From positions 1,023,860-1,087,859 of the forward strand of contig NZ_CP039373.1 in NCBI RefSeq assembly GCF_000179235.2: a stretch of DNA of 64,000 nucleotides. Direction: 5' to 3'. A model generated the notes under the pieces. It searched no databases. It worked only from the letters and a program-made list of their open reading frames with translations, and was not told where the DNA came from. Below, one piece after another: positions 1-64,000 of this stretch. Positions within the stretch are counted from its first letter, which is position 1; each line of letters starts with the position of its first letter. This DNA is from Synechococcus sp. CB0101. Its GTDB lineage: Bacteria > Cyanobacteriota > Cyanobacteriia > PCC-6307 > Cyanobiaceae. The translations under genes were made by a program, and so were the position numbers.

Positions 1-19
1 CCTTGCCCCACGCACCCAC

Positions 20-1189
20 GTGACCGCCAGCGCGACGAGCCCTGCCCGCGAACCCCTCACCACGGCCAGCCCCCTGCCGGTCACCATCCTCACCGGTTTT
101 CTCGGGGCAGGAAAAACCACACTGCTGAATCACATCCTCAGCAACCAGCAGGGCGTGAAAACAGCCGTGCTGGTGAACGAGTTTGGCGAGATCGGGATCG
201 ACAACGATCTGATCATTGCCACCGGTGAAGACATGGTGGAGCTGAGCAACGGCTGCATCTGCTGCTCCATCAACGGAGAACTGCTCGACGCGGTGTATCG
301 CATCCTCGATCGCCCGGATCCGGTGGATTACCTGGTAGTGGAGACCACCGGCCTTGCGGATCCGTTGCCCGTCGCGATGACATTTCTAGGCAGCGATCTG
401 CGCGATGCCACCCGCCTCGATTCGATCATCACCCTGATCGACGCGGAGAACTTCAGCGACGAGATTCTCGATGGCGAAGTCGCACGGGCCCAGGTGGTCT
501 ACGGCGACATCCTGCTGCTCAACAAATGCGACCTGGTGAGCGAGGAGCGCCTGGCTGAGGTGGAAGGCAGGCTGCGGGAGATCAAAACCGACGCCCGCAT
601 CCTGCGCTCGGTGAAAGGCGACGTCAGCCTGCCGCTGCTGCTGAGTGTGGGGCTGTTCGAAAGCGACAAGGTGGCCGCCGAGCAGAACCACGACGACTGC
701 GATCACGATCACGGCCACTGCGTGCACGACCACGATCACGGGCATTCCCACGATCACGATCAGGCCCACGACCATCACGATCACAGCAACTGCGATCACG
801 ACCATGGGCACTGCGAGCACGAGCACGGCCATGACCATGGCCACACGCACGATCACGGCCACGCTGATCACCTGGCCATCGAAGGGTTCACCTCGCTCTC
901 CTTCAGCAGCGATGGCCCCTTCGCCCTACGCAAGTTCCAGAATTTCCTGGATAACCAGCTCCCCGCTGGCGTGTTCCGGGCCAAAGGCATCCTCTGGTTC
1001 AACGAGAGCGACAAACGCCACGTGTTTCACCTCGCCGGCAAGCGCTTCTCCATCGATGACAGTGAGTGGGGCTCAGCCGGCGATCGCAAAAACCAATTGG
1101 TGCTGATCGGCAAAAACCTTGACCACCCCCAACTGCGCAAGCAGCTCCAGGCCTGCGTGGCCAAGGATGCAGGCAAAGGCTTCGCCTGA
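20..1189 (+). CDS. CobW-family GTP-binding metallochaperone with long His-rich loop
   Basis: COG0523 (CobW/CobP47K) GTPase of 389 aa, a family that hands metal ions to target enzymes or transporters in the cytoplasm. Walker A GFLGAGKT lies at residues 26-33, the family-defining CICC metal motif at 79-82 and the guanine-specificity motif NKCD at 168-171. Residues about 223-284 are an almost unbroken His/Asp run with interspersed Cys, inserted before the C-terminal CobW_C domain, so strong binding of a transition metal is expected. The GTG start is only 19 bases from the window edge; the protein looks complete. It precedes a B12-riboswitch-controlled hupE and a fur gene, which suggests cobalt or zinc, but the metal is not determined by sequence. 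Confidence 0.93.
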   Translation: MTASATSPAREPLTTASPLPVTILTGFLGAGKTTLLNHILSNQQGVKTAVLVNEFGEIGIDNDLIIATGEDMVELSNGCICCSINGELLDAVYRILDRPDPVDYLVVETTGLADPLPVAMTFLGSDLRDATRLDSIITLIDAENFSDEILDGEVARAQVVYGDILLLNKCDLVSEERLAEVEGRLREIKTDARILRSVKGDVSLPLLLSVGLFESDKVAAEQNHDDCDHDHGHCVHDHDHGHSHDHDQAHDHHDHSNCDHDHGHCEHEHGHDHGHTHDHGHADHLAIEGFTSLSFSSDGPFALRKFQNFLDNQLPAGVFRAKGILWFNESDKRHVFHLAGKRFSIDDSEWGSAGDRKNQLVLIGKNLDHPQLRKQLQACVAKDAGKGFA

Positions 1190-1197
1190 AGCGATAC

Positions 1198-1348
1198 TGC
1201 AAAGAGCGGTTTCCCGGATTCAGACCGGGAAGGCAACGAGGAAAGTCCGGTGGTGGGTTACGACCCCAGTCCGGCACTGTCCCGCAGCTGTGATGAAGCC
1301 AGCTCCGGCTCGCTTCTCAGTCAGAACGCTCGCCGCTCCCCCGTTCAT
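1198..1348 (+). promoter_or_regulatory. Cobalamin (B12) riboswitch upstream of hupE
   Basis: The leader between cobW and hupE contains, in the order expected for the cobalamin riboswitch, GAGGAAAGTCCGGTG, then CCCGCAGCTGTGATG, then the B12-box-like AGTCAGAACGCTCGCC, with GC-rich pairing segments between them. The start of hupE lies about 35 bases further on, so the element would switch hupE off when adenosylcobalamin is plentiful. Boundaries are approximate and the fold was not computed. Known biology: hupE cobalt transporters in cyanobacteria are commonly B12-riboswitch controlled. Confidence 0.82.
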
Positions 1349-1381
1349 CCCCTTCAGCACCGGCGCGGACCGGCCCTGCTC

Positions 1382-1957
1382 ATGCCCACCAATCTTTCCC
1401 GTTCCCTTCTGCTCAGCAGTGCCGCCGGCTTCGGCCTGAGCCTGCTCTCGGCCCTGCCCGCTGGAGCCCATGGCAGCGCCGATGCCGGCGTGATGGCCGG
1501 TGCCCTGCATCCCCTGATGGGTATCGACCACCTGCTGCTTCTGGTGGGCGTGGGCCTGACGGCAGCGCGTTTTGGACCTCTGCTCCTCGGTTTTGCCCTG
1601 GGCGGCGCGCTGCTGGGCAGCGTGTTCGGCAGCTTCGGCGGCCAGCTGCCAGGTGCCGAACTGCTGGCAGCCCTGGCCGTGAGCGCCGTGGGTGCCGTGC
1701 TGCTGATGAGCGACAAGCTGCAGCGGCCACTGCCCCTCGTGAGCGCCGTGCTGGGCAGCGCCGTGGCGGTGCATGCCCTGCTGCATGGCCAGGAAGCAGC
1801 AGGCACCTCCAGCTGGTGGCTGGGTGCTCTGCTGGCCTCAGCGCTCACCATTGGGGTGAGCTTTGTGGCGGGCCGTCGGCTGAACCAGCGCCAGAACCTG
1901 CTCGCCGCAGGCGCCCTTGTGGTGCTCGGTGGTGTTCTGGCACTCGCACCGCTGTAA
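1382..1957 (+). CDS. hupE: HupE/UreJ-family cobalt (nickel) transporter
   Basis: Integral membrane permease of 191 aa, HupE/UreJ family. After a signal-like first segment (residues about 8-29, ending PAGAHG) comes the family motif HPLMGIDH at residues 43-50, whose His and Asp bind Ni/Co, followed by about five further hydrophobic segments. A longer reading frame extends upstream, but it would run through the riboswitch, so the ATG at 1382 is preferred. Control by a cobalamin riboswitch argues for cobalt import to feed B12 synthesis; picocyanobacteria make a B12-type corrinoid and need cobalt. Nickel transport cannot be excluded. Confidence 0.9.
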   Translation: MPTNLSRSLLLSSAAGFGLSLLSALPAGAHGSADAGVMAGALHPLMGIDHLLLLVGVGLTAARFGPLLLGFALGGALLGSVFGSFGGQLPGAELLAALAVSAVGAVLLMSDKLQRPLPLVSAVLGSAVAVHALLHGQEAAGTSSWWLGALLASALTIGVSFVAGRRLNQRQNLLAAGALVVLGGVLALAPL

Positions 1958-1998
1958 CGGCATTCGTTGCAACACCAGCGCTGGACGATCCCGCTAGC

Positions 1999-2169
1999 GT
2001 GCGGGGAATCGCGTCCAGCGCTTTGGCCGATCTACTCCTGCTGTCCGCCGTGATCACCCTGGCTGGTGTGATTGCCTGGCTGGCGGCTGGCTCTGACGAC
2101 GACAACGGTGGCGGCGGTCTGATGCAGCCGGTGTTGGTGCCCGTGCGCTCAAACCGTTACCGGGGCTGA
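1999..2169 (+). CDS. Small single-pass membrane protein, function unknown
   Basis: Possible 56-aa protein starting at GTG 1999, 41 bases after hupE. It has one clear hydrophobic helix (residues about 10-30), then an acidic/glycine stretch SDDDNGGGG and a short C-terminal tail. A longer frame from 1816 overlaps hupE and reads as low-complexity Arg/Pro sequence, so the short start is favoured. No family recognised. The last 21 bases overlap the end of the convergent fur gene. The call rests on membrane-protein-like composition and position only. Confidence 0.45.
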   Translation: MRGIASSALADLLLLSAVITLAGVIAWLAAGSDDDNGGGGLMQPVLVPVRSNRYRG

Positions 2170-2631
2170 CTCAGCTGCTGCACAACTGGGGCAGAGGGCC
2201 CGCACGTTGAGCACGCACTCCAGCAGGCGAAAGCCGTGCAGACCGGCCGCTTGCTCACCGGCTGAGAGCACGGCTTCGCTCTCAAATTCTTCGGTGTGGC
2301 CGCAGCGCACGCACACCAAGTGATGGTGATTGCGGTGGTCGTCATCGCTGGCCAGCTCGAAGCGCCGCCCACCCTCCGGAAGCTCCAGCTCCCGCAGCAG
2401 CTCCATCGAGCTCAACAAACGCAGGGTGCGATACACCGTGGCAAGCGACACCCGCTCCTCAGCGCGCAACAAACGCTGATGCACCTCTTCAGCGCTGAGG
2501 TGGGTTCCTTCGCCGAGGCGCTCAAACAGCGCCAACACCCGCTGCCGCTGCGGGGTGAGCCGCTGGCCTCGCCCATGCAAGCTGCTGCGCAGCGCCTCAG
2601 CAGGCAACTCAGGCGCCGGAACGGCGGGCAT
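2149..2631 (-). CDS. fur: Fur-family metalloregulator (FurA-like)
   Basis: Transcriptional repressor of 160 aa of the ferric uptake regulator family. The winged helix spans residues about 20-85, including LTPQRQRVL and the recognition segment SLATVYRTLRLL. The dimerization/metal domain has a His cluster (HRNHHHL, 99-105) and two zinc-type CxxC pairs, CVRC (107-110) and CPSC (147-150). The motif pattern (LTPQR, ATVYRTL, ELELPEG, HHHLVCV) is closer to cyanobacterial FurA than to Zur. Neighbouring metal genes (cobW, hupE) fit a metal regulator. Its start lies 22 bases beyond the end of the upstream flippase-like gene. A PerR role is possible; sequence alone does not settle iron versus peroxide sensing. 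Confidence 0.9.
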   Translation of the reverse strand: MPAVPAPELPAEALRSSLHGRGQRLTPQRQRVLALFERLGEGTHLSAEEVHQRLLRAEERVSLATVYRTLRLLSSMELLRELELPEGGRRFELASDDDHRNHHHLVCVRCGHTEEFESEAVLSAGEQAAGLHGFRLLECVLNVRALCPSCAAAESAPVTV

Positions 2632-2653
2632 CAGCGAAACGACGGCGCTGTTC

Positions 2654-3649
2654 TCAACAGTAACGCCTGTTGCGAATAGCCGCCAGGTCTGCCCGAGCTG
2701 TGAGCGCGCCCAACAGATCCGCCACCGTGCTCACCAATCGGTAGCTGATCACCACCGCCAGTAGGGGGGCCTCAGGCACCACCGCAGCCAGTCGCATCAG
2801 CAGCACCGCCTCAAACACCCCCAAACCGCCGGGGGCACCGGGCACCACAAGACCAGCCGTCCAGGCCAAAGCAAAGCCCGCCAACCAACCGCCCCAGCCG
2901 ATCGCAAACGACAGATCGAACGCCTGCACGCAGCAGGCGAAACCGGCAAAGCGCAACAGCACAAACCCGAGCTCCGCCAGCAGAGGCGGCCAGGGATACC
3001 CCGGCAAAGCCGGGGGCAACTCCAGCGCCACGTCGGTTGCGGAGTTGTCGAGCAAACCGCGCTCCACCAGTTGGCGGGCCCGTAGCTGCTCGAGCCGCTG
3101 CATCAGTGGATTGAGCCAGCGGGGCAGCAGCACCAGCAGGGGCAACAGGCAGAGCAGCCAAAGACCGGCCTGCCAGCCGCCGAAGGGCACCAGGGCCAAG
3201 GCCGCCACGGCCGCCAGCAACGGATCCAGCAGCACCGAAACGAGCGCCTGCGGCGTACGCAGCGGCGGCCCCTCCAGCGGCGATTCGGGTGCGGGCTGCG
3301 CCTGAAGAGCTCGCACCCGCGCCACCAGATGCCACACACCACCCGGCAGGTATTTGCGCAGATTCGAGGTGAGGAACAACACAACAGCAGCGCTCCACCG
3401 GGGCTGATGCCCCAACCAGCGGAGCACCACCCCCCAAGCCGCTGCATTCGCCAACAGGCTGAGCAGGCTCAAGCCCACACCCAGCAACAACCAGCACCAG
3501 CCCTGGGCATCAAAGCTCAGCTGCAGCAGCTGACGCCCATGGCTCACCAAGGCCGCCAACAAAAAGCCGGCGCTGGCCAAGGTCACCCAAAGGCGTGCTC
3601 CCCCTGGCAGGGGCCGCCACAGCTCACGCCAACGGAGGCTGTTGATCAT
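2654..3649 (-). CDS. Flippase-like / LPG-synthase TM-domain membrane protein (UPF0104)
   Basis: Polytopic membrane protein of 331 aa, related to the N-terminal membrane region of lysylphosphatidylglycerol synthase MprF and to YbhN-type proteins. About eight hydrophobic segments are visible. Two hallmarks are present: the LRKYLPGGVWHLVAR segment (residues about 97-111) and PGAPGGLGVFEA in the C-terminal third. There is no soluble transferase domain, so it is the stand-alone membrane form whose substrate is generally unknown but is thought to be a lipid. Its ATG overlaps the stop of larC by four bases, implying translational coupling. Confidence 0.85.
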   Translation of the reverse strand: MINSLRWRELWRPLPGGARLWVTLASAGFLLAALVSHGRQLLQLSFDAQGWCWLLLGVGLSLLSLLANAAAWGVVLRWLGHQPRWSAAVVLFLTSNLRKYLPGGVWHLVARVRALQAQPAPESPLEGPPLRTPQALVSVLLDPLLAAVAALALVPFGGWQAGLWLLCLLPLLVLLPRWLNPLMQRLEQLRARQLVERGLLDNSATDVALELPPALPGYPWPPLLAELGFVLLRFAGFACCVQAFDLSFAIGWGGWLAGFALAWTAGLVVPGAPGGLGVFEAVLLMRLAAVVPEAPLLAVVISYRLVSTVADLLGALTARADLAAIRNRRYC

Positions 3650-4875
3650 GGATGGGGCGGCGGCGAGGGATCAACAAGGTCATCGTCGACCAGCGCCAGC
3701 ACGGCCCGTCGCAGGCGCGCCACTGGCAGCTGATGGCGGAGGGCCAACGCCGCCAGATCATCGGCTTCCGGCTTGCACAACCAACTGCCATCCGGACGGC
3801 GTGAGCGTTTGATGCGCACAGGCCCCCAGGGGGTGTCCACCAGCGCCTGCTCGCGGGGTAACGACCAGCGCTGCAGCAGCTCCTCTCGCACTCCCAGGCT
3901 GGTGCCATACCGCCACCACACCGCACGCAATGCCTCGGCCTGCTCCGGCCGCGCCAGCACCGTGATCATGCTGGCCGGCCGCCCCTTTTTCATCTGCAGC
4001 GCCTGGGCAAACACCTCCAGGGCGCCGCTGTTGCGCAGGGCTTCCATCAAGAGGGCGAGATCTTCACCGCTGGCGTCGTCGATCTGGGCCTGCTGCTGCA
4101 GCAGGGTTTCCTGCAGTTCCCCCGTCGCCCCTGGCGGGTGAGCCAACACCAGCCGCAGCAGATTGGCCCGATCCAGCTGGCGCGTGCCCAGCCCCACACC
4201 CACCGCCTCCGGCACCAGCGCAGGTGCCTGGCCGAAGCGATCCGCCAGGGCCGCCATCAATGCCATGCCCGTGGGGGTGGTGAGCTCCGCCGGCGGGAAG
4301 CTCTCGCTGCTAGCCAAGGGCAGATGCCGCGCCCGCGCCAGCTCCAACACCGCCGGTGCTGGCAGGGGCAGCCAGCCATGGGCGGTGGACACGCGGCCAT
4401 GGCCTGCCGGCGGCGGCGTGCAGATCAGCTCGGTGATCCCGAAATGCTGCAAACCCGCGCATACCCCCACCACATCCACCAACGCATCCACCGCGCCCAC
4501 CTCATGGAAATGCACCTGCTCGGCCCCATAGCCGTGCACGGCCGCCTCGGCATCAGCCAAGAGGCCGAACACCGCCAACACCCGCTGCTGGAGCTGCGGC
4601 TCCAGAGGAGCTTCCGCCAACTGGCTGCGTAGCCCGCCCCAATGGCGATGGGGCGGTGAAGGCTCGGTGAGCGCCACCTGCAGCTGGAGCCCCCGCAACC
4701 CAGCGCTGCGGGCCTCCTGGAACTCAAGGCGATAGGCATCTGCCAGGCCGAGGGCTGCCAAGGGCTCATGCACCACCGCTTCCGGCAGCCCCAGATCCAG
4801 CAGAGCAGCCAGCAGCATGTTGCCCGCGAGGCCCGTGGGGCAGTCCACCACTGCGAGCCGGCCCTGGCGCTGCAT
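3646..4875 (-). CDS. larC: LarC, nickel-pincer cofactor biosynthesis (nickel insertion) protein
   Basis: LarC/DUF111 family, 409 aa. In lactobacilli LarC is the CTP-dependent cyclometallase that inserts nickel into the pyridinium dithiocarboxylate cofactor of lactate racemase. The N-terminus VVDCPTGLAGNMLLAALLDLG is followed by the conserved HFHEVGAVDALVDVVG region typical of the family, and by the PTGMALMAALAD segment. An in-frame extension to 4938 exists, but the ATG at 4875 forms a TGATG overlap with the upstream stop and is preferred. No larA, larB or larE is present in the window, so the client enzyme is unknown. Confidence 0.88.
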   Translation of the reverse strand: MQRQGRLAVVDCPTGLAGNMLLAALLDLGLPEAVVHEPLAALGLADAYRLEFQEARSAGLRGLQLQVALTEPSPPHRHWGGLRSQLAEAPLEPQLQQRVLAVFGLLADAEAAVHGYGAEQVHFHEVGAVDALVDVVGVCAGLQHFGITELICTPPPAGHGRVSTAHGWLPLPAPAVLELARARHLPLASSESFPPAELTTPTGMALMAALADRFGQAPALVPEAVGVGLGTRQLDRANLLRLVLAHPPGATGELQETLLQQQAQIDDASGEDLALLMEALRNSGALEVFAQALQMKKGRPASMITVLARPEQAEALRAVWWRYGTSLGVREELLQRWSLPREQALVDTPWGPVRIKRSRRPDGSWLCKPEADDLAALALRHQLPVARLRRAVLALVDDDLVDPSPPPHP

Positions 4876-5531
4876 CAGACCAGCGCCAGCAGGGTCTCGG
4901 CCTGCTGATCGAGCTCGGCGCGGCGTTGCCGCAACCACTGCTCCACCTCCCGGCGGGCGCGGCGCTGCTCCTGCTGGGCCGTCGCCACGTCGTAGCCCGA
5001 GAGCCCCCAGAGCCGGCCGAGCAGAGCTCGATCATCCGCGCCACCGCGGGAGCCGCCGTACACCAATTGCTCAGCGATCATCCCGGCCTGGAGCACCCGG
5101 CTCCAACGGCGCAAATCCTCTAGGGCCAGCTTGGCGTGGGCGGGGGGCTCCAACTGGGTGCTGCCATTGGCACTGAGGCCCTCGCGCAGGCAGGCACGGC
5201 TCCCCACCAGCACCTGCTTCACCGGCAGCTTGTTATCGGCCGCCACCAACACATGGCCAGCCTCATGAATGGCGATGCGCCGTAACCGCGCGCGACCGAT
5301 CCCGGCAGGCAGGGCTTCGGCCAGCAGATGGCCGCCGAGCCCTCCAAAGCGAGCTGCATCGAGCGTGAGCGCCACCATGCCACCACCGGCCGCCAGCGCA
5401 ATCAGCCAGGGCGACAGCCCCAGGGGAGGCCCGGCCACGGCCAGCACCGTGATCGCCGCAACGGCAGCCCCGGCAGACAGAGCCCCAGTGGAGCCCTGAT
5501 CGGAGCCTGGGAAGCGCTCCGGCGCAGCCAT
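4875..5531 (-). CDS. AAA-less FtsH-like (M41-type) membrane metalloprotease
   Basis: Protein of 218 aa with two N-terminal hydrophobic segments (residues about 19-36 and 41-58) and a soluble domain resembling only the peptidase part of FtsH. The zinc-binding HEAGH is at 89-93. The downstream signature AGMIAEQLVYGG...GGADDRALL (149-170) matches the FtsH segment that supplies the third zinc ligand. There is no AAA+ ATPase domain, so it cannot unfold substrates itself. It is known from cyanobacteria and plastids only as a poorly characterised Zn-protease-like group (recalled, not searched). Stop and larC start overlap (TGATG); the upstream gene ends two bases before its start. Confidence 0.8.
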   Translation of the reverse strand: MAAPERFPGSDQGSTGALSAGAAVAAITVLAVAGPPLGLSPWLIALAAGGGMVALTLDAARFGGLGGHLLAEALPAGIGRARLRRIAIHEAGHVLVAADNKLPVKQVLVGSRACLREGLSANGSTQLEPPAHAKLALEDLRRWSRVLQAGMIAEQLVYGGSRGGADDRALLGRLWGLSGYDVATAQQEQRRARREVEQWLRQRRAELDQQAETLLALV

Positions 5532-5533
5532 GC

Positions 5534-6226
5534 TCAGCGTCGACCGCCAGGACGGCCACCCCGGCCGGGGCCGCGCCCCTTGCCGGCACGCTGCGGCACC
5601 GGAGCGATCACCTCATGCTGTTCGAGCTGCAGCTGCTGACCCTGGCGGCGCAGGTCAAGCGAAACGAAATGGCGCAGGTGCTCGGGCGCGATCTCGCCGC
5701 GCAGCTGCAACTTGAAGGGTGTCGGGCGAGAGCCATCCGCACGGGGCTGTTGGCGGATCTTCACCACCAGATCGCCATCCTCCGGACGGGTGTAGATCAG
5801 TTCGCCGCGCACGGAGAAGTAGCCATCGCCCTCCGGCAGATCGTCGGTTGGGGCGGCCACCGCTTCGGCATCAACAGCGCTTTGGGTGGCGATCTCGGTG
5901 GCGGCCAGGGTGCTGGGTTCCCAGACACCCACCAACTGCAGGTGCAGCTTCTCGGGGTCGCGGAAGCGGGGATAAGCCACCCAGAGGTGGGGCTTGCTGA
6001 GATCGAGGTGGCGACGCATCAGGGTGAGCACTCGGCCGAGCACCACGGCTTCGATCTCGGTGCCGTCTTCGGCCTTCAGGCTGCCGCGGGTGAGCTGCTC
6101 AGGGTCTTCGGGCACATAGGTCCCCCGCACCACACCGATGGCCCGGTACTGCATCGGTTCGGTGACCGGCGAAATGGGGTGCTGACGCATCGTGGCTGAA
6201 ACCCTCTGGGCGCTCGTGTTGTCCAT
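5534..6226 (-). CDS. Conserved cyanobacterial protein with Gly/Arg-rich tail, function unknown
   Basis: Protein of 230 aa from the ATG at 6226; an in-frame extension to 6400 would run under the divergent TPR gene, and its sequence is not domain-like. The core has a motif-rich segment around RAIGVVRGTYVPEDPEQLTR and then LGRVLTLMRRHLDLSKPHLW. The tail is basic and Gly/Arg-rich (GKGRGPGRGGRPGGRR), a composition often seen in RNA-binding proteins. I recall the core as a conserved cyanobacterial family without an assigned function. It heads the tightly packed minus-strand run that continues with the M41-like protease, larC and the flippase-like gene. Confidence 0.75.
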   Translation of the reverse strand: MDNTSAQRVSATMRQHPISPVTEPMQYRAIGVVRGTYVPEDPEQLTRGSLKAEDGTEIEAVVLGRVLTLMRRHLDLSKPHLWVAYPRFRDPEKLHLQLVGVWEPSTLAATEIATQSAVDAEAVAAPTDDLPEGDGYFSVRGELIYTRPEDGDLVVKIRQQPRADGSRPTPFKLQLRGEIAPEHLRHFVSLDLRRQGQQLQLEQHEVIAPVPQRAGKGRGPGRGGRPGGRR

Positions 6227-6293
6227 GGCCCGGCCGCCAATGTAACCAGCCCTTGCCATGGCCCCAGACTGAGGCGCATCCACGCGCTGCACC

Positions 6294-7142
6294 ATGCCGC
6301 CACGCGCCAGCACCAATGCCCGAGGGCTGCTGCTCAGCCTCGGCGCCATCGCTTTGGTGGGCGGATCAATGGCGGGCGGCTGGTGGCTGGGGCAACGCAA
6401 CCAGCGTTCAGCTGGCGATCTGGCGCAGGTGGCCGTCGAGCGCCAAGCCGATCAGCTCCGCCAGCGCCTCGCGGAAGGCAGCGCCAGCGAGGCCGAGCAG
6501 CAACGGCTGGTGCAACTGCTGCTGGCCCTGAACCAACAGGAGGAGGCCACCGCCCTGCTGGAACAACTGGCCGACCAGCAACCGCAGCGCTGGCAGCTGC
6601 GGTTGCTGCTGGCGGAACTGCATCGCAACAACAACAACCGCAGCGCCGCTGAGCGGGAGCTGCGCCAGTTGCTCAACCTGAGCCCCAACCGCATCGAAGC
6701 CCTGCAGCTGATGGCCCTGCTGCAGTTCGAACAAGGGCGGGGCAGCGAGGCCCAGGCCCAGCTCAAGGCCCAGATCGAACGCGCCAGCAAGCCCGCCATC
6801 GAACCCCAGGTGCTGCCCTTGGGCCTGCTGCTGGGTGATCTGCAGCAGCGCATGGGGCAGAAGGCCGCCGCCGCTGCGACCTACACCAAGCTCGCCGCTG
6901 AATTCCCCCGCGACCCCCGGCCGCTGCTGGCCCTGGCCCTGCTGCGCCAGGAGCAAGGCGACAGCAAAGGCGCCCAGGAGGCCCTAGCCCAGGCGCGCAA
7001 CCGCCAACCGGGCAGCAAAGACACCCGCCTCGATCAGGTGGCCGCCAGCTGGGGCATCAGCAATCTGCGCCAGGGCAAGCCGGCTAAGGAGCCTTCACCT
7101 GCGACGACGGCCCCGACCCCTGAGCCGCGTTCAACTCCTTGA
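6294..7142 (+). CDS. Membrane-anchored tetratricopeptide-repeat protein
   Basis: Protein of 282 aa with one N-terminal transmembrane helix (residues about 11-30) and a helical Gln/Leu/Ala-rich body containing degenerate TPR motifs, for example EEATALLEQLADQQPQ, SAAERELRQLLNLSPN and AAATYTKLAAEFPRDP, each with the A/G-x-x-x-Y/L-x-P spacing of a TPR. Such proteins act as assembly scaffolds; the partner is unknown. It is divergent from the minus-strand operon starting at 6226. Its last 59 bases overlap the tail of the convergent gene at 7084. Similar to cyanobacterial TPR proteins implicated in photosystem or pilus assembly, but not assignable. Confidence 0.85.
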   Translation: MPPRASTNARGLLLSLGAIALVGGSMAGGWWLGQRNQRSAGDLAQVAVERQADQLRQRLAEGSASEAEQQRLVQLLLALNQQEEATALLEQLADQQPQRWQLRLLLAELHRNNNNRSAAERELRQLLNLSPNRIEALQLMALLQFEQGRGSEAQAQLKAQIERASKPAIEPQVLPLGLLLGDLQQRMGQKAAAAATYTKLAAEFPRDPRPLLALALLRQEQGDSKGAQEALAQARNRQPGSKDTRLDQVAASWGISNLRQGKPAKEPSPATTAPTPEPRSTP

Positions 7143-7428
7143 GGGCGGCATCCACTGCATCCCCTGGGGGCGTGGCGTCATCCATCGCCGAGCCGCGACG
7201 GATCTTGTTCATCAGTTCGATGGGGTTGGTGGTGTCGAGGATCGAACCCTGTTTCGACGTGCCGTTGCTGCCACCCGGGCCGTAGTCGTAGATCTGCTTC
7301 TCCTGGGTGGACATCCCCCAGGAGCTGTAGTCAGCTCGTGCGGCCTGACCGCTAACGCCGAGCAGCGTGAGGGCGATGAGTCCGGCGCAGGCCACTGCGC
7401 TGTGCCGAAGCGAGGAGGGGCGTCCCAT
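7084..7428 (-). CDS. Small secreted/periplasmic protein, function unknown
   Basis: Protein of 114 aa from the ATG at 7428 with a good Sec signal peptide: basic start MGRPSSLRH, hydrophobic CAGLIALTLLGVSG, then cleavage near QAARAD. The mature part (about 80 aa) is hydrophilic, contains SSWGMSTQEKQIYDYGPG and NPIELMNKIRR, and has no cysteine. The reading frame extends to 7533, but the extra 35 residues are Pro-rich and cover the dispersed repeat at 7523. No family recognised with certainty; it resembles conserved hypothetical secreted proteins of picocyanobacteria. Confidence 0.7.
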   Translation of the reverse strand: MGRPSSLRHSAVACAGLIALTLLGVSGQAARADYSSWGMSTQEKQIYDYGPGGSNGTSKQGSILDTTNPIELMNKIRRGSAMDDATPPGDAVDAALKELNAAQGSGPSSQVKAP

Positions 7429-7522
7429 CACCGTCCTGTGCAATCGCAATGTAGGAATCGTAGGAGGGCCATCCGGCGCTGGGGGCGGCGGCGGCAGTGG
7501 GGTGACAGCCGGTGTCCAAGCC

Positions 7523-7553
7523 CGGATCTCCATGGATATCCCAACCTGGAGCG
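7523..7553 (+). repeat. Dispersed 31-bp quasi-palindromic repeat, copy 1
   Basis: This 31-base element starts CGGATCTCCATGGATATCC and ends with CTGGAGCG. It matches copy 2 (18904-18934, opposite strand) at 27 of 31 positions, and 23 positions are invariant across all three copies including the one at 37793-37823. The core GGATCTCCATGGATATCC is an imperfect 18-base palindrome. It sits between the 7084-7428 gene and xthA, ending 30 bases before the xthA start. Confidence 0.7.
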
Positions 7554-7583
7554 CATCCCTCTGTCACACCCCGGCCTCCCCCC

Positions 7584-8414
7584 ATGCGCATTGCCAGCTG
7601 GAACGTGAACTCCGTGCGCACCCGCCTGGATCAGGTGCTGGCCTGGCTGGAGACGGAGCAACCGGATGTGCTGTGCCTTCAGGAAACCAAGGTAGCTGAT
7701 CAGCTGTTTCCCAGCGCCGCCTTTGAGCAGATGGGGTACCACTGCGCCATCAGCGGGCAGAAGGCCTACAACGGCGTTGCGTTGATCAGCCGTCTGCCGC
7801 TGGACGACGTGCAGATTGGATTCAGCGCTCTGCTGCCCGATGACCCGGACGCGCCTGAGCTCAGCGAACAGAAACGGGTGATCAGCGCCCTGGTGGATGG
7901 CGTGCGCGTGCTCAACCTGTATGTGCCCAATGGCAGTTCCTTGAGCAGCGACAAATACACCTACAAATTGGCGTGGCTGGCCTGCCTGAAGCGCTATCTG
8001 GCTGTGCAGCATGACCAGGGCGATCCGCTCTGCATGGTGGGCGACTTCAACATCGGCCCGGAAGCCCGCGACCTGCACGATCCAGATCGGCTCAGCGGCG
8101 GCATCATGGCCACTGATGCTGAACGCCAGGCCCTGAGCGACGCCTTAGCTGGACGGCTGACCGATGTGTTCCGCGTGTTCGAGCCGGGCAGCGGTCATTG
8201 GAGCTGGTGGGACTACCGCAGTGGCGCCTGGGACCGCGACCAGGGCTGGCGGATTGACCACATTTATCTCTCCGAAGAGCTGCTCGATTGCGCCACGGGC
8301 TGCGTGATCGACAAAACCCCGCGTGGCAACACCCAACCCAGTGACCACGCGCCGGTGGTGGTGAATCTGGCCTGGGATGAGGAGACCGATGCCAGCGACG
8401 ACGACTGGCCTTAA
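7584..8414 (+). CDS. xthA: Exodeoxyribonuclease III (AP endonuclease)
   Basis: Exonuclease III of the EEP family, 276 aa. It cleaves DNA 5' to abasic sites and trims 3' blocked ends in base excision repair. It starts MRIASWNVNSVRTRL, has the catalytic metal-binding Glu in LCLQETK (E34), the DFNIGPE segment, and the C-terminal SDHAPVVV with the catalytic Asp-His pair. The ATG at 7584 gives the canonical N-terminus; the upstream in-frame extension crosses the dispersed repeat. It converges on glcD with an 11-base gap. Confidence 0.96.
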   Translation: MRIASWNVNSVRTRLDQVLAWLETEQPDVLCLQETKVADQLFPSAAFEQMGYHCAISGQKAYNGVALISRLPLDDVQIGFSALLPDDPDAPELSEQKRVISALVDGVRVLNLYVPNGSSLSSDKYTYKLAWLACLKRYLAVQHDQGDPLCMVGDFNIGPEARDLHDPDRLSGGIMATDAERQALSDALAGRLTDVFRVFEPGSGHWSWWDYRSGAWDRDQGWRIDHIYLSEELLDCATGCVIDKTPRGNTQPSDHAPVVVNLAWDEETDASDDDWP

Positions 8415-8425
8415 TGGCGATGGCC

Positions 8426-9898
8426 TCAGAAGACCACAGCTTCGGCCGGCAACTCCACCCCCGACTCACGCAACTGCACCTGGCGGCGCAGGGATTCGCC
8501 GCAGGTCTTCGGGGTGGGGAACAGCTTGCCGGGATTGGCGAGGCCATCCGGATCGAAGGCCTGCCGCACCAACTGCATCGTGGCTTGATCGTCGGGCGTG
8601 AACATCCAATCCATGTAGCAGCGTTTATCGCTACCCACGCCGTGCTCACCGCTGATGCTGCCGCCGGCATCGATACATAGACGCAGGATTTCACCGCCCA
8701 GGGCTTTCACCCGCTCATTCACGCCCTCCTCACCAGCCCGGTAGAGGATCAGCGGGTGGAGATTGCCGTCACCGGCATGAAACACATTGGCCACCGCCAG
8801 GCCGTGCTCGGCGCTGAGGCGATCGATCGCCGCCAGCACCCCCGGCAAAGCGGTGCGCGGCACCACACCGTCCTGCAGGTAGTAACTCGGGAACTGGCGG
8901 CCCAGGGCTGAAATGGCGCTCTTTCGGCCCTTCCACAAGCGCGCTCGCGCCTCCTCACTCCAGGCCTCGCGCACGGCGCCGGCACCGGCCTCCAGGCAGA
9001 GGCGGCTAGCGATGTCCACCGATTCCTTTACTTCGAGCTCATGGCCGTCGAGCTCGATCAACAGCACCGCCGCGGCCTCCCGCGGATATTCATCCACCCC
9101 GAAGTAGTCATCCACGGCCTGGATGCAGGGGTTGTCCATCATTTCCATGCCCGCCGGCAGCACCCCAGCGCCGGTGATCAAGCGCACCGCTTCTCCGGCC
9201 GCTTCCATGGAGGCGAAATCCGCCAGCAGCACCGCCACCGTTTGCGGCGTGCGCAGCAACCGCAGGGTGATCGCGGTGGCGATGCCGAGGGTGCCCTCAC
9301 TACCGATGAACACACCACGTAGATCGAGGCCCGGCATCTCCGGCAACGCCCCGCCCAGGGTGGTGATCGAGCCATCGGGCAGCACCACCTCCATCGCCAG
9401 CACGTGGTTGCTGGTGACGCCGTATTTGAGGCAGTGCACGCCACCGGAGTTCTCGGCCACGTTGCCGCCGATGCTGCAGGCCACCTGGCTCGAGGGATCC
9501 GGGGCGTAATAGAAGCCATCGCCCGCCACCGCCCGGGTGACCCAGCTGTTGATCACCCCGGGCTGCACGGTGATCCGCTCATTCGCGAGATCCACCTCCA
9601 GCACCCGTCGCATGCGGCTGGTGGCGATCACCAGGGCGGGTTCTTCGGCCAGCGCTCCGCCGGAGAGACCGGTACCGCTGCCTCGGGCGATGAACGGCAC
9701 CTCCAACTCGGCGCACAGCTTCACCACCGCCGCCACCTGCTCGGTGGTTTCCGGCAGCACCACCAACGGCGGCTGATGGCGATGCAGGGTGAGGCCATCG
9801 CAGTCGTAGGCCAGCAACTCCTGACGCTTCGACACCACCGTGCGGGCGGGCAGCAGGGGCCGCAGGCGGCGTTCAAGCAAGCCCCAGTCAGGCGTCAC
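8426..9898 (-). CDS. glcD: Glycolate oxidase/dehydrogenase FAD subunit GlcD
   Basis: FAD-linked oxidase of 490 aa that oxidises glycolate to glyoxylate in cyanobacterial photorespiration. The FAD-binding_4 domain includes [16 protein letters not shown] and the [13 protein letters not shown] segment; the FAD-oxidase C domain contains [15 protein letters not shown] and [18 protein letters not shown]. The frame is open to 10270, but the canonical N-terminus ([11 protein letters not shown]) begins at GTG 9898 and the extension would overlap hemL. glcE and glcF are not adjacent. The 108 bases up to hemL would hold divergent promoters. Confidence 0.94.
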
Positions 9899-10006
9899 AG
9901 GGATGGGCCACGGTGGCAAGACCTTAACGAGAGTTCCAGCACTGGACTCGCGGGCCTGCAATTGCGTAAGGATGGTGCGCTCAAGCTCCCGTCTGCGGAA
10001 TCCGTT

Positions 10007-11323
10007 TTGACCTCGGCACCTGTTTCGGCTCCCGTGCACAACACCACCCGGTCCCAGGAACTGTTCAGTGCCGCTCAAACGCTGATGCCCGGTGGCGTGA
10101 GCTCTCCGGTGCGTGCCTTTCGCTCCGTGGGCGGCCAGCCGATCGTGTTTGACCGCGTCAAGGGCGCCTACGCCTGGGATGTGGATGGCAACCGCTACAT
10201 CGATTACATCGGCAGCTGGGGCCCCGCCATCTGCGGCCATGCCCACCCCGAGGTGATCGGCGCCCTGCATGACGCCCTCGAGAAGGGCACCAGCTTCGGC
10301 GCCCCCTGCGCCCTCGAGAACCAGCTCGCCGAGATGGTGATCGACGCGGTGCCCTCAGTGGAGATGGTGCGCTTCGTGAACAGCGGCACCGAGGCCTGCA
10401 TGTCGGTGCTGCGCCTGATGCGCGCCTTCACCGGCCGCGAAAAAATCATCAAGTTCGAGGGTTGCTACCACGGCCACGCGGACATGTTCCTGGTGAAGGC
10501 CGGCTCCGGCGTGGCCACCCTCGGCCTGCCCGATTCCCCCGGCGTGCCGCGCACCACCGCCGCCAGCACCCTCACCGCCCCCTACAACGACCTCGAGGCG
10601 GTGAAGAAGCTCTTCGCCGAGAACCCGGGTGAAATTGCCGGCGTGATCCTCGAGCCCGTCGTGGGCAACGCCGGCTTCATCACCCCTGAGCCTGGCTTCC
10701 TCGAAGGCATCCGCGAACTCACCAAGGAGAACGGCGCCCTGCTGGTGTTCGACGAAGTGATGACCGGCTTCCGCATCAGCTATGGCGGTGCCCAGGCCAA
10801 GTTCGGCATCACCCCCGATCTCACCACCATGGGCAAGGTGATCGGCGGTGGTCTGCCCGTGGGTGCCTACGGCGGCCGGGCCGACATCATGAGCATGGTG
10901 GCCCCCGCTGGCCCGATGTATCAGGCCGGCACCCTCAGCGGCAATCCCCTGGCGATGACCGCCGGCATCAAGACCCTGGAACTGCTGAAGCAACCCGGCA
11001 GCTACGAGCGTCTCGAGGCAATCACCAAGCGCCTGATCGATGGAATCATCGAGGGCGCCCGCAGTGCCGGCCTGCCGATCACCGGCGGCTCGATCAGCGC
11101 CATGTTCGGCTTCTTCCTCTGCGAAGGCCCGGTGCGCAACTTCGAAGAAGCCAAGGCGGCTGACACCGTGCGCTTCGGCAAGCTGCACCGCGCCATGCTC
11201 GAGCGCGGCATCTACCTGGCCCCCAGCGCCTTCGAAGCAGGCTTCACCTCCCTGGCCCACTCCGACGAGGACATCGACGCCACCATCACCGCCTTCCGCG
11301 AATGCTTCGCAGCGGTGGCCTGA
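10007..11323 (+). CDS. hemL: Glutamate-1-semialdehyde 2,1-aminomutase
   Basis: PLP-dependent class III aminotransferase of 438 aa that converts glutamate-1-semialdehyde to 5-aminolevulinate, the first committed tetrapyrrole precursor for heme, chlorophyll and B12. N-terminal [20 protein letters not shown] and [14 protein letters not shown] are diagnostic; the Schiff-base lysine is in [16 protein letters not shown] (about K277). The frame stays open to 9404 on antisense glcD sequence; a TTG at 10007 gives the expected N-terminus, with GTG 10034 as alternative. Its 3' end overlaps the next gene by 22 bases, so it may be co-transcribed with the ABC importer. Confidence 0.95.
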
Positions 11324-12570
11324 GCCCCACCGATCCCCTCAGCGCCAGACGCCGCGGCAGTGCACGTCTGGCGGCGGCTCTGGCTGGGGGTCTGATACTG
11401 CTGGCCCTGCTGGGGCGCAGCAGCGATCCAGCCTCCAAAGCTGTGTCGTCGGATGGGCCGCTCAGCCTGGGGGCAGCCCTGGCGCTCACGGGCAACGCCA
11501 ACCTCTACGGCCAAGACCAGCGCATGGGCATCGGCCTGGCACGGCAGTGGTTTGAAGCCAAGCCCCATCCGCGGCGGGTGGATTTTCAACTCGAAGATGG
11601 CGCCTCCGATGAGCCCAGCGCCATCGCCGCCTTCAACCTGCTGATCCGCCGCGGCGTGGTGGCTCTGATCGGCCCCACCCTCTCCCAGCAGGCGTTCGCC
11701 GCTGATCCGATCGCCCAACGGCAAGGCGTTCCGGTGGTGGCTCCCTCCAACACCGCCAGCGGCATCCCCCAGATCGGATCGTTCATCAGCCGCGTGTCAG
11801 CCCAGAGCTCGGTGATCGCACCGCTCTCGCTCGATGAAGCCCTGCGGCGCGAGCCGGGCACGCAACGGGTGGCCGTGTTTTTCGCCCAGGACGACGCCTA
11901 CAGCACCGCCGAAACCTCGATTTTTCAGAAAGCCCTGGCGGCGCGGGGCTTAAAGCCGGTGAGCGTGCAACGCACCCAACTGGCCGATAACGATTTTCAA
12001 AACCCGATTACCGCGGCACTGCAACAAAGGCCGCAGCTGATCGTGATCTCAGCCCAAGCCGTGGATGGCGGCAACCTGATTCGCCAGCTGCGCGAACTGG
12101 GCTACCGCGGCCAGATCGTGGTGGGCAATGGCCTCAACACCCCCAACATTTATCCGATCTGTCAGCGCTGGTGTGATGGCGTGCTGATTGCCCAGGCCTA
12201 CAGCCCGGAACGCAACACACCGATCAACCGCACCTTCCGGCGTCTGTTCGCCGAGGCCAACCAGGGGCGCATCCCCGGCCAGATTGCCGCCCAGGCCTGG
12301 AGCGCTTACCAGGTGGTGTTCGAAGCGATTCAGCGGCTGCAGGCCCGCGGCGGCTTCGAGGGCGTGAGCCTCGGCGAAGCCCGCCAGCGGCTGATGGCGG
12401 AACTGCTGGCCGGCGAGTACGACACGCCCCTGGGTCCGATTCACTTCCGCCCCGACGGCGAGGTGGTGCAGGGGCGTTTTTACGTGGCTGAAGTGCGCAT
12501 GGATGACACCGGCCGCAGCGGCCGCTTCACCTTGGTACGGGAACAAGAGCTGCAGGAGGCCCAGCCGTGA
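11302..12570 (+). CDS. HAAT-type ABC transporter substrate-binding protein (branched-chain/neutral amino acids)
   Basis: Periplasmic ligand-binding protein of 422 aa, LivJ/LivK-like (Peripla_BP_6), first gene of a complete HAAT importer cassette. It has an N-terminal hydrophobic segment ([18 protein letters not shown]) for export, then a two-lobed fold with characteristic [28 protein letters not shown] and [13 protein letters not shown] segments that bind the amino-acid backbone. No lipobox Cys is seen. In cyanobacteria the counterpart is the NatB-type protein of the Nat-I system; urea-type UrtA is less likely because no urt genes follow. It overlaps hemL by 22 bases and the next gene by 4. 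Confidence 0.88.
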
Positions 12571-13508
12571 TCGAGGCGTTGCTGCAGACCCTGCTCAACG
12601 GCGCCGCCAGCGGCGGGGTGTATGCGCTGGTGGCCCTCGGCTACACCTTGATCTTCTCGGTGCTGGGGGTGATCAACTTCGCCCAGGGAGCCCTGTTCAG
12701 CCTGGGGGGCTACCTCACCTATCTCTTGATGGGCGGCAAGATCGGCGTGAACGGCGCGCTGCCCGGCTGGAGCCTGCCGATCAGCCTGCCCTTCTGGCTG
12801 GCCCTGGTGCTAGCAGCCCTGGGGTCTGGGCTGGTGGGCCTGCTGGTGGAGCGCATCGCCTTCGCCCCGCTGCGCCGCCGGGGGGCTGAGCCGTTGCTGT
12901 CGTTGATCACCAGCCTCGGCGCCGGCGTGGTGCTGGTGAACCTGTTGCAACTCCTGATGGGAGCCGAGGGCTACGCCTTCCCCCAGGGAGCTGCAGCCCT
13001 GGCCCAACTGCCGGAATCATTGCTGATCGGGGGGGCACGCATCCGCACGATTCAGGTGCTGCTGCTGCTGATCTCGGCGCTGGCCGTGGTGGCCCTAAGC
13101 CTCTGGCTCGAGCGCAGCCGCAGTGGCAAGGCGATGCGCGCCGTGGCGGAAGACGCCACCACCGCCACATTGCTGGGGATCAATAGCGAGGCGATTGTGC
13201 GCCTGGCCTTCCTGCTCAGCGGCATGCTGGCGGGCCTGGGGGGCGGCCTGATCGGCATGAGCGTCAGCCTGGCGGGGCCTTATTTCGGCATCAGCTACGG
13301 CCTCAAGGGTTTGGCGGTGCTGGTACTGGGCGGTCTGGGCAGCGTGCCTGGCGCGATCGTGGGGGGCCTGGTGATGGGGCTGGCGGAGGCCCTGATTCCA
13401 GCGGCGGCCTCCGGCTGGCGGGATGCCCTGGCGTTCGCCATCCTCTTCGCCGTGTTGGTGCTGCGTCCGAGCGGTCTGCTGGGCCGGCAGCAGCTGGAGA
13501 AGGTGTAA
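12567..13508 (+). CDS. livH: Branched-chain amino acid ABC transporter permease (LivH type)
   Basis: Inner-membrane permease of 313 aa with about eight hydrophobic segments, LivH family. N-terminal NGAASGGVYALVALGYTLIF and GVINFAQGALFSLGGYL are diagnostic; the EAA-like coupling region is RAVAEDATTATLLGINSEAIVRLAF. It starts at GTG 12567 overlapping the previous stop (GTGA). It pairs with LivM below to form the transmembrane pathway. Cyanobacterial equivalents are called NatD. Confidence 0.93.
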   Translation: MIEALLQTLLNGAASGGVYALVALGYTLIFSVLGVINFAQGALFSLGGYLTYLLMGGKIGVNGALPGWSLPISLPFWLALVLAALGSGLVGLLVERIAFAPLRRRGAEPLLSLITSLGAGVVLVNLLQLLMGAEGYAFPQGAAALAQLPESLLIGGARIRTIQVLLLLISALAVVALSLWLERSRSGKAMRAVAEDATTATLLGINSEAIVRLAFLLSGMLAGLGGGLIGMSVSLAGPYFGISYGLKGLAVLVLGGLGSVPGAIVGGLVMGLAEALIPAAASGWRDALAFAILFAVLVLRPSGLLGRQQLEKV

Positions 13509-13526
13509 GGCGATGGGAGCTGAGCT

Positions 13527-14390
13527 GTGATCGATAACGGCCTGCTGGTGCAGATGATCCTTGGGGCCCTGCTGGGCTTGTCGGTGTATCTGCCCATGGC
13601 GGCGGGGCAGCTGTCGCTGGCCACGCCGGCCTTTTACGCAGTTGGCGGAACCCTGGCGGCGCTGCTCGCTACCCAAGGCGGGCCCCAGGCGGGCATCAGC
13701 CTGGGGGCAGTGCTCGGCGAAATGCTGCTGGCGGCAGCTCTAACCGCGGCCCTGGCTGTGCTGGTGGGGCTGCCGGTGCTGCGGCTCAGGGGGATCTATC
13801 TGGCGATCGCCACCATTGCCCTGGTGGAGATCGTGCGCGTCGCGATCCTCAACCTGCCCTTCACCGGCGGCGCCACCGGCATCTTTGGGATACCCCAGCC
13901 CTTCCGGCACCCCTTCGGCTACGTGTGGCTGAGCGGCGGACTCTTGGCGCTATGCGGCTGGCTGTTCCAGCGCCTCGAGGCCAGCCGGCTCGGGCGGTCC
14001 ATGGCCGCCGTGCGCGACGACGAACTCGCCAGCCGCTGCATGGGGATCAACACCACCCGCGTGAAGCTCAGCGCCTTCGTGGCCAGCGCGATGTTGGCGG
14101 GGGTGACGGGGGTGATCGCCGCCCACTACCTCAACACCTGGAACGCCCGCCAGGGCAGCTTTGATGTGGCGATCACCACTCTCGCCTTTGTGATCCTGGG
14201 GGGCTCTCGCAGCTGGCTGGGCCCCGTAGTCAGCGGCCTCCTGCTCACGGCACTGCCGGAGCTGCTGCGCCCGGTGGGTGATCTGCGGCTGGTGCTGTTC
14301 GGCCTAGTGATCCTGCTGGGGCCTGTGCTCTTCCCCCAGGGTCTGATCACCCCAGCCCTGCTGGAGCGGATCGGGAGGTGGAAACCATGA
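13527..14390 (+). CDS. livM: Branched-chain amino acid ABC transporter permease (LivM type)
   Basis: Second permease of the importer, 287 aa, LivM family. It has the typical LSLATPAFYAVGGTLAALLAT region, the long hydrophobic core, and the cytoplasmic coupling loop RSMAAVRDDELASRCMGINTTRVKL that docks on the ATPases. GTG start at 13527, 18 bases after livH. Its stop overlaps the livG start (ATGA). The equivalent cyanobacterial name is NatC. Confidence 0.92.
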   Translation: MIDNGLLVQMILGALLGLSVYLPMAAGQLSLATPAFYAVGGTLAALLATQGGPQAGISLGAVLGEMLLAAALTAALAVLVGLPVLRLRGIYLAIATIALVEIVRVAILNLPFTGGATGIFGIPQPFRHPFGYVWLSGGLLALCGWLFQRLEASRLGRSMAAVRDDELASRCMGINTTRVKLSAFVASAMLAGVTGVIAAHYLNTWNARQGSFDVAITTLAFVILGGSRSWLGPVVSGLLLTALPELLRPVGDLRLVLFGLVILLGPVLFPQGLITPALLERIGRWKP

Positions 14391-15163
14391 ACACCACCAC
14401 ACCCCTGCTGGAGCTGCAGCAGATCAGCCGCCGCTTCGGCGGCCTTCAGGCCCTCAGCGACGTGAGCTTCAGCGTTGAAGAGGGCGAGATCTTCGGGCTG
14501 ATCGGCCCCAACGGAGCCGGCAAAACCACCCTGTTCAACCTCCTCTCGGGCGTGACCCCCGCCTCCAGTGGCGCGATCCATTGGCGCGGCCGGGCGATGC
14601 AGGGCCTCAGCCCCGACCGCCACAACCGCCTGGGTATCGCCCGCACCTTTCAGAACCTGCGCTTGTTCAGCGGGCTCAGCGTGCTCGACAACGTGGTTGC
14701 CGCGCTGCACCGCCAACCCCAGGGCAGCGGGCTCGATGCCCTGCTCAATACACCTCGCTTTCGCCGCGGCCAACGGGAACTGCAGGAGCGAGCTTTTGGC
14801 CTGCTGGAGGAGTTAGGGCTGGCGGATCAAGCGCACCGCGAGGCGGCGGGGCTGGCCTACGGCGATCGACGCCGGCTTGAGATCGCTAGGGCCCTGGCCA
14901 CCAACCCCACCTTGCTGCTGCTGGATGAACCCGCCGCCGGCATGAACCCCAGCGAAAAAGAGCAGTTGTGCGCCCTGCTCTCCGCGCTGCGGCAGCGGCA
15001 CCAGCTCACCTTGATCGTGATCGAGCACCACGTGCCGCTGTTGATGCAGCTCTGTCAGCGACTGGCGGTGCTGGATTTCGGCCGGCTCATCGCCCTGGGA
15101 ACACCGGAGCAGATCCAGCGGGATCCACGGGTGATCGAGGCCTACCTCGGGGGGGGCTCATGA
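14387..15163 (+). CDS. livG: Branched-chain amino acid ABC transporter ATP-binding protein (LivG type)
   Basis: ABC ATPase of 258 aa. Walker A GPNGAGKTT, Q-loop in ARTFQNLRLF, Walker B LLLLDEPAAGMNP and a switch His in VIEHHVPLLM are present. The signature motif is degenerate: LAYGDRRRLEIARAL replaces the usual LSGGQ, which is the normal state in LivG proteins. The ATG at 14387 overlaps the livM stop and has a GGGAGGTGG ribosome-binding site; a GTG nine bases earlier is the alternative. Cyanobacterial name NatA. Confidence 0.93.
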   Translation: MNTTTPLLELQQISRRFGGLQALSDVSFSVEEGEIFGLIGPNGAGKTTLFNLLSGVTPASSGAIHWRGRAMQGLSPDRHNRLGIARTFQNLRLFSGLSVLDNVVAALHRQPQGSGLDALLNTPRFRRGQRELQERAFGLLEELGLADQAHREAAGLAYGDRRRLEIARALATNPTLLLLDEPAAGMNPSEKEQLCALLSALRQRHQLTLIVIEHHVPLLMQLCQRLAVLDFGRLIALGTPEQIQRDPRVIEAYLGGGS

Positions 15164-15903
15164 CCAGCGCACACACCCTCACGCCGCTGTCTGCGCCCCT
15201 GCTGCAGATCGAGCAGCTGCAAGTGCACTACGGCAGTGTGCAAGCGCTCGCTGGCATCTCCCTATCGGTGCAGCGCGGCGAGCTGGTGACCCTGCTGGGC
15301 TCGAACGGAGCGGGCAAAAGCACCTCCCTACGCGCGATCTCGCGGCTGGTGAGCGCCAGCGGCGGCCGAATTCTCTGGCATGGCGCCGATCTGGCCGCCG
15401 TGCCGGCCCATCGCACCCTCAAGCTGGGCATCGGCCACTGCCCAGAAGGGCGCCGGCTGCTCAACCGCCAGAGCGTGGCCTTCAATCTCGAGCTCGGGGC
15501 CTATCTCCGCCGCGATCGTGACGGCATCGCCGCTGATCTCGAACGCTGCTATGGCCTGTTCCCGCGCCTGGCGGAGCGACGCCAGCAGCAGGCCGGTGCC
15601 CTCTCCGGCGGTGAGCAACAGATGCTGGCGATCGCACGGGCCTTGATGGGCCAGCCGGAGCTATTGATGCTGGATGAGCCCAGCCTCGGCCTGGCCCCCA
15701 AGCTGGTGGCTGAGGTGATGGCGATCCTGGCGGAGTTGCACCAAGGCGGACTCACCATCCTGCTGGTGGAGCAAAACGCGCAAGCGGCGCTGGAGATTGC
15801 CGATCGCGGTTATGTGCTGGAAGCCGGCCGAATCCAATTGCAAGACAAAGCCGAAGAACTGCTCAAGAATCCCCAGTTGAAGGCGGCGTATCTGGGGGGC
15901 TGA
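15160..15903 (+). CDS. livF: Branched-chain amino acid ABC transporter ATP-binding protein (LivF type)
   Basis: Second ATPase of the importer, 247 aa. Walker A GSNGAGKST, the LivF-type HCPEGRRLLNRQSV segment, signature ALSGGEQQMLAIARAL, Walker B LLMLDEPSLGLAP and the H-loop-equivalent LVEQNAQAAL are all intact. The frame is open to 14968 inside livG, but the ATG at 15160 overlaps the livG stop (ATGA) and gives the canonical N-terminus. It completes the five-gene importer with strict translational coupling through most of its length. Cyanobacterial name NatE. Confidence 0.94.
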   Translation: MTSAHTLTPLSAPLLQIEQLQVHYGSVQALAGISLSVQRGELVTLLGSNGAGKSTSLRAISRLVSASGGRILWHGADLAAVPAHRTLKLGIGHCPEGRRLLNRQSVAFNLELGAYLRRDRDGIAADLERCYGLFPRLAERRQQQAGALSGGEQQMLAIARALMGQPELLMLDEPSLGLAPKLVAEVMAILAELHQGGLTILLVEQNAQAALEIADRGYVLEAGRIQLQDKAEELLKNPQLKAAYLGG

Positions 15904-15912
15904 GCAGCAGCG

Positions 15913-17042
15913 ATGAGAAGCGCATGGATCGGTCTCGGCCGCGAGCTGCTGAGCAGCCGCTGGAGTCTGCTGCTGATCTTCACAACGGCAGCACTGTTTG
16001 CTCAACTCGATGCAGCCATGCCAATCGGCCAGCTGATCGGTTGGTTTGTGGTGTGCGGCCTGGGCCTGATCCCGCTGGCCCGGATGATTGCGGAGATGGT
16101 GGAAGCCCTGGCCGATCGACTGGGGGATCGCATCGGTGGGCTGGTGAGTGTGGCGCTGGGGAATCTCGTGGAGCTGGTGGTCTCATTCACAGCGCTTGCC
16201 AGCGGTTTGTATGAACTGGTGGTGATCTCCGTGGCGGGCTCGGTGATCACCAACTGTCTGCTGATTCTGGGCGTGAGCACCTGCCTCGGGGCTCGAAACA
16301 ACGCCACGATCAATATTCATCCCCACAGCACCGGCCTGCAAAGCCAGCAGCTGTTGATCAGCACCATCTTTCTAGCGGTGCCATCGATCTTCTTTGTGCG
16401 GCTGAGGGAGGCCATGCCTGACGGCAGCAATCGCTTGGACGGCTTTGCCATCTATTCAGTGGTGGTCGCGAGCCTGGTGCTGCTCTTCTACGTGCTGTCG
16501 TTTGTGTATCAAATGGGCACGGGGCGGAATCTGTTTGTGCGGCAGCAAGCGGAGCAGGTGCTCCCCCCACCGGCGAAGAGCGCCCCCTCGCGGTGCTGAT
16601 CGGCCTGTTGCTCCTGGTGAGCGTGGTGCTGGTGGGCGTGTCAGAGCACCTGGTGGAATCCCTGCAGCTGTTGGTGGATGGAGCCCATCTCAATCCACTG
16701 TTCGTGGGGCTGTTTCTGCTGCCGCTGTTCGGGTCATTCTCGGAAGGGCTGATTGCGGTGAAAGCAGCCCTGAGCAAGCGGATGGATCTCGCGATGACCA
16801 GCACGGTGGAATCCAGCGTGCAGCTCTTGCTGTTCGTGCTACCGCTCTTGGTGATCTGCGGCATGCCCATGGGGCGTTACTTACACATGGCCGTTCCCGG
16901 CACGGCTCTGTTTTGCCTGGCCGCAACCGTGCTGGGGGTGCATTGGATCACCGAAAACCGCCAGCTCAGTTGGTACGAGGGATCCCTTCTGCTCACCCTC
17001 TATGCCGTCATGGCCAGCGGCAGTTTGCTGCTCGGGAGTTAA
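15913..17042 (+). CDS. CaCA-family cation (Ca2+/H+) antiporter, frameshifted in this sequence
   Basis: Two consecutive frames (15913-16599 and from the same region to 17042) encode the two halves of one Cax/ChaA-type exchanger. Half 1 carries the first alpha repeat (SVALGNLVELVVSFTAL); half 2 carries the second (FLLPLFGSFSEGLIAVKAAL). The frame change lies in or near the C6 run at 16563-16568: just after it the second frame reads TGEERPLAVLIGLL while the first runs to a TGA at 16597. The length is one base short of a 376-aa protein, as expected for one lost C. A split two-gene exchanger with a GTG start at 16593 is possible but less likely. It follows livF by nine bases. Confidence 0.8.
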
Positions 17043-17065
17043 GGCAGCCGGATGCGGCTAATCGC

Positions 17066-18883
17066 TCAGGGCCGCTCCGCCACCGCAGCAGCATCGAGCC
17101 GGCGCGGATCAGCCACGCCCGCACTCCCCACAACCGCTGCGCCACCGGTACCGGGGCCGTAGCGCACCTCCACCGAATTGGCCGAGCCCATGGCCGGCAC
17201 CAGCTTCACGGTGTGGCCTTTCTGCTCAAGCAACCGCAGGGTGTCAGGGCTGAAGCCCTGCTCGATGCTGATCTGATCTGGCCAGAGCTGGCTGTGCAGC
17301 CGCGGCGAAGCCACCGCCGAGGCCAGATTGAGCCCGTGCACCAGGCGGTTGAGCAACACCTGCAACACCGTGGTGATGATGCGGCTGCCGCCGGGGCTGC
17401 CGGTGGCCAGCAGCGGTGAGCCATCCGGGCGGAACAGCAGGGTGGGGGTCATCGAACTGAGGGGGCGGCGGCCGGGGGCGATGGCGTTCTGGCTGCCCTG
17501 GCGCAGGCCGTAGGCATTCGGAGCGCCGGGCTTGGCGGTGAAATCATCCATCTCGTTGTTGAGCAGAAATCCCGCTCCCGGCACCGTGATGCCGTTGCCG
17601 TAGGCCGTGTTCAAGGTGGTGGTGGTCGCCACCAGGCCGCCATCGCGATCCACCACCGACAGGTGTGTGGTGTTGGTGCCCTCCCCCAGGGGGCTGGGTT
17701 CTGCCTCCAGCTCCGCGGCCGGACGATGGCGATCGGCGCGGATGCGTCGCCGTTGCTGGGCGGCATAGCGATCACTGAGGAGACGATCCAGCGGCATCGC
17801 CACCTGATCAGGATCACCCAGCAACCGATTGCGGTCGCGGTAAGCGAGGTTCATCGCCTCCACCATCGGGTGAATCGTGGCAGCGCTGTTGAGGCCCGTG
17901 GCGGCCAGATTGAGCGGCTCCAGCACCTTGAGCAGCTGCAGCAGCGTGGCGCCACCACCGCTGGGGGGCGGCATGGTGAGCACCCGATGGCCCTGGAAAG
18001 TGGCCTGCAAGGGCGTGGCCCAGGGGGCTTGATAGGCCGCCAGATCCGCACGGTTGATCAAGCCGCCACCGCTCTGCATCAAGGCGGTGAGCTGCTGCGC
18101 CAACCGACCTCGATAGAAACAGCTGGCACCTTGCTGGGCGATGCAGCGCAGGCTGGCCGCCAGCTCAGGCTGCCGCAGCCGCTCACCGGGCTGATAGGGC
18201 TGGCCGCTTGGCTTGAAAAACTGTCGAGCACTGGCGGGCTGCTCCTTCAGGAGTGGTGCGGCGGCCGCTAATGAAGCGCTCAATTCAGCCCCCACCGGGA
18301 AACCCTGTTCAGCCAGATCAATGGCGGGCTGCATCACCGCCGCCAGCGGCAAACAGCCGTAGCGCGCCTGCACCCGGGTGAGCCCTGCCACCGTGCCAGG
18401 CACCCCTGTGCTGAGCAGGCTGCGCAAGGCCCGCTGCCGGTTCACGCTGCCGTCGGGGTTGAGAAAGAGATCCGGGCCCGCCGCCTGGGGCGCTGTTTCA
18501 CGGAAATTCAGGGCCACAGCCTCGCCGCGACCCACGGCCAGCGCTTGGGGCGGGGAGGCCTCCCGAGCCACCGCGCTGCAGGTGCTGATCGGCCCGCGGC
18601 GCGGCAGCCAGAGCACCAGAAAACCACCACCACCGAGATTGCCCGCCTGGGGCAGCGTGACCGCCAACGCAAACGACGTGGCCACGGCCGCATCCACCGC
18701 ATTGCCCCCCCGGCGCAGGATCTGCGCACCCACCGCCGCCGCCTGGGCCTCCTGGGCGGCCACCATCCCGCCACTGGATTCCACCGGGTGGAACCGCTGG
18801 GCCCGCTCCTGCAGCAGGTTGGCGTGGGCGGGAGTGCAGGCGATGGCTGCAGCGATGCCGAGGAGAAGGCGGGGGTGCAGCAC
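17066..18883 (-). CDS. ggt: Gamma-glutamyltransferase (periplasmic GGT)
   Basis: Gamma-glutamyl hydrolase/transferase of about 605 aa, made as a proenzyme that self-cleaves into two subunits. The signal peptide LHPRLLLGIAAAIACTPAHA leads from GTG 18883, which keeps the dispersed repeat at 18904 outside the gene; an ATG at 18925 within the repeat is the alternative. The self-cleavage Thr is in EGTNTTHLSVVDRDGG, the first residue of the small subunit; SSMTPTLLF and GSPGGSRIITTVLQVL are the oxyanion/substrate segments. It degrades glutathione outside the cytoplasm, and the next gene upstream, 5-oxoprolinase, handles the pyroglutamate that can follow. Confidence 0.94.
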   Translation of the reverse strand: MLHPRLLLGIAAAIACTPAHANLLQERAQRFHPVESSGGMVAAQEAQAAAVGAQILRRGGNAVDAAVATSFALAVTLPQAGNLGGGGFLVLWLPRRGPISTCSAVAREASPPQALAVGRGEAVALNFRETAPQAAGPDLFLNPDGSVNRQRALRSLLSTGVPGTVAGLTRVQARYGCLPLAAVMQPAIDLAEQGFPVGAELSASLAAAAPLLKEQPASARQFFKPSGQPYQPGERLRQPELAASLRCIAQQGASCFYRGRLAQQLTALMQSGGGLINRADLAAYQAPWATPLQATFQGHRVLTMPPPSGGGATLLQLLKVLEPLNLAATGLNSAATIHPMVEAMNLAYRDRNRLLGDPDQVAMPLDRLLSDRYAAQQRRRIRADRHRPAAELEAEPSPLGEGTNTTHLSVVDRDGGLVATTTTLNTAYGNGITVPGAGFLLNNEMDDFTAKPGAPNAYGLRQGSQNAIAPGRRPLSSMTPTLLFRPDGSPLLATGSPGGSRIITTVLQVLLNRLVHGLNLASAVASPRLHSQLWPDQISIEQGFSPDTLRLLEQKGHTVKLVPAMGSANSVEVRYGPGTGGAAVVGSAGVADPRRLDAAAVAERP

Positions 18884-18903
18884 TGGGGCTAGGGGAAGAA
18901 GCA

Positions 18904-18934
18904 CGTTCCAAGTGTGGATATCCATGGAGATCCG
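18904..18934 (-). repeat. Dispersed 31-bp quasi-palindromic repeat, copy 2
   Basis: On the minus strand this element reads CGGATCTCCATGGATATCC followed by ACACTTGGAACG. It matches copy 1 at 27 of 31 positions. It lies between the 5-oxoprolinase stop and the preferred ggt start. The ATG inside it is in frame with ggt, so automatic gene calling may start ggt within the repeat. Confidence 0.7.
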
Positions 18935-18949
18935 CCGGCGGAGAGCCAA

Positions 18950-21900
18950 CTACACGCGTCCATACCCACCACCCCCAGGCGTTTCCACCCTCACCCGATC
19001 ACCAACCCCCAGCTCCACCGCCACGCTGCCGGGCAACAGCTCGCAGGCACCATCGGCGCGGCGCAGGCTGTTTTGACCGCAGCGACCCGCCTCGCCTCCC
19101 GCCAATCCAAACGGAGCCACCACACGGCTACCGGTCAGCAGCGACAACCTGATCGGCTCGAGGGCCTGAATCTCCCGCACCACCCCATCTCCCCCGCGCC
19201 AGCGGCCGGCGCCGCCACTGCCACGCCGGATCGCAAAACGCTCCAGCCGCACCGGCAGGCGCTGCTCAAGGATCTCCGGATCGGTGAGGCGGGAATTGGT
19301 CATGTGCGACTGCACCGCCGCAGCCCCCGGGAACCCGTCGCCCGCGCCGGTTCCGCCGCAGATCGTTTCGTAGTACTGACAGCGCTCGTTGCCGAAGCTG
19401 AGGTTGTTCATCGTGCCCTGGGCCGCCGCCATCACCCCCAATGCGGCGAATAGGGCGTTGGCCACCGCCTGAGAGGTTTCCACATTGCCGGCCACCACCG
19501 CCGCGGGCGGCAGCGGATGCAGCATTGAGCCCTGCGGCACCAGCAACTCCAGCGGCTCGAAGCAACCGGCATTCAGGGGGATCGCTTCCTGCACCAGGCA
19601 GCGGAACACGTAGAGCACCACCGCTTTGGTGATCGCCAGGGGCGCATTGAGATTGCTGGGCTGCTGGGGAGAGGTGCCGCTGAAATCGATCTGGGCGCAG
19701 CGGCGGCTCCGGTCCACCCGCACCGCCACCACAATCTCGGCACCGCAGTCCATCTGAACCCGCGCCTCGCCATCGCTGAGGCGATCGATCACCCGCCGCA
19801 CGGCCTCGGCGGCATGGGCCTGCACCTGCTCCATGGCGCCGCCCACGGCGGCCAGGCCTTGCGCCGCCATCAGGGCCTGCAGCCGCTCCACCCCCAGGTG
19901 GTTGGCCGCAACCTGAGCCTGCAGATCGGCAATCAACTGGTCGGGATTGCGCACCGGAAAGGCTCCCGCACGGAGGCGTTCCTTCCAGGTCGCCTCCAGC
20001 AACAGGCCATGCCGCACCAAGGGCACGTTGTCGAACAGCAGACCCTCCTGCTCAATCGTGGTGCTGTGGGGCGGCATCGATCCCGGTGTAATGCCGCCCA
20101 CATCGGCGTGATGGCCCCGACTGGCCACAAACGCCGCCAGCTGCTCGCCGGCAAACACCGGGCTGATCACCGTGAGGTCGGGCAGGTGGGTGCCGCCGTT
20201 GAACGGGTTGTTTGACACCACCGCATCGCCGGGGGCCAAGGGCTTCAGGGCACCGCGCTCCACATCCCGCAGCAAGGCCACCACGCTCTCCCCCATCGAA
20301 CCGAGATGCACGGGGATGTGGGGCGCATTCGCCACCAGGCGCCCCTTGGCATCAAACAGCGCGCAGGAGAAATCGAGCCGCTCGCGGATGTTCACCGAAG
20401 CGCTGGTCTGCTGGAGCCGTGTGCCCATCTGCTCGGCGATCGCCATGAAGCGATGGCTGAACAACTCCAGCTGAATCGGATCCAGCGTCGATGCACGCAA
20501 CTGATCGATGAGCTGCGTGGCCGCCTCCACTCCGCTCTGCTCCAGCAGCAGCTCCCCCGCCGGCAGCACCTGAGCGCACCACCCCGGCAGCAGCAGGATC
20601 GTGCCCGTGTCCTCGGCAATCAGCGCCGGCCCCTGGATCTTCTGCTCCCTGCGGAGACGCTCACGCCGCCACAAGGCTGCACGTTGCCAAGCGCCGTGGA
20701 CGTACAGCGGCACCTGCGCAACAGGCGCTTCATCCAGCGATGCGTCGGCCTGCACTCCCAGCTGTAAGGGGGCGCCCGGCCAGGTGAGCTCCAGCGACAA
20801 ACGCTCCAGCTCGGGCCAACCAGCAACCCCATCCGGTCTGGAGGGGAGGTAGCCATAACGGCCCCGGTAGGCCTGTTCAAAGGCCTCCACCAGCTCGGCG
20901 ACACTGGCAGCCTCGGCCCAGACCACGGGCAATGACTGATCGGCACCGGGCCAGCGCAGGTGCAGCCAGCGCTCGAGCCGCCGTTCAGCGCCCCTCACGC
21001 TCTCCTGCTGAAGCAGCTGCTCGGCCCGACGCTCCAGATCCTGCAGCAGGGCATCGCTGAGCCGCTCGCCCACGCTCTGCTCCAGCACCTGCCCTTGATC
21101 CGCCAGGCCGATGCCATAGGCCGACAGCACACCAGCAAGGGGATGCAACAGCACTTGGCGCATGCCCAGCAGTTCCGCCAGGGCACAGGCGTGCTGGCCG
21201 CCGGCCCCGCCGAAGCTGCACAGCACCGCCTCCCGCAGATCGTGGCCCTGCTGAATCGAGATGCGGCGGATCGCTTCGGCCATGCGCTCGAGGGCCACCG
21301 ACAACGCACCCTCAGCCGCCTGCTCGGGGCTGCAGCCCATCGCGGCTGCCAACGCCTCAAACTGCTCCGCCACCACAGCGTGATCCAAGGGTTGATCCGC
21401 GCCGGGGCCAAACACCGCCGGGAAATAGTGCGGCTGCAGCCGGCCCAGCAGCAGGTTGGCGTCGGTGATCGTGAGCGGGCCGCCGCGCCGGTAACAGGCA
21501 GGCCCTGGAGCAGCCCCGGCCGACTCGGGGCCCACCGCCAAGCGCAGGCCATCGAAGCGCAGGCACGAGCCGCCACCGGCCGCCACGGTGTGGATCTCCA
21601 GCATCGGGGCCTGAATCGGCACCCCGCCGAGCTCCACGTGCTGTTGGCGCGGCCAGCTGCCCTCCACGTAGCAGACATCGGTGGACGTGCCCCCCATATC
21701 GAACCCAACGATCCGCCCGAAGCCCGCGGCAGCAGCCGTGCGCGCCGCCCCGACCAAACCACCGGCCGGGCCCGACAGGATCGTGTCCTTGGCGTGGAGA
21801 ACCGCCGGGGCCGCCAGCATCCCGCTGGATTGCATCACCTGCAGGGGCACGTTCGGGCCCAGATCAGCGCGCACCTGTTGGAGATACCCCTGCAACACAG

Positions 21901-22558
21901 GCGCCACCGCCGCCTCCAGCACGGTGGTGTGCCCTCGGGGCACCAGCCTCGGCAGAGGGCTCACCTGGTGCGAGAGCGCGATCTGCTCAAACCCCAACCC
22001 CTCCAACCAGGCGCCCAGCGCCTGCTCATGGCTCGGGTTACTAACGCTGTGCAGCAGGGCAACGGCAACGCTGCGCACCCCGTCAGCCCAGGCTTGCTGC
22101 AACGCTTGGCGCAGCGTGCCATCCAGCTGCAATGGCTCCAGTTCTTCGCCGTTCGCAGCAAGACGGCCCTGCACCTCGATCACCCGCTCAAAAAGGGGAT
22201 CAGGCCGTTCAATCGCCAGGGCGAACAGATCGGGACGGTGCTGGTCGCCGATGCGCAGCAGATCGGCGAACCCTTGCGTCACCAGCAACAAAGTGGGTGC
22301 ACCCTTGCGCTCCAGAAAAGCGTTGGTGGCCACGGTGGTGCCCAGCCGCACCTCTTCCACGCAGCCGGCGGGGATGGGTGCCGACGAACCACCCAGGCCT
22401 AGCCAACGCCGAATCGTGCGGACAGCTGGATCTCCCGGAAGCTCGGGCTGCACCGAGAGCACCTTCTCCACCCGCAGCTGGCCCTGGGGGTCGCGGGCCA
22501 CCACATCGGTGAAGGTGCCGCCGCGATCAATCCAGAAACGCCAGCTGCCCAAAGCCAC
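18950..22558 (-). CDS. 5-oxoprolinase (ATP-hydrolysing), full-length HyuA-HyuB fusion
   Basis: Cytoplasmic enzyme of 1202 aa that uses ATP to open 5-oxoproline to glutamate. The N-terminal hydantoinase A part has the actin-like ATP fold: [29 protein letters not shown] and [15 protein letters not shown]. The C-terminal hydantoinase B part (from about residue 690) contains [33 protein letters not shown] and the terminal ETPGGGGYG. Length matches eukaryotic-type OPLAH, unlike the split PxpABC system. GTG start at 22558. With ggt downstream it forms a glutathione/pyroglutamate salvage pair, probably one transcription unit divergent from a LysR-like regulator 51 bases away. Confidence 0.93.
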
Positions 22559-22609
22559 CTGCAGCTGCCGGCAAGGGCCGAAACTCTACGAAGACCTCCC
22601 ATCCGCCCC

Positions 22610-23536
22610 TTGGTTGAGCAAGACGTGCTGGCCGCCCTCGACGGGCTGCTGTGGCTGCGCACCGGGGATGCGGTGGCCGAGCGCCTGGGCATCAGTCAGT
22701 CCAGCGTGTCGCGCCTCGCCAACCGCTGTTTGCGCCTGTTTGACATCCAGGGCAAGAAGCTGGATGGGGAGTGGGATCTCATCGGTGATGAGCCCCTGCT
22801 GGCGGCGGAACGGCAGGTGCACCAGGCCGCCCGCTGGCGCGGGCATCGCCCCCTGCGGCTGGAGGCCACCTACTGGTCGGGCCCATTGATCTGCAACCCC
22901 GTGCCCGCTGGCTGGACCCTGGGGCTCTGCAACATCGTGGGGGTGCAGCGCAACTGGGCGCTGCTGCGGGAGCGGATCGTGGATGGATGGTTGTCGGGTC
23001 TGCCCGATCTACCGGCGCCCCACGATCCTGATCTCACCAGCCTCACCCTGTGCGAGATGCCGGTGCATTGCCTGGTGGGGCAAGGCCACCCACTGCTGGA
23101 TCGTTCCAGCCTGAGCTGGAACGATCTCACCGCCTTCCCGAGCCTGGCGCTGCCAGCCGGTGCCTACCCCAAGGTGGAGCAGGCCCTGCGAAAACTTGGA
23201 CTATGGAGCTCTCCGGTGCGCATGAAGCGCTACCAGCGGCAGCTGTGGGAAGGCAAAACCGAGCAAGAGCTCACCATTGGCTATGGCACCGCCTTGAGCC
23301 TTGAACTGTCGGGTGCATCGATGCAGCGACTGCCCCTGCAGCTGCCGATCCAATCCGGCGAGGCGCTTGTGGTGCGCCGCGACTATGCCGTCACCCCACA
23401 GTTTCAGCAGTTGGCCCGAACACTGCATGCTCGGCTGAGCCAGCTGGCCGCGCGTCTGCCGGAGATCACCATGCGACCGCTGCCGTTCAGCGGTAGTTCT
23501 GGAACTGCAGAGGCACTTCCACGTCCTGAGCCTTGA
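22610..23536 (+). CDS. LysR-like transcriptional regulator, atypical
   Basis: Protein of 308 aa with an N-terminal helix-turn-helix (GDAVAERLGISQSSVSRLANRC, residues about 19-40) and a body reminiscent of a LysR effector-binding domain (EMPVHCLVGQGHPLLD, VRRDYAVTPQFQQLARTL). Conservation with classical LysR proteins is modest. TTG start at 22610. It is divergent from the 5-oxoprolinase gene with only 51 bases between, the usual LysR arrangement, so control of the oxoprolinase-ggt unit is inferred. Its 3' end overlaps the tail of convergent yajQ by 50 bases. Confidence 0.72.
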   Translation: MVEQDVLAALDGLLWLRTGDAVAERLGISQSSVSRLANRCLRLFDIQGKKLDGEWDLIGDEPLLAAERQVHQAARWRGHRPLRLEATYWSGPLICNPVPAGWTLGLCNIVGVQRNWALLRERIVDGWLSGLPDLPAPHDPDLTSLTLCEMPVHCLVGQGHPLLDRSSLSWNDLTAFPSLALPAGAYPKVEQALRKLGLWSSPVRMKRYQRQLWEGKTEQELTIGYGTALSLELSGASMQRLPLQLPIQSGEALVVRRDYAVTPQFQQLARTLHARLSQLAARLPEITMRPLPFSGSSGTAEALPRPEP

Positions 23537-23978
23537 GCAGATTGATAGCGGCTTGGAGGTCGTCCTTGCTCTTGCCGGTCACCCGCAGCGCGTCGCCCTG
23601 AATCGCCACGGTCACCTTTTTGAGCTCATCGCGCACGGTTTTGCTGAGCTTCTTGGCCAGGTCTTGGGTCAGGCCCTTGCGTAGCTTCACCAGCTGCTTC
23701 ACCCGGTTACCGCCCACGGGTTCAGGGGTCTGGAAGTCGAAGATCTTGAGGGAGAGGTCGCGCTTGGTGGCCTTCTGACGCAGCACATCTTCCACGGCCT
23801 GGAGCGTCATGTCGCTGGCGGTGGTGATGGTGAAGCTGGTCTCCTCCAGGTCGATCTCGGTGTTCGAATCCTTGAGGTCATAGCGGGTCGACACATCGCG
23901 GCGCACCTGATCAAGGGTGTTCACCAACTCCTGACGGTCGAAGTCGGAAACCACGTCAAAGGAATAGGTGTCGGCCAT
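23487..23978 (-). CDS. yajQ: YajQ-family nucleotide-binding protein
   Basis: YajQ/DUF520 protein of 163 aa, the usual family length. Members bind RNA or nucleotides, and one homologue is a cyclic-di-GMP effector. The N-terminus MADTYSFDVVSDFDRQELVN and the central DSNTEIDLEETSFTITTASDM are diagnostic, as is the VTVAIQGDALRVTGKSKDDLQ segment. The frame opens at 24038, but the ATG at 23978 gives the conserved N-terminus. Its 3' end overlaps the LysR-like gene. Confidence 0.93.
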   Translation of the reverse strand: MADTYSFDVVSDFDRQELVNTLDQVRRDVSTRYDLKDSNTEIDLEETSFTITTASDMTLQAVEDVLRQKATKRDLSLKIFDFQTPEPVGGNRVKQLVKLRKGLTQDLAKKLSKTVRDELKKVTVAIQGDALRVTGKSKDDLQAAINLLKAQDVEVPLQFQNYR

Positions 23979-24065
23979 GGGCAGAGCAGCGGCAACAGCG
24001 GGAACTGAGCCCAGCCTAGAAAAGGAGGCTGATTCCAACCGCCGGCCCCGCGCCGTTCAGCCTCG

Positions 24066-24470
24066 ATGCAATCTGCGTTTGCCTGGTCGCTCTGCCTGGC
24101 CGCCGGCGTGGTGGTGGCCAGCCTGATCCCTCTCGGCGCAGCCCGCTCCCAAGCCGATTTCCAGATCAGCGACCTGGCCGCGCCAAGGGCGATGTTTGAT
24201 CGCTTGCCGGAGTGGGGCAAACGCGCCAACTGGGCTCACCTCAACAGCTTCGAAGCGTTTGTGCTCTTTGCGCCGGCCGCCCTGCTCTGCCTGATCGGCA
24301 ACGTCGACAGCACCGCTGCCATCGCCGCTGCCTGGATCTATCCCGGTTTACGCCTGGCCTATATCGCCGCCTACGTGGCGAACCTGCCGCCCGTGCGGTC
24401 GCTGTGCTGGGCTGGGGCGATGGTGTGCACGGGGATTCTGTATCTGGATGGCGCCACAAAACTCATGTAA
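24066..24470 (+). CDS. MAPEG-family membrane protein
   Basis: Protein of 134 aa with four hydrophobic helices, matching the MAPEG superfamily of membrane glutathione transferases and related proteins. The conserved loop ERANWAHLNSFEAF-type sequence appears here as KRANWAHLNSFEAFVLF (residues about 52-68); YPGLRLAYIAAYVANLPPVRSL is the conserved third-fourth helix region. Its substrate is unknown. A role in glutathione chemistry would fit the ggt/oxoprolinase locus nearby, but a link is speculative. Confidence 0.88.
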   Translation: MQSAFAWSLCLAAGVVVASLIPLGAARSQADFQISDLAAPRAMFDRLPEWGKRANWAHLNSFEAFVLFAPAALLCLIGNVDSTAAIAAAWIYPGLRLAYIAAYVANLPPVRSLCWAGAMVCTGILYLDGATKLM

Positions 24471-24568
24471 ACCCACCCCAACGGAATTCCAAATAAATCC
24501 GGTGAAACCGGCACAACATCAAGAGCCCCAATCAAGGTAGTAAGTGCGCTTACACACCCCTGCTCCCG

Positions 24569-25405
24569 ATGGGTCAAGCGAAGTACTACGCCGAATTCAC
24601 ACACGGCACCGGCACCGACAAAAACACCTACCGCGTCTACAAGGATAAGCTTGGCTACGAACAGGCCAAGACCTACGCCACGAGCCTCACTGGCGATGCC
24701 ACCAAGAGCTACCTAGTGAGCACCGCAACATCCGGCGAAAACGACGCGGTTTACAACAAAACCACTGAATACATCACTCCGGGCGCCTACCCAAACAACT
24801 ACGTCTGGATGGGCGGCAATTACGACGGCGCCAACTGGAAGTACTACTACAACGGTGCAACCGTTGACGATGGTGGCGCGAACTACAACAACTGGAACCA
24901 ACTGGGCTACGCGGAGTGGGCCGCAGCGGCCGACCCCGCCCAGAAGTACATGGCCATGGGCCTCCAGTACGACACAGTCACCGGCAAAGAGTGGTACCCC
25001 AAAACAGATACTCCCTCCTACTACGTAACCGAAACAGTCTTCGGCTACGACCCCAACTACCGCGACATCAACACCATCGGCTACGGCTCCAGCAAAGAAA
25101 TCATCACTGATTACACGCCGTCTAACTACGACGCCGGCCTGCGAATCAACGCCCGCGAGCTCACCAACTTCGACCACTACACTGACTGGAACTTCAAATC
25201 CTTCAACAACAAGAAAAAATTCAAGAAGGCATCCAAACAAGATTACGACTTCGTTTACTACAAAAAGACTGGCGACCTCTATTACAACGAGAATGGAGAT
25301 TCCAAGGGCTGGGGCCTGGGCGGCGACTTCGCCCAGCTGGAGAACCGCTACCGCCTCACAGAAAGCCAGATCTCGGTCTACGACTTCCTAGGCCATTCCG
25401 CCTGA
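24569..25405 (+). CDS. C-type-lectin-like domain protein with RTX-type C-terminal cassette, probable secreted adhesin
   Basis: Protein of 278 aa, unusually Tyr/Asn/Gly/Lys-rich for this genome. Residues about 28-150 look like a C-type-lectin fold: GYEQAKTYATSLTGDATKSY, then WMGGNYDGANWKYYYNG, YNNWNQ and a late W (KEWYP), without cysteines. The C-terminal DFVYYKKTGDLYYNENGDSKG resembles the tyrosine-rich cassette near the end of type I-secreted RTX proteins. No N-terminal signal peptide is visible, which fits type I rather than Sec export. It is monocistronic: terminator at 25431. Codon use and composition differ from the neighbours. Function unknown; carbohydrate or surface binding is inference. 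Confidence 0.68.
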   Translation: MGQAKYYAEFTHGTGTDKNTYRVYKDKLGYEQAKTYATSLTGDATKSYLVSTATSGENDAVYNKTTEYITPGAYPNNYVWMGGNYDGANWKYYYNGATVDDGGANYNNWNQLGYAEWAAAADPAQKYMAMGLQYDTVTGKEWYPKTDTPSYYVTETVFGYDPNYRDINTIGYGSSKEIITDYTPSNYDAGLRINARELTNFDHYTDWNFKSFNNKKKFKKASKQDYDFVYYKKTGDLYYNENGDSKGWGLGGDFAQLENRYRLTESQISVYDFLGHSA

Positions 25406-25430
25406 GCCGAGCCAACCAAGGCATTCCCTC

Positions 25431-25457
25431 ACCCCTCGCACCAGAGGGGTTTTTTTG
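25431..25457 (+). terminator. Rho-independent terminator after the lectin-like gene
   Basis: The inverted repeat ACCCCT...AGGGGT with a short loop is followed immediately by seven T residues, 26 bases after the stop codon at 25405. Confidence 0.85.
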
Positions 25458-25597
25458 TGTCTTGAAGAGCCTGTGAGCAGCATCACAGCCTGGCGGGATC
25501 CAGATCAACGCTGGCCAGAACGGGGCAGATGAAGCTGAAGCAGTCGGAGGTCAACCACGACCTCGCGAGCACTGCTCATCTCACTTCCTACAACACC

Positions 25598-27025
25598 ATG
25601 GCCATAGCAACCAAAACCTTCATCCTGCAAGGCAGCATCAACAACGGCATCACTGCAGAAGGGATGTCGATCTCGGCTATCAATAGCAAAGGGCGAACCC
25701 TCGACAGCGAAGTTCTGAACGGCAGCAACTCCTTCGAGCTCTCCTTCAAGACCAAAAAAGCACTTCAAAAAGCCAAAAAGGGCAGCATCAACCTTGTCTC
25801 CACAGACCTCAATGGTGATGCCGGCAACCTCATCTTTCAAGATGCCAGCGGCGATCTGAATCCCGACACCCAAACCAAAGCGTTCACCATCAAGGCCAAA
25901 CGCGGCTCCGCTTCCGTCAATCTCGATCTCGAAACCACAACGGTCGGCGAACTACCTCCTATCAACTTCAACGGCAGCCGCATCGCTCTCACCGCTGACC
26001 GCGACATCTACACCAGCACCCAGGGCGGACAGGACATCAATGGCTTCGTCGACGACGGGCAACGACTCACCGCTCAAGACGATGAAATCACCGCCGCGGC
26101 GGGTCGGCTGGGGCAAAACGATCGTATGAACGACGCCTCGAGCACGGACAACGACCGCCTGCTCCTCAGCACGAACAGTGCCAACAAGCTGGGAGATGCC
26201 ATTGGCGGTGTCCAAGAGATCACCGGGATCGAAACCATCAGCATTACCGCTGACCAGGACAACGGTCCCTCGTCTGTCTTTGACAAGGTCTCCGGACTGA
26301 AGAGCCTGGACATCTCGGGCAGCTTCACCTCAGTGGTCAGTCACACGATTCGTGGCGCCGTTGAGGCCGGTGCACGCAGCTTTGACTTTTCCGGCATCAC
26401 CGCCCAGAGCCGCGGCGTCGTGATGAATGACTTCGCCACCGGCAGCAACCAGGAAACCCTCCGCATCGAAGGTAGCCAGGCCATTGAAGGTGATCACTTC
26501 AAAGGCGGTCTGTTCAATGCGGTGATCAATGGCAATGGCGGTGCCGACGAATTGATCGGATCTGAGCTCGGTGCCTCCAGCACCCTGAACGGCGGCAGTG
26601 GCAGGGATTTCATCACCCTGAACAACAACAATGCCAGCGACACCGTCAAGCTGATCGGCATCACCAATGAGCTTGATCAAGACACCATCACTGGCTTTGC
26701 AGGTCAAGCCAACAACGCTGCCAACTACGACATCCTTCAACTCGACGCAGCCACCTACTCCAACTACGACGCAGGTGCGGCTGCGAATCTGCAGACCGTG
26801 AACGATGTGTTCGCCAACCGCGGCGCTCGCAACGTGATCCTCAAGGACACCGCTGCCAACCTTGATGGCTTCCAATTCCAGTCCGCACCGGCCATCGCCA
26901 TCGACACCACCAACAACGTGATCCGCTACAGCAGCATCGGCGACTTCCGCAACGGTCAGTACCAGGAGATCGCCTTCATCAACAACGCCGATCAACTCCT
27001 CGCCGGTAATTTCAACTTCGTGTGA
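25598..27025 (+). CDS. RTX-like calcium-binding, probable type I-secreted surface protein
   Basis: Protein of 475 aa (498 if the in-frame ATG at 25529 is used; MAIATKTFILQG at 25598 looks like the natural start). The N-terminal third has a Lys/Ser-rich beta-type segment, and Asp/Asn-rich stretches follow (DRDIYTSTQGGQDINGFVDD). RTX-like turns appear in NGNGGADELIGSELGAS and LNGGSGRDFITL, then DTITGFAGQANNAANYDIL, the DxITGF pattern common before the secretion tail. It ends in hydrophobic NFNFV, as many type I substrates do. No signal peptide or cysteine was seen. It is acidic, Asn-rich and lower in GC than its surroundings, and closed by its own terminator. Confidence 0.7.
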   Translation: MAIATKTFILQGSINNGITAEGMSISAINSKGRTLDSEVLNGSNSFELSFKTKKALQKAKKGSINLVSTDLNGDAGNLIFQDASGDLNPDTQTKAFTIKAKRGSASVNLDLETTTVGELPPINFNGSRIALTADRDIYTSTQGGQDINGFVDDGQRLTAQDDEITAAAGRLGQNDRMNDASSTDNDRLLLSTNSANKLGDAIGGVQEITGIETISITADQDNGPSSVFDKVSGLKSLDISGSFTSVVSHTIRGAVEAGARSFDFSGITAQSRGVVMNDFATGSNQETLRIEGSQAIEGDHFKGGLFNAVINGNGGADELIGSELGASSTLNGGSGRDFITLNNNNASDTVKLIGITNELDQDTITGFAGQANNAANYDILQLDAATYSNYDAGAAANLQTVNDVFANRGARNVILKDTAANLDGFQFQSAPAIAIDTTNNVIRYSSIGDFRNGQYQEIAFINNADQLLAGNFNFV

Positions 27026-27081
27026 TCAACATCAGCGACTCACACTCGCCGAGCATGATCCCTCAAATCCAAAGTCGCCCC

Positions 27082-27104
27082 GCCCCTCAAGGTGGGGCTT
27101 TTGC
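27082..27104 (+). terminator. Rho-independent terminator after the RTX-like gene
   Basis: GCCCC (27082-27086) pairs with GGGGC (27094-27098) across a seven-base loop and is followed by TTTTG, 57 bases after the stop codon. Confidence 0.75.
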
Positions 27105-27163
27105 ATGCAGGGTCAAGATCAGATCACAACCCCGCTGAACTGATCATCTGTCCAGGAGACAGA

Positions 27164-27676
27164 TCAATCAAAAAACATCAAACTCACCACCTTCCCCATA
27201 TCCTCCGCCGTGCGGCAGCTCGCCAACAGCGTTTCGCTGTCGTGGAAGGCGAAGCAGATCAATTGATCGCAGCGGCGAATGATCTCCTGGTTGCAGAGGC
27301 TGCTGGCCATCGGCAGGGGCAGCTCATCGTTTTCAGGCTTTTCCACCAGATGCAGCACCTGCTCCAGCTGCTCGCGAGATTCGCGGGGCTGGCGATCCAG
27401 GCTCTGGGGGAGCAACACCGTGAGCCGCGAGGCATCGATCTCGAGCACGCTGCGGATCACGGCCGAATTCACCCCCTGGGCACCAGAGGTGATCAGGCTG
27501 TGGCCCTCCTGGGCCAGGGAGCGCGACACCAGCTCCACCAAGTGGACTGACACCACGGGAACATGGCGGCTTCCCAGGATCGCAATCCGCCGCTTGCTGC
27601 GGTCCTGGAGCATGGCCAGCTCCTGGGCCAGGGTGTCGATCCGGTCGAGGGCCGGTAGATCAAGAGACCGGGTCAA
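27164..27676 (-). CDS. DprA/SLOG-like protein (DNA recombination-mediator protein A type)
   Basis: Protein of 170 aa with a Rossmann/SLOG-type nucleotide-binding core: KRRIAILGSRHVPVVSVHLV, then GHSLITSGAQGVNSAVIRSVLE, matching the LOG/DprA pattern (G-S-R/G motif and xSGxxxGVD-like loop). The C-terminus includes EIIRRCDQLICFAFHDSETL. DprA loads RecA on transforming DNA, but this short form lacks DprA's flanking SAM and winged-helix domains. In cyanobacteria short proteins of this kind are often labelled DNA recombination-mediator protein A without direct evidence (recalled, not searched). Confidence 0.7.
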   Translation of the reverse strand: MTRSLDLPALDRIDTLAQELAMLQDRSKRRIAILGSRHVPVVSVHLVELVSRSLAQEGHSLITSGAQGVNSAVIRSVLEIDASRLTVLLPQSLDRQPRESREQLEQVLHLVEKPENDELPLPMASSLCNQEIIRRCDQLICFAFHDSETLLASCRTAEDMGKVVSLMFFD

Positions 27677-27713
27677 CGCATAACACCTGCTGACGCCTCG
27701 AAACTAGCAGTGT

Positions 27714-28832
27714 TCACGCGGGAATCGGCAGTCGCAGACGCTTCAGCAGCGGCTCAAAATCACAGTGCTCTTCCACCAACCGGAAGGCGTAGGTGGCCTT
27801 CACCGATTCGTGCAGGCGCACATGACCGAAGGCGCTTTCGATCACCTCCACGGTGGTGAGGGTGTCGTGCTCCACCTTCAGCAGCGGCACTTCCAGCTCT
27901 TCAGCCCGGGAGATCAACTGGGGCAACGGTTCGCCTGCACCCGTGAGGATCAGGCACTGGGTGGAAGCCTCCAGAGCGGCCAGTTGAATATCGGTGCGAT
28001 CAGCACCGGTCACCACCGCCATGTTGCGCCGGCGGCGGAAGAACTCCATGGCGGAGTTCACGTTCATGGCGCCGATGGAGAGGGTTTCCACCAGCAGATC
28101 CAAGCGATCGCGGCAGCAGAGCACGTCCGCATCCAGGCGGCGGCTGAGCTCTTCCACCGTCACGCTGCGCAGCAGCGGCGATCTCGGCATCACCCCCAAC
28201 ACTGGAATGCCGAGCCGCTCTAGGGCCGGAGCCACCTCCGCGCGCACGGAAGCCACCTGCTCCGGCGGCAGACCATTCAGCACCACCCCGCAGAGGAGAT
28301 CACCCAACTGATCGCGAGCTTCCAGCAAAGGCTCAGCGCTATGGCAACCGCTCCAGCTGTGCACCAGCACCACCGGCGCCTGAAGCCCCCGGGCCACCTG
28401 CACCAGATCCAGGCCGTAGAGCCATCCATCGTTGAGGCCGCCGGCGCCCTCCAGCAGGGTCACTCCCTCCCCACCAGCGCCGACTTGCTCCTGCAGGGCC
28501 GTGAATCCGGCACCCGCATCCAGGTTCCCGGCCAGCAAGCGCTCGCGCGCGGCATCAGCGCTTTGCAGATGCACCGAAGGCACCAGTTCGGCTTCGCTCA
28601 GGCCCAGGATCTGGCCCACAAAGCGCACGTCGTCGTCGATCAGCGGGCCATCGCCACCGGCCCCGAGCTCAGCACTGTCGGCGAGCGGCTTACCGATCCG
28701 CACCGAAAGACCTCGCTGCAGCCACTGGCGTGCCAAACCCAGCACCACCGCTGATTTGCCACTGAACGGCTCACAGGAACCGATCAGCAGGGCCGACGAA
28801 CGGGCGTGGGAGGACGCGCTGTCGTGACCCAT
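27714..28832 (-). CDS. DRTGG-domain, BioD-like P-loop protein (phosphotransacetylase N-terminal type)
   Basis: Protein of 372 aa. The N-terminal AAA_26/BioD-like ATPase part starts ALLIGSCEPFSGKSAVVLGL, where EPFSGKS is the P-loop, and includes VTLLEGAGGLNDGWLYGLDL. From about residue 215 comes a DRTGG domain: VTVEELSRRLDADVLC, GAMNVNSAMEFFRRRRNMAVVTGADRTDIQ. This is the regulatory N-terminal half found in long phosphotransacetylases, here without the PTA catalytic domain. Its role is unknown; it is often annotated as a phosphotransacetylase-family or cobyrinate-synthase-like protein. It stands between the DprA-like and EbsA-like genes on the same strand. Confidence 0.78.
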   Translation of the reverse strand: MGHDSASSHARSSALLIGSCEPFSGKSAVVLGLARQWLQRGLSVRIGKPLADSAELGAGGDGPLIDDDVRFVGQILGLSEAELVPSVHLQSADAARERLLAGNLDAGAGFTALQEQVGAGGEGVTLLEGAGGLNDGWLYGLDLVQVARGLQAPVVLVHSWSGCHSAEPLLEARDQLGDLLCGVVLNGLPPEQVASVRAEVAPALERLGIPVLGVMPRSPLLRSVTVEELSRRLDADVLCCRDRLDLLVETLSIGAMNVNSAMEFFRRRRNMAVVTGADRTDIQLAALEASTQCLILTGAGEPLPQLISRAEELEVPLLKVEHDTLTTVEVIESAFGHVRLHESVKATYAFRLVEEHCDFEPLLKRLRLPIPA

Positions 28833-28856
28833 GAGGCGAAAGCTGGTGCGGCGAAT

Positions 28857-29240
28857 CTAGGCCTGCAAAGCCTGGGAATCGAGCCCAAGAATCAACCACT
28901 GCCAGAACGGCTCCGGGAAATCCGCAGGCTGGCCCGACGCCCCGCCCGCTGCCTGCCAGGCCATCAACCACTGCAGCAAGCGATGGGTGGGCAGCTCAAA
29001 GCTGTAGGTCGCCGGCTGCTCAAGGCCCTGGCCCTGCACCGAAAGCTGCACCTGAGCGGCCTCCAGCGGTGCCACGCCCGGCTGCCACTGCAGCTCAAAC
29101 GGCCGCTGGCCTTCCGGCCGCAGCGGGCGCTGACCGTGGAGATGGCCGCGCGCCAGCAGCTGCAGACCGGCTTCGAGAGCGGAGGGTTCCGTTGCCCCCT
29201 GGCAATAGGGGGCGAACAGGGCCACCAGCGCCGCCGACAT
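28857..29240 (-). CDS. ebsA: EbsA-like protein (type IV pilus biogenesis/biofilm family)
   Basis: Protein of 127 aa from the ATG at 29240 (a longer start at 29285 is possible). The pattern LFAPYCQGA near the start, GHLHGQRPLRPEGQRPFELQW in the middle, YSFELPTHRLLQWLM and terminal DFPEPFWQWLILG matches my recollection of cyanobacterial EbsA, a small protein needed for type IV pilus assembly and biofilm suppression in Synechococcus elongatus. No cysteine motif or membrane helix is visible. It lies just upstream of the DRTGG gene and is divergent from an SDR gene with about 57 bases between. Identification is from memory of the family. Confidence 0.55.
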   Translation of the reverse strand: MSAALVALFAPYCQGATEPSALEAGLQLLARGHLHGQRPLRPEGQRPFELQWQPGVAPLEAAQVQLSVQGQGLEQPATYSFELPTHRLLQWLMAWQAAGGASGQPADFPEPFWQWLILGLDSQALQA

Positions 29241-29297
29241 CCGCTCCACTCCAACTGCTTTGAGGATGCCGCAAGCTGACGCCAACGCCCATTGCCG

Positions 29298-30029
29298 ATG
29301 TCAGCCCAGCCTTTTGCCGGACGCACCGTGGCCGTGACCGGTGCCAGCGGCAGCCTCGGCAGCGCCCTGCTGCTGGCACTGCACCAGCAGGGGGCTGCAC
29401 TGGTGGCCCTCACCAGCAGCGATCAACCGCTGACACTCACCAGCGCCGATGGCCAGGCGCTACCGCTCGAACAGGTGCCCTGGCGCTGCGGAGACGAGCA
29501 GGCCCTCAAGCCTGTGCTGGAGCGTTGTGATGTGCTCGTGATCAACCATGGCTTCAACAGCCATGGCAACCGCAGCGCTGACGCCGTCTGGCGTTCGCTG
29601 GAGGTGAATGCCCTGAGCAGTTGGCGGCTGCTGGAGTTGTTTGCCGCCATCGCCAACAGCGATCCGCCTGAGGCCCGGGCTCGAGAGCTCTGGATGAACA
29701 CCTCGGAGGCTGAGATCCAGGCAGCCGTAAGCCCTCTCTACGAGATCAGCAAGCGCCTGCAGGGGCAGCTGCTCAGCCTGCGCAGCCTCGATCTGGCCAG
29801 CCCCCGGCTGCGCCTGCGCCGGCTGGTGCTGGGCCCATTCCGCTCAGCGCTGAACCCGATCGGGCTGATGAGCCCCGCCTTTGTGGCGCGGGAGATTTTG
29901 CGGCAGGTGGGCTGGAACTGGGGGCTGGTGATCGTCACCCCCAATCCCCTCACCTACGTGCTGATGCCTGTAGCCACCATGGGCCGCTGGCTCTACTTCC
30001 GAGCCACCAGCAAGGGCTCAGAGGCTTGA
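29298..30029 (+). CDS. Short-chain dehydrogenase/reductase (SDR) family protein
   Basis: Protein of 243 aa with the SDR cofactor motif TGASGSLGSALL (TGxxxGxG) near the N-terminus, LVINHGFNSHG in place of the usual NNAG, and the S-Y-K triad represented by NTSEAE...PLYEISKR (YxxxK). The substrate is unknown. The C-terminal part is hydrophobic (NPLTYVLMPVATMGRWLYF) and may contact the membrane. The ATG at 29298 is preferred over a TTG six bases upstream. Confidence 0.85.
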   Translation: MSAQPFAGRTVAVTGASGSLGSALLLALHQQGAALVALTSSDQPLTLTSADGQALPLEQVPWRCGDEQALKPVLERCDVLVINHGFNSHGNRSADAVWRSLEVNALSSWRLLELFAAIANSDPPEARARELWMNTSEAEIQAAVSPLYEISKRLQGQLLSLRSLDLASPRLRLRRLVLGPFRSALNPIGLMSPAFVAREILRQVGWNWGLVIVTPNPLTYVLMPVATMGRWLYFRATSKGSEA

Positions 30030-30047
30030 ACCGCGCCGGCGGTCGCC

Positions 30048-30923
30048 TCAGAAATCGCGATCGGTCAGGATCTCGCAGCCGTCGCTGGTGACAGCGATGG
30101 TGTGCTCCCACTGAGCCGACAAGCTGCCGTCCACGGTCACCACCGTCCAGCGGTCTTTCAGGGTGCGGCAGGCCTTGCTGCCGGCATTGAGGATCGGCTC
30201 CACAGCCAGGGTCATCCCAGCCCGCAACTTCATGTTGGGCAGCTCGCGGGTGCGGTAGTTGAACACCGAAGGCTCCTCGTGCAGGTTGCGGCCCACGCCG
30301 TGGCCCGTGTAGTCCTCCACCACGGCAAAACCATGGGCCTCCACGTGGTCTTGCACGGCGCCGGCCAGCTCAAACAAGGTGCTGCCCGCCTTCACGGTGG
30401 CCAGACCCTTCATCAACGATTCCTGGGCGACGCGCGAGAGGGTGCGGGCTTGCTCGGGCACCCCTTCACCCACGCACAGGGTCACGCAGCTATCGCCGTG
30501 ATAGCCGTCGAAATAGGCACCGGTATCGATCTTCACCAGATCGCCGGCCTTGATCAGGCGTTTGTTGCTGGGAATGCCATGCACCACTTCGTTGTTGATC
30601 GAGGCGCAGATGCTGGCGGGGAAACCGTGATACCCCTTGAAGCTGGGCACAGCGCCCATCTCACGGATGCGCTTTTCGGCATGCGCATCGAGATCGCCGG
30701 TGGTCATACCCGGAGCCGCCATCTCGATGACTTCGCGCAACACCGTGGCCACGATGCGGCTGGCCTGGCGCATGGTTTCGATCTCGCGGGCGCTCTTCAC
30801 CTCCACGCCGCGACGACTCTTCTGAATGCGCGGCCCGGTTTGCGTCACCACCGACGGTGCCGGCGCCGCGCCCCCATCAGCGGACTTCTGCGTAGCGGCG
30901 AGCAGTTCGGCGAACAGGTTCAT
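30048..30923 (-). CDS. map: Methionine aminopeptidase
   Basis: Type I methionine aminopeptidase of 291 aa that removes the initiator Met from nascent proteins. Five metal ligands of the pita-bread fold are visible in context: [14 protein letters not shown] (two Asp), [17 protein letters not shown] (His), LAVEPILN (Glu) and [11 protein letters not shown] (Glu). [19 protein letters not shown] is the typical substrate-pocket region. An N-terminal extension of about 45 residues precedes the catalytic domain. The ATG at 30923 is preferred to an upstream start at 30989 that would overlap the divergent gene. Confidence 0.95.
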
Positions 30924-30987
30924 CTCGGCGTTACGGGCCCTTCCATTCAAGTTAGAACCTGGAACCTCAGCTCGGCCGATCCCCGCC

Positions 30988-31293
30988 ATGAGCCCGCCGT
31001 TGGTTCAACTGCGCCGCTGGCATGCCGCGCTGGCCCCTGTGGTGCTGGCCCCCTTACTGCTCACCGTGCTCAGCGGCATGGCCTATCGGCTGCTCAAAGA
31101 CTGGGCAGGCCTCGGCCGAGACCAGGTGCACTGGCTGATGGTGCTGCACGAAGGCGAATGGCTCGGGCATTGGGCGGAACCGATCTATGTGCTGCTCAAT
31201 GGCCTTGGGCTGCTGTGGATGCTGGGCAGCGGTGGCTGGATGCTGGTGCGACGCTGGGCCCCTCAGAGGCCGGCAGGACCCCCTGCACCCTGA
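30988..31293 (+). CDS. Small PepSY-associated-TM-type membrane protein
   Basis: Protein of 101 aa with two or three hydrophobic helices ([44 protein letters not shown]) and a histidine in each half ([21 protein letters not shown]), a pattern seen in PepSY-associated TM proteins and small cytochrome-b-like proteins. Heme binding is possible but unproven. It lies between map (divergent) and rplS. Confidence 0.7.
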
Positions 31294-31335
31294 GCCAGTA
31301 CACTGGTTGTTTGGCCAGGCGTTTTTCGGAGCTGG

Positions 31336-31839
31336 ATGGCAGCGGAATCCAAGGACATGACTGACGACATCAAAGACACCACCAGCGAAACCACCAGCAC
31401 CGAGGCCAACGCCGCTGCTGAGAGCAACGTTGCAGTAGCCGAAAAGCCCGCCGCCAAGGTGAGCGTGGGCAAGCTGAGCGCCAGCGCGTTGATCCGCGCC
31501 TTCGAAGAAGAGCAGATCGCCGCCCAGGCCAAGGATCACCCCGACATCTACGTGGGTGACACCGTGCGCGTGGGTGTGCGCATCACCGAGGGCAACAAAG
31601 AGCGCATCCAGCCCTACGAGGGGGTGGTGATCGCCAAGCGTCACGGTGGCCTCAACGAGACCATCACTGTGCGCCGCATCTTCCAAGGTGTTGGCGTTGA
31701 GCGTGTCTTTCTGATTCACAGCCCTCAAGTGGCTTCCATCAAGGTGGAGCGCCGCGGTAAGGTGCGTCGAGCGAAGCTCTTTTACCTGCGCGACCGAGTG
31801 GGCAAAGCCACCCGCGTCAAGCAGCGCTTCGATCGCTGA
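31336..31839 (+). CDS. rplS: 50S ribosomal protein L19
   Basis: Ribosomal protein L19, 167 aa. The conserved body begins at about residue 45 ([13 protein letters not shown]) and contains [48 protein letters not shown] and the basic C-terminus [19 protein letters not shown]. The N-terminal 40 residues are an acidic Thr/Glu/Ala-rich extension not present in E. coli L19. ATG 31336 has a GGAG ribosome-binding site; an internal ATG at 31357 is the alternative. Confidence 0.96.
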
Positions 31840-31937
31840 TCGGCTTCAGCCCTCAGCTCCTGGCCATCCTTTGTTGATCGGCCCGCCGGATGATTCGGTG
31901 CAAACCAGGATCATCCGGCTGAGGGAACATCGGCCCT

Positions 31938-32010
31938 GCGCCGTTAGTTCAGTTGGTAGAACGCAGGTCTCCAAAACCTGATGTCGGGGGTTCAAGTCCT
32001 CCACGGCGCG
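31938..32010 (+). tRNA. trnW: tRNA-Trp (anticodon CCA)
   Basis: Acceptor stem GCGCCGT (31938-31944) pairs with ACGGCGC (32003-32009), discriminator G. The anticodon loop CTCCAAA gives CCA, and GGTTCAAGTCC is the T-loop region. The 3' CCA is not encoded. It lies about 100 bases after rplS. Confidence 0.95.
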
Positions 32011-32047
32011 TTCGGTGTTCCCTCCCTGCAGTTTCTACGTTCCGGAC

Positions 32048-32236
32048 ATGGAGTTGGATCTACAGCCCGGTGATGTCGTCAAGGTTCTCGAATCAGCCGC
32101 TTTGGGCTGGGTTCGTGCCCGGGTGATCCGCGTGAAATCGGGTGGTCGTGTGGTCGTGCAAAGCGATCAAGGTCGTGAATTCACGGCACGCGGCAATCAA
32201 GTGCGTTTGATCGAGCCCGCAGGCTTCCGCCCCTGA
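32048..32236 (+). CDS. Small conserved beta-barrel-like protein, function unknown
   Basis: Protein of 62 aa starting at ATG 32048, 37 bases after tRNA-Trp; the frame is open 33 bases further upstream. The sequence (LQPGDVVKVLESAALGWVRA, VIRVKSGGRVVVQSDQGREF) is a short beta-rich SH3/KOW-like domain, similar to small conserved cyanobacterial proteins of unknown function. It is followed 26 bases later by a strong terminator, consistent with a real transcription unit with tRNA-Trp. Confidence 0.7.
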   Translation: MELDLQPGDVVKVLESAALGWVRARVIRVKSGGRVVVQSDQGREFTARGNQVRLIEPAGFRP

Positions 32237-32262
32237 CGTGCAGCCATCGCTCTGCACTCTTC

Positions 32263-32287
32263 AGCCCGCCAGTTGGCGGGCTTTTTT
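32263..32287 (+). terminator. Rho-independent terminator
   Basis: AGCCCGCC (32263-32270) pairs with GGCGGGCT (32275-32282) around an AGTT loop and runs into a six-T tract. Confidence 0.9.
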
Positions 32288-32449
32288 GATGGCTGGATGC
32301 ATCAGCCAGCCATCGGTTCAGCATCCAGCAACCCAACTCACGTCAGCCAGTTGACGGAGGGCAGGTCGGCAACGGATACTTTTGAGGTCGCCGACGCGAC
32401 ACAGACGCGGGCCAAAATCCCAGTCTGGGAGAGCTCTTAGAGCACTCAT
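32288..32449. other. Intergenic region before tRNA-Asp
   Basis: About 160 bases between the terminator and tRNA-Asp. No coding frame, tRNA or convincing repeat is visible; a small inverted repeat (GTCAGCCAGTTGAC) near 32342 is the only structure seen. It presumably holds the tRNA-Asp/gltX promoter. Confidence 0.5.
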
Positions 32450-32523
32450 GGGACTGTAGTTCAATCGGTTAGAGCACCGCCCTGTCACGGCGGAAGTTGC
32501 GGGTTCGAGCCCCGTCAGTCCCG
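32450..32523 (+). tRNA. trnD: tRNA-Asp (anticodon GTC)
   Basis: Acceptor GGGACTG (32450-32456) pairs with CAGTCCC (32516-32522), discriminator G. D-loop AATCGGTTAGA, anticodon loop CTGTCAC giving GTC, and T-arm GGGTTCGAGCCCC are intact. It lies 26 bases upstream of gltX, so the two are probably co-transcribed. Confidence 0.96.
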
Positions 32524-32549
32524 TTCCATTTCATCTGAGGACAAAGCCA

Positions 32550-33992
32550 GTGGTGGCAACTGGAGCGGCGGTGCGTGTGCGTCTCGCCCCCAGCCCCACC
32601 GGCACGCTCCACATCGGCACGGCCCGCACGGCGGTATTCAACTGGCTGTTCGCCCGCCATCAAGGCGGCCAGTTCCTGCTCCGCATCGAAGACACCGACA
32701 AGGAACGGAGCAAGCCGGAGTACACCGCCAACATCCTCGAAGGCCTGCATTGGCTGGGTCTGAACTGGGATAGCGAGCCGGTGGTGCAGAGCGAGCGCAT
32801 CGCCGAACATCGCGCCGCCATTCAGCAGTTGCTCGACAGCGGCCGCGCCTACCGCTGCTACGCCAGCGAAGCCGAACTCACCGAAATGCGTGAGCAGCAG
32901 GCCGCCGAGAACCGCGCTCCCCGCTACGACAACCGCCACCGCGATCTCAGTCCCGAGCAGGAGCAGGCCTTCATCGCCGAAGGGCGCGAAGCCACGATCC
33001 GCTTCCAGATCGACGACAACGCCGTGATCACCTGGACCGATCTGGTGCGGGGCGAGATGCGCTGGAGCGGCGCCGATCTCGGTGGCGACATGGTGATCGC
33101 CCGCCGGGCGCCCGCCGACCAGATCGGTGATCCCCTCTACAACCTGGTGGTGGTGGTGGACGACGCCGCCATGGCGATCACCCACGTGATCCGCGGCGAA
33201 GACCACATCGCCAACACCGCCAAGCAGCTGCTGCTCTACGAAGCCCTCGGTGCCCCGGCACCGGTGTTTGCCCACACGCCGCTGATCCTCAACAAGGAGG
33301 GCAAAAAGCTCTCCAAGCGCGATGGCGTCACCTCCGTGAGCGACTTCCGCAACCAGGGCTACACAGCCGATGCCCTGGCCAACTACATGACCCTGCTGGG
33401 CTGGTCGCCGCCGGATGGCATGGGCGAACGCTTCAGCCTCGCCGACGCCGCAGGCGTGTTCTCTTTAGATCGGGTGAACAAAGCCGGCGCCCGCTTCGAC
33501 TGGGACAAGCTCAACTGGCTCAACAGCCAGGTGCTGCACGAACGCGGCCCCGAGCAACTGCTCGCCGACCTGCTGCCCCTGTGGAGCGCCCAGGGATGGG
33601 ACAACACCAACGCTGATCCCGCCTGGCTGCAGGAGCTCTCCGCCCTGATCGGACCCTCCCTGGTGACCCTGCAGGACGGCATTGAGCAGGCCCGCCCCTT
33701 CTTCGAGCGGCCCGAGCTGAACGAAGCGGCTCAACAACAGCTGGCCAGCGATGGGGCGCGCCCTGCCCTGGCAGCGCTGCTGGAGCGCCTGCCCCAAGGC
33801 CCGCTCACCGCAGATGCTGCGCAGGCGTTGCTGGGCGAAGCGGTGGCCGCCGCTGGCGTGAAGAAAGGGGTGTTGATGAAAACCCTGCGCGCCGCCCTAC
33901 TCGGAAGCCTGCAGGGCCCCGACCTGATCACCACCTGGTTGCTGCTCCAGCCCAGCGGCGAGGCACGCGGCCGGATCGAGCGGAGTCTCTGA
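32550..33992 (+). CDS. gltX: Glutamyl-tRNA synthetase
   Basis: Class I aminoacyl-tRNA synthetase of 480 aa. In cyanobacteria it charges tRNA-Glu and, being non-discriminating, tRNA-Gln; Glu-tRNA also feeds tetrapyrrole synthesis. HIGH-type motif LHIGT is at residues 20-24 and KMSKS-type KLSKR at about 253-257. [13 protein letters not shown] and [13 protein letters not shown] are diagnostic. GTG start at 32550, with a second GTG one codon later. Its last 96 bases overlap the tail of the convergent antiporter gene. Confidence 0.95.
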
Positions 33993-35174
33993 GGCCACAA
34001 GGCCCAGCCGCTCGGCTAACCATGGGGATGTGAAACCCGGGAGGGTCACGGTCATCAGGATCGTGAGGAACACGAGGCCCTTCAACGCACCACCTCCGCT
34101 GATGCCAGCGGCATCGAGCTTGAGCGCAAACAGGCTGGCCACCGCCGCGGTGACGATCCCGCGCGGTGCCACCCAGCTGAGCAGCAGCTTGTCGCGCCAG
34201 ATCAGCGAGGGAATGCCCAGCCCAGCCACCTGAAGCACCCCAAAGCGGAACAGCATCAGCGCAGCCACACACCCCACGCCGCCCCATCCCAGTGGGCTCA
34301 GCTCGTTCCACGCAACGTCGGATGCCAGCAGCGGAAACAACACGGTGATCGCCAGCTGCGCCAGCTGAAAAATCAGGTCATCGAGCTGGCTGGCCTGTTG
34401 ATCCAGCCGCAAGCCCACCACCACACCGGCGATCACTGCGGCGGGAAAACCCGCCTCCGGCAGCAAGAACTGGCTGCCAGCCACCAGCAAAAACAGCACC
34501 CCCAGGGAGAGCTGCAGCCGCAGCGCATCGGCATCCTCCGGCAAGCGCTCCAGCAGCAGCACCAGCAGGCCACCGGCCAGGGCCCCCAACAGGGCTCCAC
34601 CGCCGAGGCGCAGCAACAGCAATCCCGCCACTTCCTGCCAACCGGGCAGATCACCGAGGGCCAGCTGCAGGAGCAGCAGCGCCAACACCGCCGCCACCGG
34701 CTCCAGGATCAGCCCCTCCGCCTCGAGCACATGGGCCAGGCTGGGAATCAACCGCATCTGGCGCACCATCGGCGAAATCACGGTGGGGCCCGTGGCGAGA
34801 GCGATGGCCCCGAACACCCAGGCCAGCGGCCAGCTCAAACCGGCGAACGCATGGGCAAGGGCCGCACCGCCCACCAGGCCAAGGCCACCGCGCACGAGCA
34901 CCAGCTGAATCACGGTGCGCTGCAGTTCCCGCCCCGCCAAGCGAAGCTTCAGGCCGCCATCGAACAGCACCAGGCTCACCAGCAGACCCACCAAGGGTTC
35001 CAACCCCTGCCCCAGCGCCTCCGGCTGCACCAGATCGAAGCCGGCTTCCCCCACCAGCAGTCCCAGGGCTAGCAGCAGCACCACCGAGGGCAGGCCGCTG
35101 AAGCGGGCGATCAGCTGAGCGAGGGAGCCGGAGAAGAAGGAGGCGCCCCAGATCAACTCAGTATTCGTCGTCAT
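33897..35174 (-). CDS. CPA1-type cation:proton antiporter
   Basis: Membrane antiporter of 425 aa with about 12 hydrophobic segments, monovalent cation:proton antiporter family. [13 protein letters not shown] is the conserved early segment. The ion-site region reads [15 protein letters not shown] and [17 protein letters not shown], belonging to the TGPTV subgroup rather than the classical TDPV/ND form, so ion specificity (Na+ or K+) is uncertain. C-terminal [19 protein letters not shown] is typical. The final about 30 residues are read from sequence antisense to the gltX 3' end. Its start overlaps the stop of the small gene at 35158 by 17 bases. Confidence 0.87.
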
Positions 35175-35409
35175 CCAGGGCGCCGTAGATGGGTTCCACC
35201 CTGATGCCCTGCACGGCGCTGGGTCGCACCACCAGATACTCCCCGGGCAGCTCAGTGATCGGCACGTTGATGAAGGCGTCGGCAGGGCCAGCGTTCAGCA
35301 CGGTGCCGTACCACTGCTGAAAGGCATCGAGGCTGGGGAAGTGCACCACCTGGGTGTGCCCACCGGCCAGCATCAGATGAATGGCGTAGCGACTGGGGGT
35401 CCGGGCCAT
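35158..35409 (-). CDS. Small conserved protein, function unknown
   Basis: Protein of 83 aa from ATG 35409, whose start overlaps the stop of the DUF1643 gene (TGATG). The sequence is a mixed alpha/beta small domain (YAIHLMLAGGHTQVVHFPSL, FQQWYGTVLNAG, EYLVVRPSAVQGIRVEPIYG) with a very acidic end LDDDEY. It resembles conserved picocyanobacterial hypotheticals; no function recognised. The frame is open further upstream but there it runs under the DUF1643 gene. Confidence 0.72.
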   Translation of the reverse strand: MARTPSRYAIHLMLAGGHTQVVHFPSLDAFQQWYGTVLNAGPADAFINVPITELPGEYLVVRPSAVQGIRVEPIYGALDDDEY

Positions 35410-35966
35410 CAGCGAGTAGCGAGCCGAAGCACAGCCCCAGGATGCTGCAGCAGCAAGGGTTGTGCAGCAGCTGGGGCATAAAGCGGATGACGGGGCTGCC
35501 CGCTGGCGGTGAGCCCGATCGCCCACAGCGGCAGATCGGCCGGAAGCTTCGCCGCCAGGAGGGCCAGCACCTGCTGATCCCGCTGCCTCCAGACGCCACC
35601 ATTGCCCCAACCCAGCCACAGAGCATCGCCAGCCTGGGGCTGGAGCCGCGCCAGGCCCTGCCTGAGCCAATGATCGTTGTCAGGGCCAATCGGATCGCTG
35701 CAGCGGCGCAGCACCGCGGGGCTGGCCGAACAGCGACCAAACAGATTCACCACCTCCAGGCAGCCAAAGCCCCAGGTCTGGGCAAAACCAGTGAGCCGGC
35801 GGAGAGTGGGATCGTTGCGCTCCGCATCCGCCCGCGAGGGGTTCAAGCCGATGAACAGCAGCCGCGGCCGGGCCGGATCCCAGGCGCGATGAAGCGTCCA
35901 GCGGTAGAGGCCGCAGGGGCTGAACTGCGCCCCAAAGCGGGTGTGTGGCAGAGCGATCGCAGCCAC
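35409..35966 (-). CDS. DUF1643 domain protein
   Basis: Protein of 185 aa, DUF1643 family. Diagnostic are the N-terminal CGLYRWTLHRAWDPARPRLL, LFIGLNPSRADAERNDPTLRR, and FGCLEVVNLFGRCSASPAVL, followed by GDALWLGWGNGG. The biochemical function is unknown in the family; members occur on chromosomes and mobile elements. Translationally coupled to the 83-aa gene below. It is divergent from the MNT/HEPN pair with 33 bases between. Confidence 0.85.
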   Translation of the reverse strand: MAAIALPHTRFGAQFSPCGLYRWTLHRAWDPARPRLLFIGLNPSRADAERNDPTLRRLTGFAQTWGFGCLEVVNLFGRCSASPAVLRRCSDPIGPDNDHWLRQGLARLQPQAGDALWLGWGNGGVWRQRDQQVLALLAAKLPADLPLWAIGLTASGQPRHPLYAPAAAQPLLLQHPGAVLRLATR

Positions 35967-35999
35967 CTGCGTTGAAAAGATTCCATCTAGCCTGATGCC

Positions 36000-36338
36000 A
36001 TGGCCAGCCTTGCCGCCATCCGCGAGCGCCTACGGAGCAGCAGGCTCGACCAGCTGCGCCAACAAGTTGGCGCGATTGTTCCCTATCACCCTGGATCAGA
36101 GGTCTGGCTGTTTGGCTCCTTAGCTCGGGGCGACTGGGATGCCTATTCAGACATCGATTTGCTCGCGGTTGCTCCCTCGAAGGCAGCCGCCGCTGCACTG
36201 GCAGATGCCCTGCAAGGTGCCTGCATTGGTGACGATGTCCTCGCTCTCAGCACCGATCGCTGGCAGCAGCTGAAGAACGGAGACGATCCGTACTGGCGCG
36301 CGATCGGCCAAGAAGCCCTGCAACTCTGCCGGCCATGA
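36000..36338 (+). CDS. MNT-type nucleotidyltransferase antitoxin
   Basis: Minimal nucleotidyltransferase of 112 aa. The active-site signature GSLARGDWDAYSDIDLLAV (GSxxRG...SDxD) is at residues about 39-57 and complete, so catalysis should be retained. In known MNT/HEPN modules the MNT protein neutralises the HEPN RNase by adding AMP to it. Its stop overlaps the start of the HEPN gene by four bases. Starts at ATG 36000. Confidence 0.85.
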   Translation: MASLAAIRERLRSSRLDQLRQQVGAIVPYHPGSEVWLFGSLARGDWDAYSDIDLLAVAPSKAAAAALADALQGACIGDDVLALSTDRWQQLKNGDDPYWRAIGQEALQLCRP

Positions 36339-36727
36339 CACCGCGATCAGAGGCTTGGATCCGTCAAGCCACGAGCGATCTCAAGGCTGGCCGTTGCATG
36401 GAGTCGGAGGGTTTTCATGCGCAGGCCTGCTATTTCGCAGGGCAAGCGGCCGAAAAGGCCTTGAAGGCTTTGGTTGTGGCCATCGGGATTACACCGCCTC
36501 ACAGCCATGCCTTGGAGCGCTTGGTTGAGGTTCTGGAGCAACACGACCTCGATACCGCCGCCATCCGTTCTCTGCGTCTCAAACCCTTGAGCAGGATGAG
36601 CAGCGAGACCCGTTATCCCCACGGAGACGAGGCCCCCATTGATTTGTTTGACGCGAACGACAGCAAGGAAGCACTGACCACAGCAGAAGCTGTTGTGCAA
36701 ATCGCCGCGGCACATCTGGCAGGCTGA
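36335..36727 (+). CDS. HEPN-domain toxin-like protein
   Basis: HEPN protein of 130 aa, COG2250-like. It begins with the helix WIRQATSDLKAGRC, then CYFAGQAAEKALKALVVAIG, and ends with a helix over ALTTAEAVVQIAAAHLAG. The catalytic RX4-6H of toxic HEPNs is not clear; ETRYPHGDEAP carries the RYP variant of this subgroup. It forms an overlapping pair with the MNT gene, hence a probable type VII toxin-antitoxin module or an MNT/HEPN housekeeping pair. It ends 20 bases before polA. Confidence 0.82.
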   Translation: MTPRSEAWIRQATSDLKAGRCMESEGFHAQACYFAGQAAEKALKALVVAIGITPPHSHALERLVEVLEQHDLDTAAIRSLRLKPLSRMSSETRYPHGDEAPIDLFDANDSKEALTTAEAVVQIAAAHLAG

Positions 36728-36747
36728 GCCGATTCGGGCGACTCAGT

Positions 36748-39700
36748 GTGGCGGCGGCCAACTCCACCAGCACCAAACCCCTGCTGCTGCTGGTGGATGG
36801 CCACTCACTGGCCTTCCGCAGCTTCTACGCCTTCAGCAAAGGAGGGGAAGGCGGCCTGAGCACCAAGGAAGGGGTACCCACCTCGGTGACCTACGGCTTC
36901 CTCAAGGCTCTGCTCGACAACTGCAAAGGCCTGGTCCCGCAGGGGGTGGTGATCGCCTTCGACACCGCTGAACCCACCTTCCGCCATGAAGCGGATGAGG
37001 CCTACAAGGCCCACCGCGATGAGGCCCCCGAGCACTTCTTCCAGGATCTGGGAAACCTGCAGCAGATCCTCCAGCAGGCGCTGGATATTCCGCTCTGCAT
37101 GGCCCCCGGCTACGAAGCCGACGACGTGCTCGGCACCCTGGCCAACCGCGCCGCCAATGACGGCTGGCGGGTGCGCATCCTCTCCGGCGACCGCGATCTC
37201 TTCCAGCTTGTGGACGATCAGCGCGACATCGCCGTGCTCTACATGGGTGGAGGTCCCTACGCCAAAAGCAGCGGGCCGGTTGAGATCCGCCGCGAGGGCG
37301 TGATCAGCAAGCTCGGCGTCACCCCTGAAGAAGTGGTGGACCTGAAGGCCCTCACGGGCGACAGCAGCGACAACATCCCCGGCGTGAAGGGCGTTGGCCC
37401 CAAGACCGCCATCAACCTGCTGCAGGCCCACACCGACCTCGATGGCGTCTACACGGCTTTGGCCGAACTGCAGGCCGCCGGCCCGAAAGCCAAAGACCCC
37501 AAGGGCGTGCTGAAAGGAGCCCTGCTGGGCAAGCTCGAAGCCGACCGCGACAGCGCTTATCGCTCGCGGATGCTCGCCAAAATCCTGGTGGACATCCCCC
37601 TCCCTCAGGACCCGCGCCTGCCCCTAGGGGCCGTGAACGCTGAAGCCCTGGCTGAAAGCCTGGAAGAGCTGGAGCTGTTCAGCCTGCGCCGCCTGGTGAA
37701 CCAGTTCGCGCAGGTGTTCTCGGCGGAACCGCCCGAATCCCTGGCGGAGGCAGAGAGCGGGGGGCAGGGAACCTCGGGACGCTCTCCAAAGGCGGATATC
37801 CCTGGATATCCAGACCCGGACAGTGCTGCGGGCACAGCGGCTCCGAGCGCAGCAAGCTCCTCCCCAGCCCGCGCATCAGCCCAACCGTCGTCGCTGGATG
37901 CTGCGCCACCCGAGCTGCAACCCGAGCTGATCACCAGCCCAGAAGCGCTGGCCGCCTTGATGCAGCGCCTGATGGCCTGCACCGACGTTGCCGCCCCAGT
38001 GGCGCTCGACACGGAAACCACCAGCCTCAACCCCTTCCGCGCCGAACTGGTGGGGGTGGGCGTGGCCTGGGGAGAAGGGCCAGCTGACCTCGCCTACATC
38101 CCCATCGGTCACCGCGTGGGCAGCAGCGGCGAGACGCCCGATCTGCTCAGTCCGCCGCCCGCGCAGCTTCCCCTCGATCAGGTGCTCACCGCCCTGGCCC
38201 CCTGGCTCGGCAGCGCCCAGCACCCCAAGGCGCTGCAGAACGCCAAATACGACCGGCTGATCCTGCTGCGCCATGGCCTGCCCCTGGAGGGCGTGGTGAT
38301 GGACACGCTTCTGGCCGATTACCTGCGCGATGCCAACGCCAAGCACGGCCTGGAGCTGCTGGCCCAGCGCAACTTCGGCTTCCTGCCCACCAGCTACAGC
38401 GAACTGGTGCCCAAGGGCGCCGATTTCTCAGCGGTGCCGATCGAGCAGGCCGCCCTCTACTGCGGCATGGATGTGCACGTGACCCGGCGGCTTGCACCGC
38501 TGTTGCGCGCGCAGCTGGAGGAGCTCGGGCCGCAACTGCCCCAGCTGCTCGATCGGGTGGAGCTGCCGCTCGAGCCGGTGCTGGCGCTCATGGAAGCCAC
38601 CGGCATCCGCATCGACACCGCTTACCTGGCGGAACTGAGCAGCGAACTGGGGCAAACCCTGCAGCGCCTTGAGGCCGACGCCAAGGCCGCCGCCGGAACC
38701 GATTTCAACCTCGCCTCCCCCAAGCAACTGGGCGAGCTGCTGTTCGACACCCTCGGCCTCGATCGCAAGAAGTCCCGCAAAACCAAAACCGGCTGGAGCA
38801 CCGATGCCGCCGTGCTCGAAAAACTGGAAGACGCCCACCCGGTGGTGTCGCTGGTGCTCGAGCACCGCACCCTCAGCAAGCTCAAGAGCACCTATGTGGA
38901 CGCGCTGCCGGCGCTGATGGAGCCCGAGACCGGCCGGGTGCATACCGATTTCAACCAAGCCGTGACGGCCACGGGGCGCCTCTCCAGCAGCAACCCCAAC
39001 CTGCAGAACATCCCCATCCGCACCGAGTTCTCGCGCCGGATCCGCAAGGCCTTCCTGCCCGAAGCCGGCTGGCAGCTGATCAGCGCCGACTACTCCCAGA
39101 TCGAGCTGCGGATCCTGGCCCACCTCTCCGGCGAAGAGGTGCTGGTGCAGGCTTACCAACAGGGCGACGACGTGCACGCCCTCACCGCCCGGCTGCTGCT
39201 GGAGAAAGACGAGGTGAGCGCCGATGAGCGCCGTCTGGGCAAAACGATCAACTTCGGGGTGATCTACGGCATGGGCGCCCAGCGCTTCGCCCGCGAAACC
39301 GGCGTCAGCCAGACCCAGGCCAAGGAATTCCTCAGCAAGTACAAGCAGCGCTACCCGAAGGTGTTCGCCTTCCTTGAGCTGCAGGAGCGCCTGGCCCTGA
39401 GCCGTGGCTACGTGGAAACGATCCTGGGGCGCCGCCGCCCGTTTGCGTTTGACCCGAGCGGCCTGGGCCGGCATCTGGGCAAAGACCCACTCGAGATCGA
39501 TCTAGACATCGCCCGCCGCGGCGGCATGGAAGCGCAGCAGCTGCGCGCCGCCGCCAACGCCCCGATCCAGGGCTCCAGTGCCGACATCATCAAGCTGGCG
39601 ATGGTGCAGCTCCACCACCAGCTCGCGGCCAGCGGCCTGCCCGCACGGCTGCTGCTGCAGGTGCACGACGAACTGGTGCTCGAGGCCGCTCCGGAGGCCC

Positions 39701-39810
39701 TCGAAGCCGTGCGCACCCTCACGCGTGAAACCATGGAGCGCGCGGTTGAGCTGTCCGTTCCCCTGCTGGTGGAAACGGGCGTCGGCCCCAACTGGATGGA
39801 AGCCAAGTAA
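36748..39810 (+). CDS. polA: DNA polymerase I
   Basis: Family A DNA polymerase of 1020 aa for Okazaki-fragment processing and repair. Residues about 1-300 form the 5'-3' exonuclease ([35 protein letters not shown]). The 3'-5' exonuclease has an intact DTET at 421-424 and YCGMDVHVT, so proofreading is probably active. Polymerase motif A is ADYSQIELR (D781); motif C is QVHDELVLE (D974). The linker at about residues 330-392 is long, Ser/Ala/Pro-rich, and contains a copy of the 31-bp repeat read in frame (about 349-359). GTG start at 36748. Confidence 0.96.
37793..37823 (+). repeat. Dispersed 31-bp quasi-palindromic repeat, copy 3, inside polA
   Basis: This element starts CGGATATCCCTGGATATCC and ends ACCCGGACAG. 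It shares 23 invariant positions with copies 1 and 2, including the TGGATATCC core. It is read in frame within polA as [10 protein letters not shown], in the low-complexity linker between the two exonuclease domains. Confidence 0.65.
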
Positions 39811-39821
39811 GCGACAACTCG

Positions 39822-41291
39822 ATGACCCTCAAGCTCACCAACACCCTCACCCGCCGCGTTGAGGAGTTCCGGCCGATCGAGCCCGGCAAGGTGAGCATCT
39901 ACTGCTGCGGCGTCACGGTCTACGACCTCTGCCACCTGGGCCATGCCCGCAGCTACATCGCTTGGGACGTGCTGCGCCGCTACCTGATCTGGAGCGGCTA
40001 CGCGGTGACGTTCGTGCAGAACTACACCGACATCGACGACAAGATCCTCAACCGCGCCGCCGAAGAAGGCAGCTCGATGGAGGCAGTGAGCGAGCGCAAC
40101 ATCGAGGCCTTCGTGGCGGATATGGCCCGGCTCAACATCCTTCCCGCCGACCGCATGCCGCGGGCCACCCGCAGCCTTGATGCGATCCGGGCGCTGATCA
40201 GCGAGCTGGAGGCCAAAGGCGCCGCCTACTCCGCCGATGGCGATGTGTATTTCGCCGTGATGAAACACGCCGGCTACGGCAAGCTCAGCGGCCGCGATCT
40301 GGAGCAACAGAAAGACAACGCCGCCGGCCGCGTGGCCTCCGAGGAAGAAGCCCGCAAGCAGCACCCCTTTGATTTCGCCCTCTGGAAGGGCACCAAGCCA
40401 GGCGAGCCCAGCTTCCCCTCCCCTTGGGGCGCCGGCCGGCCGGGCTGGCACATCGAATGCTCAGCGATGGTGCGCGAGGAGCTGGGCGACACGATCGACA
40501 TTCACCTGGGTGGGGCTGATCTGGTGTTTCCCCACCACGAGAATGAGATCGCCCAATCGGAAGCGGCCACCGGCAAGGAGCTGGCCCATTACTGGCTGCA
40601 CAACGGCATGGTGAATGTGGGCGGCCAGAAGATGAGCAAATCGCTCGGCAACTTCACCACCATCCGCGCCCTGCTGGATTCTGGCGTCTCGCCGATGACG
40701 CTGCGCCTGTTCACCCTGCAGGCCCACTACCGCAAACCGCTCGACTTCACCGCCGAAGCCCTCGACGCCGCGGCCACCGGCTGGAAGGGCCTCAACGCCG
40801 CCCTGGGCCTGGCCGGCGAGATTGGCGCTGCGTCGAACCGCGCAACCGAGTTGCCGAGTGCCCTCGCTGCGGCCCGCGAGCGCTTCGCCGCGGCCATGAA
40901 CGACGACCTCAACACCTCCGCAGCCCTTGCGGTGCTGTTCGAACTGGCGAAGCCGCTGCGCTCCCTGGCCAACCGGCTGGAGCGCGGCGATGCCAGCGCC
41001 CGCAGCGAAGCCTCCACACCGGAACTGGCCGCTCAAGCCGCCTTGCTGCAGGAGCTGGCCGGGGTGCTGGGGCTGCGTCATGAAGCACCTGATGCCGCCC
41101 AGCCAAGCGGAGCGAACGCTGCTGCCACTGGCCTCAGCGACGCTGACATCGAATCCCAGATCGAAGCGCGCAAAGCAGCCAAAGCGGCCCGTGATTTCGC
41201 AGCAGCCGATTCCATCCGCGAGGCGCTCAAAGCTCAAGGCATCGAGCTGATCGACAAACCCGGCGGCGTCACCGAGTGGCTGCGCGGCTAA
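39822..41291 (+). CDS. cysS: Cysteinyl-tRNA synthetase
   Basis: Class I synthetase of 489 aa. HIGH-type motif HLGH is at 38-41 within [19 protein letters not shown], and KMSKS starts at about residue 270 ([10 protein letters not shown]). The zinc-binding ligands include the Cys in CCGVT and [23 protein letters not shown]. It starts 11 bases after polA and is probably co-transcribed. The C-terminal region includes [21 protein letters not shown], typical of the DALR/tail domain. Confidence 0.96.
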
Positions 41292-41292
41292 G

Positions 41293-41508
41293 TCAGCCCT
41301 TGGGCGCCTGCTGATCCTTCATCATCTGCTCGATCTTGCGGATGCGCTGGGCGGTGGTGCTCCACACCTCCTTGCGGAAACCAGGCTGGCACTGCTCCAC
41401 CAGCTGCTCGATCACTTCACCGCGCTCGAAGGCATCCCAGAGCTCGCGCTCAAGCCTGGCGCGCTCGATGAAGTTGAAACGCTGCAACCACTGTGGTCCG
41501 AGCGCCAT
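41293..41508 (-). CDS. Small conserved protein, function unknown
   Basis: Protein of 71 aa, highly charged and helical (NFIERARLERELWDAFERGE, STTAQRIRKIEQMMKDQQ), with no cysteine pairs or membrane segments. It converges on cysS, one base apart, and lies downstream of the NSS transporter gene on the same strand. It resembles short conserved cyanobacterial proteins; no function recognised. Confidence 0.7.
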   Translation of the reverse strand: MALGPQWLQRFNFIERARLERELWDAFERGEVIEQLVEQCQPGFRKEVWSTTAQRIRKIEQMMKDQQAPKG

Positions 41509-41551
41509 GGGGGAGGCCTGTCTGCTGGGGCCAGTTAAGCGCTGCTGGCCC

Positions 41552-42913
41552 TCAGCCGGCCGACCAGCTCTTCACCAGATCCACCACCGACACCACGAGC
41601 CCCAGGCTGATCACCGGCACCGACACCCAGCGCAGCCCCCACCGCAGCAGCTTCAGCAAACGAGGCGAAGTGCCGGAACCCTGCAGATCGGCGCTGAAGC
41701 GATCCGGCGCACGCCAGCCCATCAACAGGGCCATCAGCAGACCGCCAGCGATCAGGCACACACCGCCAAACACGGCATCCATCTTTTCGAGAACGGCCAC
41801 ATCCAGGGCCGCGGGCAAGCCGATCACGGCGATCACGGCCACCATCAGCCACACCGCCCGGCGGCGGCTCCAGCCGAGGCGATCCATCAGCGAGCTCACC
41901 GGCACCTCCAACAGCGACACCGACGACGTGATCGCGGCCACATAGGCCAACGCAAAAAAGGCCGCGGCCACCACACGGCCCGCCACCCCCAGTGAACCCA
42001 GGCCCGTTGGCAGGGCGATAAACAGGGTGCCCACGGTGCTGCCGCTCACCACATCCGCCAGGCCAAAGCTGGCCACGATCGGGAAGGTGACGCAGCCCGC
42101 CATCAGCCCCACAGCGGTGTCCATCCCCACCACAGCCACCGCTTCACCGGGGATGCCGCTGCGGCGATCCAGATAGGCCGCGTAAGCCAGGATGCAACCA
42201 ATGCCCGCCCCGATTGAGAAGAAGGCCTGGGTGAAGGCGTTGCGGATGGTGGTGAGGTCGGTGAGTTTGCTGGCATCCCAACGCAGCAGGAAGCTGGCGT
42301 AGCCCTCCTGAGCGCCGGGAAGGGCAGCAGCCCAAAGCAGCAGCGCCAGCAGCACCACCAGGAGCAGCGGCATACCCCAGCGCGACAGGCGCTCAATGCC
42401 GGAGCGGATGCCGGCCACCACCACCAAACCCGTGAGCGCGAGGCTGAACAGGTGCCCGAGCACCGCATCCCCGCCGCTGCTGATGGCACCGAAGAAGCTC
42501 TCAGCCGCCGCCATATCCGCTGGCAGTGGAGCGGTGATCGCATGGAGCAGGCTGCGGCCGGTCCAACCCATCAACACGGCGTAGTAGCTGAGGATTCCCA
42601 CCGAGGCAGCGATGTACAGCCAGCCGAGGGGCGCCCAGCGGCGCCCACCCGCGGTGATCGGCGCCACCAACGGCGCGTGACCGGTGCTGCGGCCCAACAC
42701 CATCTCCGCCACCAGCACCGGCAGGCACACCACCGCCACGATCAGCACATAGAGCACCACAAAGGCCGCACCGCCGCCCTGGGATGCCCGGTAGGCAAAG
42801 CCCCAGAGGTTGCCCAACCCCACGGCACTGCCCGCCGCGGCCAGCACAAACCCCAGGGATGAACCCCACTGCTCCGGCGGCCGTCCACGCTCCGCTCCGC
42901 TGTGCTCCTGCAT
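41552..42913 (-). CDS. Sodium-dependent transporter (NSS/SNF family)
   Basis: Neurotransmitter:sodium-symporter family protein of 453 aa with about 11-12 hydrophobic segments. The first helix carries the family signature SSLGFVLAAAGSAVGLGNLWGF (sodium site and unwound region); NAFTQAFFSIGAGIG is the conserved helix-6 region. Bacterial members import amino acids with Na+, and this one likely does so. Substrate is not predictable. ATG at 42913. Confidence 0.9.
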   Translation of the reverse strand: MQEHSGAERGRPPEQWGSSLGFVLAAAGSAVGLGNLWGFAYRASQGGGAAFVVLYVLIVAVVCLPVLVAEMVLGRSTGHAPLVAPITAGGRRWAPLGWLYIAASVGILSYYAVLMGWTGRSLLHAITAPLPADMAAAESFFGAISSGGDAVLGHLFSLALTGLVVVAGIRSGIERLSRWGMPLLLVVLLALLLWAAALPGAQEGYASFLLRWDASKLTDLTTIRNAFTQAFFSIGAGIGCILAYAAYLDRRSGIPGEAVAVVGMDTAVGLMAGCVTFPIVASFGLADVVSGSTVGTLFIALPTGLGSLGVAGRVVAAAFFALAYVAAITSSVSLLEVPVSSLMDRLGWSRRRAVWLMVAVIAVIGLPAALDVAVLEKMDAVFGGVCLIAGGLLMALLMGWRAPDRFSADLQGSGTSPRLLKLLRWGLRWVSVPVISLGLVVSVVDLVKSWSAG

Positions 42914-43032
42914 GAACCGCCGGCTAGGTGGGCCCAGTTTCCCGGCTGCGGGCCTCCTGCGGCAAATCGGGGAAAGCTCAGATCAAGACCGCAAGCTGAG
43001 CGCTATGGAGCGAAGAAACCCGACCCGGAGGG

Positions 43033-43275
43033 TTGCCAGGCCTGGGGTCGGCGCGGCCGGCGACCGCCCCCCCACGCCGCCTACGCATCGGCCGCTGGGG
43101 CCATGGACTCGCCGTGCGGCTCCCCCAGGGGCTCAGCAAGCTTTTGAACCTGCAGGCCGGCGATGAGCTCGAGGTGCGCCTGCTCGCCAGCGGCGAGTTG
43201 CAGCTCACCCCCACACTTCGGCGCAGCCGTCTCCTCCTGAGTGCCGCCCTGCAAGAACTGGTGCAGCCGCAATGA
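43033..43275 (+). CDS. AbrB/MazE-type antitoxin-like protein
   Basis: Protein of 80 aa. From about residue 15 it shows the swapped-hairpin AbrB/MazE DNA-binding pattern: LRIGRWGHGLAVRLPQGLSKLLNLQAGDELEV. The TTG start at 43033 is uncertain. The stop overlaps the start of the PIN-like gene by four bases, giving the standard antitoxin-toxin order. Confidence 0.72.
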   Translation: MPGLGSARPATAPPRRLRIGRWGHGLAVRLPQGLSKLLNLQAGDELEVRLLASGELQLTPTLRRSRLLLSAALQELVQPQ

Positions 43276-43757
43276 GCCGCGCCGATCTCACTTACGTGGA
43301 CGGCACGATCCTCGGGGCCCTAGTGAGCGCGGGGCCAGATGGAGATACCGTCCGCCGCTGCTTTACCCACTGCACGGATGCCTGGATGAGCAGCACCATC
43401 GCCCTGGTGCGCTGCCTGCAGGTGCTCGAATGCGAACCAGCGATCGGCGGTGGCCCCGCAGCAGACCCCATCGCGCTTCTGCGGCTGCTAAGTCACGGAA
43501 TCGTGTTCCGCCCGATTCCCCTAGCCGCGCTCGCCCAGGCAGCTCCACACCGGCCGCTGCCCCAGCTCAGCGCGGTCGACCGGCTGGAGCTGGCGGCCGC
43601 CCGCATCTGGCGCTGCCACTTGCTGATCACCAACAACGCCAACCTGCGCGATGCCGCCCTAGCTGAGGGAATCCACAGCTTCAGCATCCAGATGCCGCAG
43701 CAAAGGCCGCCGCAAGCGATGGGAGACTGGCGCGGCCGTTCGCCGATCCCGCCGTGA
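43272..43757 (+). CDS. PIN-like (VapC-type) toxin-like protein
   Basis: Protein of 161 aa with a PIN-domain outline: an early acidic site in [12 protein letters not shown], the helix [14 protein letters not shown], and [13 protein letters not shown], where VapC proteins usually have an Asp (TxD). One key acidic residue therefore appears replaced by Asn, so RNase activity is doubtful. It overlaps the AbrB-like gene by four bases, and its own stop overlaps the dxr start by four, so it may be co-transcribed with dxr. The C-terminal about 25 residues are Pro/Gln-rich. Confidence 0.62.
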
Positions 43758-45004
43758 AAGCCCTCTCCGTGCTCGGCTCCACCGGCTCGATCGGCACGCA
43801 GACCCTCGAGATCGTGGAGGAGTTTCCCGATCGCTTCCGGGTGGTGGCCCTCACGGCCGGCAACAACCTCGACCTCCTCATCAACCAGATCCAGCGCCAC
43901 GCCCCGGAAGTGGTGGCCCTGGCCGACGAGGCGAAGCTGCCTGAACTGCGCGAGCGGCTGAACCAACTCGAACCCAGCGTCCGGCCCGCGAAGCTGCCCG
44001 AACTGGTGGGCGGGTCCGACGGCCTCTGCACCGCCGCGGCCTGGCCCACAGCGGATCTGGTGGTGACGGGCATCGTGGGCTGCGCCGGCCTGCTGCCCAC
44101 CCTGGCGGCGATCCGTGCTGGCAAGGATCTGGCCCTCGCCAACAAAGAAACCCTGATCGCCGCCGGCCCGGTGGTGCTGCCGGAGCTGGCGAAATCCGGC
44201 TCGCGCCTGCTGCCGGCCGATTCCGAGCACTCCGCCATCTTCCAGTGCCTGCAGGGCACCCCCTGGGCTGACACCGCCCGCCTCAGCACCGGCGTGCCCA
44301 CCCCGGGCCTGCGCCGCATTCAGCTCACCGCCAGCGGCGGCGCCTTCCGCGACTGGGATGCCGCCGACCTGCACAAGGCCACCGTGGCCGATGCCACCAG
44401 CCACCCCAACTGGAGCATGGGGCGCAAGATCACGGTGGATTCAGCCTCGCTGATGAACAAGGGCCTGGAGGTGATCGAGGCCCACTACCTGTTCGGCCTG
44501 GATTACGACCACATCGAGATCGTGATCCACCCGCAATCGATCATCCACTCGATGGTGGAGCTGGCGGATTCCTCGGTGCTGGGCCAACTGGGCTGGCCCG
44601 ACATGAAGCTGCCGATCCTCTACTGCCTGAGCTGGCCCGAGCGTCTGGAGACCCCCTGGCGCCGTCTGGATCTCACCGAGGTGGGCCAACTCACCTTCCG
44701 CAAACCCGACCCGGCCAAATACCCCTGCATGGAGCTGGCCTACGCGGCCGGCCGCGCCGGCGGCACGATGCCGGCGGTGATGAACGCCGCCAACGAGCAA
44801 GCGGTGGCGCTCTTCCTCGAGGAACAGATCCACTTCCTCGATATCCCGCGCTTGATCGACGTGGTGTGTGATCGCCACAAGGCCGACCTCACGGCCAATC
44901 CCTCTCTCGACGACGTGCTGGCTGTGGATGCCTGGAGCCGTCAGGCGGTGCGTGAAGCTGCAGCCCGGCTGCAGGCCAAGGCCCCGGCTGCGCTGCCGGC
45001 GTGA
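43754..45004 (+). CDS. dxr: 1-deoxy-D-xylulose 5-phosphate reductoisomerase
   Basis: NADPH-dependent enzyme of 416 aa, second step of the MEP pathway that supplies isoprenoids for carotenoids, phytol and quinones. NADPH motif [14 protein letters not shown] is at residues 7-20; [13 protein letters not shown] and [17 protein letters not shown] carry the metal and substrate residues, and [22 protein letters not shown] is diagnostic. GTG start at 43754 overlaps the PIN-like stop; the stop overlaps the next gene by four bases. Confidence 0.96.
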
Positions 45005-45342
45005 TCGCGCATCACCTACTGCTCTGCGCCACCCCGGCCAAGGCGCTCTGCTGCCCCGATCCAAGCGTGGGGCCCGCCAGCTGGGACACCCTCAAGCGCC
45101 TGGTGCGCGAATGGGGCCTCGAGGATCCCGCCCGGCCTGAAGGCATCGTCTTGCGCACCAAGGCCGACTGCCTGCGCATCTGCGTCGAGGGGCCGGTGCT
45201 TCTGATATGGCCGGAGGGAATCGTCTACGGCAGCGTCACGCCCGAGCGGATCGAGCGGATCCTGCGGGACCACGTGGTGGGCGGAACGCCGATTGAGCCC
45301 TGGATCGTGAAGCGAATGCCCTTTCAGGCCAGCAAGCGCTGA
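45001..45342 (+). CDS. Thioredoxin-like (2Fe-2S) ferredoxin
   Basis: Protein of 113 aa of the thioredoxin-fold 2Fe-2S ferredoxin type. Candidate cluster cysteines are in [14 protein letters not shown] near the N-terminus and in [21 protein letters not shown], the characteristic second Cys pair before a conserved Gly-Pro and Trp-Pro. It likely acts as a small electron carrier or cluster donor; the partner is unknown, though MEP-pathway IspG/IspH are ferredoxin-dependent. It is coupled to dxr by overlap. The 3' end overlaps the convergent hydrolase gene by 19 bases. Confidence 0.82.
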
Positions 45343-46406
45343 AACCAGCGGGCCGTGAGCCGATCGGTCCAGCAGCCGCCCAGCCCCCCCGGGCCATCGC
45401 AGCGGGCGTGGAAGCCGTTGTGGCCGCCCTGGGCGGTGAGCAGCACCTCCATACCGGGCAGCTGCGCCGCCGCCAGCTGCCGCGTGGACGCCACCGGCAC
45501 CCAGGGATCGTCCTCGGCATGCACCACCAATGCAGGCGGCAAGGGGTAGCGACGTTCGCCATCCAGTAGCCCCGCTAGCGGGCTGGCCTGCGCGTAGTAG
45601 GCCTCCACCGAGGCATGACCCCAGCGCGGCGCCGTGATGGCGGCATCGAAATCACGGATGCTGCGCAGCGGTCCGTTGGCGGCACGGCCCTCGAGGGCCT
45701 CGCGCTCGGCGGCGCTCACCCCGAAGGGATCGGCGAGGGTCTGGGCAATCAGGCGCTTCAGCAACCAGCGCTCGTACACGCGGTTGCGGGGACGCTCGAT
45801 CTGCAGCGAGCAGGCGTGCAAATCCAGCGGAGAGCTGATCGTGACCAGACCATCGAGCAATGGAGGCGCTGGATCGAGGCCCGCCGCCTGGCGCTCCTCT
45901 GCCGAAGCGAGCAGCGCATTGAACAGCTTCGTGCCCCCAAGCGAGATGCCCATGCCGAGCAGCGGCTTGCCAGCCGCCAGCTCCCGGGCCCGGCGCAGCA
46001 CCGGCAGTAGGTCGCGGTTGCAGTTGGCGGCGTAGGTGCCGCGGGCGAGGCTGCGGCCGGCGCCGGCACCCCGCATGTTGAGGCGCAGCACCGCAAAGCC
46101 AGACCGCTGCAGGGTGTCGCCCATGCGGCGCAAGCCCCCCCGCTGACTGGAGCCCGCCAGACCATGCATCAACAGCACCAGACCTTGGGCCTCGCCCCCG
46201 CTGAGCGGCTGATCCAACAGCGCCAGGAGCTGATCACCGCCGCCCACCTCCACCTGGATGGGCTGGCCCTGATCCGCAGGCAGGCGCACGGGGCGCAGGG
46301 TGTCGCGCAGGGTCTGCAGGTCACCGTTCAGCCAGGGCAGGCGCGGCCGGAAGGGCGGCAGGCCCAGTGCAGTGGGGAGATCAACAGACAACGCAGGTGA
46401 GGGCAT
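45324..46406 (-). CDS. Alpha/beta hydrolase, YheT-type
   Basis: Hydrolase of 360 aa, YheT/EMB8-like. The N-terminal FRPRLPWLNGDLQTLRDTL is the family signature. LMHGLAGSSQRGGLRRMG forms the oxyanion loop; GMGISLGGTKLF is the nucleophile elbow (G-x-S-x-G); HAEDDPWVP and GGHNGF provide the acid and His. The substrate is unknown (esters or lipids). The ATG at 46406 matches family starts; the frame extends to 46583 over the end of pntB sequence. Confidence 0.9.
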   Translation of the reverse strand: MPSPALSVDLPTALGLPPFRPRLPWLNGDLQTLRDTLRPVRLPADQGQPIQVEVGGGDQLLALLDQPLSGGEAQGLVLLMHGLAGSSQRGGLRRMGDTLQRSGFAVLRLNMRGAGAGRSLARGTYAANCNRDLLPVLRRARELAAGKPLLGMGISLGGTKLFNALLASAEERQAAGLDPAPPLLDGLVTISSPLDLHACSLQIERPRNRVYERWLLKRLIAQTLADPFGVSAAEREALEGRAANGPLRSIRDFDAAITAPRWGHASVEAYYAQASPLAGLLDGERRYPLPPALVVHAEDDPWVPVASTRQLAAAQLPGMEVLLTAQGGHNGFHARCDGPGGLGGCWTDRLTARWFQRLLA

Positions 46407-46452
46407 GGGCTGGGGCCGCAAGAGACTTGCAGCCCGCCGCGCCGGAAGCAAG

Positions 46453-47874
46453 TCAGGCGGCGCCCGCTTTGCCCACACCCTGGCTGCGCAGCTCGGTGCA
46501 GAGCTGCTGCAGCACCGCCTTGGCGTCGCCAAACACCATCGCCGTTTGCGGCAGCTCAAACAGCGCGTTCTTGATGCCGGCATAACCGGCGCCGAGGCTG
46601 CGCTTCACCACAAACACCTGGCGCGCCTGATCCACCTCCAACACGGGCATGCCGTAGAGGGGGCTCTGGGCGTCGTTTTTGGCGTCGGGATTCACCACGT
46701 CGTTGGCGCCCAGCACGATCACCACATCGGTGCGGGGGAACTCGGGGTTGATCGTGTCCATCTCCAGCAGCTGCTCGTAGGGCACATCGGCCTCTGCCAG
46801 CAGCACGTTCATGTGGCCAGGCATGCGGCCCGCCACTGGGTGGATGGCGTAGCTCACCTCGGAGCCATTGCTTTCCAGCAGTTTGGAAAGCTCCCGCAGG
46901 GCGTGCTGGGCCTGGGCCACGGCCAGGCCGTAACCCGGCACAAACACCACCCGTTCGGCGTTCTCGAGAGCCATGGCGCACTCCTCGGCGCTGCAACTCA
47001 CGATGCGGCTGTAGCCGGCCTGCTCGCCGCCTCCGCCCACCGGTGCGCTGCCGCCGAGGGCGCCACCGAACAGCACGCTCACAAGCGAGCGGTTCATGCC
47101 GGTGCACATCACCTGGGTGAGGATCAGGCCCGCAGCACCCACCATGGCGCCGGCCACGATCAACAGCTGGCTGCCCACCACAAAACCGGCCGCCGCTGCC
47201 GCAACGCCTGAATAGGAGTTGAGCAGGGAGATGACCACCGGCATGTCAGCGCCGCCGATGGGCAGGGTCACGCCGATCCCCAGCAGGCTCGAGGCCACCA
47301 GCAGCAGCCAGAGGGGGGCACCGGTGGGATCGCCTGGCAAGGCAAACGCCCCCACCAGGGCCGCAATCGCCAGGGCAATGTTCACGCCGTGGCGCACGCT
47401 GCTCTGGGTCCAGCCCGGGGTGCCGAGCCAGCCCTGGAGCTTGCCCATGGCGGCGATGGAACCGCTGAAGGTGATCGCCCCCACGAACACGGAGATCACG
47501 ATGGAGATCAACTCCACCAGATCGGCGCCCTGGCTGTCGTAGAGGGCTACGGCCACAGCCACCAGCAGCGAGGCCATGCCGCCGCAGCCGTTGAACAGGG
47601 CCACGGTTTCGGGCATGGCCGTCATCGGCACGCGCCGGGCGGTGAGCAGCCCCAGCAGGCCACCGATGGCGGTGCCGATGGCGATCCACAGCCAGGCGAT
47701 CGGATCGGGTTGCACCTGCAGCAACAGGCCCAGCACCGCCAGCCCCATGGCCAGGGCGGCGAGGCCATTGGCGGAGCGGGCCGAGCGCACGGTGGAGAGG
47801 CCCTTGAGGCCTAGCGCCAGCAGCAACACCGCCAGCAGATCAATCAAATAACCGAAGAGATCGAGCACGTTCAT
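46453..47874 (-). CDS. pntB: NAD(P) transhydrogenase subunit beta
   Basis: Proton-translocating transhydrogenase beta subunit of 473 aa in the cytoplasmic/thylakoid membrane, coupling NADH-NADP+ hydride transfer to proton flow. About eight hydrophobic helices are followed by the NADP-binding domain III: FVPGYGLAVAQAQHALREL, HPVAGRMPGHMNVLLAEADVPY and VIVLGANDVVNPDAKND. ATG 47874 overlaps the end of pntA2 by four bases. The gene completes an overlapping three-gene operon pntA1-pntA2-pntB. Confidence 0.95.
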   Translation of the reverse strand: MNVLDLFGYLIDLLAVLLLALGLKGLSTVRSARSANGLAALAMGLAVLGLLLQVQPDPIAWLWIAIGTAIGGLLGLLTARRVPMTAMPETVALFNGCGGMASLLVAVAVALYDSQGADLVELISIVISVFVGAITFSGSIAAMGKLQGWLGTPGWTQSSVRHGVNIALAIAALVGAFALPGDPTGAPLWLLLVASSLLGIGVTLPIGGADMPVVISLLNSYSGVAAAAAGFVVGSQLLIVAGAMVGAAGLILTQVMCTGMNRSLVSVLFGGALGGSAPVGGGGEQAGYSRIVSCSAEECAMALENAERVVFVPGYGLAVAQAQHALRELSKLLESNGSEVSYAIHPVAGRMPGHMNVLLAEADVPYEQLLEMDTINPEFPRTDVVIVLGANDVVNPDAKNDAQSPLYGMPVLEVDQARQVFVVKRSLGAGYAGIKNALFELPQTAMVFGDAKAVLQQLCTELRSQGVGKAGAA

Positions 47875-48170
47875 CGGCCGCCTCCGCTCTTCTTCCGGCT
47901 GAACATGGCGAGCATCCGGTCGGTGACCAGGAAGCCGCCGATCACGTTGAACAGGGCGAAGCCCAGCGACACCGACCCGAGGATCAACAGCGCCGGGTTG
48001 CCCTGGGCATTGGCGATCAGGGTGATCGAGGCGAGCACGGTGATGCCGCTGATGGCGTTGGCGCCGCTCATCAACGGGGTGTGCAGCGTGGGCGGCACCT
48101 TGCCGATCAGCTCCAGGCCCAACAGGCTGCCGAGTAGCAGCACCCAGAGCGCTTGCGAGAGGGTGGTCAT
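47871..48170 (-). CDS. pntA2: NAD(P) transhydrogenase subunit alpha part 2 (membrane)
   Basis: Protein of 99 aa with three hydrophobic helices, equivalent to the membrane part of PntA, here a separate gene as in other cyanobacteria. HTPLMSGANAISGI is the conserved segment of the proton channel. ATG 48170 overlaps pntA1 by four bases; its stop overlaps pntB by four. The frame extends to 48209, but the upstream part lies in pntA1. Confidence 0.93.
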   Translation of the reverse strand: MTTLSQALWVLLLGSLLGLELIGKVPPTLHTPLMSGANAISGITVLASITLIANAQGNPALLILGSVSLGFALFNVIGGFLVTDRMLAMFSRKKSGGGR

Positions 48171-49309
48171 GCCGCAGCTCCCGCCGCAGCGTGATGGGTG
48201 AACAGGCAACCACTCACGATCGGATCCTCCAGGTCGAGTTGCAGGGCTGAGGGCTCGCCGCCAGAGGCTTCGAGCAGGTGCTCCAGCAGCGCCGCCACAT
48301 TGCGGGCATAGAGAGCGCTGGCGTGGTTGGCCACGGTGCAGGGCAGGGCATCGGCGCCGATCAGCTGCACGCCGTGGCGCATCACGCTCTCGCCGGGCAC
48401 CGTGCCCTCGCAGTTGCCCCCCTGGGCCACCGCCAGGTCCACCACCACGCTGCCGGGGCGCATGTGCTGGAGCATGGCGTCGTCGATCAGGCGCGGCGCC
48501 GGCCGGCCCGGCACCTGGGCGGTGCAGATCACCATGTCGGCGAGGGCCAGCTGCTCGGTGAGCTGGCGGCGCTGCTCCGCCAGGAAAGCCTCGGTGGCCT
48601 GCTGGGCGTAGCCGCCGGATTCACCGGGCTTCTGCTCCTGCTCTGGCGGTGCGATGAAACGGCCGCCCAGGGATTCCACCTGCTCCTTGGCGGCAGCGCG
48701 CACATCACTCACGTACACAACAGCACCGAGGCGGCGAGCCGTGGCCAGCGCCTGCAGGCCGGCCACGCCGGCCCCGAGAATCAGGGCGCGGGCGGGCTGA
48801 ATCGTGCCGGCGGCCGTCATCAGCATCGGCACGTAGCGATCCAGGGCTGCCGAGGCCAGCAACACCGCCTTGTAACCGGCGATGTTGGCCTGCGAGGAGA
48901 GCACGTCCATCGTTTGGGCGCGGCTGATGCGCGGCAACAGCTCCAGAGCCATCGCTGACACACGGCGCTGTTCGAGCTGTTGCTTGAGGCTGTCGTTGCC
49001 GTGGGGCTCGAGCAGGCCCAACAGCAGCGCACCCGGGCGCAGGGCTTCGAGCTCATGACGCTGCTGCGCGATCGCCGCGGCCTGCACCGCCAGCACCACA
49101 TCCGCCAGGCCCCAATGCTCAGCGGCCGGATCCACCAGCTGGGCGCCGGCCTCGCTGTAGGCGGCATCATCAAATCCGCTGGCGGCTCCGGCCCCCTGCT
49201 CCACCTGGAGCGTGCAGCCGCGGGCACTCAAACGCCGCACGGTTTCGGGGGTGGCCGCCACGCGCGTTTCACCGGGGCGGCACTCCCGCGGCACCAACAC
49301 ACGAATCAA
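48167..49309 (-). CDS. pntA1: NAD(P) transhydrogenase subunit alpha part 1 (NAD-binding)
   Basis: NAD(H)-binding domain I of PntA, 380 aa, soluble. PRECRPGETRVAATPETVRRL is the conserved N-terminus, and the dinucleotide fold appears as ALILGAGVAGLQALATARRLGA. The TVPGESVMRHGVQLIG region is typical of the alanine dehydrogenase/transhydrogenase family. It heads the pnt operon; no promoter motif is obvious in the 110 bases upstream. Confidence 0.95.
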   Translation of the reverse strand: MIRVLVPRECRPGETRVAATPETVRRLSARGCTLQVEQGAGAASGFDDAAYSEAGAQLVDPAAEHWGLADVVLAVQAAAIAQQRHELEALRPGALLLGLLEPHGNDSLKQQLEQRRVSAMALELLPRISRAQTMDVLSSQANIAGYKAVLLASAALDRYVPMLMTAAGTIQPARALILGAGVAGLQALATARRLGAVVYVSDVRAAAKEQVESLGGRFIAPPEQEQKPGESGGYAQQATEAFLAEQRRQLTEQLALADMVICTAQVPGRPAPRLIDDAMLQHMRPGSVVVDLAVAQGGNCEGTVPGESVMRHGVQLIGADALPCTVANHASALYARNVAALLEHLLEASGGEPSALQLDLEDPIVSGCLFTHHAAAGAAA

Positions 49310-49419
49310 GAACTCGCCGCCTTACGTCACAACGGCCCAGTGTTTGCCGGGTTTGCAGCAGGCGGCAACGCTTTTGCCAGGCGTGTGCTCACATCCGCAC
49401 ACGCCCGGTAGGGCTGGCT

Positions 49420-49596
49420 TCAGAACAGCGGCAGCAGCTCTTGCTCCAGGCAGCGGGCCTGGGGGGTGGAGCCCTGCTGCCGCAGCTGGCGAGCCCGCAG
49501 GATCATCGGATCGAGGTCGCACTCAAGGTGGAGGGCGCGCTCGAAACGCTGGCGGAGTTCGTCGGAACTGAGGGAGAAGGGGGAACGCTCGTTCAT
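49420..49596 (-). CDS. Small conserved protein, function unknown
   Basis: Protein of 58 aa from ATG 49596. It is helical and charged (SLSSDELRQRFERALHLECD, MILRARQLRQQGSTPQARC) with two cysteines far apart. The frame is open to 49659, but the ATG at 49596 gives a compact domain. It lies between pntA1 and a divergent helicase gene, 110 bases from pntA1. No function recognised; it resembles short picocyanobacterial proteins. Confidence 0.6.
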   Translation of the reverse strand: MNERSPFSLSSDELRQRFERALHLECDLDPMILRARQLRQQGSTPQARCLEQELLPLF

Positions 49597-49714
49597 GGGC
49601 TGGCGGGTTGAGGCCCGGGAGCGGGGGTGATGGCCGGAAGTTAAGGACTCCAGCGCCAAAGCGAATAGGTAGAAACCCTCAACTTTTTTCGCTGCCTGCC
49701 AACAAAATGGCGGG

Positions 49715-51217
49715 ATGGGTTCACCGTCGTTCGATCTGCGCCTGCCTCGGCGCCCGCTTCAGGCGGTGGGCGACGCGCCGTTGCCGGCCGCGAGCAGCCT
49801 GCGCCCGCAGCCGGGGGTGCAACCGCGCCAGTGGCAATCGCAGCTGATCGCGCTGCTGCGCCGGCGGCTCGAGCGCGAAGGAACCAACGATGTGCTGATC
49901 AATGCCGGCCCCGGCGCCGGCAAAACCCTCGGCGCCCTGCTGAGCTTTGAGCGGCTCGAGCGCGAGGGCCGCCTGCAGCACCTGCTGGTGTTCTGCCACC
50001 GCAGCTCCATCGCCAGCCAATGGCTGGCGGCCGCCAGCCGCCTTGGGCTCGAGCTGCAGGAATGGCAGCCGGGGCTCGATGTGGCGCCGCCCCCCGGCCA
50101 GCCTCGGCCCCATGGCCTGCTGATCACCTATCAGGCCGCCGGCCGCAACCTGGAGCTATTGGAGCAACAGCTGGGCGAAGCCGGCTGGGGCCCCTGGCTT
50201 GCCATCGCCGATGAGGTGCACCACCTGGGCATCGATCCGGAGGAACCGGAGGCCACCGCTTGGGGCCATGCCTTCAGCCGGATCAGCGCCAGGGCCCGCT
50301 TGCGCCTGGGGCTCACCGGCACGCCCTTCCGCGCCGACAACCTGGGCTTCTGCGCCGCCCGCCGCATCCAGGTGCATGACGGCCAGGAGTGGGTGGAGCA
50401 GATCGCACCCGATCTGAGTGTGGAGCCGCGCGAACTGATCAGCGCGGGCGATGTGCGGCCGCTGGAATTCCGCTTTCAAGACGGCTGGGTGGACCACGGC
50501 CGCCAGGGGGAGCTGGGCGACAGCGAACGCTCCCCCCTCTCGCAGGAGCAGCGCGAGAGCTGGCGGGCCCGCAACCTGCGGCGGGCGATCCGCCTGGGCG
50601 ACAGCAGCAGCATTGCCCTGCGGCTCTTGCTCAATGCGCGCCGGCGCCTGGAGGTTGTGCGGCGCGAGCACAGCGGCGCCGGCGGCCTGGTGATCGCCCG
50701 CGACATCGCCCACGCCCGCCGCATCTGCGGCTTGCTGGAGGAGGAGGGGGATCGGGTGCATCTGGTGCACTCCCAGGATCCCGAAGCCCCGCAGCGCATG
50801 GAAGCCTTCAAGGCGGGTGAGGCCGACTGGCTCGTGAGCATCGACATGTGCGCCGAAGGCTTCGATGCGCCGCGGCTACGGGTGGTGGCCTACCTCACCA
50901 CCGTGGTGACCCGCACCCGCTTCGTGCAGGGCATCACCCGTGCCGTACGAATGGACGCGGAGCGCGCCGCCCTGGAAACCGTGCCGCGGCATCCCTCCTA
51001 CGTGTTCGCACCGGCGGATCCACTGCTGATGCAATACGCACGCACCTGGTCGCTGAGCGAGCCCTATGTGCTGCGGCCCAAAACCGTGGAAGCCGAAGCC
51101 GAGGCCAGTGGTGCGGGCCGCTCGAGCGCACTGCCGCTGCAAGCACTGGAGGATGGCGCCGGGGCCGTGATCCGTCTGCGCGGGCCCCAGCTACCGAACT
51201 TCCGACTGCAGCGGTAA
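49715..51217 (+). CDS. DEAD/DEAH-box superfamily II helicase
   Basis: SF2 helicase of 500 aa. Motif I INAGPGAGKT is at residues 62-71, motif II DEVH at 166-169, motif III LTGTPFR, and the helicase C part includes GLVIARDIAHARRIC, DMCAEGFDAPRLRVV and a motif VI-like FVQGITRAVRM (QxxxRxxR variant). It resembles the UvrB/RecG-related ResIII group (restriction-type helicases) without an attached nuclease. No methylase or nuclease gene is nearby, so a defence role is not supported; DNA or RNA remodelling is likely. Confidence 0.87.
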   Translation: MGSPSFDLRLPRRPLQAVGDAPLPAASSLRPQPGVQPRQWQSQLIALLRRRLEREGTNDVLINAGPGAGKTLGALLSFERLEREGRLQHLLVFCHRSSIASQWLAAASRLGLELQEWQPGLDVAPPPGQPRPHGLLITYQAAGRNLELLEQQLGEAGWGPWLAIADEVHHLGIDPEEPEATAWGHAFSRISARARLRLGLTGTPFRADNLGFCAARRIQVHDGQEWVEQIAPDLSVEPRELISAGDVRPLEFRFQDGWVDHGRQGELGDSERSPLSQEQRESWRARNLRRAIRLGDSSSIALRLLLNARRRLEVVRREHSGAGGLVIARDIAHARRICGLLEEEGDRVHLVHSQDPEAPQRMEAFKAGEADWLVSIDMCAEGFDAPRLRVVAYLTTVVTRTRFVQGITRAVRMDAERAALETVPRHPSYVFAPADPLLMQYARTWSLSEPYVLRPKTVEAEAEASGAGRSSALPLQALEDGAGAVIRLRGPQLPNFRLQR

Positions 51218-51311
51218 ATACATTCGATTGCGGCAAAAAGTGCGAACTTCTGCGAAAGCGCACCCAATGCAGGCCTACCGCCCGCCAGCGTGGTGCGATC
51301 GCGGGACACCC

Positions 51312-51557
51312 ATGAAAGGCTCCATCCAGCGTCGTCTCACCGTTGCCATCAACTGGTCAGCGGCTCGGATCGCAAGCCTGGACGACCGTGAGCGCTACGA
51401 AGACAGCTATGCGCTCACCGAGGAATTCCGAGAATGGATCCTCTGCATTGATCAGCATCCCGAGCTGATGGCGGAACAAGTACTGATGGTTCCCGACTTC
51501 AACGAGCTGAAGCAATCAGGCGACAACAGCGAGACCGACGGACTCCTGGAAATCTGA
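51312..51557 (+). CDS. Small protein, function unknown
   Basis: Protein of 81 aa from ATG 51312. It has mixed helical sequence (IQRRLTVAINWSAARIASLD, TEEFREWILCIDQHPELMAEQ) with an acidic end SETDGLLEI. A longer frame from 51228 exists, but the extension is basic and not domain-like. It lies 94 bases after the helicase gene and 111 bases before the NTRC gene. No family recognised. Confidence 0.55.
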   Translation: MKGSIQRRLTVAINWSAARIASLDDRERYEDSYALTEEFREWILCIDQHPELMAEQVLMVPDFNELKQSGDNSETDGLLEI

Positions 51558-51668
51558 AGAAAACCTAAAGGCATTTTCCTGTCGCGTCAAACAGCAGGCG
51601 GCGAGGCGGTTTCGGCAGCATCGAGACGCGAGCGCTAGGCTCTAAAGCGAAGTCGATCCGCATAAGCC

Positions 51669-53072
51669 GTGACTGATGCCGCTGCCAGCGCCGCGACGGG
51701 CGCTTCTGTTGAAAACGTGGTGATCGTGGGCTCCGGCCCCGCTGGCTATACCGCCGCCATTTATGCCGCCCGCGCCAATCTGAGGCCCGTGGTGATCACT
51801 GGCTTCCAAGACGGCGGCATCCCCGGTGGTCAGTTGATGACCACCACCCACGTGGAAAACTTCCCCGGCTTCCCCGACGGCATCCTCGGCCCGGATCTGA
51901 TGGACCGGCTCAAGGCCCAGGCCGTGCGCTGGGGCACCCGACTGGTGGAGGCCGATGCCGAGAGCATCGATCTGTTGCAGCGCCCCTTCCGCATTCAGGC
52001 CGACGGCCAAACCATCACCGCCCAATCGGTGATCCTGGCCACAGGCGCCAGCGCCAATCGCCTGGGCCTCCCCAGCGAGGGCCGCTTCTGGAACGCCGGC
52101 ATCAGCGCCTGCGCCATTTGCGATGGCGCCACCCCTCAATTCCGCAATGAGGAGCTGGCCGTGGTGGGCGGCGGTGATTCCGCCTGCGAAGAGGCGGTGT
52201 ATCTCACCAAATACGGCAGCCAGGTGCACCTGATCGTGCGCTCCGGCCAACTGCGGGCCAGCAAGGCGATGGCCGATCGGGTGCTGGCCAACCCCAACAT
52301 CACCGTGCACTGGAACCGCCAGATCCGCGATTGCAGCGGCGGCGAATGGCTCGAAGCGATCGAGCTGGTGGCCACCGACGACAGCGGTGCCAGCGAGCAG
52401 GTGCCCGTGCGCGGTCTCTTCTATGCCATCGGCCACACCCCCAACACGCGCCTGGTGCGCGGCCAACTCGAGGTGGATCACCACGGTTATCTGGTGACCA
52501 AGCCAGGCCGCCCCGAAACCAGCGTGGATGGGGTGTATGCCGCCGGCGACGTGGCCGATGCCGAATGGCGCCAGGGCATCACTGCCGCGGGCAGCGGCTG
52601 CCAGGCCGCCCTGGCGGCCGAGCGCTGGCTCACCCACCACAACCTGGCTGTGACCGTGAGCCAGGAGCCGGTGGAGCCCGCCGAGGTGGGCGAGGTGAAG
52701 CGCACGGCCGAGAGCAATGAGAGCAACTTCGATGCCAACGCCCTCTGGCAGAAAGGCAGCTATGCCCTGCGCAAGCTGTATCACGACAGCGACAAGCCCC
52801 TGCTGGTGGTGTACACCTCACCCACCTGCGGGCCTTGCCACGTGCTCAAGCCTCAGCTCAAGCGCGTGCTGGAAGAGCTGGGCGGCCGGGGCCAGGGCGT
52901 TGAGATCGATATCGATGCCGACCAGGAGATCGCCCAGCAGGCTGGCGTGAGCGGCACTCCCACCGTTCAACTGTTCTTCCAGAAGGAGCTCAAGCAGCAG
53001 TTCCGCGGCGTGAAACAGCGCAGCGAATTCAAAGCTGCCATCGAACAACTCCTGGGCGCCGCGGTGGCCTGA
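51669..53072 (+). CDS. trxB: NADPH-thioredoxin reductase/thioredoxin fusion (NTRC type)
   Basis: Two-domain protein of 467 aa. The N-terminal FAD/NADPH-dependent thioredoxin reductase has [18 protein letters not shown] (FAD), redox site CAIC at 148-151, and [17 protein letters not shown] (NADPH). The C-terminal thioredoxin domain has active site CGPC at 387-390 ([16 protein letters not shown]). Such fusions reduce 2-Cys peroxiredoxins using NADPH, giving redox protection in the dark. GTG start at 51669. The linker is about residues 320-360. Confidence 0.95.
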
Positions 53073-53132
53073 CGCAGGGCGGACGGACAGAGGCCTGGGC
53101 CAACCCTCTCAGGCGGGGCCCGCACAGCCCAG

Positions 53133-53162
53133 CAAAAAGCCCCCCGGCAAGGCCAGGGGGCT
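53133..53162 (-). terminator. Rho-independent terminator for infA
   Basis: On the minus strand AGCCCCCT...GGGGGGCT pairs around GGCCTTGCC and is followed by TTTTTGCT, just after the infA stop (53187). On the plus strand the hairpin lacks a T-tract, so it is assigned to infA; it could still slow readthrough from the trxB gene. Confidence 0.8.
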
Positions 53163-53186
53163 GAACCATCGAGACGAGGACCGCAA

Positions 53187-53453
53187 TCAGCGGCGACGGG
53201 GGCCACCGGGACGGTTGCCGCCTGGACGCGGGCCAGCATTGGCGTTGCGCTCGCGATAGGTGATGCGGCCGCGGCTCAGGTCGTAGGGGCTGATTTCCAC
53301 CAAAACCTTGTCACCGGCCAGCAATTTGATGCGGAACTTGGTGAGCTTGCCGGCCGCCCGGCAGAGGCATTGGTGGCCTGCGGGCTGCTCGAGGGTGACC
53401 AGGTAGAACCCGTTGCCCTGCTCCTTCTCGATCACGCCGGAGGTCTCGATCAT
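53187..53453 (-). CDS. infA: Translation initiation factor IF-1-like protein
   Basis: IF-1 (S1/OB-fold) protein of 88 aa. IETSGVIEKEQGNGFYLVTL, KFRIKLLAGDKVLVEISPYDLSRGRITYR is the diagnostic IF-1 core. Unlike canonical IF-1 it contains HQCLCRAAGKL in the middle and has a basic Gly/Arg/Pro tail (NAGPRPGGNRPGGPRRR). It may be a second, diverged IF-1 paralogue acting as a cold-shock-like or chaperone-like RNA binder rather than the only IF-1. Confidence 0.85.
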   Translation of the reverse strand: MIETSGVIEKEQGNGFYLVTLEQPAGHQCLCRAAGKLTKFRIKLLAGDKVLVEISPYDLSRGRITYRERNANAGPRPGGNRPGGPRRR

Positions 53454-53553
53454 GCGCTGCTGCCGCTGAAAAGTCGTACTGCTTGGTGGAGTCTAGTTCC
53501 CGCCCTCAAACCGCTAGGGTCGGCGCTCTCCAAGCCCCCCAGCCAAGGTTTCG

Positions 53554-53643
53554 ATGATCCTGCCTCCTGTGACGATGGATCTGGGCCTGCTGCTGATCTC
53601 GATCGGAGTGGTGAACCTGTGGCGAGCTCGCCAGGCCTCCTGA
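53554..53643 (+). CDS. Possible 29-aa single-pass membrane peptide
   Basis: An ATG at 53554 opens a frame of 29 codons encoding MILPPVTMDLGLLLISIGV and then VNLWRARQAS, a short hydrophobic helix with a basic C-terminal end, like cytochrome or photosystem small subunits in size. It ends 25 bases inside the preferred start of the pseudouridine synthase gene, which would make it a leader coupled to that gene. No match to a known small photosynthetic subunit was recognised. Confidence 0.3.
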   Translation: MILPPVTMDLGLLLISIGVVNLWRARQAS

Positions 53644-54317
53644 GCACGCTGCTGTTTTACAAGCCCTACGGGGTGTTGAGCCAGTTCACCCCAGAGCCGG
53701 GCAGCCGCTGGGGGTGCCTGGCGGATCACATCCCCGTTCCGGATGTGTACACCGCCGGCCGGCTGGATGCCGATAGCGAAGGCCTGCTGCTGCTCACCGC
53801 CAACGGCCGGCTGCAACAACGGCTCACCGATCCCGCCTGGGGCCACTGGCGCCGCTACTGGGTGCAGGTGGAGGGCATCCCCGACGCCGCCCAACTGCAG
53901 CAACTCGAACAGGGCCTGGTGATTCAGGGGCAACGCACCCTGCCCGCCCGGGCCAACGCCATCGCCGACCCGGACCTGCCGCCCCGCGATCCACCCATCC
54001 GCAGCCGCCAGCAGATCCCCACCAGCTGGCTGGCCGTGGAGCTGCGGGAAGGGCGCAACCGCCAGGTGCGGCGCATGACGGCAGCCGTGGGCCTGCCCAC
54101 GCTGCGCCTGCTGCGGGTGGCCATCGATCTGATGGATGGCGGCGCACCACTCAGCCTCGACGGCTTAGAGCCCGGTCAGTGGCGGGCGGTCACCCCGGAG
54201 GAAGAGCGCCGCCTGCAGGCCTTGCTGCGTCACCCCCGCCGCAGCGGCCGGCGCTCACCGGGCCGGGGCGGCCGGGCTGGCGGAGGGAAATCCGGCCAGG
54301 GGGGCGGCGGCGGGTAG
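53619..54317 (+). CDS. Ribosomal large-subunit pseudouridine synthase (RsuA/RluE type)
   Basis: Pseudouridine synthase of 232 aa. LLFYKPYGVLSQFTPE, then the catalytic-Asp motif TAGRLDADSEGLLLLT (Asp in RLDADS), VELREGRNRQVRRMTAAVGLPTLRLLRV are diagnostic for the RsuA/RluE group. The C-terminus is a Gly/Arg-rich tail. It starts at GTG 53619, giving a canonical N-terminus; the open frame extends to 53370 under infA. The target is probably 23S rRNA (RluE-like) but not certain. Confidence 0.9.
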   Translation: MASSPGLLSTLLFYKPYGVLSQFTPEPGSRWGCLADHIPVPDVYTAGRLDADSEGLLLLTANGRLQQRLTDPAWGHWRRYWVQVEGIPDAAQLQQLEQGLVIQGQRTLPARANAIADPDLPPRDPPIRSRQQIPTSWLAVELREGRNRQVRRMTAAVGLPTLRLLRVAIDLMDGGAPLSLDGLEPGQWRAVTPEEERRLQALLRHPRRSGRRSPGRGGRAGGGKSGQGGGGG

Positions 54318-54329
54318 GGCGGCTTGGCG

Positions 54330-54545
54330 TCAGCCGAGCGTGTCCTTGAGCTCACGCACCACCTGCAACTGCCCGTAGTAGTAGTTGGCGCGGGCGCGAC
54401 GATCCGGATCGGCCAGGCTGTCGAGCGCATCGAAGCCCACGCTCTGCCAGAGCTCGTTGCCGCAGGCACGAGTGATTTCTTCCACCGCTTCCTGCTCAAG
54501 CACCCCGAGGCGACGCTGCAGGTTCTTGGTCTGCGCAATACCCAT
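54330..54545 (-). CDS. Small conserved cyanobacterial protein, function unknown
   Basis: Protein of 71 aa, helical and charged (IAQTKNLQRRLGVLEQEAVEEI, DRRARANYYYGQLQVVREL) with one Cys. It sits downstream of ycf39 on the same strand and 12 bases from the convergent pseudouridine synthase gene. No function recognised. Confidence 0.68.
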   Translation of the reverse strand: MGIAQTKNLQRRLGVLEQEAVEEITRACGNELWQSVGFDALDSLADPDRRARANYYYGQLQVVRELKDTLG

Positions 54546-54628
54546 CGATCTCTACGGCGCCGCAAGCGCTGTCACTCACTGGATAGTACAGGCGCACCAC
54601 AGGGAGCGCCAACCGTGAAAACCCTCAA

Positions 54629-55591
54629 TCAGAAGGGCAGTTTCTTCTTGGCGTCCTTGTCGAGGTCGGCCTCCATCTCCCGCAGGCGCTTGAGGATGGT
54701 GTCGTAGTACTCGCGCAGGTAGCTCTCGAGGCCAGTGGTGTCGGCGGGATCGAGGCCAAAGGCGGCGTAGCTCTCCTCCATCGGTGCATCGAGGGGCGTA
54801 CCGCCACCGATCACCTTGTCGAAGGAGAGGCGCTCGGCCACGTTCACCGCCGGCTCGAAGAATGAAGCCACGCCCTGCATCAGACGCAGAAGGAACGGCC
54901 GCACGCGGAACACCCGGGCACTCTTGCTGCAGAACTTCTCGCAGAGCTGGGTGATCTCACCGGTGCTCCAGGCGCGGGGACCCACCACTGGCAGCGCTTG
55001 GCGGATCGTTTCGCTGCGGCCGAGGGCCGCCACCGCAAAACGGGCCACGTCTTGGGTGTTCATGTAAGCGATCGGCGTGGGGGTTCCGCTCACCCACACC
55101 GTTTGGTTTTCCAGCACCGGAATGGCGATCTGGCTGATCAGGCCCTGCATGAAGGCCACGCAGCGCAGGATCGTGTAGTCGAAATCAGAGTTGATCAGCG
55201 CCTGCTCGGTGCAGTGCTTGATGTCCATCAAGGGCACATCGCGGTGCTGCTCGGCACCGAGCAGCGACACGAACACGAAGCGCTTCACGCCTGCGCGCTC
55301 GCAGGCATTGAGCAGGTTGAGCTTGCCGGTCCAGTCGATGTCGTAGCTGCTGCCGGGATCACTGGCCCGGGCCGTAGCTGCATCGATCACCGCCTCCTGG
55401 CCCTCGAGGGCGTAATCGAGGCTGTCGGGCTCGAGCAGATCACCGCGGGTGAGCTCACAGCCCCATTCCTGCAGGAACGACGCTTTGCGCGGGGAGCGCA
55501 CCATACAGCGAACCTGATGACCGGCATCAAGGGCTTGGCGGGCAATCTGCCTGCCCAGCGTGCCCGTCGCACCGATCACCAGCACCTGCAT
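54629..55591 (-). CDS. ycf39: Ycf39-type atypical SDR, photosystem II assembly factor
   Basis: NmrA-like atypical short-chain dehydrogenase of 320 aa. The NAD(P) motif VIGATGTLGRQIARQALDAG opens the protein, and YDIDWTGKLNLLNACERAGV, FVSLLGAEQHRDVPLMDIKH and NTQDVARFAVAAL follow. The terminal helix LREYYDTILKRLREMEADLD is typical of Ycf39/HCF244. In cyanobacteria Ycf39 binds chlorophyll synthase and helps deliver chlorophyll to newly made D1. It lies next to petM, a synteny known in picocyanobacteria, and upstream of the 71-aa gene. Confidence 0.93.
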   Translation of the reverse strand: MQVLVIGATGTLGRQIARQALDAGHQVRCMVRSPRKASFLQEWGCELTRGDLLEPDSLDYALEGQEAVIDAATARASDPGSSYDIDWTGKLNLLNACERAGVKRFVFVSLLGAEQHRDVPLMDIKHCTEQALINSDFDYTILRCVAFMQGLISQIAIPVLENQTVWVSGTPTPIAYMNTQDVARFAVAALGRSETIRQALPVVGPRAWSTGEITQLCEKFCSKSARVFRVRPFLLRLMQGVASFFEPAVNVAERLSFDKVIGGGTPLDAPMEESYAAFGLDPADTTGLESYLREYYDTILKRLREMEADLDKDAKKKLPF

Positions 55592-55662
55592 GAGGCTTGT
55601 TCAGCGAGGCACGAGCCTAGAGGTGTGCCTGCTAGGCCGCGCTTGAAACCGCCGCTCGGGGA

Positions 55663-55764
55663 TCAGCTATCGCCCTGGAGCTTGAGCAGCAGCGCACCAC
55701 CCGCCAGGCCAATGGGAATCAGAACCCAGAACAGCGCTGCAGTGCCGAAGATCTCCGAGGCCAT
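55663..55764 (-). CDS. petM: Cytochrome b6f complex subunit PetM
   Basis: Protein of 33 aa, too short for routine ORF lists. It begins [17 protein letters not shown], continues [16 protein letters not shown], and is a single transmembrane helix, matching PetM (subunit VII) of the b6f complex in length and sequence. Start ATG at 55764 with stop at 55663; ycf39 follows on the same strand 71 bases later. The gene is essential-type in the complex and its neighbourhood to ycf39 is expected. Confidence 0.92.
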
Positions 55765-55782
55765 AGCCAGGTGGCGTAACGG

Positions 55783-56950
55783 CTACCTGTTTAGCGCAGC
55801 CGCCAGCTCCAACACGCGGGGCCAGGGGGCATTGCAGCGAAACAACCCATCCATCACCCCGGAGCGCAGGGCCGTGTAGCCCTCAGCGTCCAGGGCCGCC
55901 AGCAACGCCTGGGTTGCCGGCGGGCCGCCACCGAGGCGCCGCCCCAGCTCCGCACTGGGCCAGCAGCGGGCGGGCACGCCGGGATCCGCGAGCAAGCGCG
56001 CCAACAAGCGCTCGGTGGGCGCCCACCGAACCGCTGGGCAAACGCTGCGCCTCCTGTTGCATCGCCGCCAGGGTGGGGGCGTGCTGCAGCGGCCCGAGCC
56101 ACAAGGGCCCGGAGATGGCCAGGGGCGGGGGATCAACCGTGCAGGCGCAAGCGGGCCACTGACGCAGCTGCAGCAGGCTCTGCTCCAGCTGCTCACCGCA
56201 GGCATGGCAATGGGCCAGCAACCCGAGCTGCCGCTCCTGGCGCGGATCAGCGCGGCGCTGCAGCTGAATCGCCGTGCGGAACGTGCGCCCCTCGCTGAAG
56301 CTGAACAAGGGCCGGATGCCCCGGCCCATCGCCCAGGCGGCGCGGGCCACCACGGCGATCTGCAGGCGCAGAGCCAACTCCCAGCTGGCGGGATGGGCGC
56401 GGGCGGCGGCGCCTAAGGAGCGCACGGCGGCGGCACGGTCGTGGCCGGTGGGGGAGCGGCCATCGGTGCTGGCCAGGTAGAGCACGCCTTCAAACTGCAG
56501 CGCCTCCAAGGACGCAGGCACCAGGGGTGTGGGGCAGCCGAAGGCATCGAGATCGAGCAGCCCAAAGCGGCGCTCATCGAGCAGGCAACCGGCCAGGAGC
56601 TTCTGGGCGGTGTGGGCTGTGATCTCCGGGGCCGAACCAGCCGCTGAGAGGGGCGCAAGGTTGTTCTGCAGCACCGGCAGCCGATCGGTGTCGGCATCGT
56701 TGGCCCACACGGCGGCAGCACCGGCTTCGAGGCCATAGCGGAGGGCGCGAATGCCGCAGCCCGCCATCAGATCGAGCACGGAGAGCGGCTGGCTCAGCCC
56801 CAACTCGCCGCGGGCGAGCAACGCCGCCAGCAGCACCCCCAGATCGCGTGAGGGTCGGGATTCCGGCCGAAAGAACCCGGCCCCGAGCTGCAGAGCCGCC
56901 GCTCCTTCGCAATAGTGATCAGACGAGAGATCCGCCGTGCCGGCCACCAC
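55783..56950 (-). CDS. trm1: tRNA (guanine26-N2)-dimethyltransferase Trm1, frameshifted in this sequence
   Basis: Trm1-family methyltransferase that dimethylates G26 of tRNA. SAM site VLDLMAGCGIRALRYGLEAG, NDADTDRLPVLQNNL and catalytic-type LLDLDAFGCPTPLVPA are intact; HCHACGEQLEQ and the later Cys pair suggest a zinc site. The main frame loses homology after RLPSGSVGAHR (about 56030), while the next frame continues conserved-looking sequence WAPTERLLARLLADPG, RCWPSAELGRRLG and APWPRVLELAAAL to the stop at 55783. The interval is one base too long for 388 aa, as for one extra base. GTG start 56950; its first 36 bases overlap the divergent hydrolase ORF. Confidence 0.82.
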
Positions 56951-57921
56951 CGCTTCCCACGCCTCAGTGTTGGATCCCCAGCCTGCTCCCGCGGGGGCGC
57001 ACTGGGCGAGCACGGCCACTGGCAGTGGCAGGAGCACAGCTGCCATTGGCGTGTGCTGGGCAACCGCAGCGACCCGGCGCTGGTGTTGATCCATGGCTTT
57101 GGCGCCGCCAGCGGCCATTGGCGCCACAACGCCGCCGAGCTGGCGGCAGCGGGCTGGTGCGTGTATGCGATCGATCTGGTGGGCTTCGGCGCGTCGAGCC
57201 AACCGGGTCATCGCCGCCACCGCCCGCTCGACAACCGGCTTTGGGCCAGGCAGCTGAAGGGCTTTCTTGAGCAGGTGGTGCAGGGCCAGCGGTGCTGGTG
57301 GGCAATTCCCTGGGCAGCTTGGTGGCGCTCACGTGTGCGGTGTTTTTTCCGGTGTGGGTGAGCGGTGTGGTGGCGGCGCCACTGCCCGACCCCACCCTGC
57401 TGATGCCGCTCAAGCGGCGGCGGCGCCCCTGGCGGCGGCAGGTGAAACGCCAGGTGGTGGTGGTGCTCTGCCGGCTGCTGCCCCTGGAGCTGCTCGTGCC
57501 CGTGATCGCCCGCACACCGTTGCTGGATCTGGGGTTGCGCAGCGCCTACAGCGACCCCAGCGCCATCGACATTGAGCTGCGGCGGCTGGTGGCCCGGCCG
57601 GCGCTGCGGCCGCGTGCGGCGCGGGCGCTGCGGGCGATGAGCATCGGCATGGCCTTGCGGCCGCAGGGTGCCACGGCAGCGGTGCTACTGGAGCGGATGC
57701 AGCAGCCTTTGCTCGTGCTCTGGGGCAGCCAAGACCGCTTGGTGCCACCGATGATCAGCGAACGCTTGCGCCGCCACAAAGGCGATCTGGAGCTGCAACT
57801 CCTGCCGCAGCTCGGCCATTGCCCCCACGATGAACAGCCCGAACTGTTCAACCGCCACGTGTTGGGATGGCTGGCGCGTAATTTGGGCACAAGTCAGCCA
57901 CACGAACAGCCCTGGGCATGA
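56915..57921 (+). CDS. Alpha/beta hydrolase, frameshifted in this sequence
   Basis: Alpha/beta-fold hydrolase read in two frames. The first (to about 57285) contains [21 protein letters not shown] and [12 protein letters not shown]; the second (to 57921) contains the nucleophile elbow [11 protein letters not shown], then [13 protein letters not shown] and [14 protein letters not shown] for the acid and His. The jump lies at CAGGGCCAGCGGTGCTG (57280-57296), where one more C would give [11 protein letters not shown]. The length is one base short. The 5' start is uncertain: GTG 56915 overlaps trm1, and in-frame GTG 57053 also fits. The stop overlaps ilvH by four bases (ATGA). Confidence 0.78.
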
Positions 57922-58448
57922 AGCACACCCTGTCGGTGCTGGTGGAAGACGAATCGGGCGTGCTGAGCCGCATCTCCGGCCTGTTCGCCCGCCGCGGTTT
58001 CAACATCGAAAGCCTGGCCGTGGGGCCAGCAGAGCGCAGCGGCGTCTCGCGGCTCACGATGGTGGTGGAGGGCGATGAGCGCACCCTCTCTCAGATGAGC
58101 AAGCAGCTCAACAAGCTGATCAATGTGCTCGAGGTGAACGACCTCACCCGCATCCCTGCCGTGGAACGGGAGCTGATGCTGGTGAAGGTGTCAGCACCGG
58201 AGAGCCAGCGCGCCGCGATTCTGGATCTGGTGCAGGTGTTCCGGGCCCGGGTGGTGGATCTGGGTAGCGATGCCCTCACCGTTGAAGTGGTGGGCGACCC
58301 CGGCAAGCTCGTGGCCCTGGAAAACGTGCTCGAGCCCTACGGCATCCTCGAGATTGCCCGCACCGGCCGCATCTCCCTGGAGCGAGCCTCGGGCGTGAGC
58401 ACGCCGTATCTGAAAGTCACCAGCCTCGACAAGCGCGTGCCGGCCTGA
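57918..58448 (+). CDS. ilvH: Acetolactate synthase small (regulatory) subunit
   Basis: Regulatory subunit of acetohydroxyacid synthase, 176 aa, controlling branched-chain amino acid synthesis by valine feedback. The N-terminal ACT domain starts [20 protein letters not shown] and [36 protein letters not shown] and [23 protein letters not shown] are conserved. Its ATG overlaps the hydrolase stop. It converges on the cyclophilin gene with a 12-base gap. Confidence 0.95.
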
Positions 58449-58460
58449 GCCGGCAACCGC

Positions 58461-59183
58461 TTACTTGGCGTCCTGCACCAAGGTGCCGCCCTGCAGCACT
58501 TTGGCGCTGATCAGCTTGTCGCCCTGGGTGATCTGGTCGACCACCTCCATGCCTTTGGTGACGCGGCCGAACACGGCATAACGACCATCGAGCTCAGGGA
58601 GAGCGCGAAGGGCGATATAGAACTGTGCGCTGGCGGAGTTGGGGTCGTTGGAGCGCGCCATCGCCAGGGATCCGCGCTGGTGCTGCAGCTTCAGCTTGCT
58701 GGCCTGACCAGGCCCAACGGTGATTTCGCCGTAGCGCGGGCGGCTTTCGCCATCGAGGAACAGCTCGAGCGGAATCAGACGGGGCTGGCCGGTGCCGGGA
58801 TCAATGAAGCTGCCGGTGCCGAGCAGATCCACCGGGGTGCTGGGGTTGGCGCTTTGAGGGTCACCGCCCTGCACCACAAACGGAATGGGTTCCTTCACCA
58901 CGCGGTGAAACAAGGTGCCGTTGTAGGCACCGCGGCGCACCAAATCCACGAAGTTGCCGGCAGTGAGCGGTGCGGCGCTGCCATCGAGGCTTAGCTCCAC
59001 CTTGCCCTTGCTGGTGTTGAGCTCAACCAGGGCTGTGCCCTTAAGGCAGGGCACGCCGGAGGTTCCGCAGCCGAAGCTGGTGGAAGGTCCAGGTGCCGCA
59101 CAGGCCACAGGCCCGAGCGGACTCAGCAAGAGCAGAAAGGCGAGCAGCAGCCCGCGCAAGGAGCCGGATCGAAGCAGGGTCAT
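58461..59183 (-). CDS. Peptidyl-prolyl cis-trans isomerase, cyclophilin type
   Basis: Cyclophilin of 240 aa with an N-terminal export signal (hydrophobic GLLLAFLLLLSPLGPVACAA; a lipobox is not clear). The domain includes AAPLTAGNFVDLVRRGAYNGTLFHRV, FVVQGGDP, the catalytic-face GSLAMARSNDPNSASAQFYI and LDGRYAVFGRVTKGMEVVDQI. It resembles thylakoid-lumen or periplasmic cyclophilins. Preferred ATG is 59183, with TTG 59189 the alternative. Start and Ycf4 stop overlap or abut. Confidence 0.92.
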   Translation of the reverse strand: MTLLRSGSLRGLLLAFLLLLSPLGPVACAAPGPSTSFGCGTSGVPCLKGTALVELNTSKGKVELSLDGSAAPLTAGNFVDLVRRGAYNGTLFHRVVKEPIPFVVQGGDPQSANPSTPVDLLGTGSFIDPGTGQPRLIPLELFLDGESRPRYGEITVGPGQASKLKLQHQRGSLAMARSNDPNSASAQFYIALRALPELDGRYAVFGRVTKGMEVVDQITQGDKLISAKVLQGGTLVQDAK

Positions 59184-59185
59184 GC

Positions 59186-59752
59186 TCAAACGCCCTCGAG
59201 GGGAACACCGAGGAAGCGGGCCAGCTCAGCACCGCCACGCTCCAGATCCGCCAAGGGCATCGGTTCACCCACACGGGTCAGGGGCAGATCGCGGCGGCCC
59301 TGCACCCGCAGAGCCAGACGACGCCGGGGGTTGAGACCATCACGCACATCCACCTTCACGGCCTGGATGTCTTTGAGGGGGGTGGTGACGCTGATCAGCT
59401 GACGGAAGCCGCGACGGGTGACGGTGAGGGTGCCGGCAGCTTTATCGAAGCGATTAGCGCCGGAGCCCACGTCGATCGCAATCACGGCCCATAGATAGGT
59501 GGAGAGCAGCGCCGCAGCGATGCCATAGAGGCCCATCACCAAACCTTGGGGCACCCAGCTGAGGGCGGCGGGGTGGCCGATGGGCAGCAGATCGGTGCCG
59601 AGGTAGCTGGAGGCGCTGGTGAGCAGGAAGCCCAATCCACCGGTGGTCACCACGGCCGCCACGAACACGTTGGAGAGTCGACGGGAGCCCAGCACGTCTT
59701 GCTCGAGCAGCTCGGAGGAAGGGGCAGCCTTCGCTGCAGAAGCCGAGGCCAT
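59186..59752 (-). CDS. ycf4: Ycf4, photosystem I assembly protein
   Basis: Ycf4 of 188 aa with two transmembrane helices ([23 protein letters not shown] and [19 protein letters not shown]) and a conserved soluble tail: [53 protein letters not shown]. It scaffolds photosystem I assembly in the thylakoid. ATG at 59752. It is divergent from psbD with about 185 bases between, which must hold the psbD promoter. Confidence 0.94.
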
Positions 59753-59937
59753 ACGGGCGGTTCAACCGGTGGCCTGCCATCTTGGCGCGCCCGCCGACCG
59801 GGCTGAGCAAGCCGTGAGCACAAATACCCAAAACGCAATGGTGACGGGCCGTGTCAGCCCACCAAAACCCGCCTCGCAGTGCGGATCAACGTTGTTACGA
59901 TCCCCCGGTAACCCACAGCCCGCGGTTTTTCCCACCC
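59753..59937. other. Intergenic region ycf4-psbD
   Basis: About 185 bases with no gene. Plausible promoter material lies near GTTGTTACGATC (59891-59902), which has a -10-like TACGAT but no confident -35 at the right spacing. The region is expected to contain the light-regulated psbD promoter and 5' UTR; no specific operator was recognised. Confidence 0.4.
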
Positions 59938-60992
59938 ATGACGATCGCTGTAGGGCGCGCGCCGCAGCGGGGATGGTTTGACGTCCTCGATGACTGGCTC
60001 AAGCGCGACCGCTTCGTTTTTGTCGGGTGGTCGGGTCTGCTCCTGTTCCCCACCGCCTACCTGGCGCTGGGTGGCTGGCTGACCGGCACCACCTTTGTCA
60101 CCTCCTGGTACACCCACGGCATTGCCAGCTCCTATCTGGAGGGCTGCAACTTCCTCACCGCTGCGGTGAGCAGCCCGGCTGATGCCATGGGCCATTCCCT
60201 TCTTCTGCTCTGGGCCCTGAAGCCCAGGGCGACTTCGTGCGCTGGTGCCAGCTCGGCGGTCTGTGGACCTTCGTGGCCCTGCACGGTGCCTTCTCCCTGA
60301 TCGGCTTCATGCTGCGTCAGTTCGAGATCGCCCGTCTGGTGGGCATCCGCCCCTACAACGCCATCGCCTTCTCCGGCCCGATTGCGGTGTTCGTCAGCGT
60401 CTTCCTGATGTACCCCCTCGGCCAAAGCAGCTGGTTCTTTGCACCCAGCTTTGGCGTGGCAGCGATCTTCCGCTTCCTCCTCTTCCTGCAGGGCTTCCAC
60501 AACTGGACCCTGAACCCCTTCCACATGATGGGCGTGGCCGGCATCCTCGGCGGCGCACTGCTGTGTGCCATCCACGGCGCCACCGTGGAGAACACCCTGT
60601 TCGAAGACTCCGATCAGGCGAACACCTTCAAGGCGTTCGAGCCCACCCAGGAAGAAGAGACCTATTCGATGGTGACCGCCAACCGCTTCTGGAGCCAGAT
60701 CTTCGGGATCGCGTTCTCCAACAAGCGTTGGCTGCACTTCTTCATGCTGTTCGTGCCGGTGATGGGTCTGTGGACCAGCAGCATCGGCATCATCGGCCTG
60801 GCCCTCAACCTGCGTGCCTACGACTTCGTGTCGCAGGAAATCCGCGCGGCTGAGGATCCTGAATTCGAGACCTTCTACACGAAGAACATTCTTCTGAACG
60901 AAGGTCTGCGTGCCTGGATGGCACCGGCTGACCAGCCGCACGAAAACTTCGTCTTCCCTGAAGAGGTTCTGCCCCGTGGTAACGCTCTCTAA
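59938..60992 (+). CDS. psbD: Photosystem II D2 protein, frameshifted in this sequence
   Basis: D2 reaction-centre protein of PSII. ATG 59938 opens [20 protein letters not shown]; the second part contains [37 protein letters not shown] and terminal [17 protein letters not shown]. The frame breaks at about residue 92: the sequence reads CTCTGGGCCCTGAAGCC, where one more G restores [20 protein letters not shown]. Total length is one base short of a 351-aa protein. Everything around the break is intact, so one base is most likely missing from the sequence. Its stop overlaps psbC by 17 bases, the conserved arrangement. Confidence 0.93.
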
Positions 60993-62364
60993 TCCCTCCC
61001 TGTCTGGGATCGGCGGGAAAGACCTCGACTCCACCGGTTATGCCTGGTGGTCGGGGAACGCCCGTCTGATCAACCTGTCGGGTCGCCTGCTGGGCGCCCA
61101 CGTCGCCCACGCCGGTCTGATGGTGTTCTGGGCTGGCGCGATGATGCTGTTCGAGGTGAGCCACTTCACCTTCGACAAGCCCATGTACGAGCAGGGCCTG
61201 ATCCTGTTCCCCCACGTGGCCACGCTTGGCTATGGCGTGGGCCCCGGTGGTGAGGTCGTCGACCTCTACCCCTTCTTCGTGGTGGGTGTGCTGCACCTGA
61301 TTAGCTCCGCCGTGCTTGGCCTCGGCGGCCTGTACCACGCCCTGCGTGGACCCGAAATTCTGGAGAACTATTCCGCCTTCTTCTCGCAGGATTGGCGCGA
61401 TAAGAACCAGATGACCAACATCATTGGCTACCACCTGATCCTTCTGGGTGTGGGTGCACTGCTGCTGGTGTTCAAAGCGATGTTCTTCGGCGGCGTTTAC
61501 GACACCTGGGCTCCCGGTGGCGGCGATGTGCGTCTGATCAGCAATCCCACCCTCGATCCGGGTGTGATCTTCGGCTACCTCACTCGCGCTCCCTTCGGCG
61601 GCGAGGGCTGGATCATCGGTGTGAACTCCATGGAGGACATCATCGGTGGCCACATCTGGCTGGGTCTGACCCTGATCTTTGGTGGCATCTGGCACGTGGT
61701 GACCAAGCCCTTCGGCTGGGTGCGCCGCGCCTTCATCTGGAACGGTGAGGCCTACCTGAGCTACAGCCTGGGCGCTCTGAGCTTCATGAGCTTCATCGCC
61801 TCGGCTTACATCTGGTTCAACAACACCGCTTATCCCTCGGAGTTCTACGGCCCCACCAACGCCGAAGCCTCCCAGGCCCAGAGCTTCACCTTCCTGGTGC
61901 GTGACCAGCGCCTCGGCGCCAACATCGGTTCGGCCATGGGCCCCACCGGTCTGGGTAAGTACCTGATGCGCTCCCCCACCGGCGAGATCATCTTCGGTGG
62001 TGAAACCATGCGCTTCTGGGACTTCCGTGGTCCCTGGCTGGAGCCCCTGCGCGGCCCCAACGGCCTGAGCCTCGACAAGCTCCAGAACGACATTCAGCCC
62101 TGGCAAGTGCGCCGTGCGGCTGAGTACATGACCCACGCTCCCAACGCGTCTCTGAACTCGGTCGGCGGCATCATCACCGAGCCCAACTCGGTGAACTTCG
62201 TGAACATCCGCCAGTGGCTGGCTGCGACTCAGTTCGTGCTCGCCTTCTTCTTCCTGGTGGGTCACCTCTGGCACGCCGGCCGCGCCCGCGCTGCTGCTGC
62301 TGGCTTCGAAAAAGGCATAGACCGCAAGGCCGAGCCCGCTCTGGCCATGCCCGATCTCGACTGA
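60976..62364 (+). CDS. psbC: Photosystem II CP43 chlorophyll apoprotein
   Basis: CP43 of 462 aa, PSII core antenna with six transmembrane helices. It begins [18 protein letters not shown] from GTG 60976, the canonical start for this gene, overlapping psbD by 17 bases. [40 protein letters not shown] and [21 protein letters not shown] are diagnostic, and the long lumenal loop with [13 protein letters not shown] provides the manganese-cluster neighbourhood. It is intact, unlike psbD. A terminator follows 23 bases after the stop. Confidence 0.97.
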
Positions 62365-62387
62365 TCTCAGATCAGCGACCGTCTCTC

Positions 62388-62415
62388 AGCCCTCGCCGAA
62401 AGGCGGGGGCTTTTT
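62388..62415 (+). terminator. Rho-independent terminator after psbDC
   Basis: AGCCCTCGCC and GGCGGGGGCT form a hairpin around GAAA and run into TTTTTG, 23 bases after the psbC stop, ending the psbD-psbC transcription unit. Confidence 0.85.
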
Positions 62416-62576
62416 GTTGTGAACTGGGTGGCGAACCGCCGTAAGCAAAGAACAAATCGGAGTCGCCTCGAACCAAAGGCGAGGAGAGAGGCTGCAGCCG
62501 TACGTCGTCCATCCAAAGAAGAGCAACAAAGCACGATGAAGGATGAAAGGCTGGTTAGGGTGCGAAAAAATGGACC

Positions 62577-64000
62577 ATGAAACCGCATATACCCATCACG
62601 GCATGGATACCCATTGCGGCATTGGCAGGCATAGCAGCTAATGCACCACAATCATTAGCCCAAACAGCGAGCGCAACTTATAACGGAGTCACCTATCAGG
62701 TGACATCAAGAGAAGATAGCTATCCCAAAAACAATCAGGAAGCGCCTTGGCTAGGTGACCAAGCAATGGCTGAAGCGCTTGCGAAAGCATTCACAACGCA
62801 ACTAGGGACCGGCTCAGGAAGACGCAAAGCGTTTCCAAGCAGCGGAACAAACAACGGGCCATCATTCATTTATGAAATCGTTCCTAGTGGCAATGCAAGC
62901 CTCGCCGATGCCAAAGGGTGGGAGTGGTCGACTTTATACAACCAAGCCGTCCAAGAGGGGCACAGCGTCAATCCATTCACAGGCAGAACAAGATCATCGG
63001 CATCTGTCTATGGCGCCACGATTGAATTTGCGATACTGGTCAACTCATTCCCGACAGCCTCTTCGATTACGCCGAGTGGCAATACAACGAGCGGGAACGG
63101 AAACAACCTATCGTCAAATCTTGGCGGCACACTTCTGCCACAATTTGAAGGTGGCACCCTAACGATTGACCAACAGGGGGCCACATTCCAACAAGACTTC
63201 ACACTCGACAACTCGACGACAAATGCCATTGATGCCAATGGCAACAATGGCGCATTCAACGGCGTGATCAGCAATGCAGCCAATGCCTTACAAGGTGGAA
63301 TTGGATTGATCAACTCAGCGTTGGGAACCAACAACACAATTACACTTACGAATATCAACTCATTCACGGGACCAACGACGATTGGCGAGCGTGTCGTGCT
63401 CGCCCTTCGCGACGGTGGCTCGATTTCCGAGTCCTCAGCGATCGAGATCAAGAGAGGGGGCAGGCTAAACATCGACTATCGAGCAAACAGCGCATTTGCC
63501 GACAAAGAAACTAGGCTGCAAAACGTAAGCGGACTTGGCGACCTTCAGCCCAACACTCCAATCGAGGTAGCGATCACACAAGATTCCACTTTTGATGGAA
63601 GAATTCAGGGTATTGCCAACATTCGCAAAACAGGAGGTAGCACGTGGACACTGACAAGCAATCAAAACAGCCTACGAGGCTCTAGCCATGGAAACTTTTC
63701 AATCGAAAGCGGAAAAGTAGCACTCACAGGATCGCTAGGAGCGGGCTCAGTGACGGTTTCCCCCGGCGCTGAGTTAGAGACAGGTTCAGCCTCTGTCATT
63801 ACTGGAGACCTCATCAATCTGGGGACCCTATCCATCTCACCAGGCGTCGCAGTAGGTACACTAACGATAGACGGCAACTTTGGGCAACTCTCACAAGGAA
63901 GACTGAACATTGAAGTTGACGGTTCGAACAGCGATTTACTGCTTCTCAAAGGCGCCAGTCGTGCGATCGCACTTGGGGGCGAGCTAAACATCAGCAATGT
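62577..64000 (+). CDS. Autotransporter-like surface protein, N-terminal part (runs off the window)
   Basis: From ATG 62577 the frame is open for 474 codons to the window edge with no stop; stop-to-stop ORF lists miss it for that reason. A signal peptide (MKPHIPITAWIPIAALAGIA, cleavage near SLAQTASA) precedes a Thr/Ser/Asn/Gly-rich beta-helix-type region. The passenger-type repeats are clear near the end: GGSTWTLTSNQNSLRGSSHG, then TGSLGAGSVTVSPGAELETG and NLGTLSISPGVAVGTLTIDG, which match autotransporter-associated beta-strand patterns. GC and codon use are visibly lower than in psbC. The C-terminal beta barrel, needed to prove a type V autotransporter, lies beyond the window. Confidence 0.72.
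   Translation, partial: MKPHIPITAWIPIAALAGIAANAPQSLAQTASATYNGVTYQVTSREDSYPKNNQEAPWLGDQAMAEALAKAFTTQLGTGSGRRKAFPSSGTNNGPSFIYEIVPSGNASLADAKGWEWSTLYNQAVQEGHSVNPFTGRTRSSASVYGATIEFAILVNSFPTASSITPSGNTTSGNGNNLSSNLGGTLLPQFEGGTLTIDQQGATFQQDFTLDNSTTNAIDANGNNGAFNGVISNAANALQGGIGLINSALGTNNTITLTNINSFTGPTTIGERVVLALRDGGSISESSAIEIKRGGRLNIDYRANSAFADKETRLQNVSGLGDLQPNTPIEVAITQDSTFDGRIQGIANIRKTGGSTWTLTSNQNSLRGSSHGNFSIESGKVALTGSLGAGSVTVSPGAELETGSASVITGDLINLGTLSISPGVAVGTLTIDGNFGQLSQGRLNIEVDGSNSDLLLLKGASRAIALGGELNISN

Follow-up and report, generated by a model that had tools for sequence, protein, structure and literature searches.

A putative metalloprotease that lacks an ATPase motor has already been described in plants, and it is among the closest known comparisons for the gene analyzed here. 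In the sections of PMC9166295 drawn on here, Arabidopsis VIRESCENT3 (VIR3, At1g56180) is presented as a putative chloroplast metalloprotease with no ATP-binding domain, with transmembrane segments, and with an HEAGH motif facing the stroma; it is suggested to be active as a monomer or in small complexes. The same sections report that tAPX and GAPB drop after MEcPP induction in HDSi plants and not in HDSi/vir3-1, and that efforts to assay VIR3 in vitro were hampered because the protein is membrane-bound (PMC9166295).

The window (the whole 64,000-nucleotide stretch of Synechococcus sp. CB0101 DNA) carries a member of a cyanobacterial protein family that resembles VIR3, as described in those sections, in having membrane segments, then an HEAGH protease domain, and no ATPase. 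This relation is one of described architecture; VIR3 is, in the same account, a plant plastid protein with the plant partners tAPX and GAPB, whereas the family analyzed here is cyanobacterial. With FtsH and the other AAA+ metalloproteases of M41, the family shares the protease-domain fold, the HExxH motif, a GxxxE segment, and the Asp equivalent to the third zinc ligand. Unlike FtsH, it has no AAA+ domain, its protease domain is preceded by a short hairpin, and ~34 residues that follow the Asp helix are missing. Site-2 proteases (M50; SpoIVFB and M. jannaschii S2P) also carry HExxH, but the predicted fold of the window protein matches them far more weakly than it matches FtsH. A small stand-alone Vibrio cholerae chain (PDB 5iqj, 125–131 residues) resembles the predicted model (Z 11.0 over 107 residues, rmsd 2.7), although it is only 13% identical to the window protein; on this fold match, M41-type domains without a motor may also occur in bacteria other than cyanobacteria. 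A literature search of open-licence PMC papers found none on the cyanobacterial gene. Because the kind is already known from plants through VIR3, the window gene is best described as a new member from bacteria, apparently not yet studied in open-licence papers.

The gene occupies positions 4875–5531 on the minus strand, running from an ATG at 5531 to a stop codon whose last base is 4875, and its product has 218 amino acids. Its open frame of 245 codons leaves no space for an ATPase domain, and a Pfam search of the 218-residue chain for an AAA+ ATPase domain returned M41 and weak M50 matches only. Downstream lies larC (3646–4875, minus strand; nickel pincer cofactor protein; PF01969 at E 1.5e-117, TIGR00299), whose start shares one base with the protease stop (TGATG), provided that larC begins at the ATG at 4875. 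Upstream, a conserved cyanobacterial gene listed at 5534–6400 (minus strand; true start uncertain; no Pfam or NCBIfam match) ends 2 bases before the protease ATG. The overlap with larC and the abutting upstream gene, both described in the sequence-only reading, were thus both seen. Relatives of the upstream gene were found in 94 of the 96 class genomes searched, and it is widespread in cyanobacteria. Metal-related genes cluster at positions 20–4875 of the window and comprise a CobW-type GTPase that carries a His-rich stretch, HupE/UreJ, a Fur-family regulator, and larC; they are possibly a nickel or zinc group.

At the sequence level, assignment of the protein to M41 came from profiles rather than from single-sequence comparison. 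The window sequence scored 24.7 bits against Pfam M41 (PF01434; residues 84–166), below the gathering cut-off of 29.9, and we therefore label it M41-type, divergent branch. The NCBIfam FtsH equivalog model gave 15.5 against a cut-off of 600. Across the family, PF01434 matched 56 of 66 members at E ≤ 0.1, with a best value of 3.5e-07. A profile built from the 66 sequences matched FtsH structures in the PDB (2ce7 at E 4e-07), whereas phmmer with the single window sequence returned no FtsH from the PDB, so that the profile was needed to detect it; the single-sequence matches, among them triosephosphate isomerase at E 0.0046, are taken for chance. Against the protease domains of the genome's own four true FtsHs, hhalign gave a probability of 98.1 and an E value of 1.1e-13, aligning HEAGH, the GxxxE segment, and the Asp that is equivalent to the third ligand. 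In the same alignment, the ~34 residues that the family lacks fall between the Asp helix of FtsH and its C-terminal helices, and the M41 domain of the family is to that extent incomplete.

The predicted structure points to the same fold. AlphaFold2, supplied with the window protein aligned to 12 relatives (60–95% identical), produced five models that differ, with mean pLDDT of 80.0 for the best and 63.8 for the poorest. Means over 10-residue blocks were 85–98 from residue 81 onward and 41–70 over two N-terminal helices, which were modeled with low confidence at residues 16–33 and 41–61. Among the matches listed by VIA-align, 22 FtsH-type entries scored Z 12.8–16.6, mostly over residues 67–218. 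These include the apo-FtsH of T. maritima (3kds_E; Z 15.8 over model residues 67–218, with 141 residues aligned at rmsd 2.9 and 26% identity), 9a2p in the top row (Z 16.6, itself a model), AFG3L2 (16.2), YME1 (15.3), and 2ce7 (15.2). Foldseek on the whole model likewise ranked FtsH types first, with TM to query of 0.38–0.53, rmsd often of 5–11, and only three matches at E ≤ 0.001. A site-2 protease reading fits less well on both counts: M50 profile matches were weak (13.1 against a cut-off of 27.2 for the window sequence; E ≤ 0.1 for 37 of the 66 members, with a best value of 0.0011), and site-2 protease chains among the VIA-align matches listed reached only Z 5.2–6.2.

Hydropathy and the modeled helices together define a predicted N-terminal membrane hairpin at residues 16–61 (5349–5486, minus strand). 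At least one hydrophobic stretch lies ahead of HExxH in 81 of 81 sequences; because the hydropathy counts sum overlapping windows, they are used here only to show that such a stretch exists in each sequence. The 18 residues preceding HExxH are weakly positive in net charge (median +1, range −2 to +4), and the motif itself follows the hairpin, within the well-modeled soluble domain. The AAA-less, M41-type metalloprotease with a membrane hairpin that had been read from the letters is supported by fold, profile, and invariant catalytic residues, and the comparison with the FtsH protease domain that accompanied that reading returned a matching rather than an unrelated fold.

Catalytic residues were followed across 161 loci, made up of all 149 places listed by the single-sequence search of the class and 12 further loci, with the matches of nine further tallied genomes left aside. 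The loci were read in two rounds, 81 proteins (80 relatives and the window's) and then 80 more; homologue start codons were picked by script as those nearest to 80 residues before HExxH, so that homologue N-termini are approximate. H89, E90, and H93 of the putative zinc-binding and catalytic HEAGH motif (residues 89–93; 5253–5267, minus strand) were identical in 161 of 161 loci. G150 and E154 of the AGMIAE segment (residues 149–154; 5070–5087, minus strand), which aligns with GRxAE of FtsH, were kept in all 160 loci that reach that far, as were G163 and D167 (5031–5033, minus strand). D167 aligns with an FtsH Asp that we take, from FtsH structures, to be the third zinc ligand. The one locus that does not reach the Asp (L192, G045:C60:9000-10600) has its gene split across two frames, by a frameshift, as a pseudogene, or through an assembly error. 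In the 66-row alignment, where identity to the window protein falls to 19%, H89, E90, H93, G150, E154, G163, and D167 form the only invariant columns; an active enzyme would be expected to keep these residues. Conservation across 161 loci puts the gene past chance, and HExxH, together with the later Asp whose conservation the sequence-only reading had proposed to check, is retained among homologues rather than lost in most of them.

The gene is common in its class. The single-sequence search found it in 156 of 194 genomes, with one match apiece in 141 of the 156 by hand count. Matches of the profile search split cleanly into two sets, with true members at E ≤ 2.2e-56 and others at ~3e-11 to 9e-7, the latter read by their scores as FtsHs; the one of these that was listed has a frame of 547 codons. 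By hand count, true members occur in 149 of the 186 class genomes with any match, comprising 32 of 58 in the window's taxonomic family and 117 of 128 outside it. Genomes that have no protease include many of 1.6–1.9 Mb and some of 2.4–2.6 Mb in that family, and 11 outside it. In other classes of the phylum, the 14 sampled genomes with any match gave none better than 6.4e-9 and no true member. A mobile or phage origin was set aside, as single-sequence tblastn at an E limit of 0.01 found no match in phage and plasmid collections.

Four full-length FtsHs are encoded beside the protease in the same genome. A maximum-likelihood tree sets these four off from the family as one group (100/95; recovered in each of 200 bootstrap trees). 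The tree is read without a fixed root, and long branches meet at the join between FtsH and the family. All 21 sequences of the window's group belong to one clade (100/100), whose branch measures 2.65 changes per column; on sequence grounds, this form is much changed, its catalytic residues are kept, and its neighbors differ. The function of this clade may have shifted, given so long a branch. One genome (G047) holds two copies (L078 and L079), of which L078 is very divergent, with an end branch of 2.43 and a shorter N-terminus.

Taken together, the data probably describe a membrane-anchored zinc endopeptidase of M41 fold and VIR3 kind, active, cytoplasm-facing, and free of an ATPase motor. By analogy with FtsH, the two helices would form a short membrane hairpin with both ends cytoplasmic, and the protease domain would face the cytoplasm. 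Alignment with FtsH suggests that H89, H93, and D167 would bind zinc and that E90 would activate water. Without an AAA ring or the ~34 FtsH residues, the protein is probably a monomer or small oligomer, as was also suggested for VIR3. Its targets would be flexible or already loosened segments, exposed to the cytoplasm, of proteins in the membrane or associated with it; whole proteins would not be unfolded and degraded. Since only accessible parts could be reached without a motor, limited cutting or the removal of loosened proteins is likelier than processive degradation. Action without unfolding, one of two mechanisms first offered for the gene, is plausible and is the one we favor.

The other of those mechanisms, partnership with a true FtsH hexamer, found no support. 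It would make the protein an accessory protease or adaptor that joins the hexamer and is fed by the FtsH motor, and it draws on the shared fold, the same presumed membrane side, and the presence of four full-length FtsHs in the genome. The protein, however, has neither an AAA domain that could take a place in the ring nor the ~34-residue FtsH segment, and we consider such a partnership unlikely. Class genomes that lack the protease, moreover, still give FtsH-strength matches (for example, E 1e-9 to 1e-11; FtsH by score), which indicates that FtsH does not need it. That the protein is a catalytically dead relative whose fold is kept for binding only has a precedent in the FtsHi pseudo-proteases described in plants, within the portion of that literature drawn on here; yet H, E, and H are intact at every locus and D at every locus that extends to it, in sequences down to 19% identity, and we regard loss of catalysis as very improbable. 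Gene neighborhood suggests two further readings, in which an active protease would be tied to a particular partner. Service to LarC, or to nickel-pincer maturation, is suggested by the nearby CobW, HupE/UreJ, and Fur genes and by gene order: among 81 loci read, larC lies directly downstream of the protease in all 21 of the window's group (nine same-family genomes, including the window's own, and 12 loci whose membership is assumed from identity), and a simple test finds an overlapping stop and start (TGATG or ATGA) at 17 of these 21 junctions. Against this, larC adjoins the protease in 0 of the 60 other loci, and in each of the four examined same-family genomes that have no protease, larC keeps the upstream gene as its neighbor, with 135–261 bases between their aligned parts. 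The co-occurrence check with larC, which had been proposed along with the view that coupling to LarC is a functional clue, shows larC in 190 of 194 class genomes, whereas the protease occurs in 156 of 194. The larC link is lineage-specific by gene order, and the functional clue is unsupported: persistence of the upstream gene–larC pair without the protease, together with the breadth of larC, makes the link look like an inherited local arrangement. Partnership with LarC is rejected as a general feature, and the chance that the protease serves LarC or nickel-pincer maturation at all is very slight.

Outside the window's group, a different neighbor recurs. In 25 of 60 loci, drawn from 12 of 28 families, the next gene upstream in the same orientation encodes a VanY-type carboxypeptidase, at gaps of −4 to 338 nt, as against at most 6 of 59 loci for the commonest downstream gene family (both counts take ORFs of at least 120 codons). 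Of 119 genomes for which both genes are among the matches listed, 73 have the VanY and protease starts no more than 2.5 kb apart on a single contig, regardless of orientation; the window's family is not represented among these 119. Such an order could mean that the protease is a dedicated processing or turnover enzyme for the neighboring VanY-type D,D-carboxypeptidase, that is, a means of cell-wall control. VanY is more widespread than the protease, however, occurring in 193 of 194 class genomes, and the two genes lie far from each other in all five genomes checked from the window's family. VIR3, for its part, works in plastids, where we know of no VanY partner. The N-terminal tail of VanY, before its membrane segment, carries a DIPxAxR-like motif in 23 of 25 proteins by the pattern used, the other two having DVP; examples are L064:6793-7632 and the window's own genome (L093, G000:C1:583577-583963), and the motif is kept even in small genomes. 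It was considered as a protease recognition site and rejected: it is just as common where the single-sequence search found no protease (19 of 20 VanYs, the twentieth reading DIQLAKR), and it is therefore no evidence for contact between VanY and the protease. We treat the VanY gene order as a lead, and a role dedicated to VanY as improbable. A broader evolutionary scenario is similarly doubtful: the motor-less M41 protease would be a cytoplasm-facing envelope regulator, co-transcribed with the membrane-anchored VanY in many lineages; the picocyanobacterial branch to which the window gene belongs would have moved the protease next to larC and changed it fast toward a new substrate; and plants would have inherited the enzyme without its wall partner, giving plastid VIR3.

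The initial observation is confirmed and its structural reading was right, while its inference about LarC is unsupported. For the protein family, a motor-less FtsH-type protease with predicted membrane helices in place of the ATPase tests whether an M41 domain alone can be a useful enzyme, and the recurrent VanY neighbor supplies the first concrete guess at a substrate. VIR3 may have its counterpart among bacteria in this family; according to the sections of the plant study drawn on here, difficulty in assaying the plant protein has left its chemistry unsettled, and the small cyanobacterial versions could make the question of motor-less M41 activity testable.
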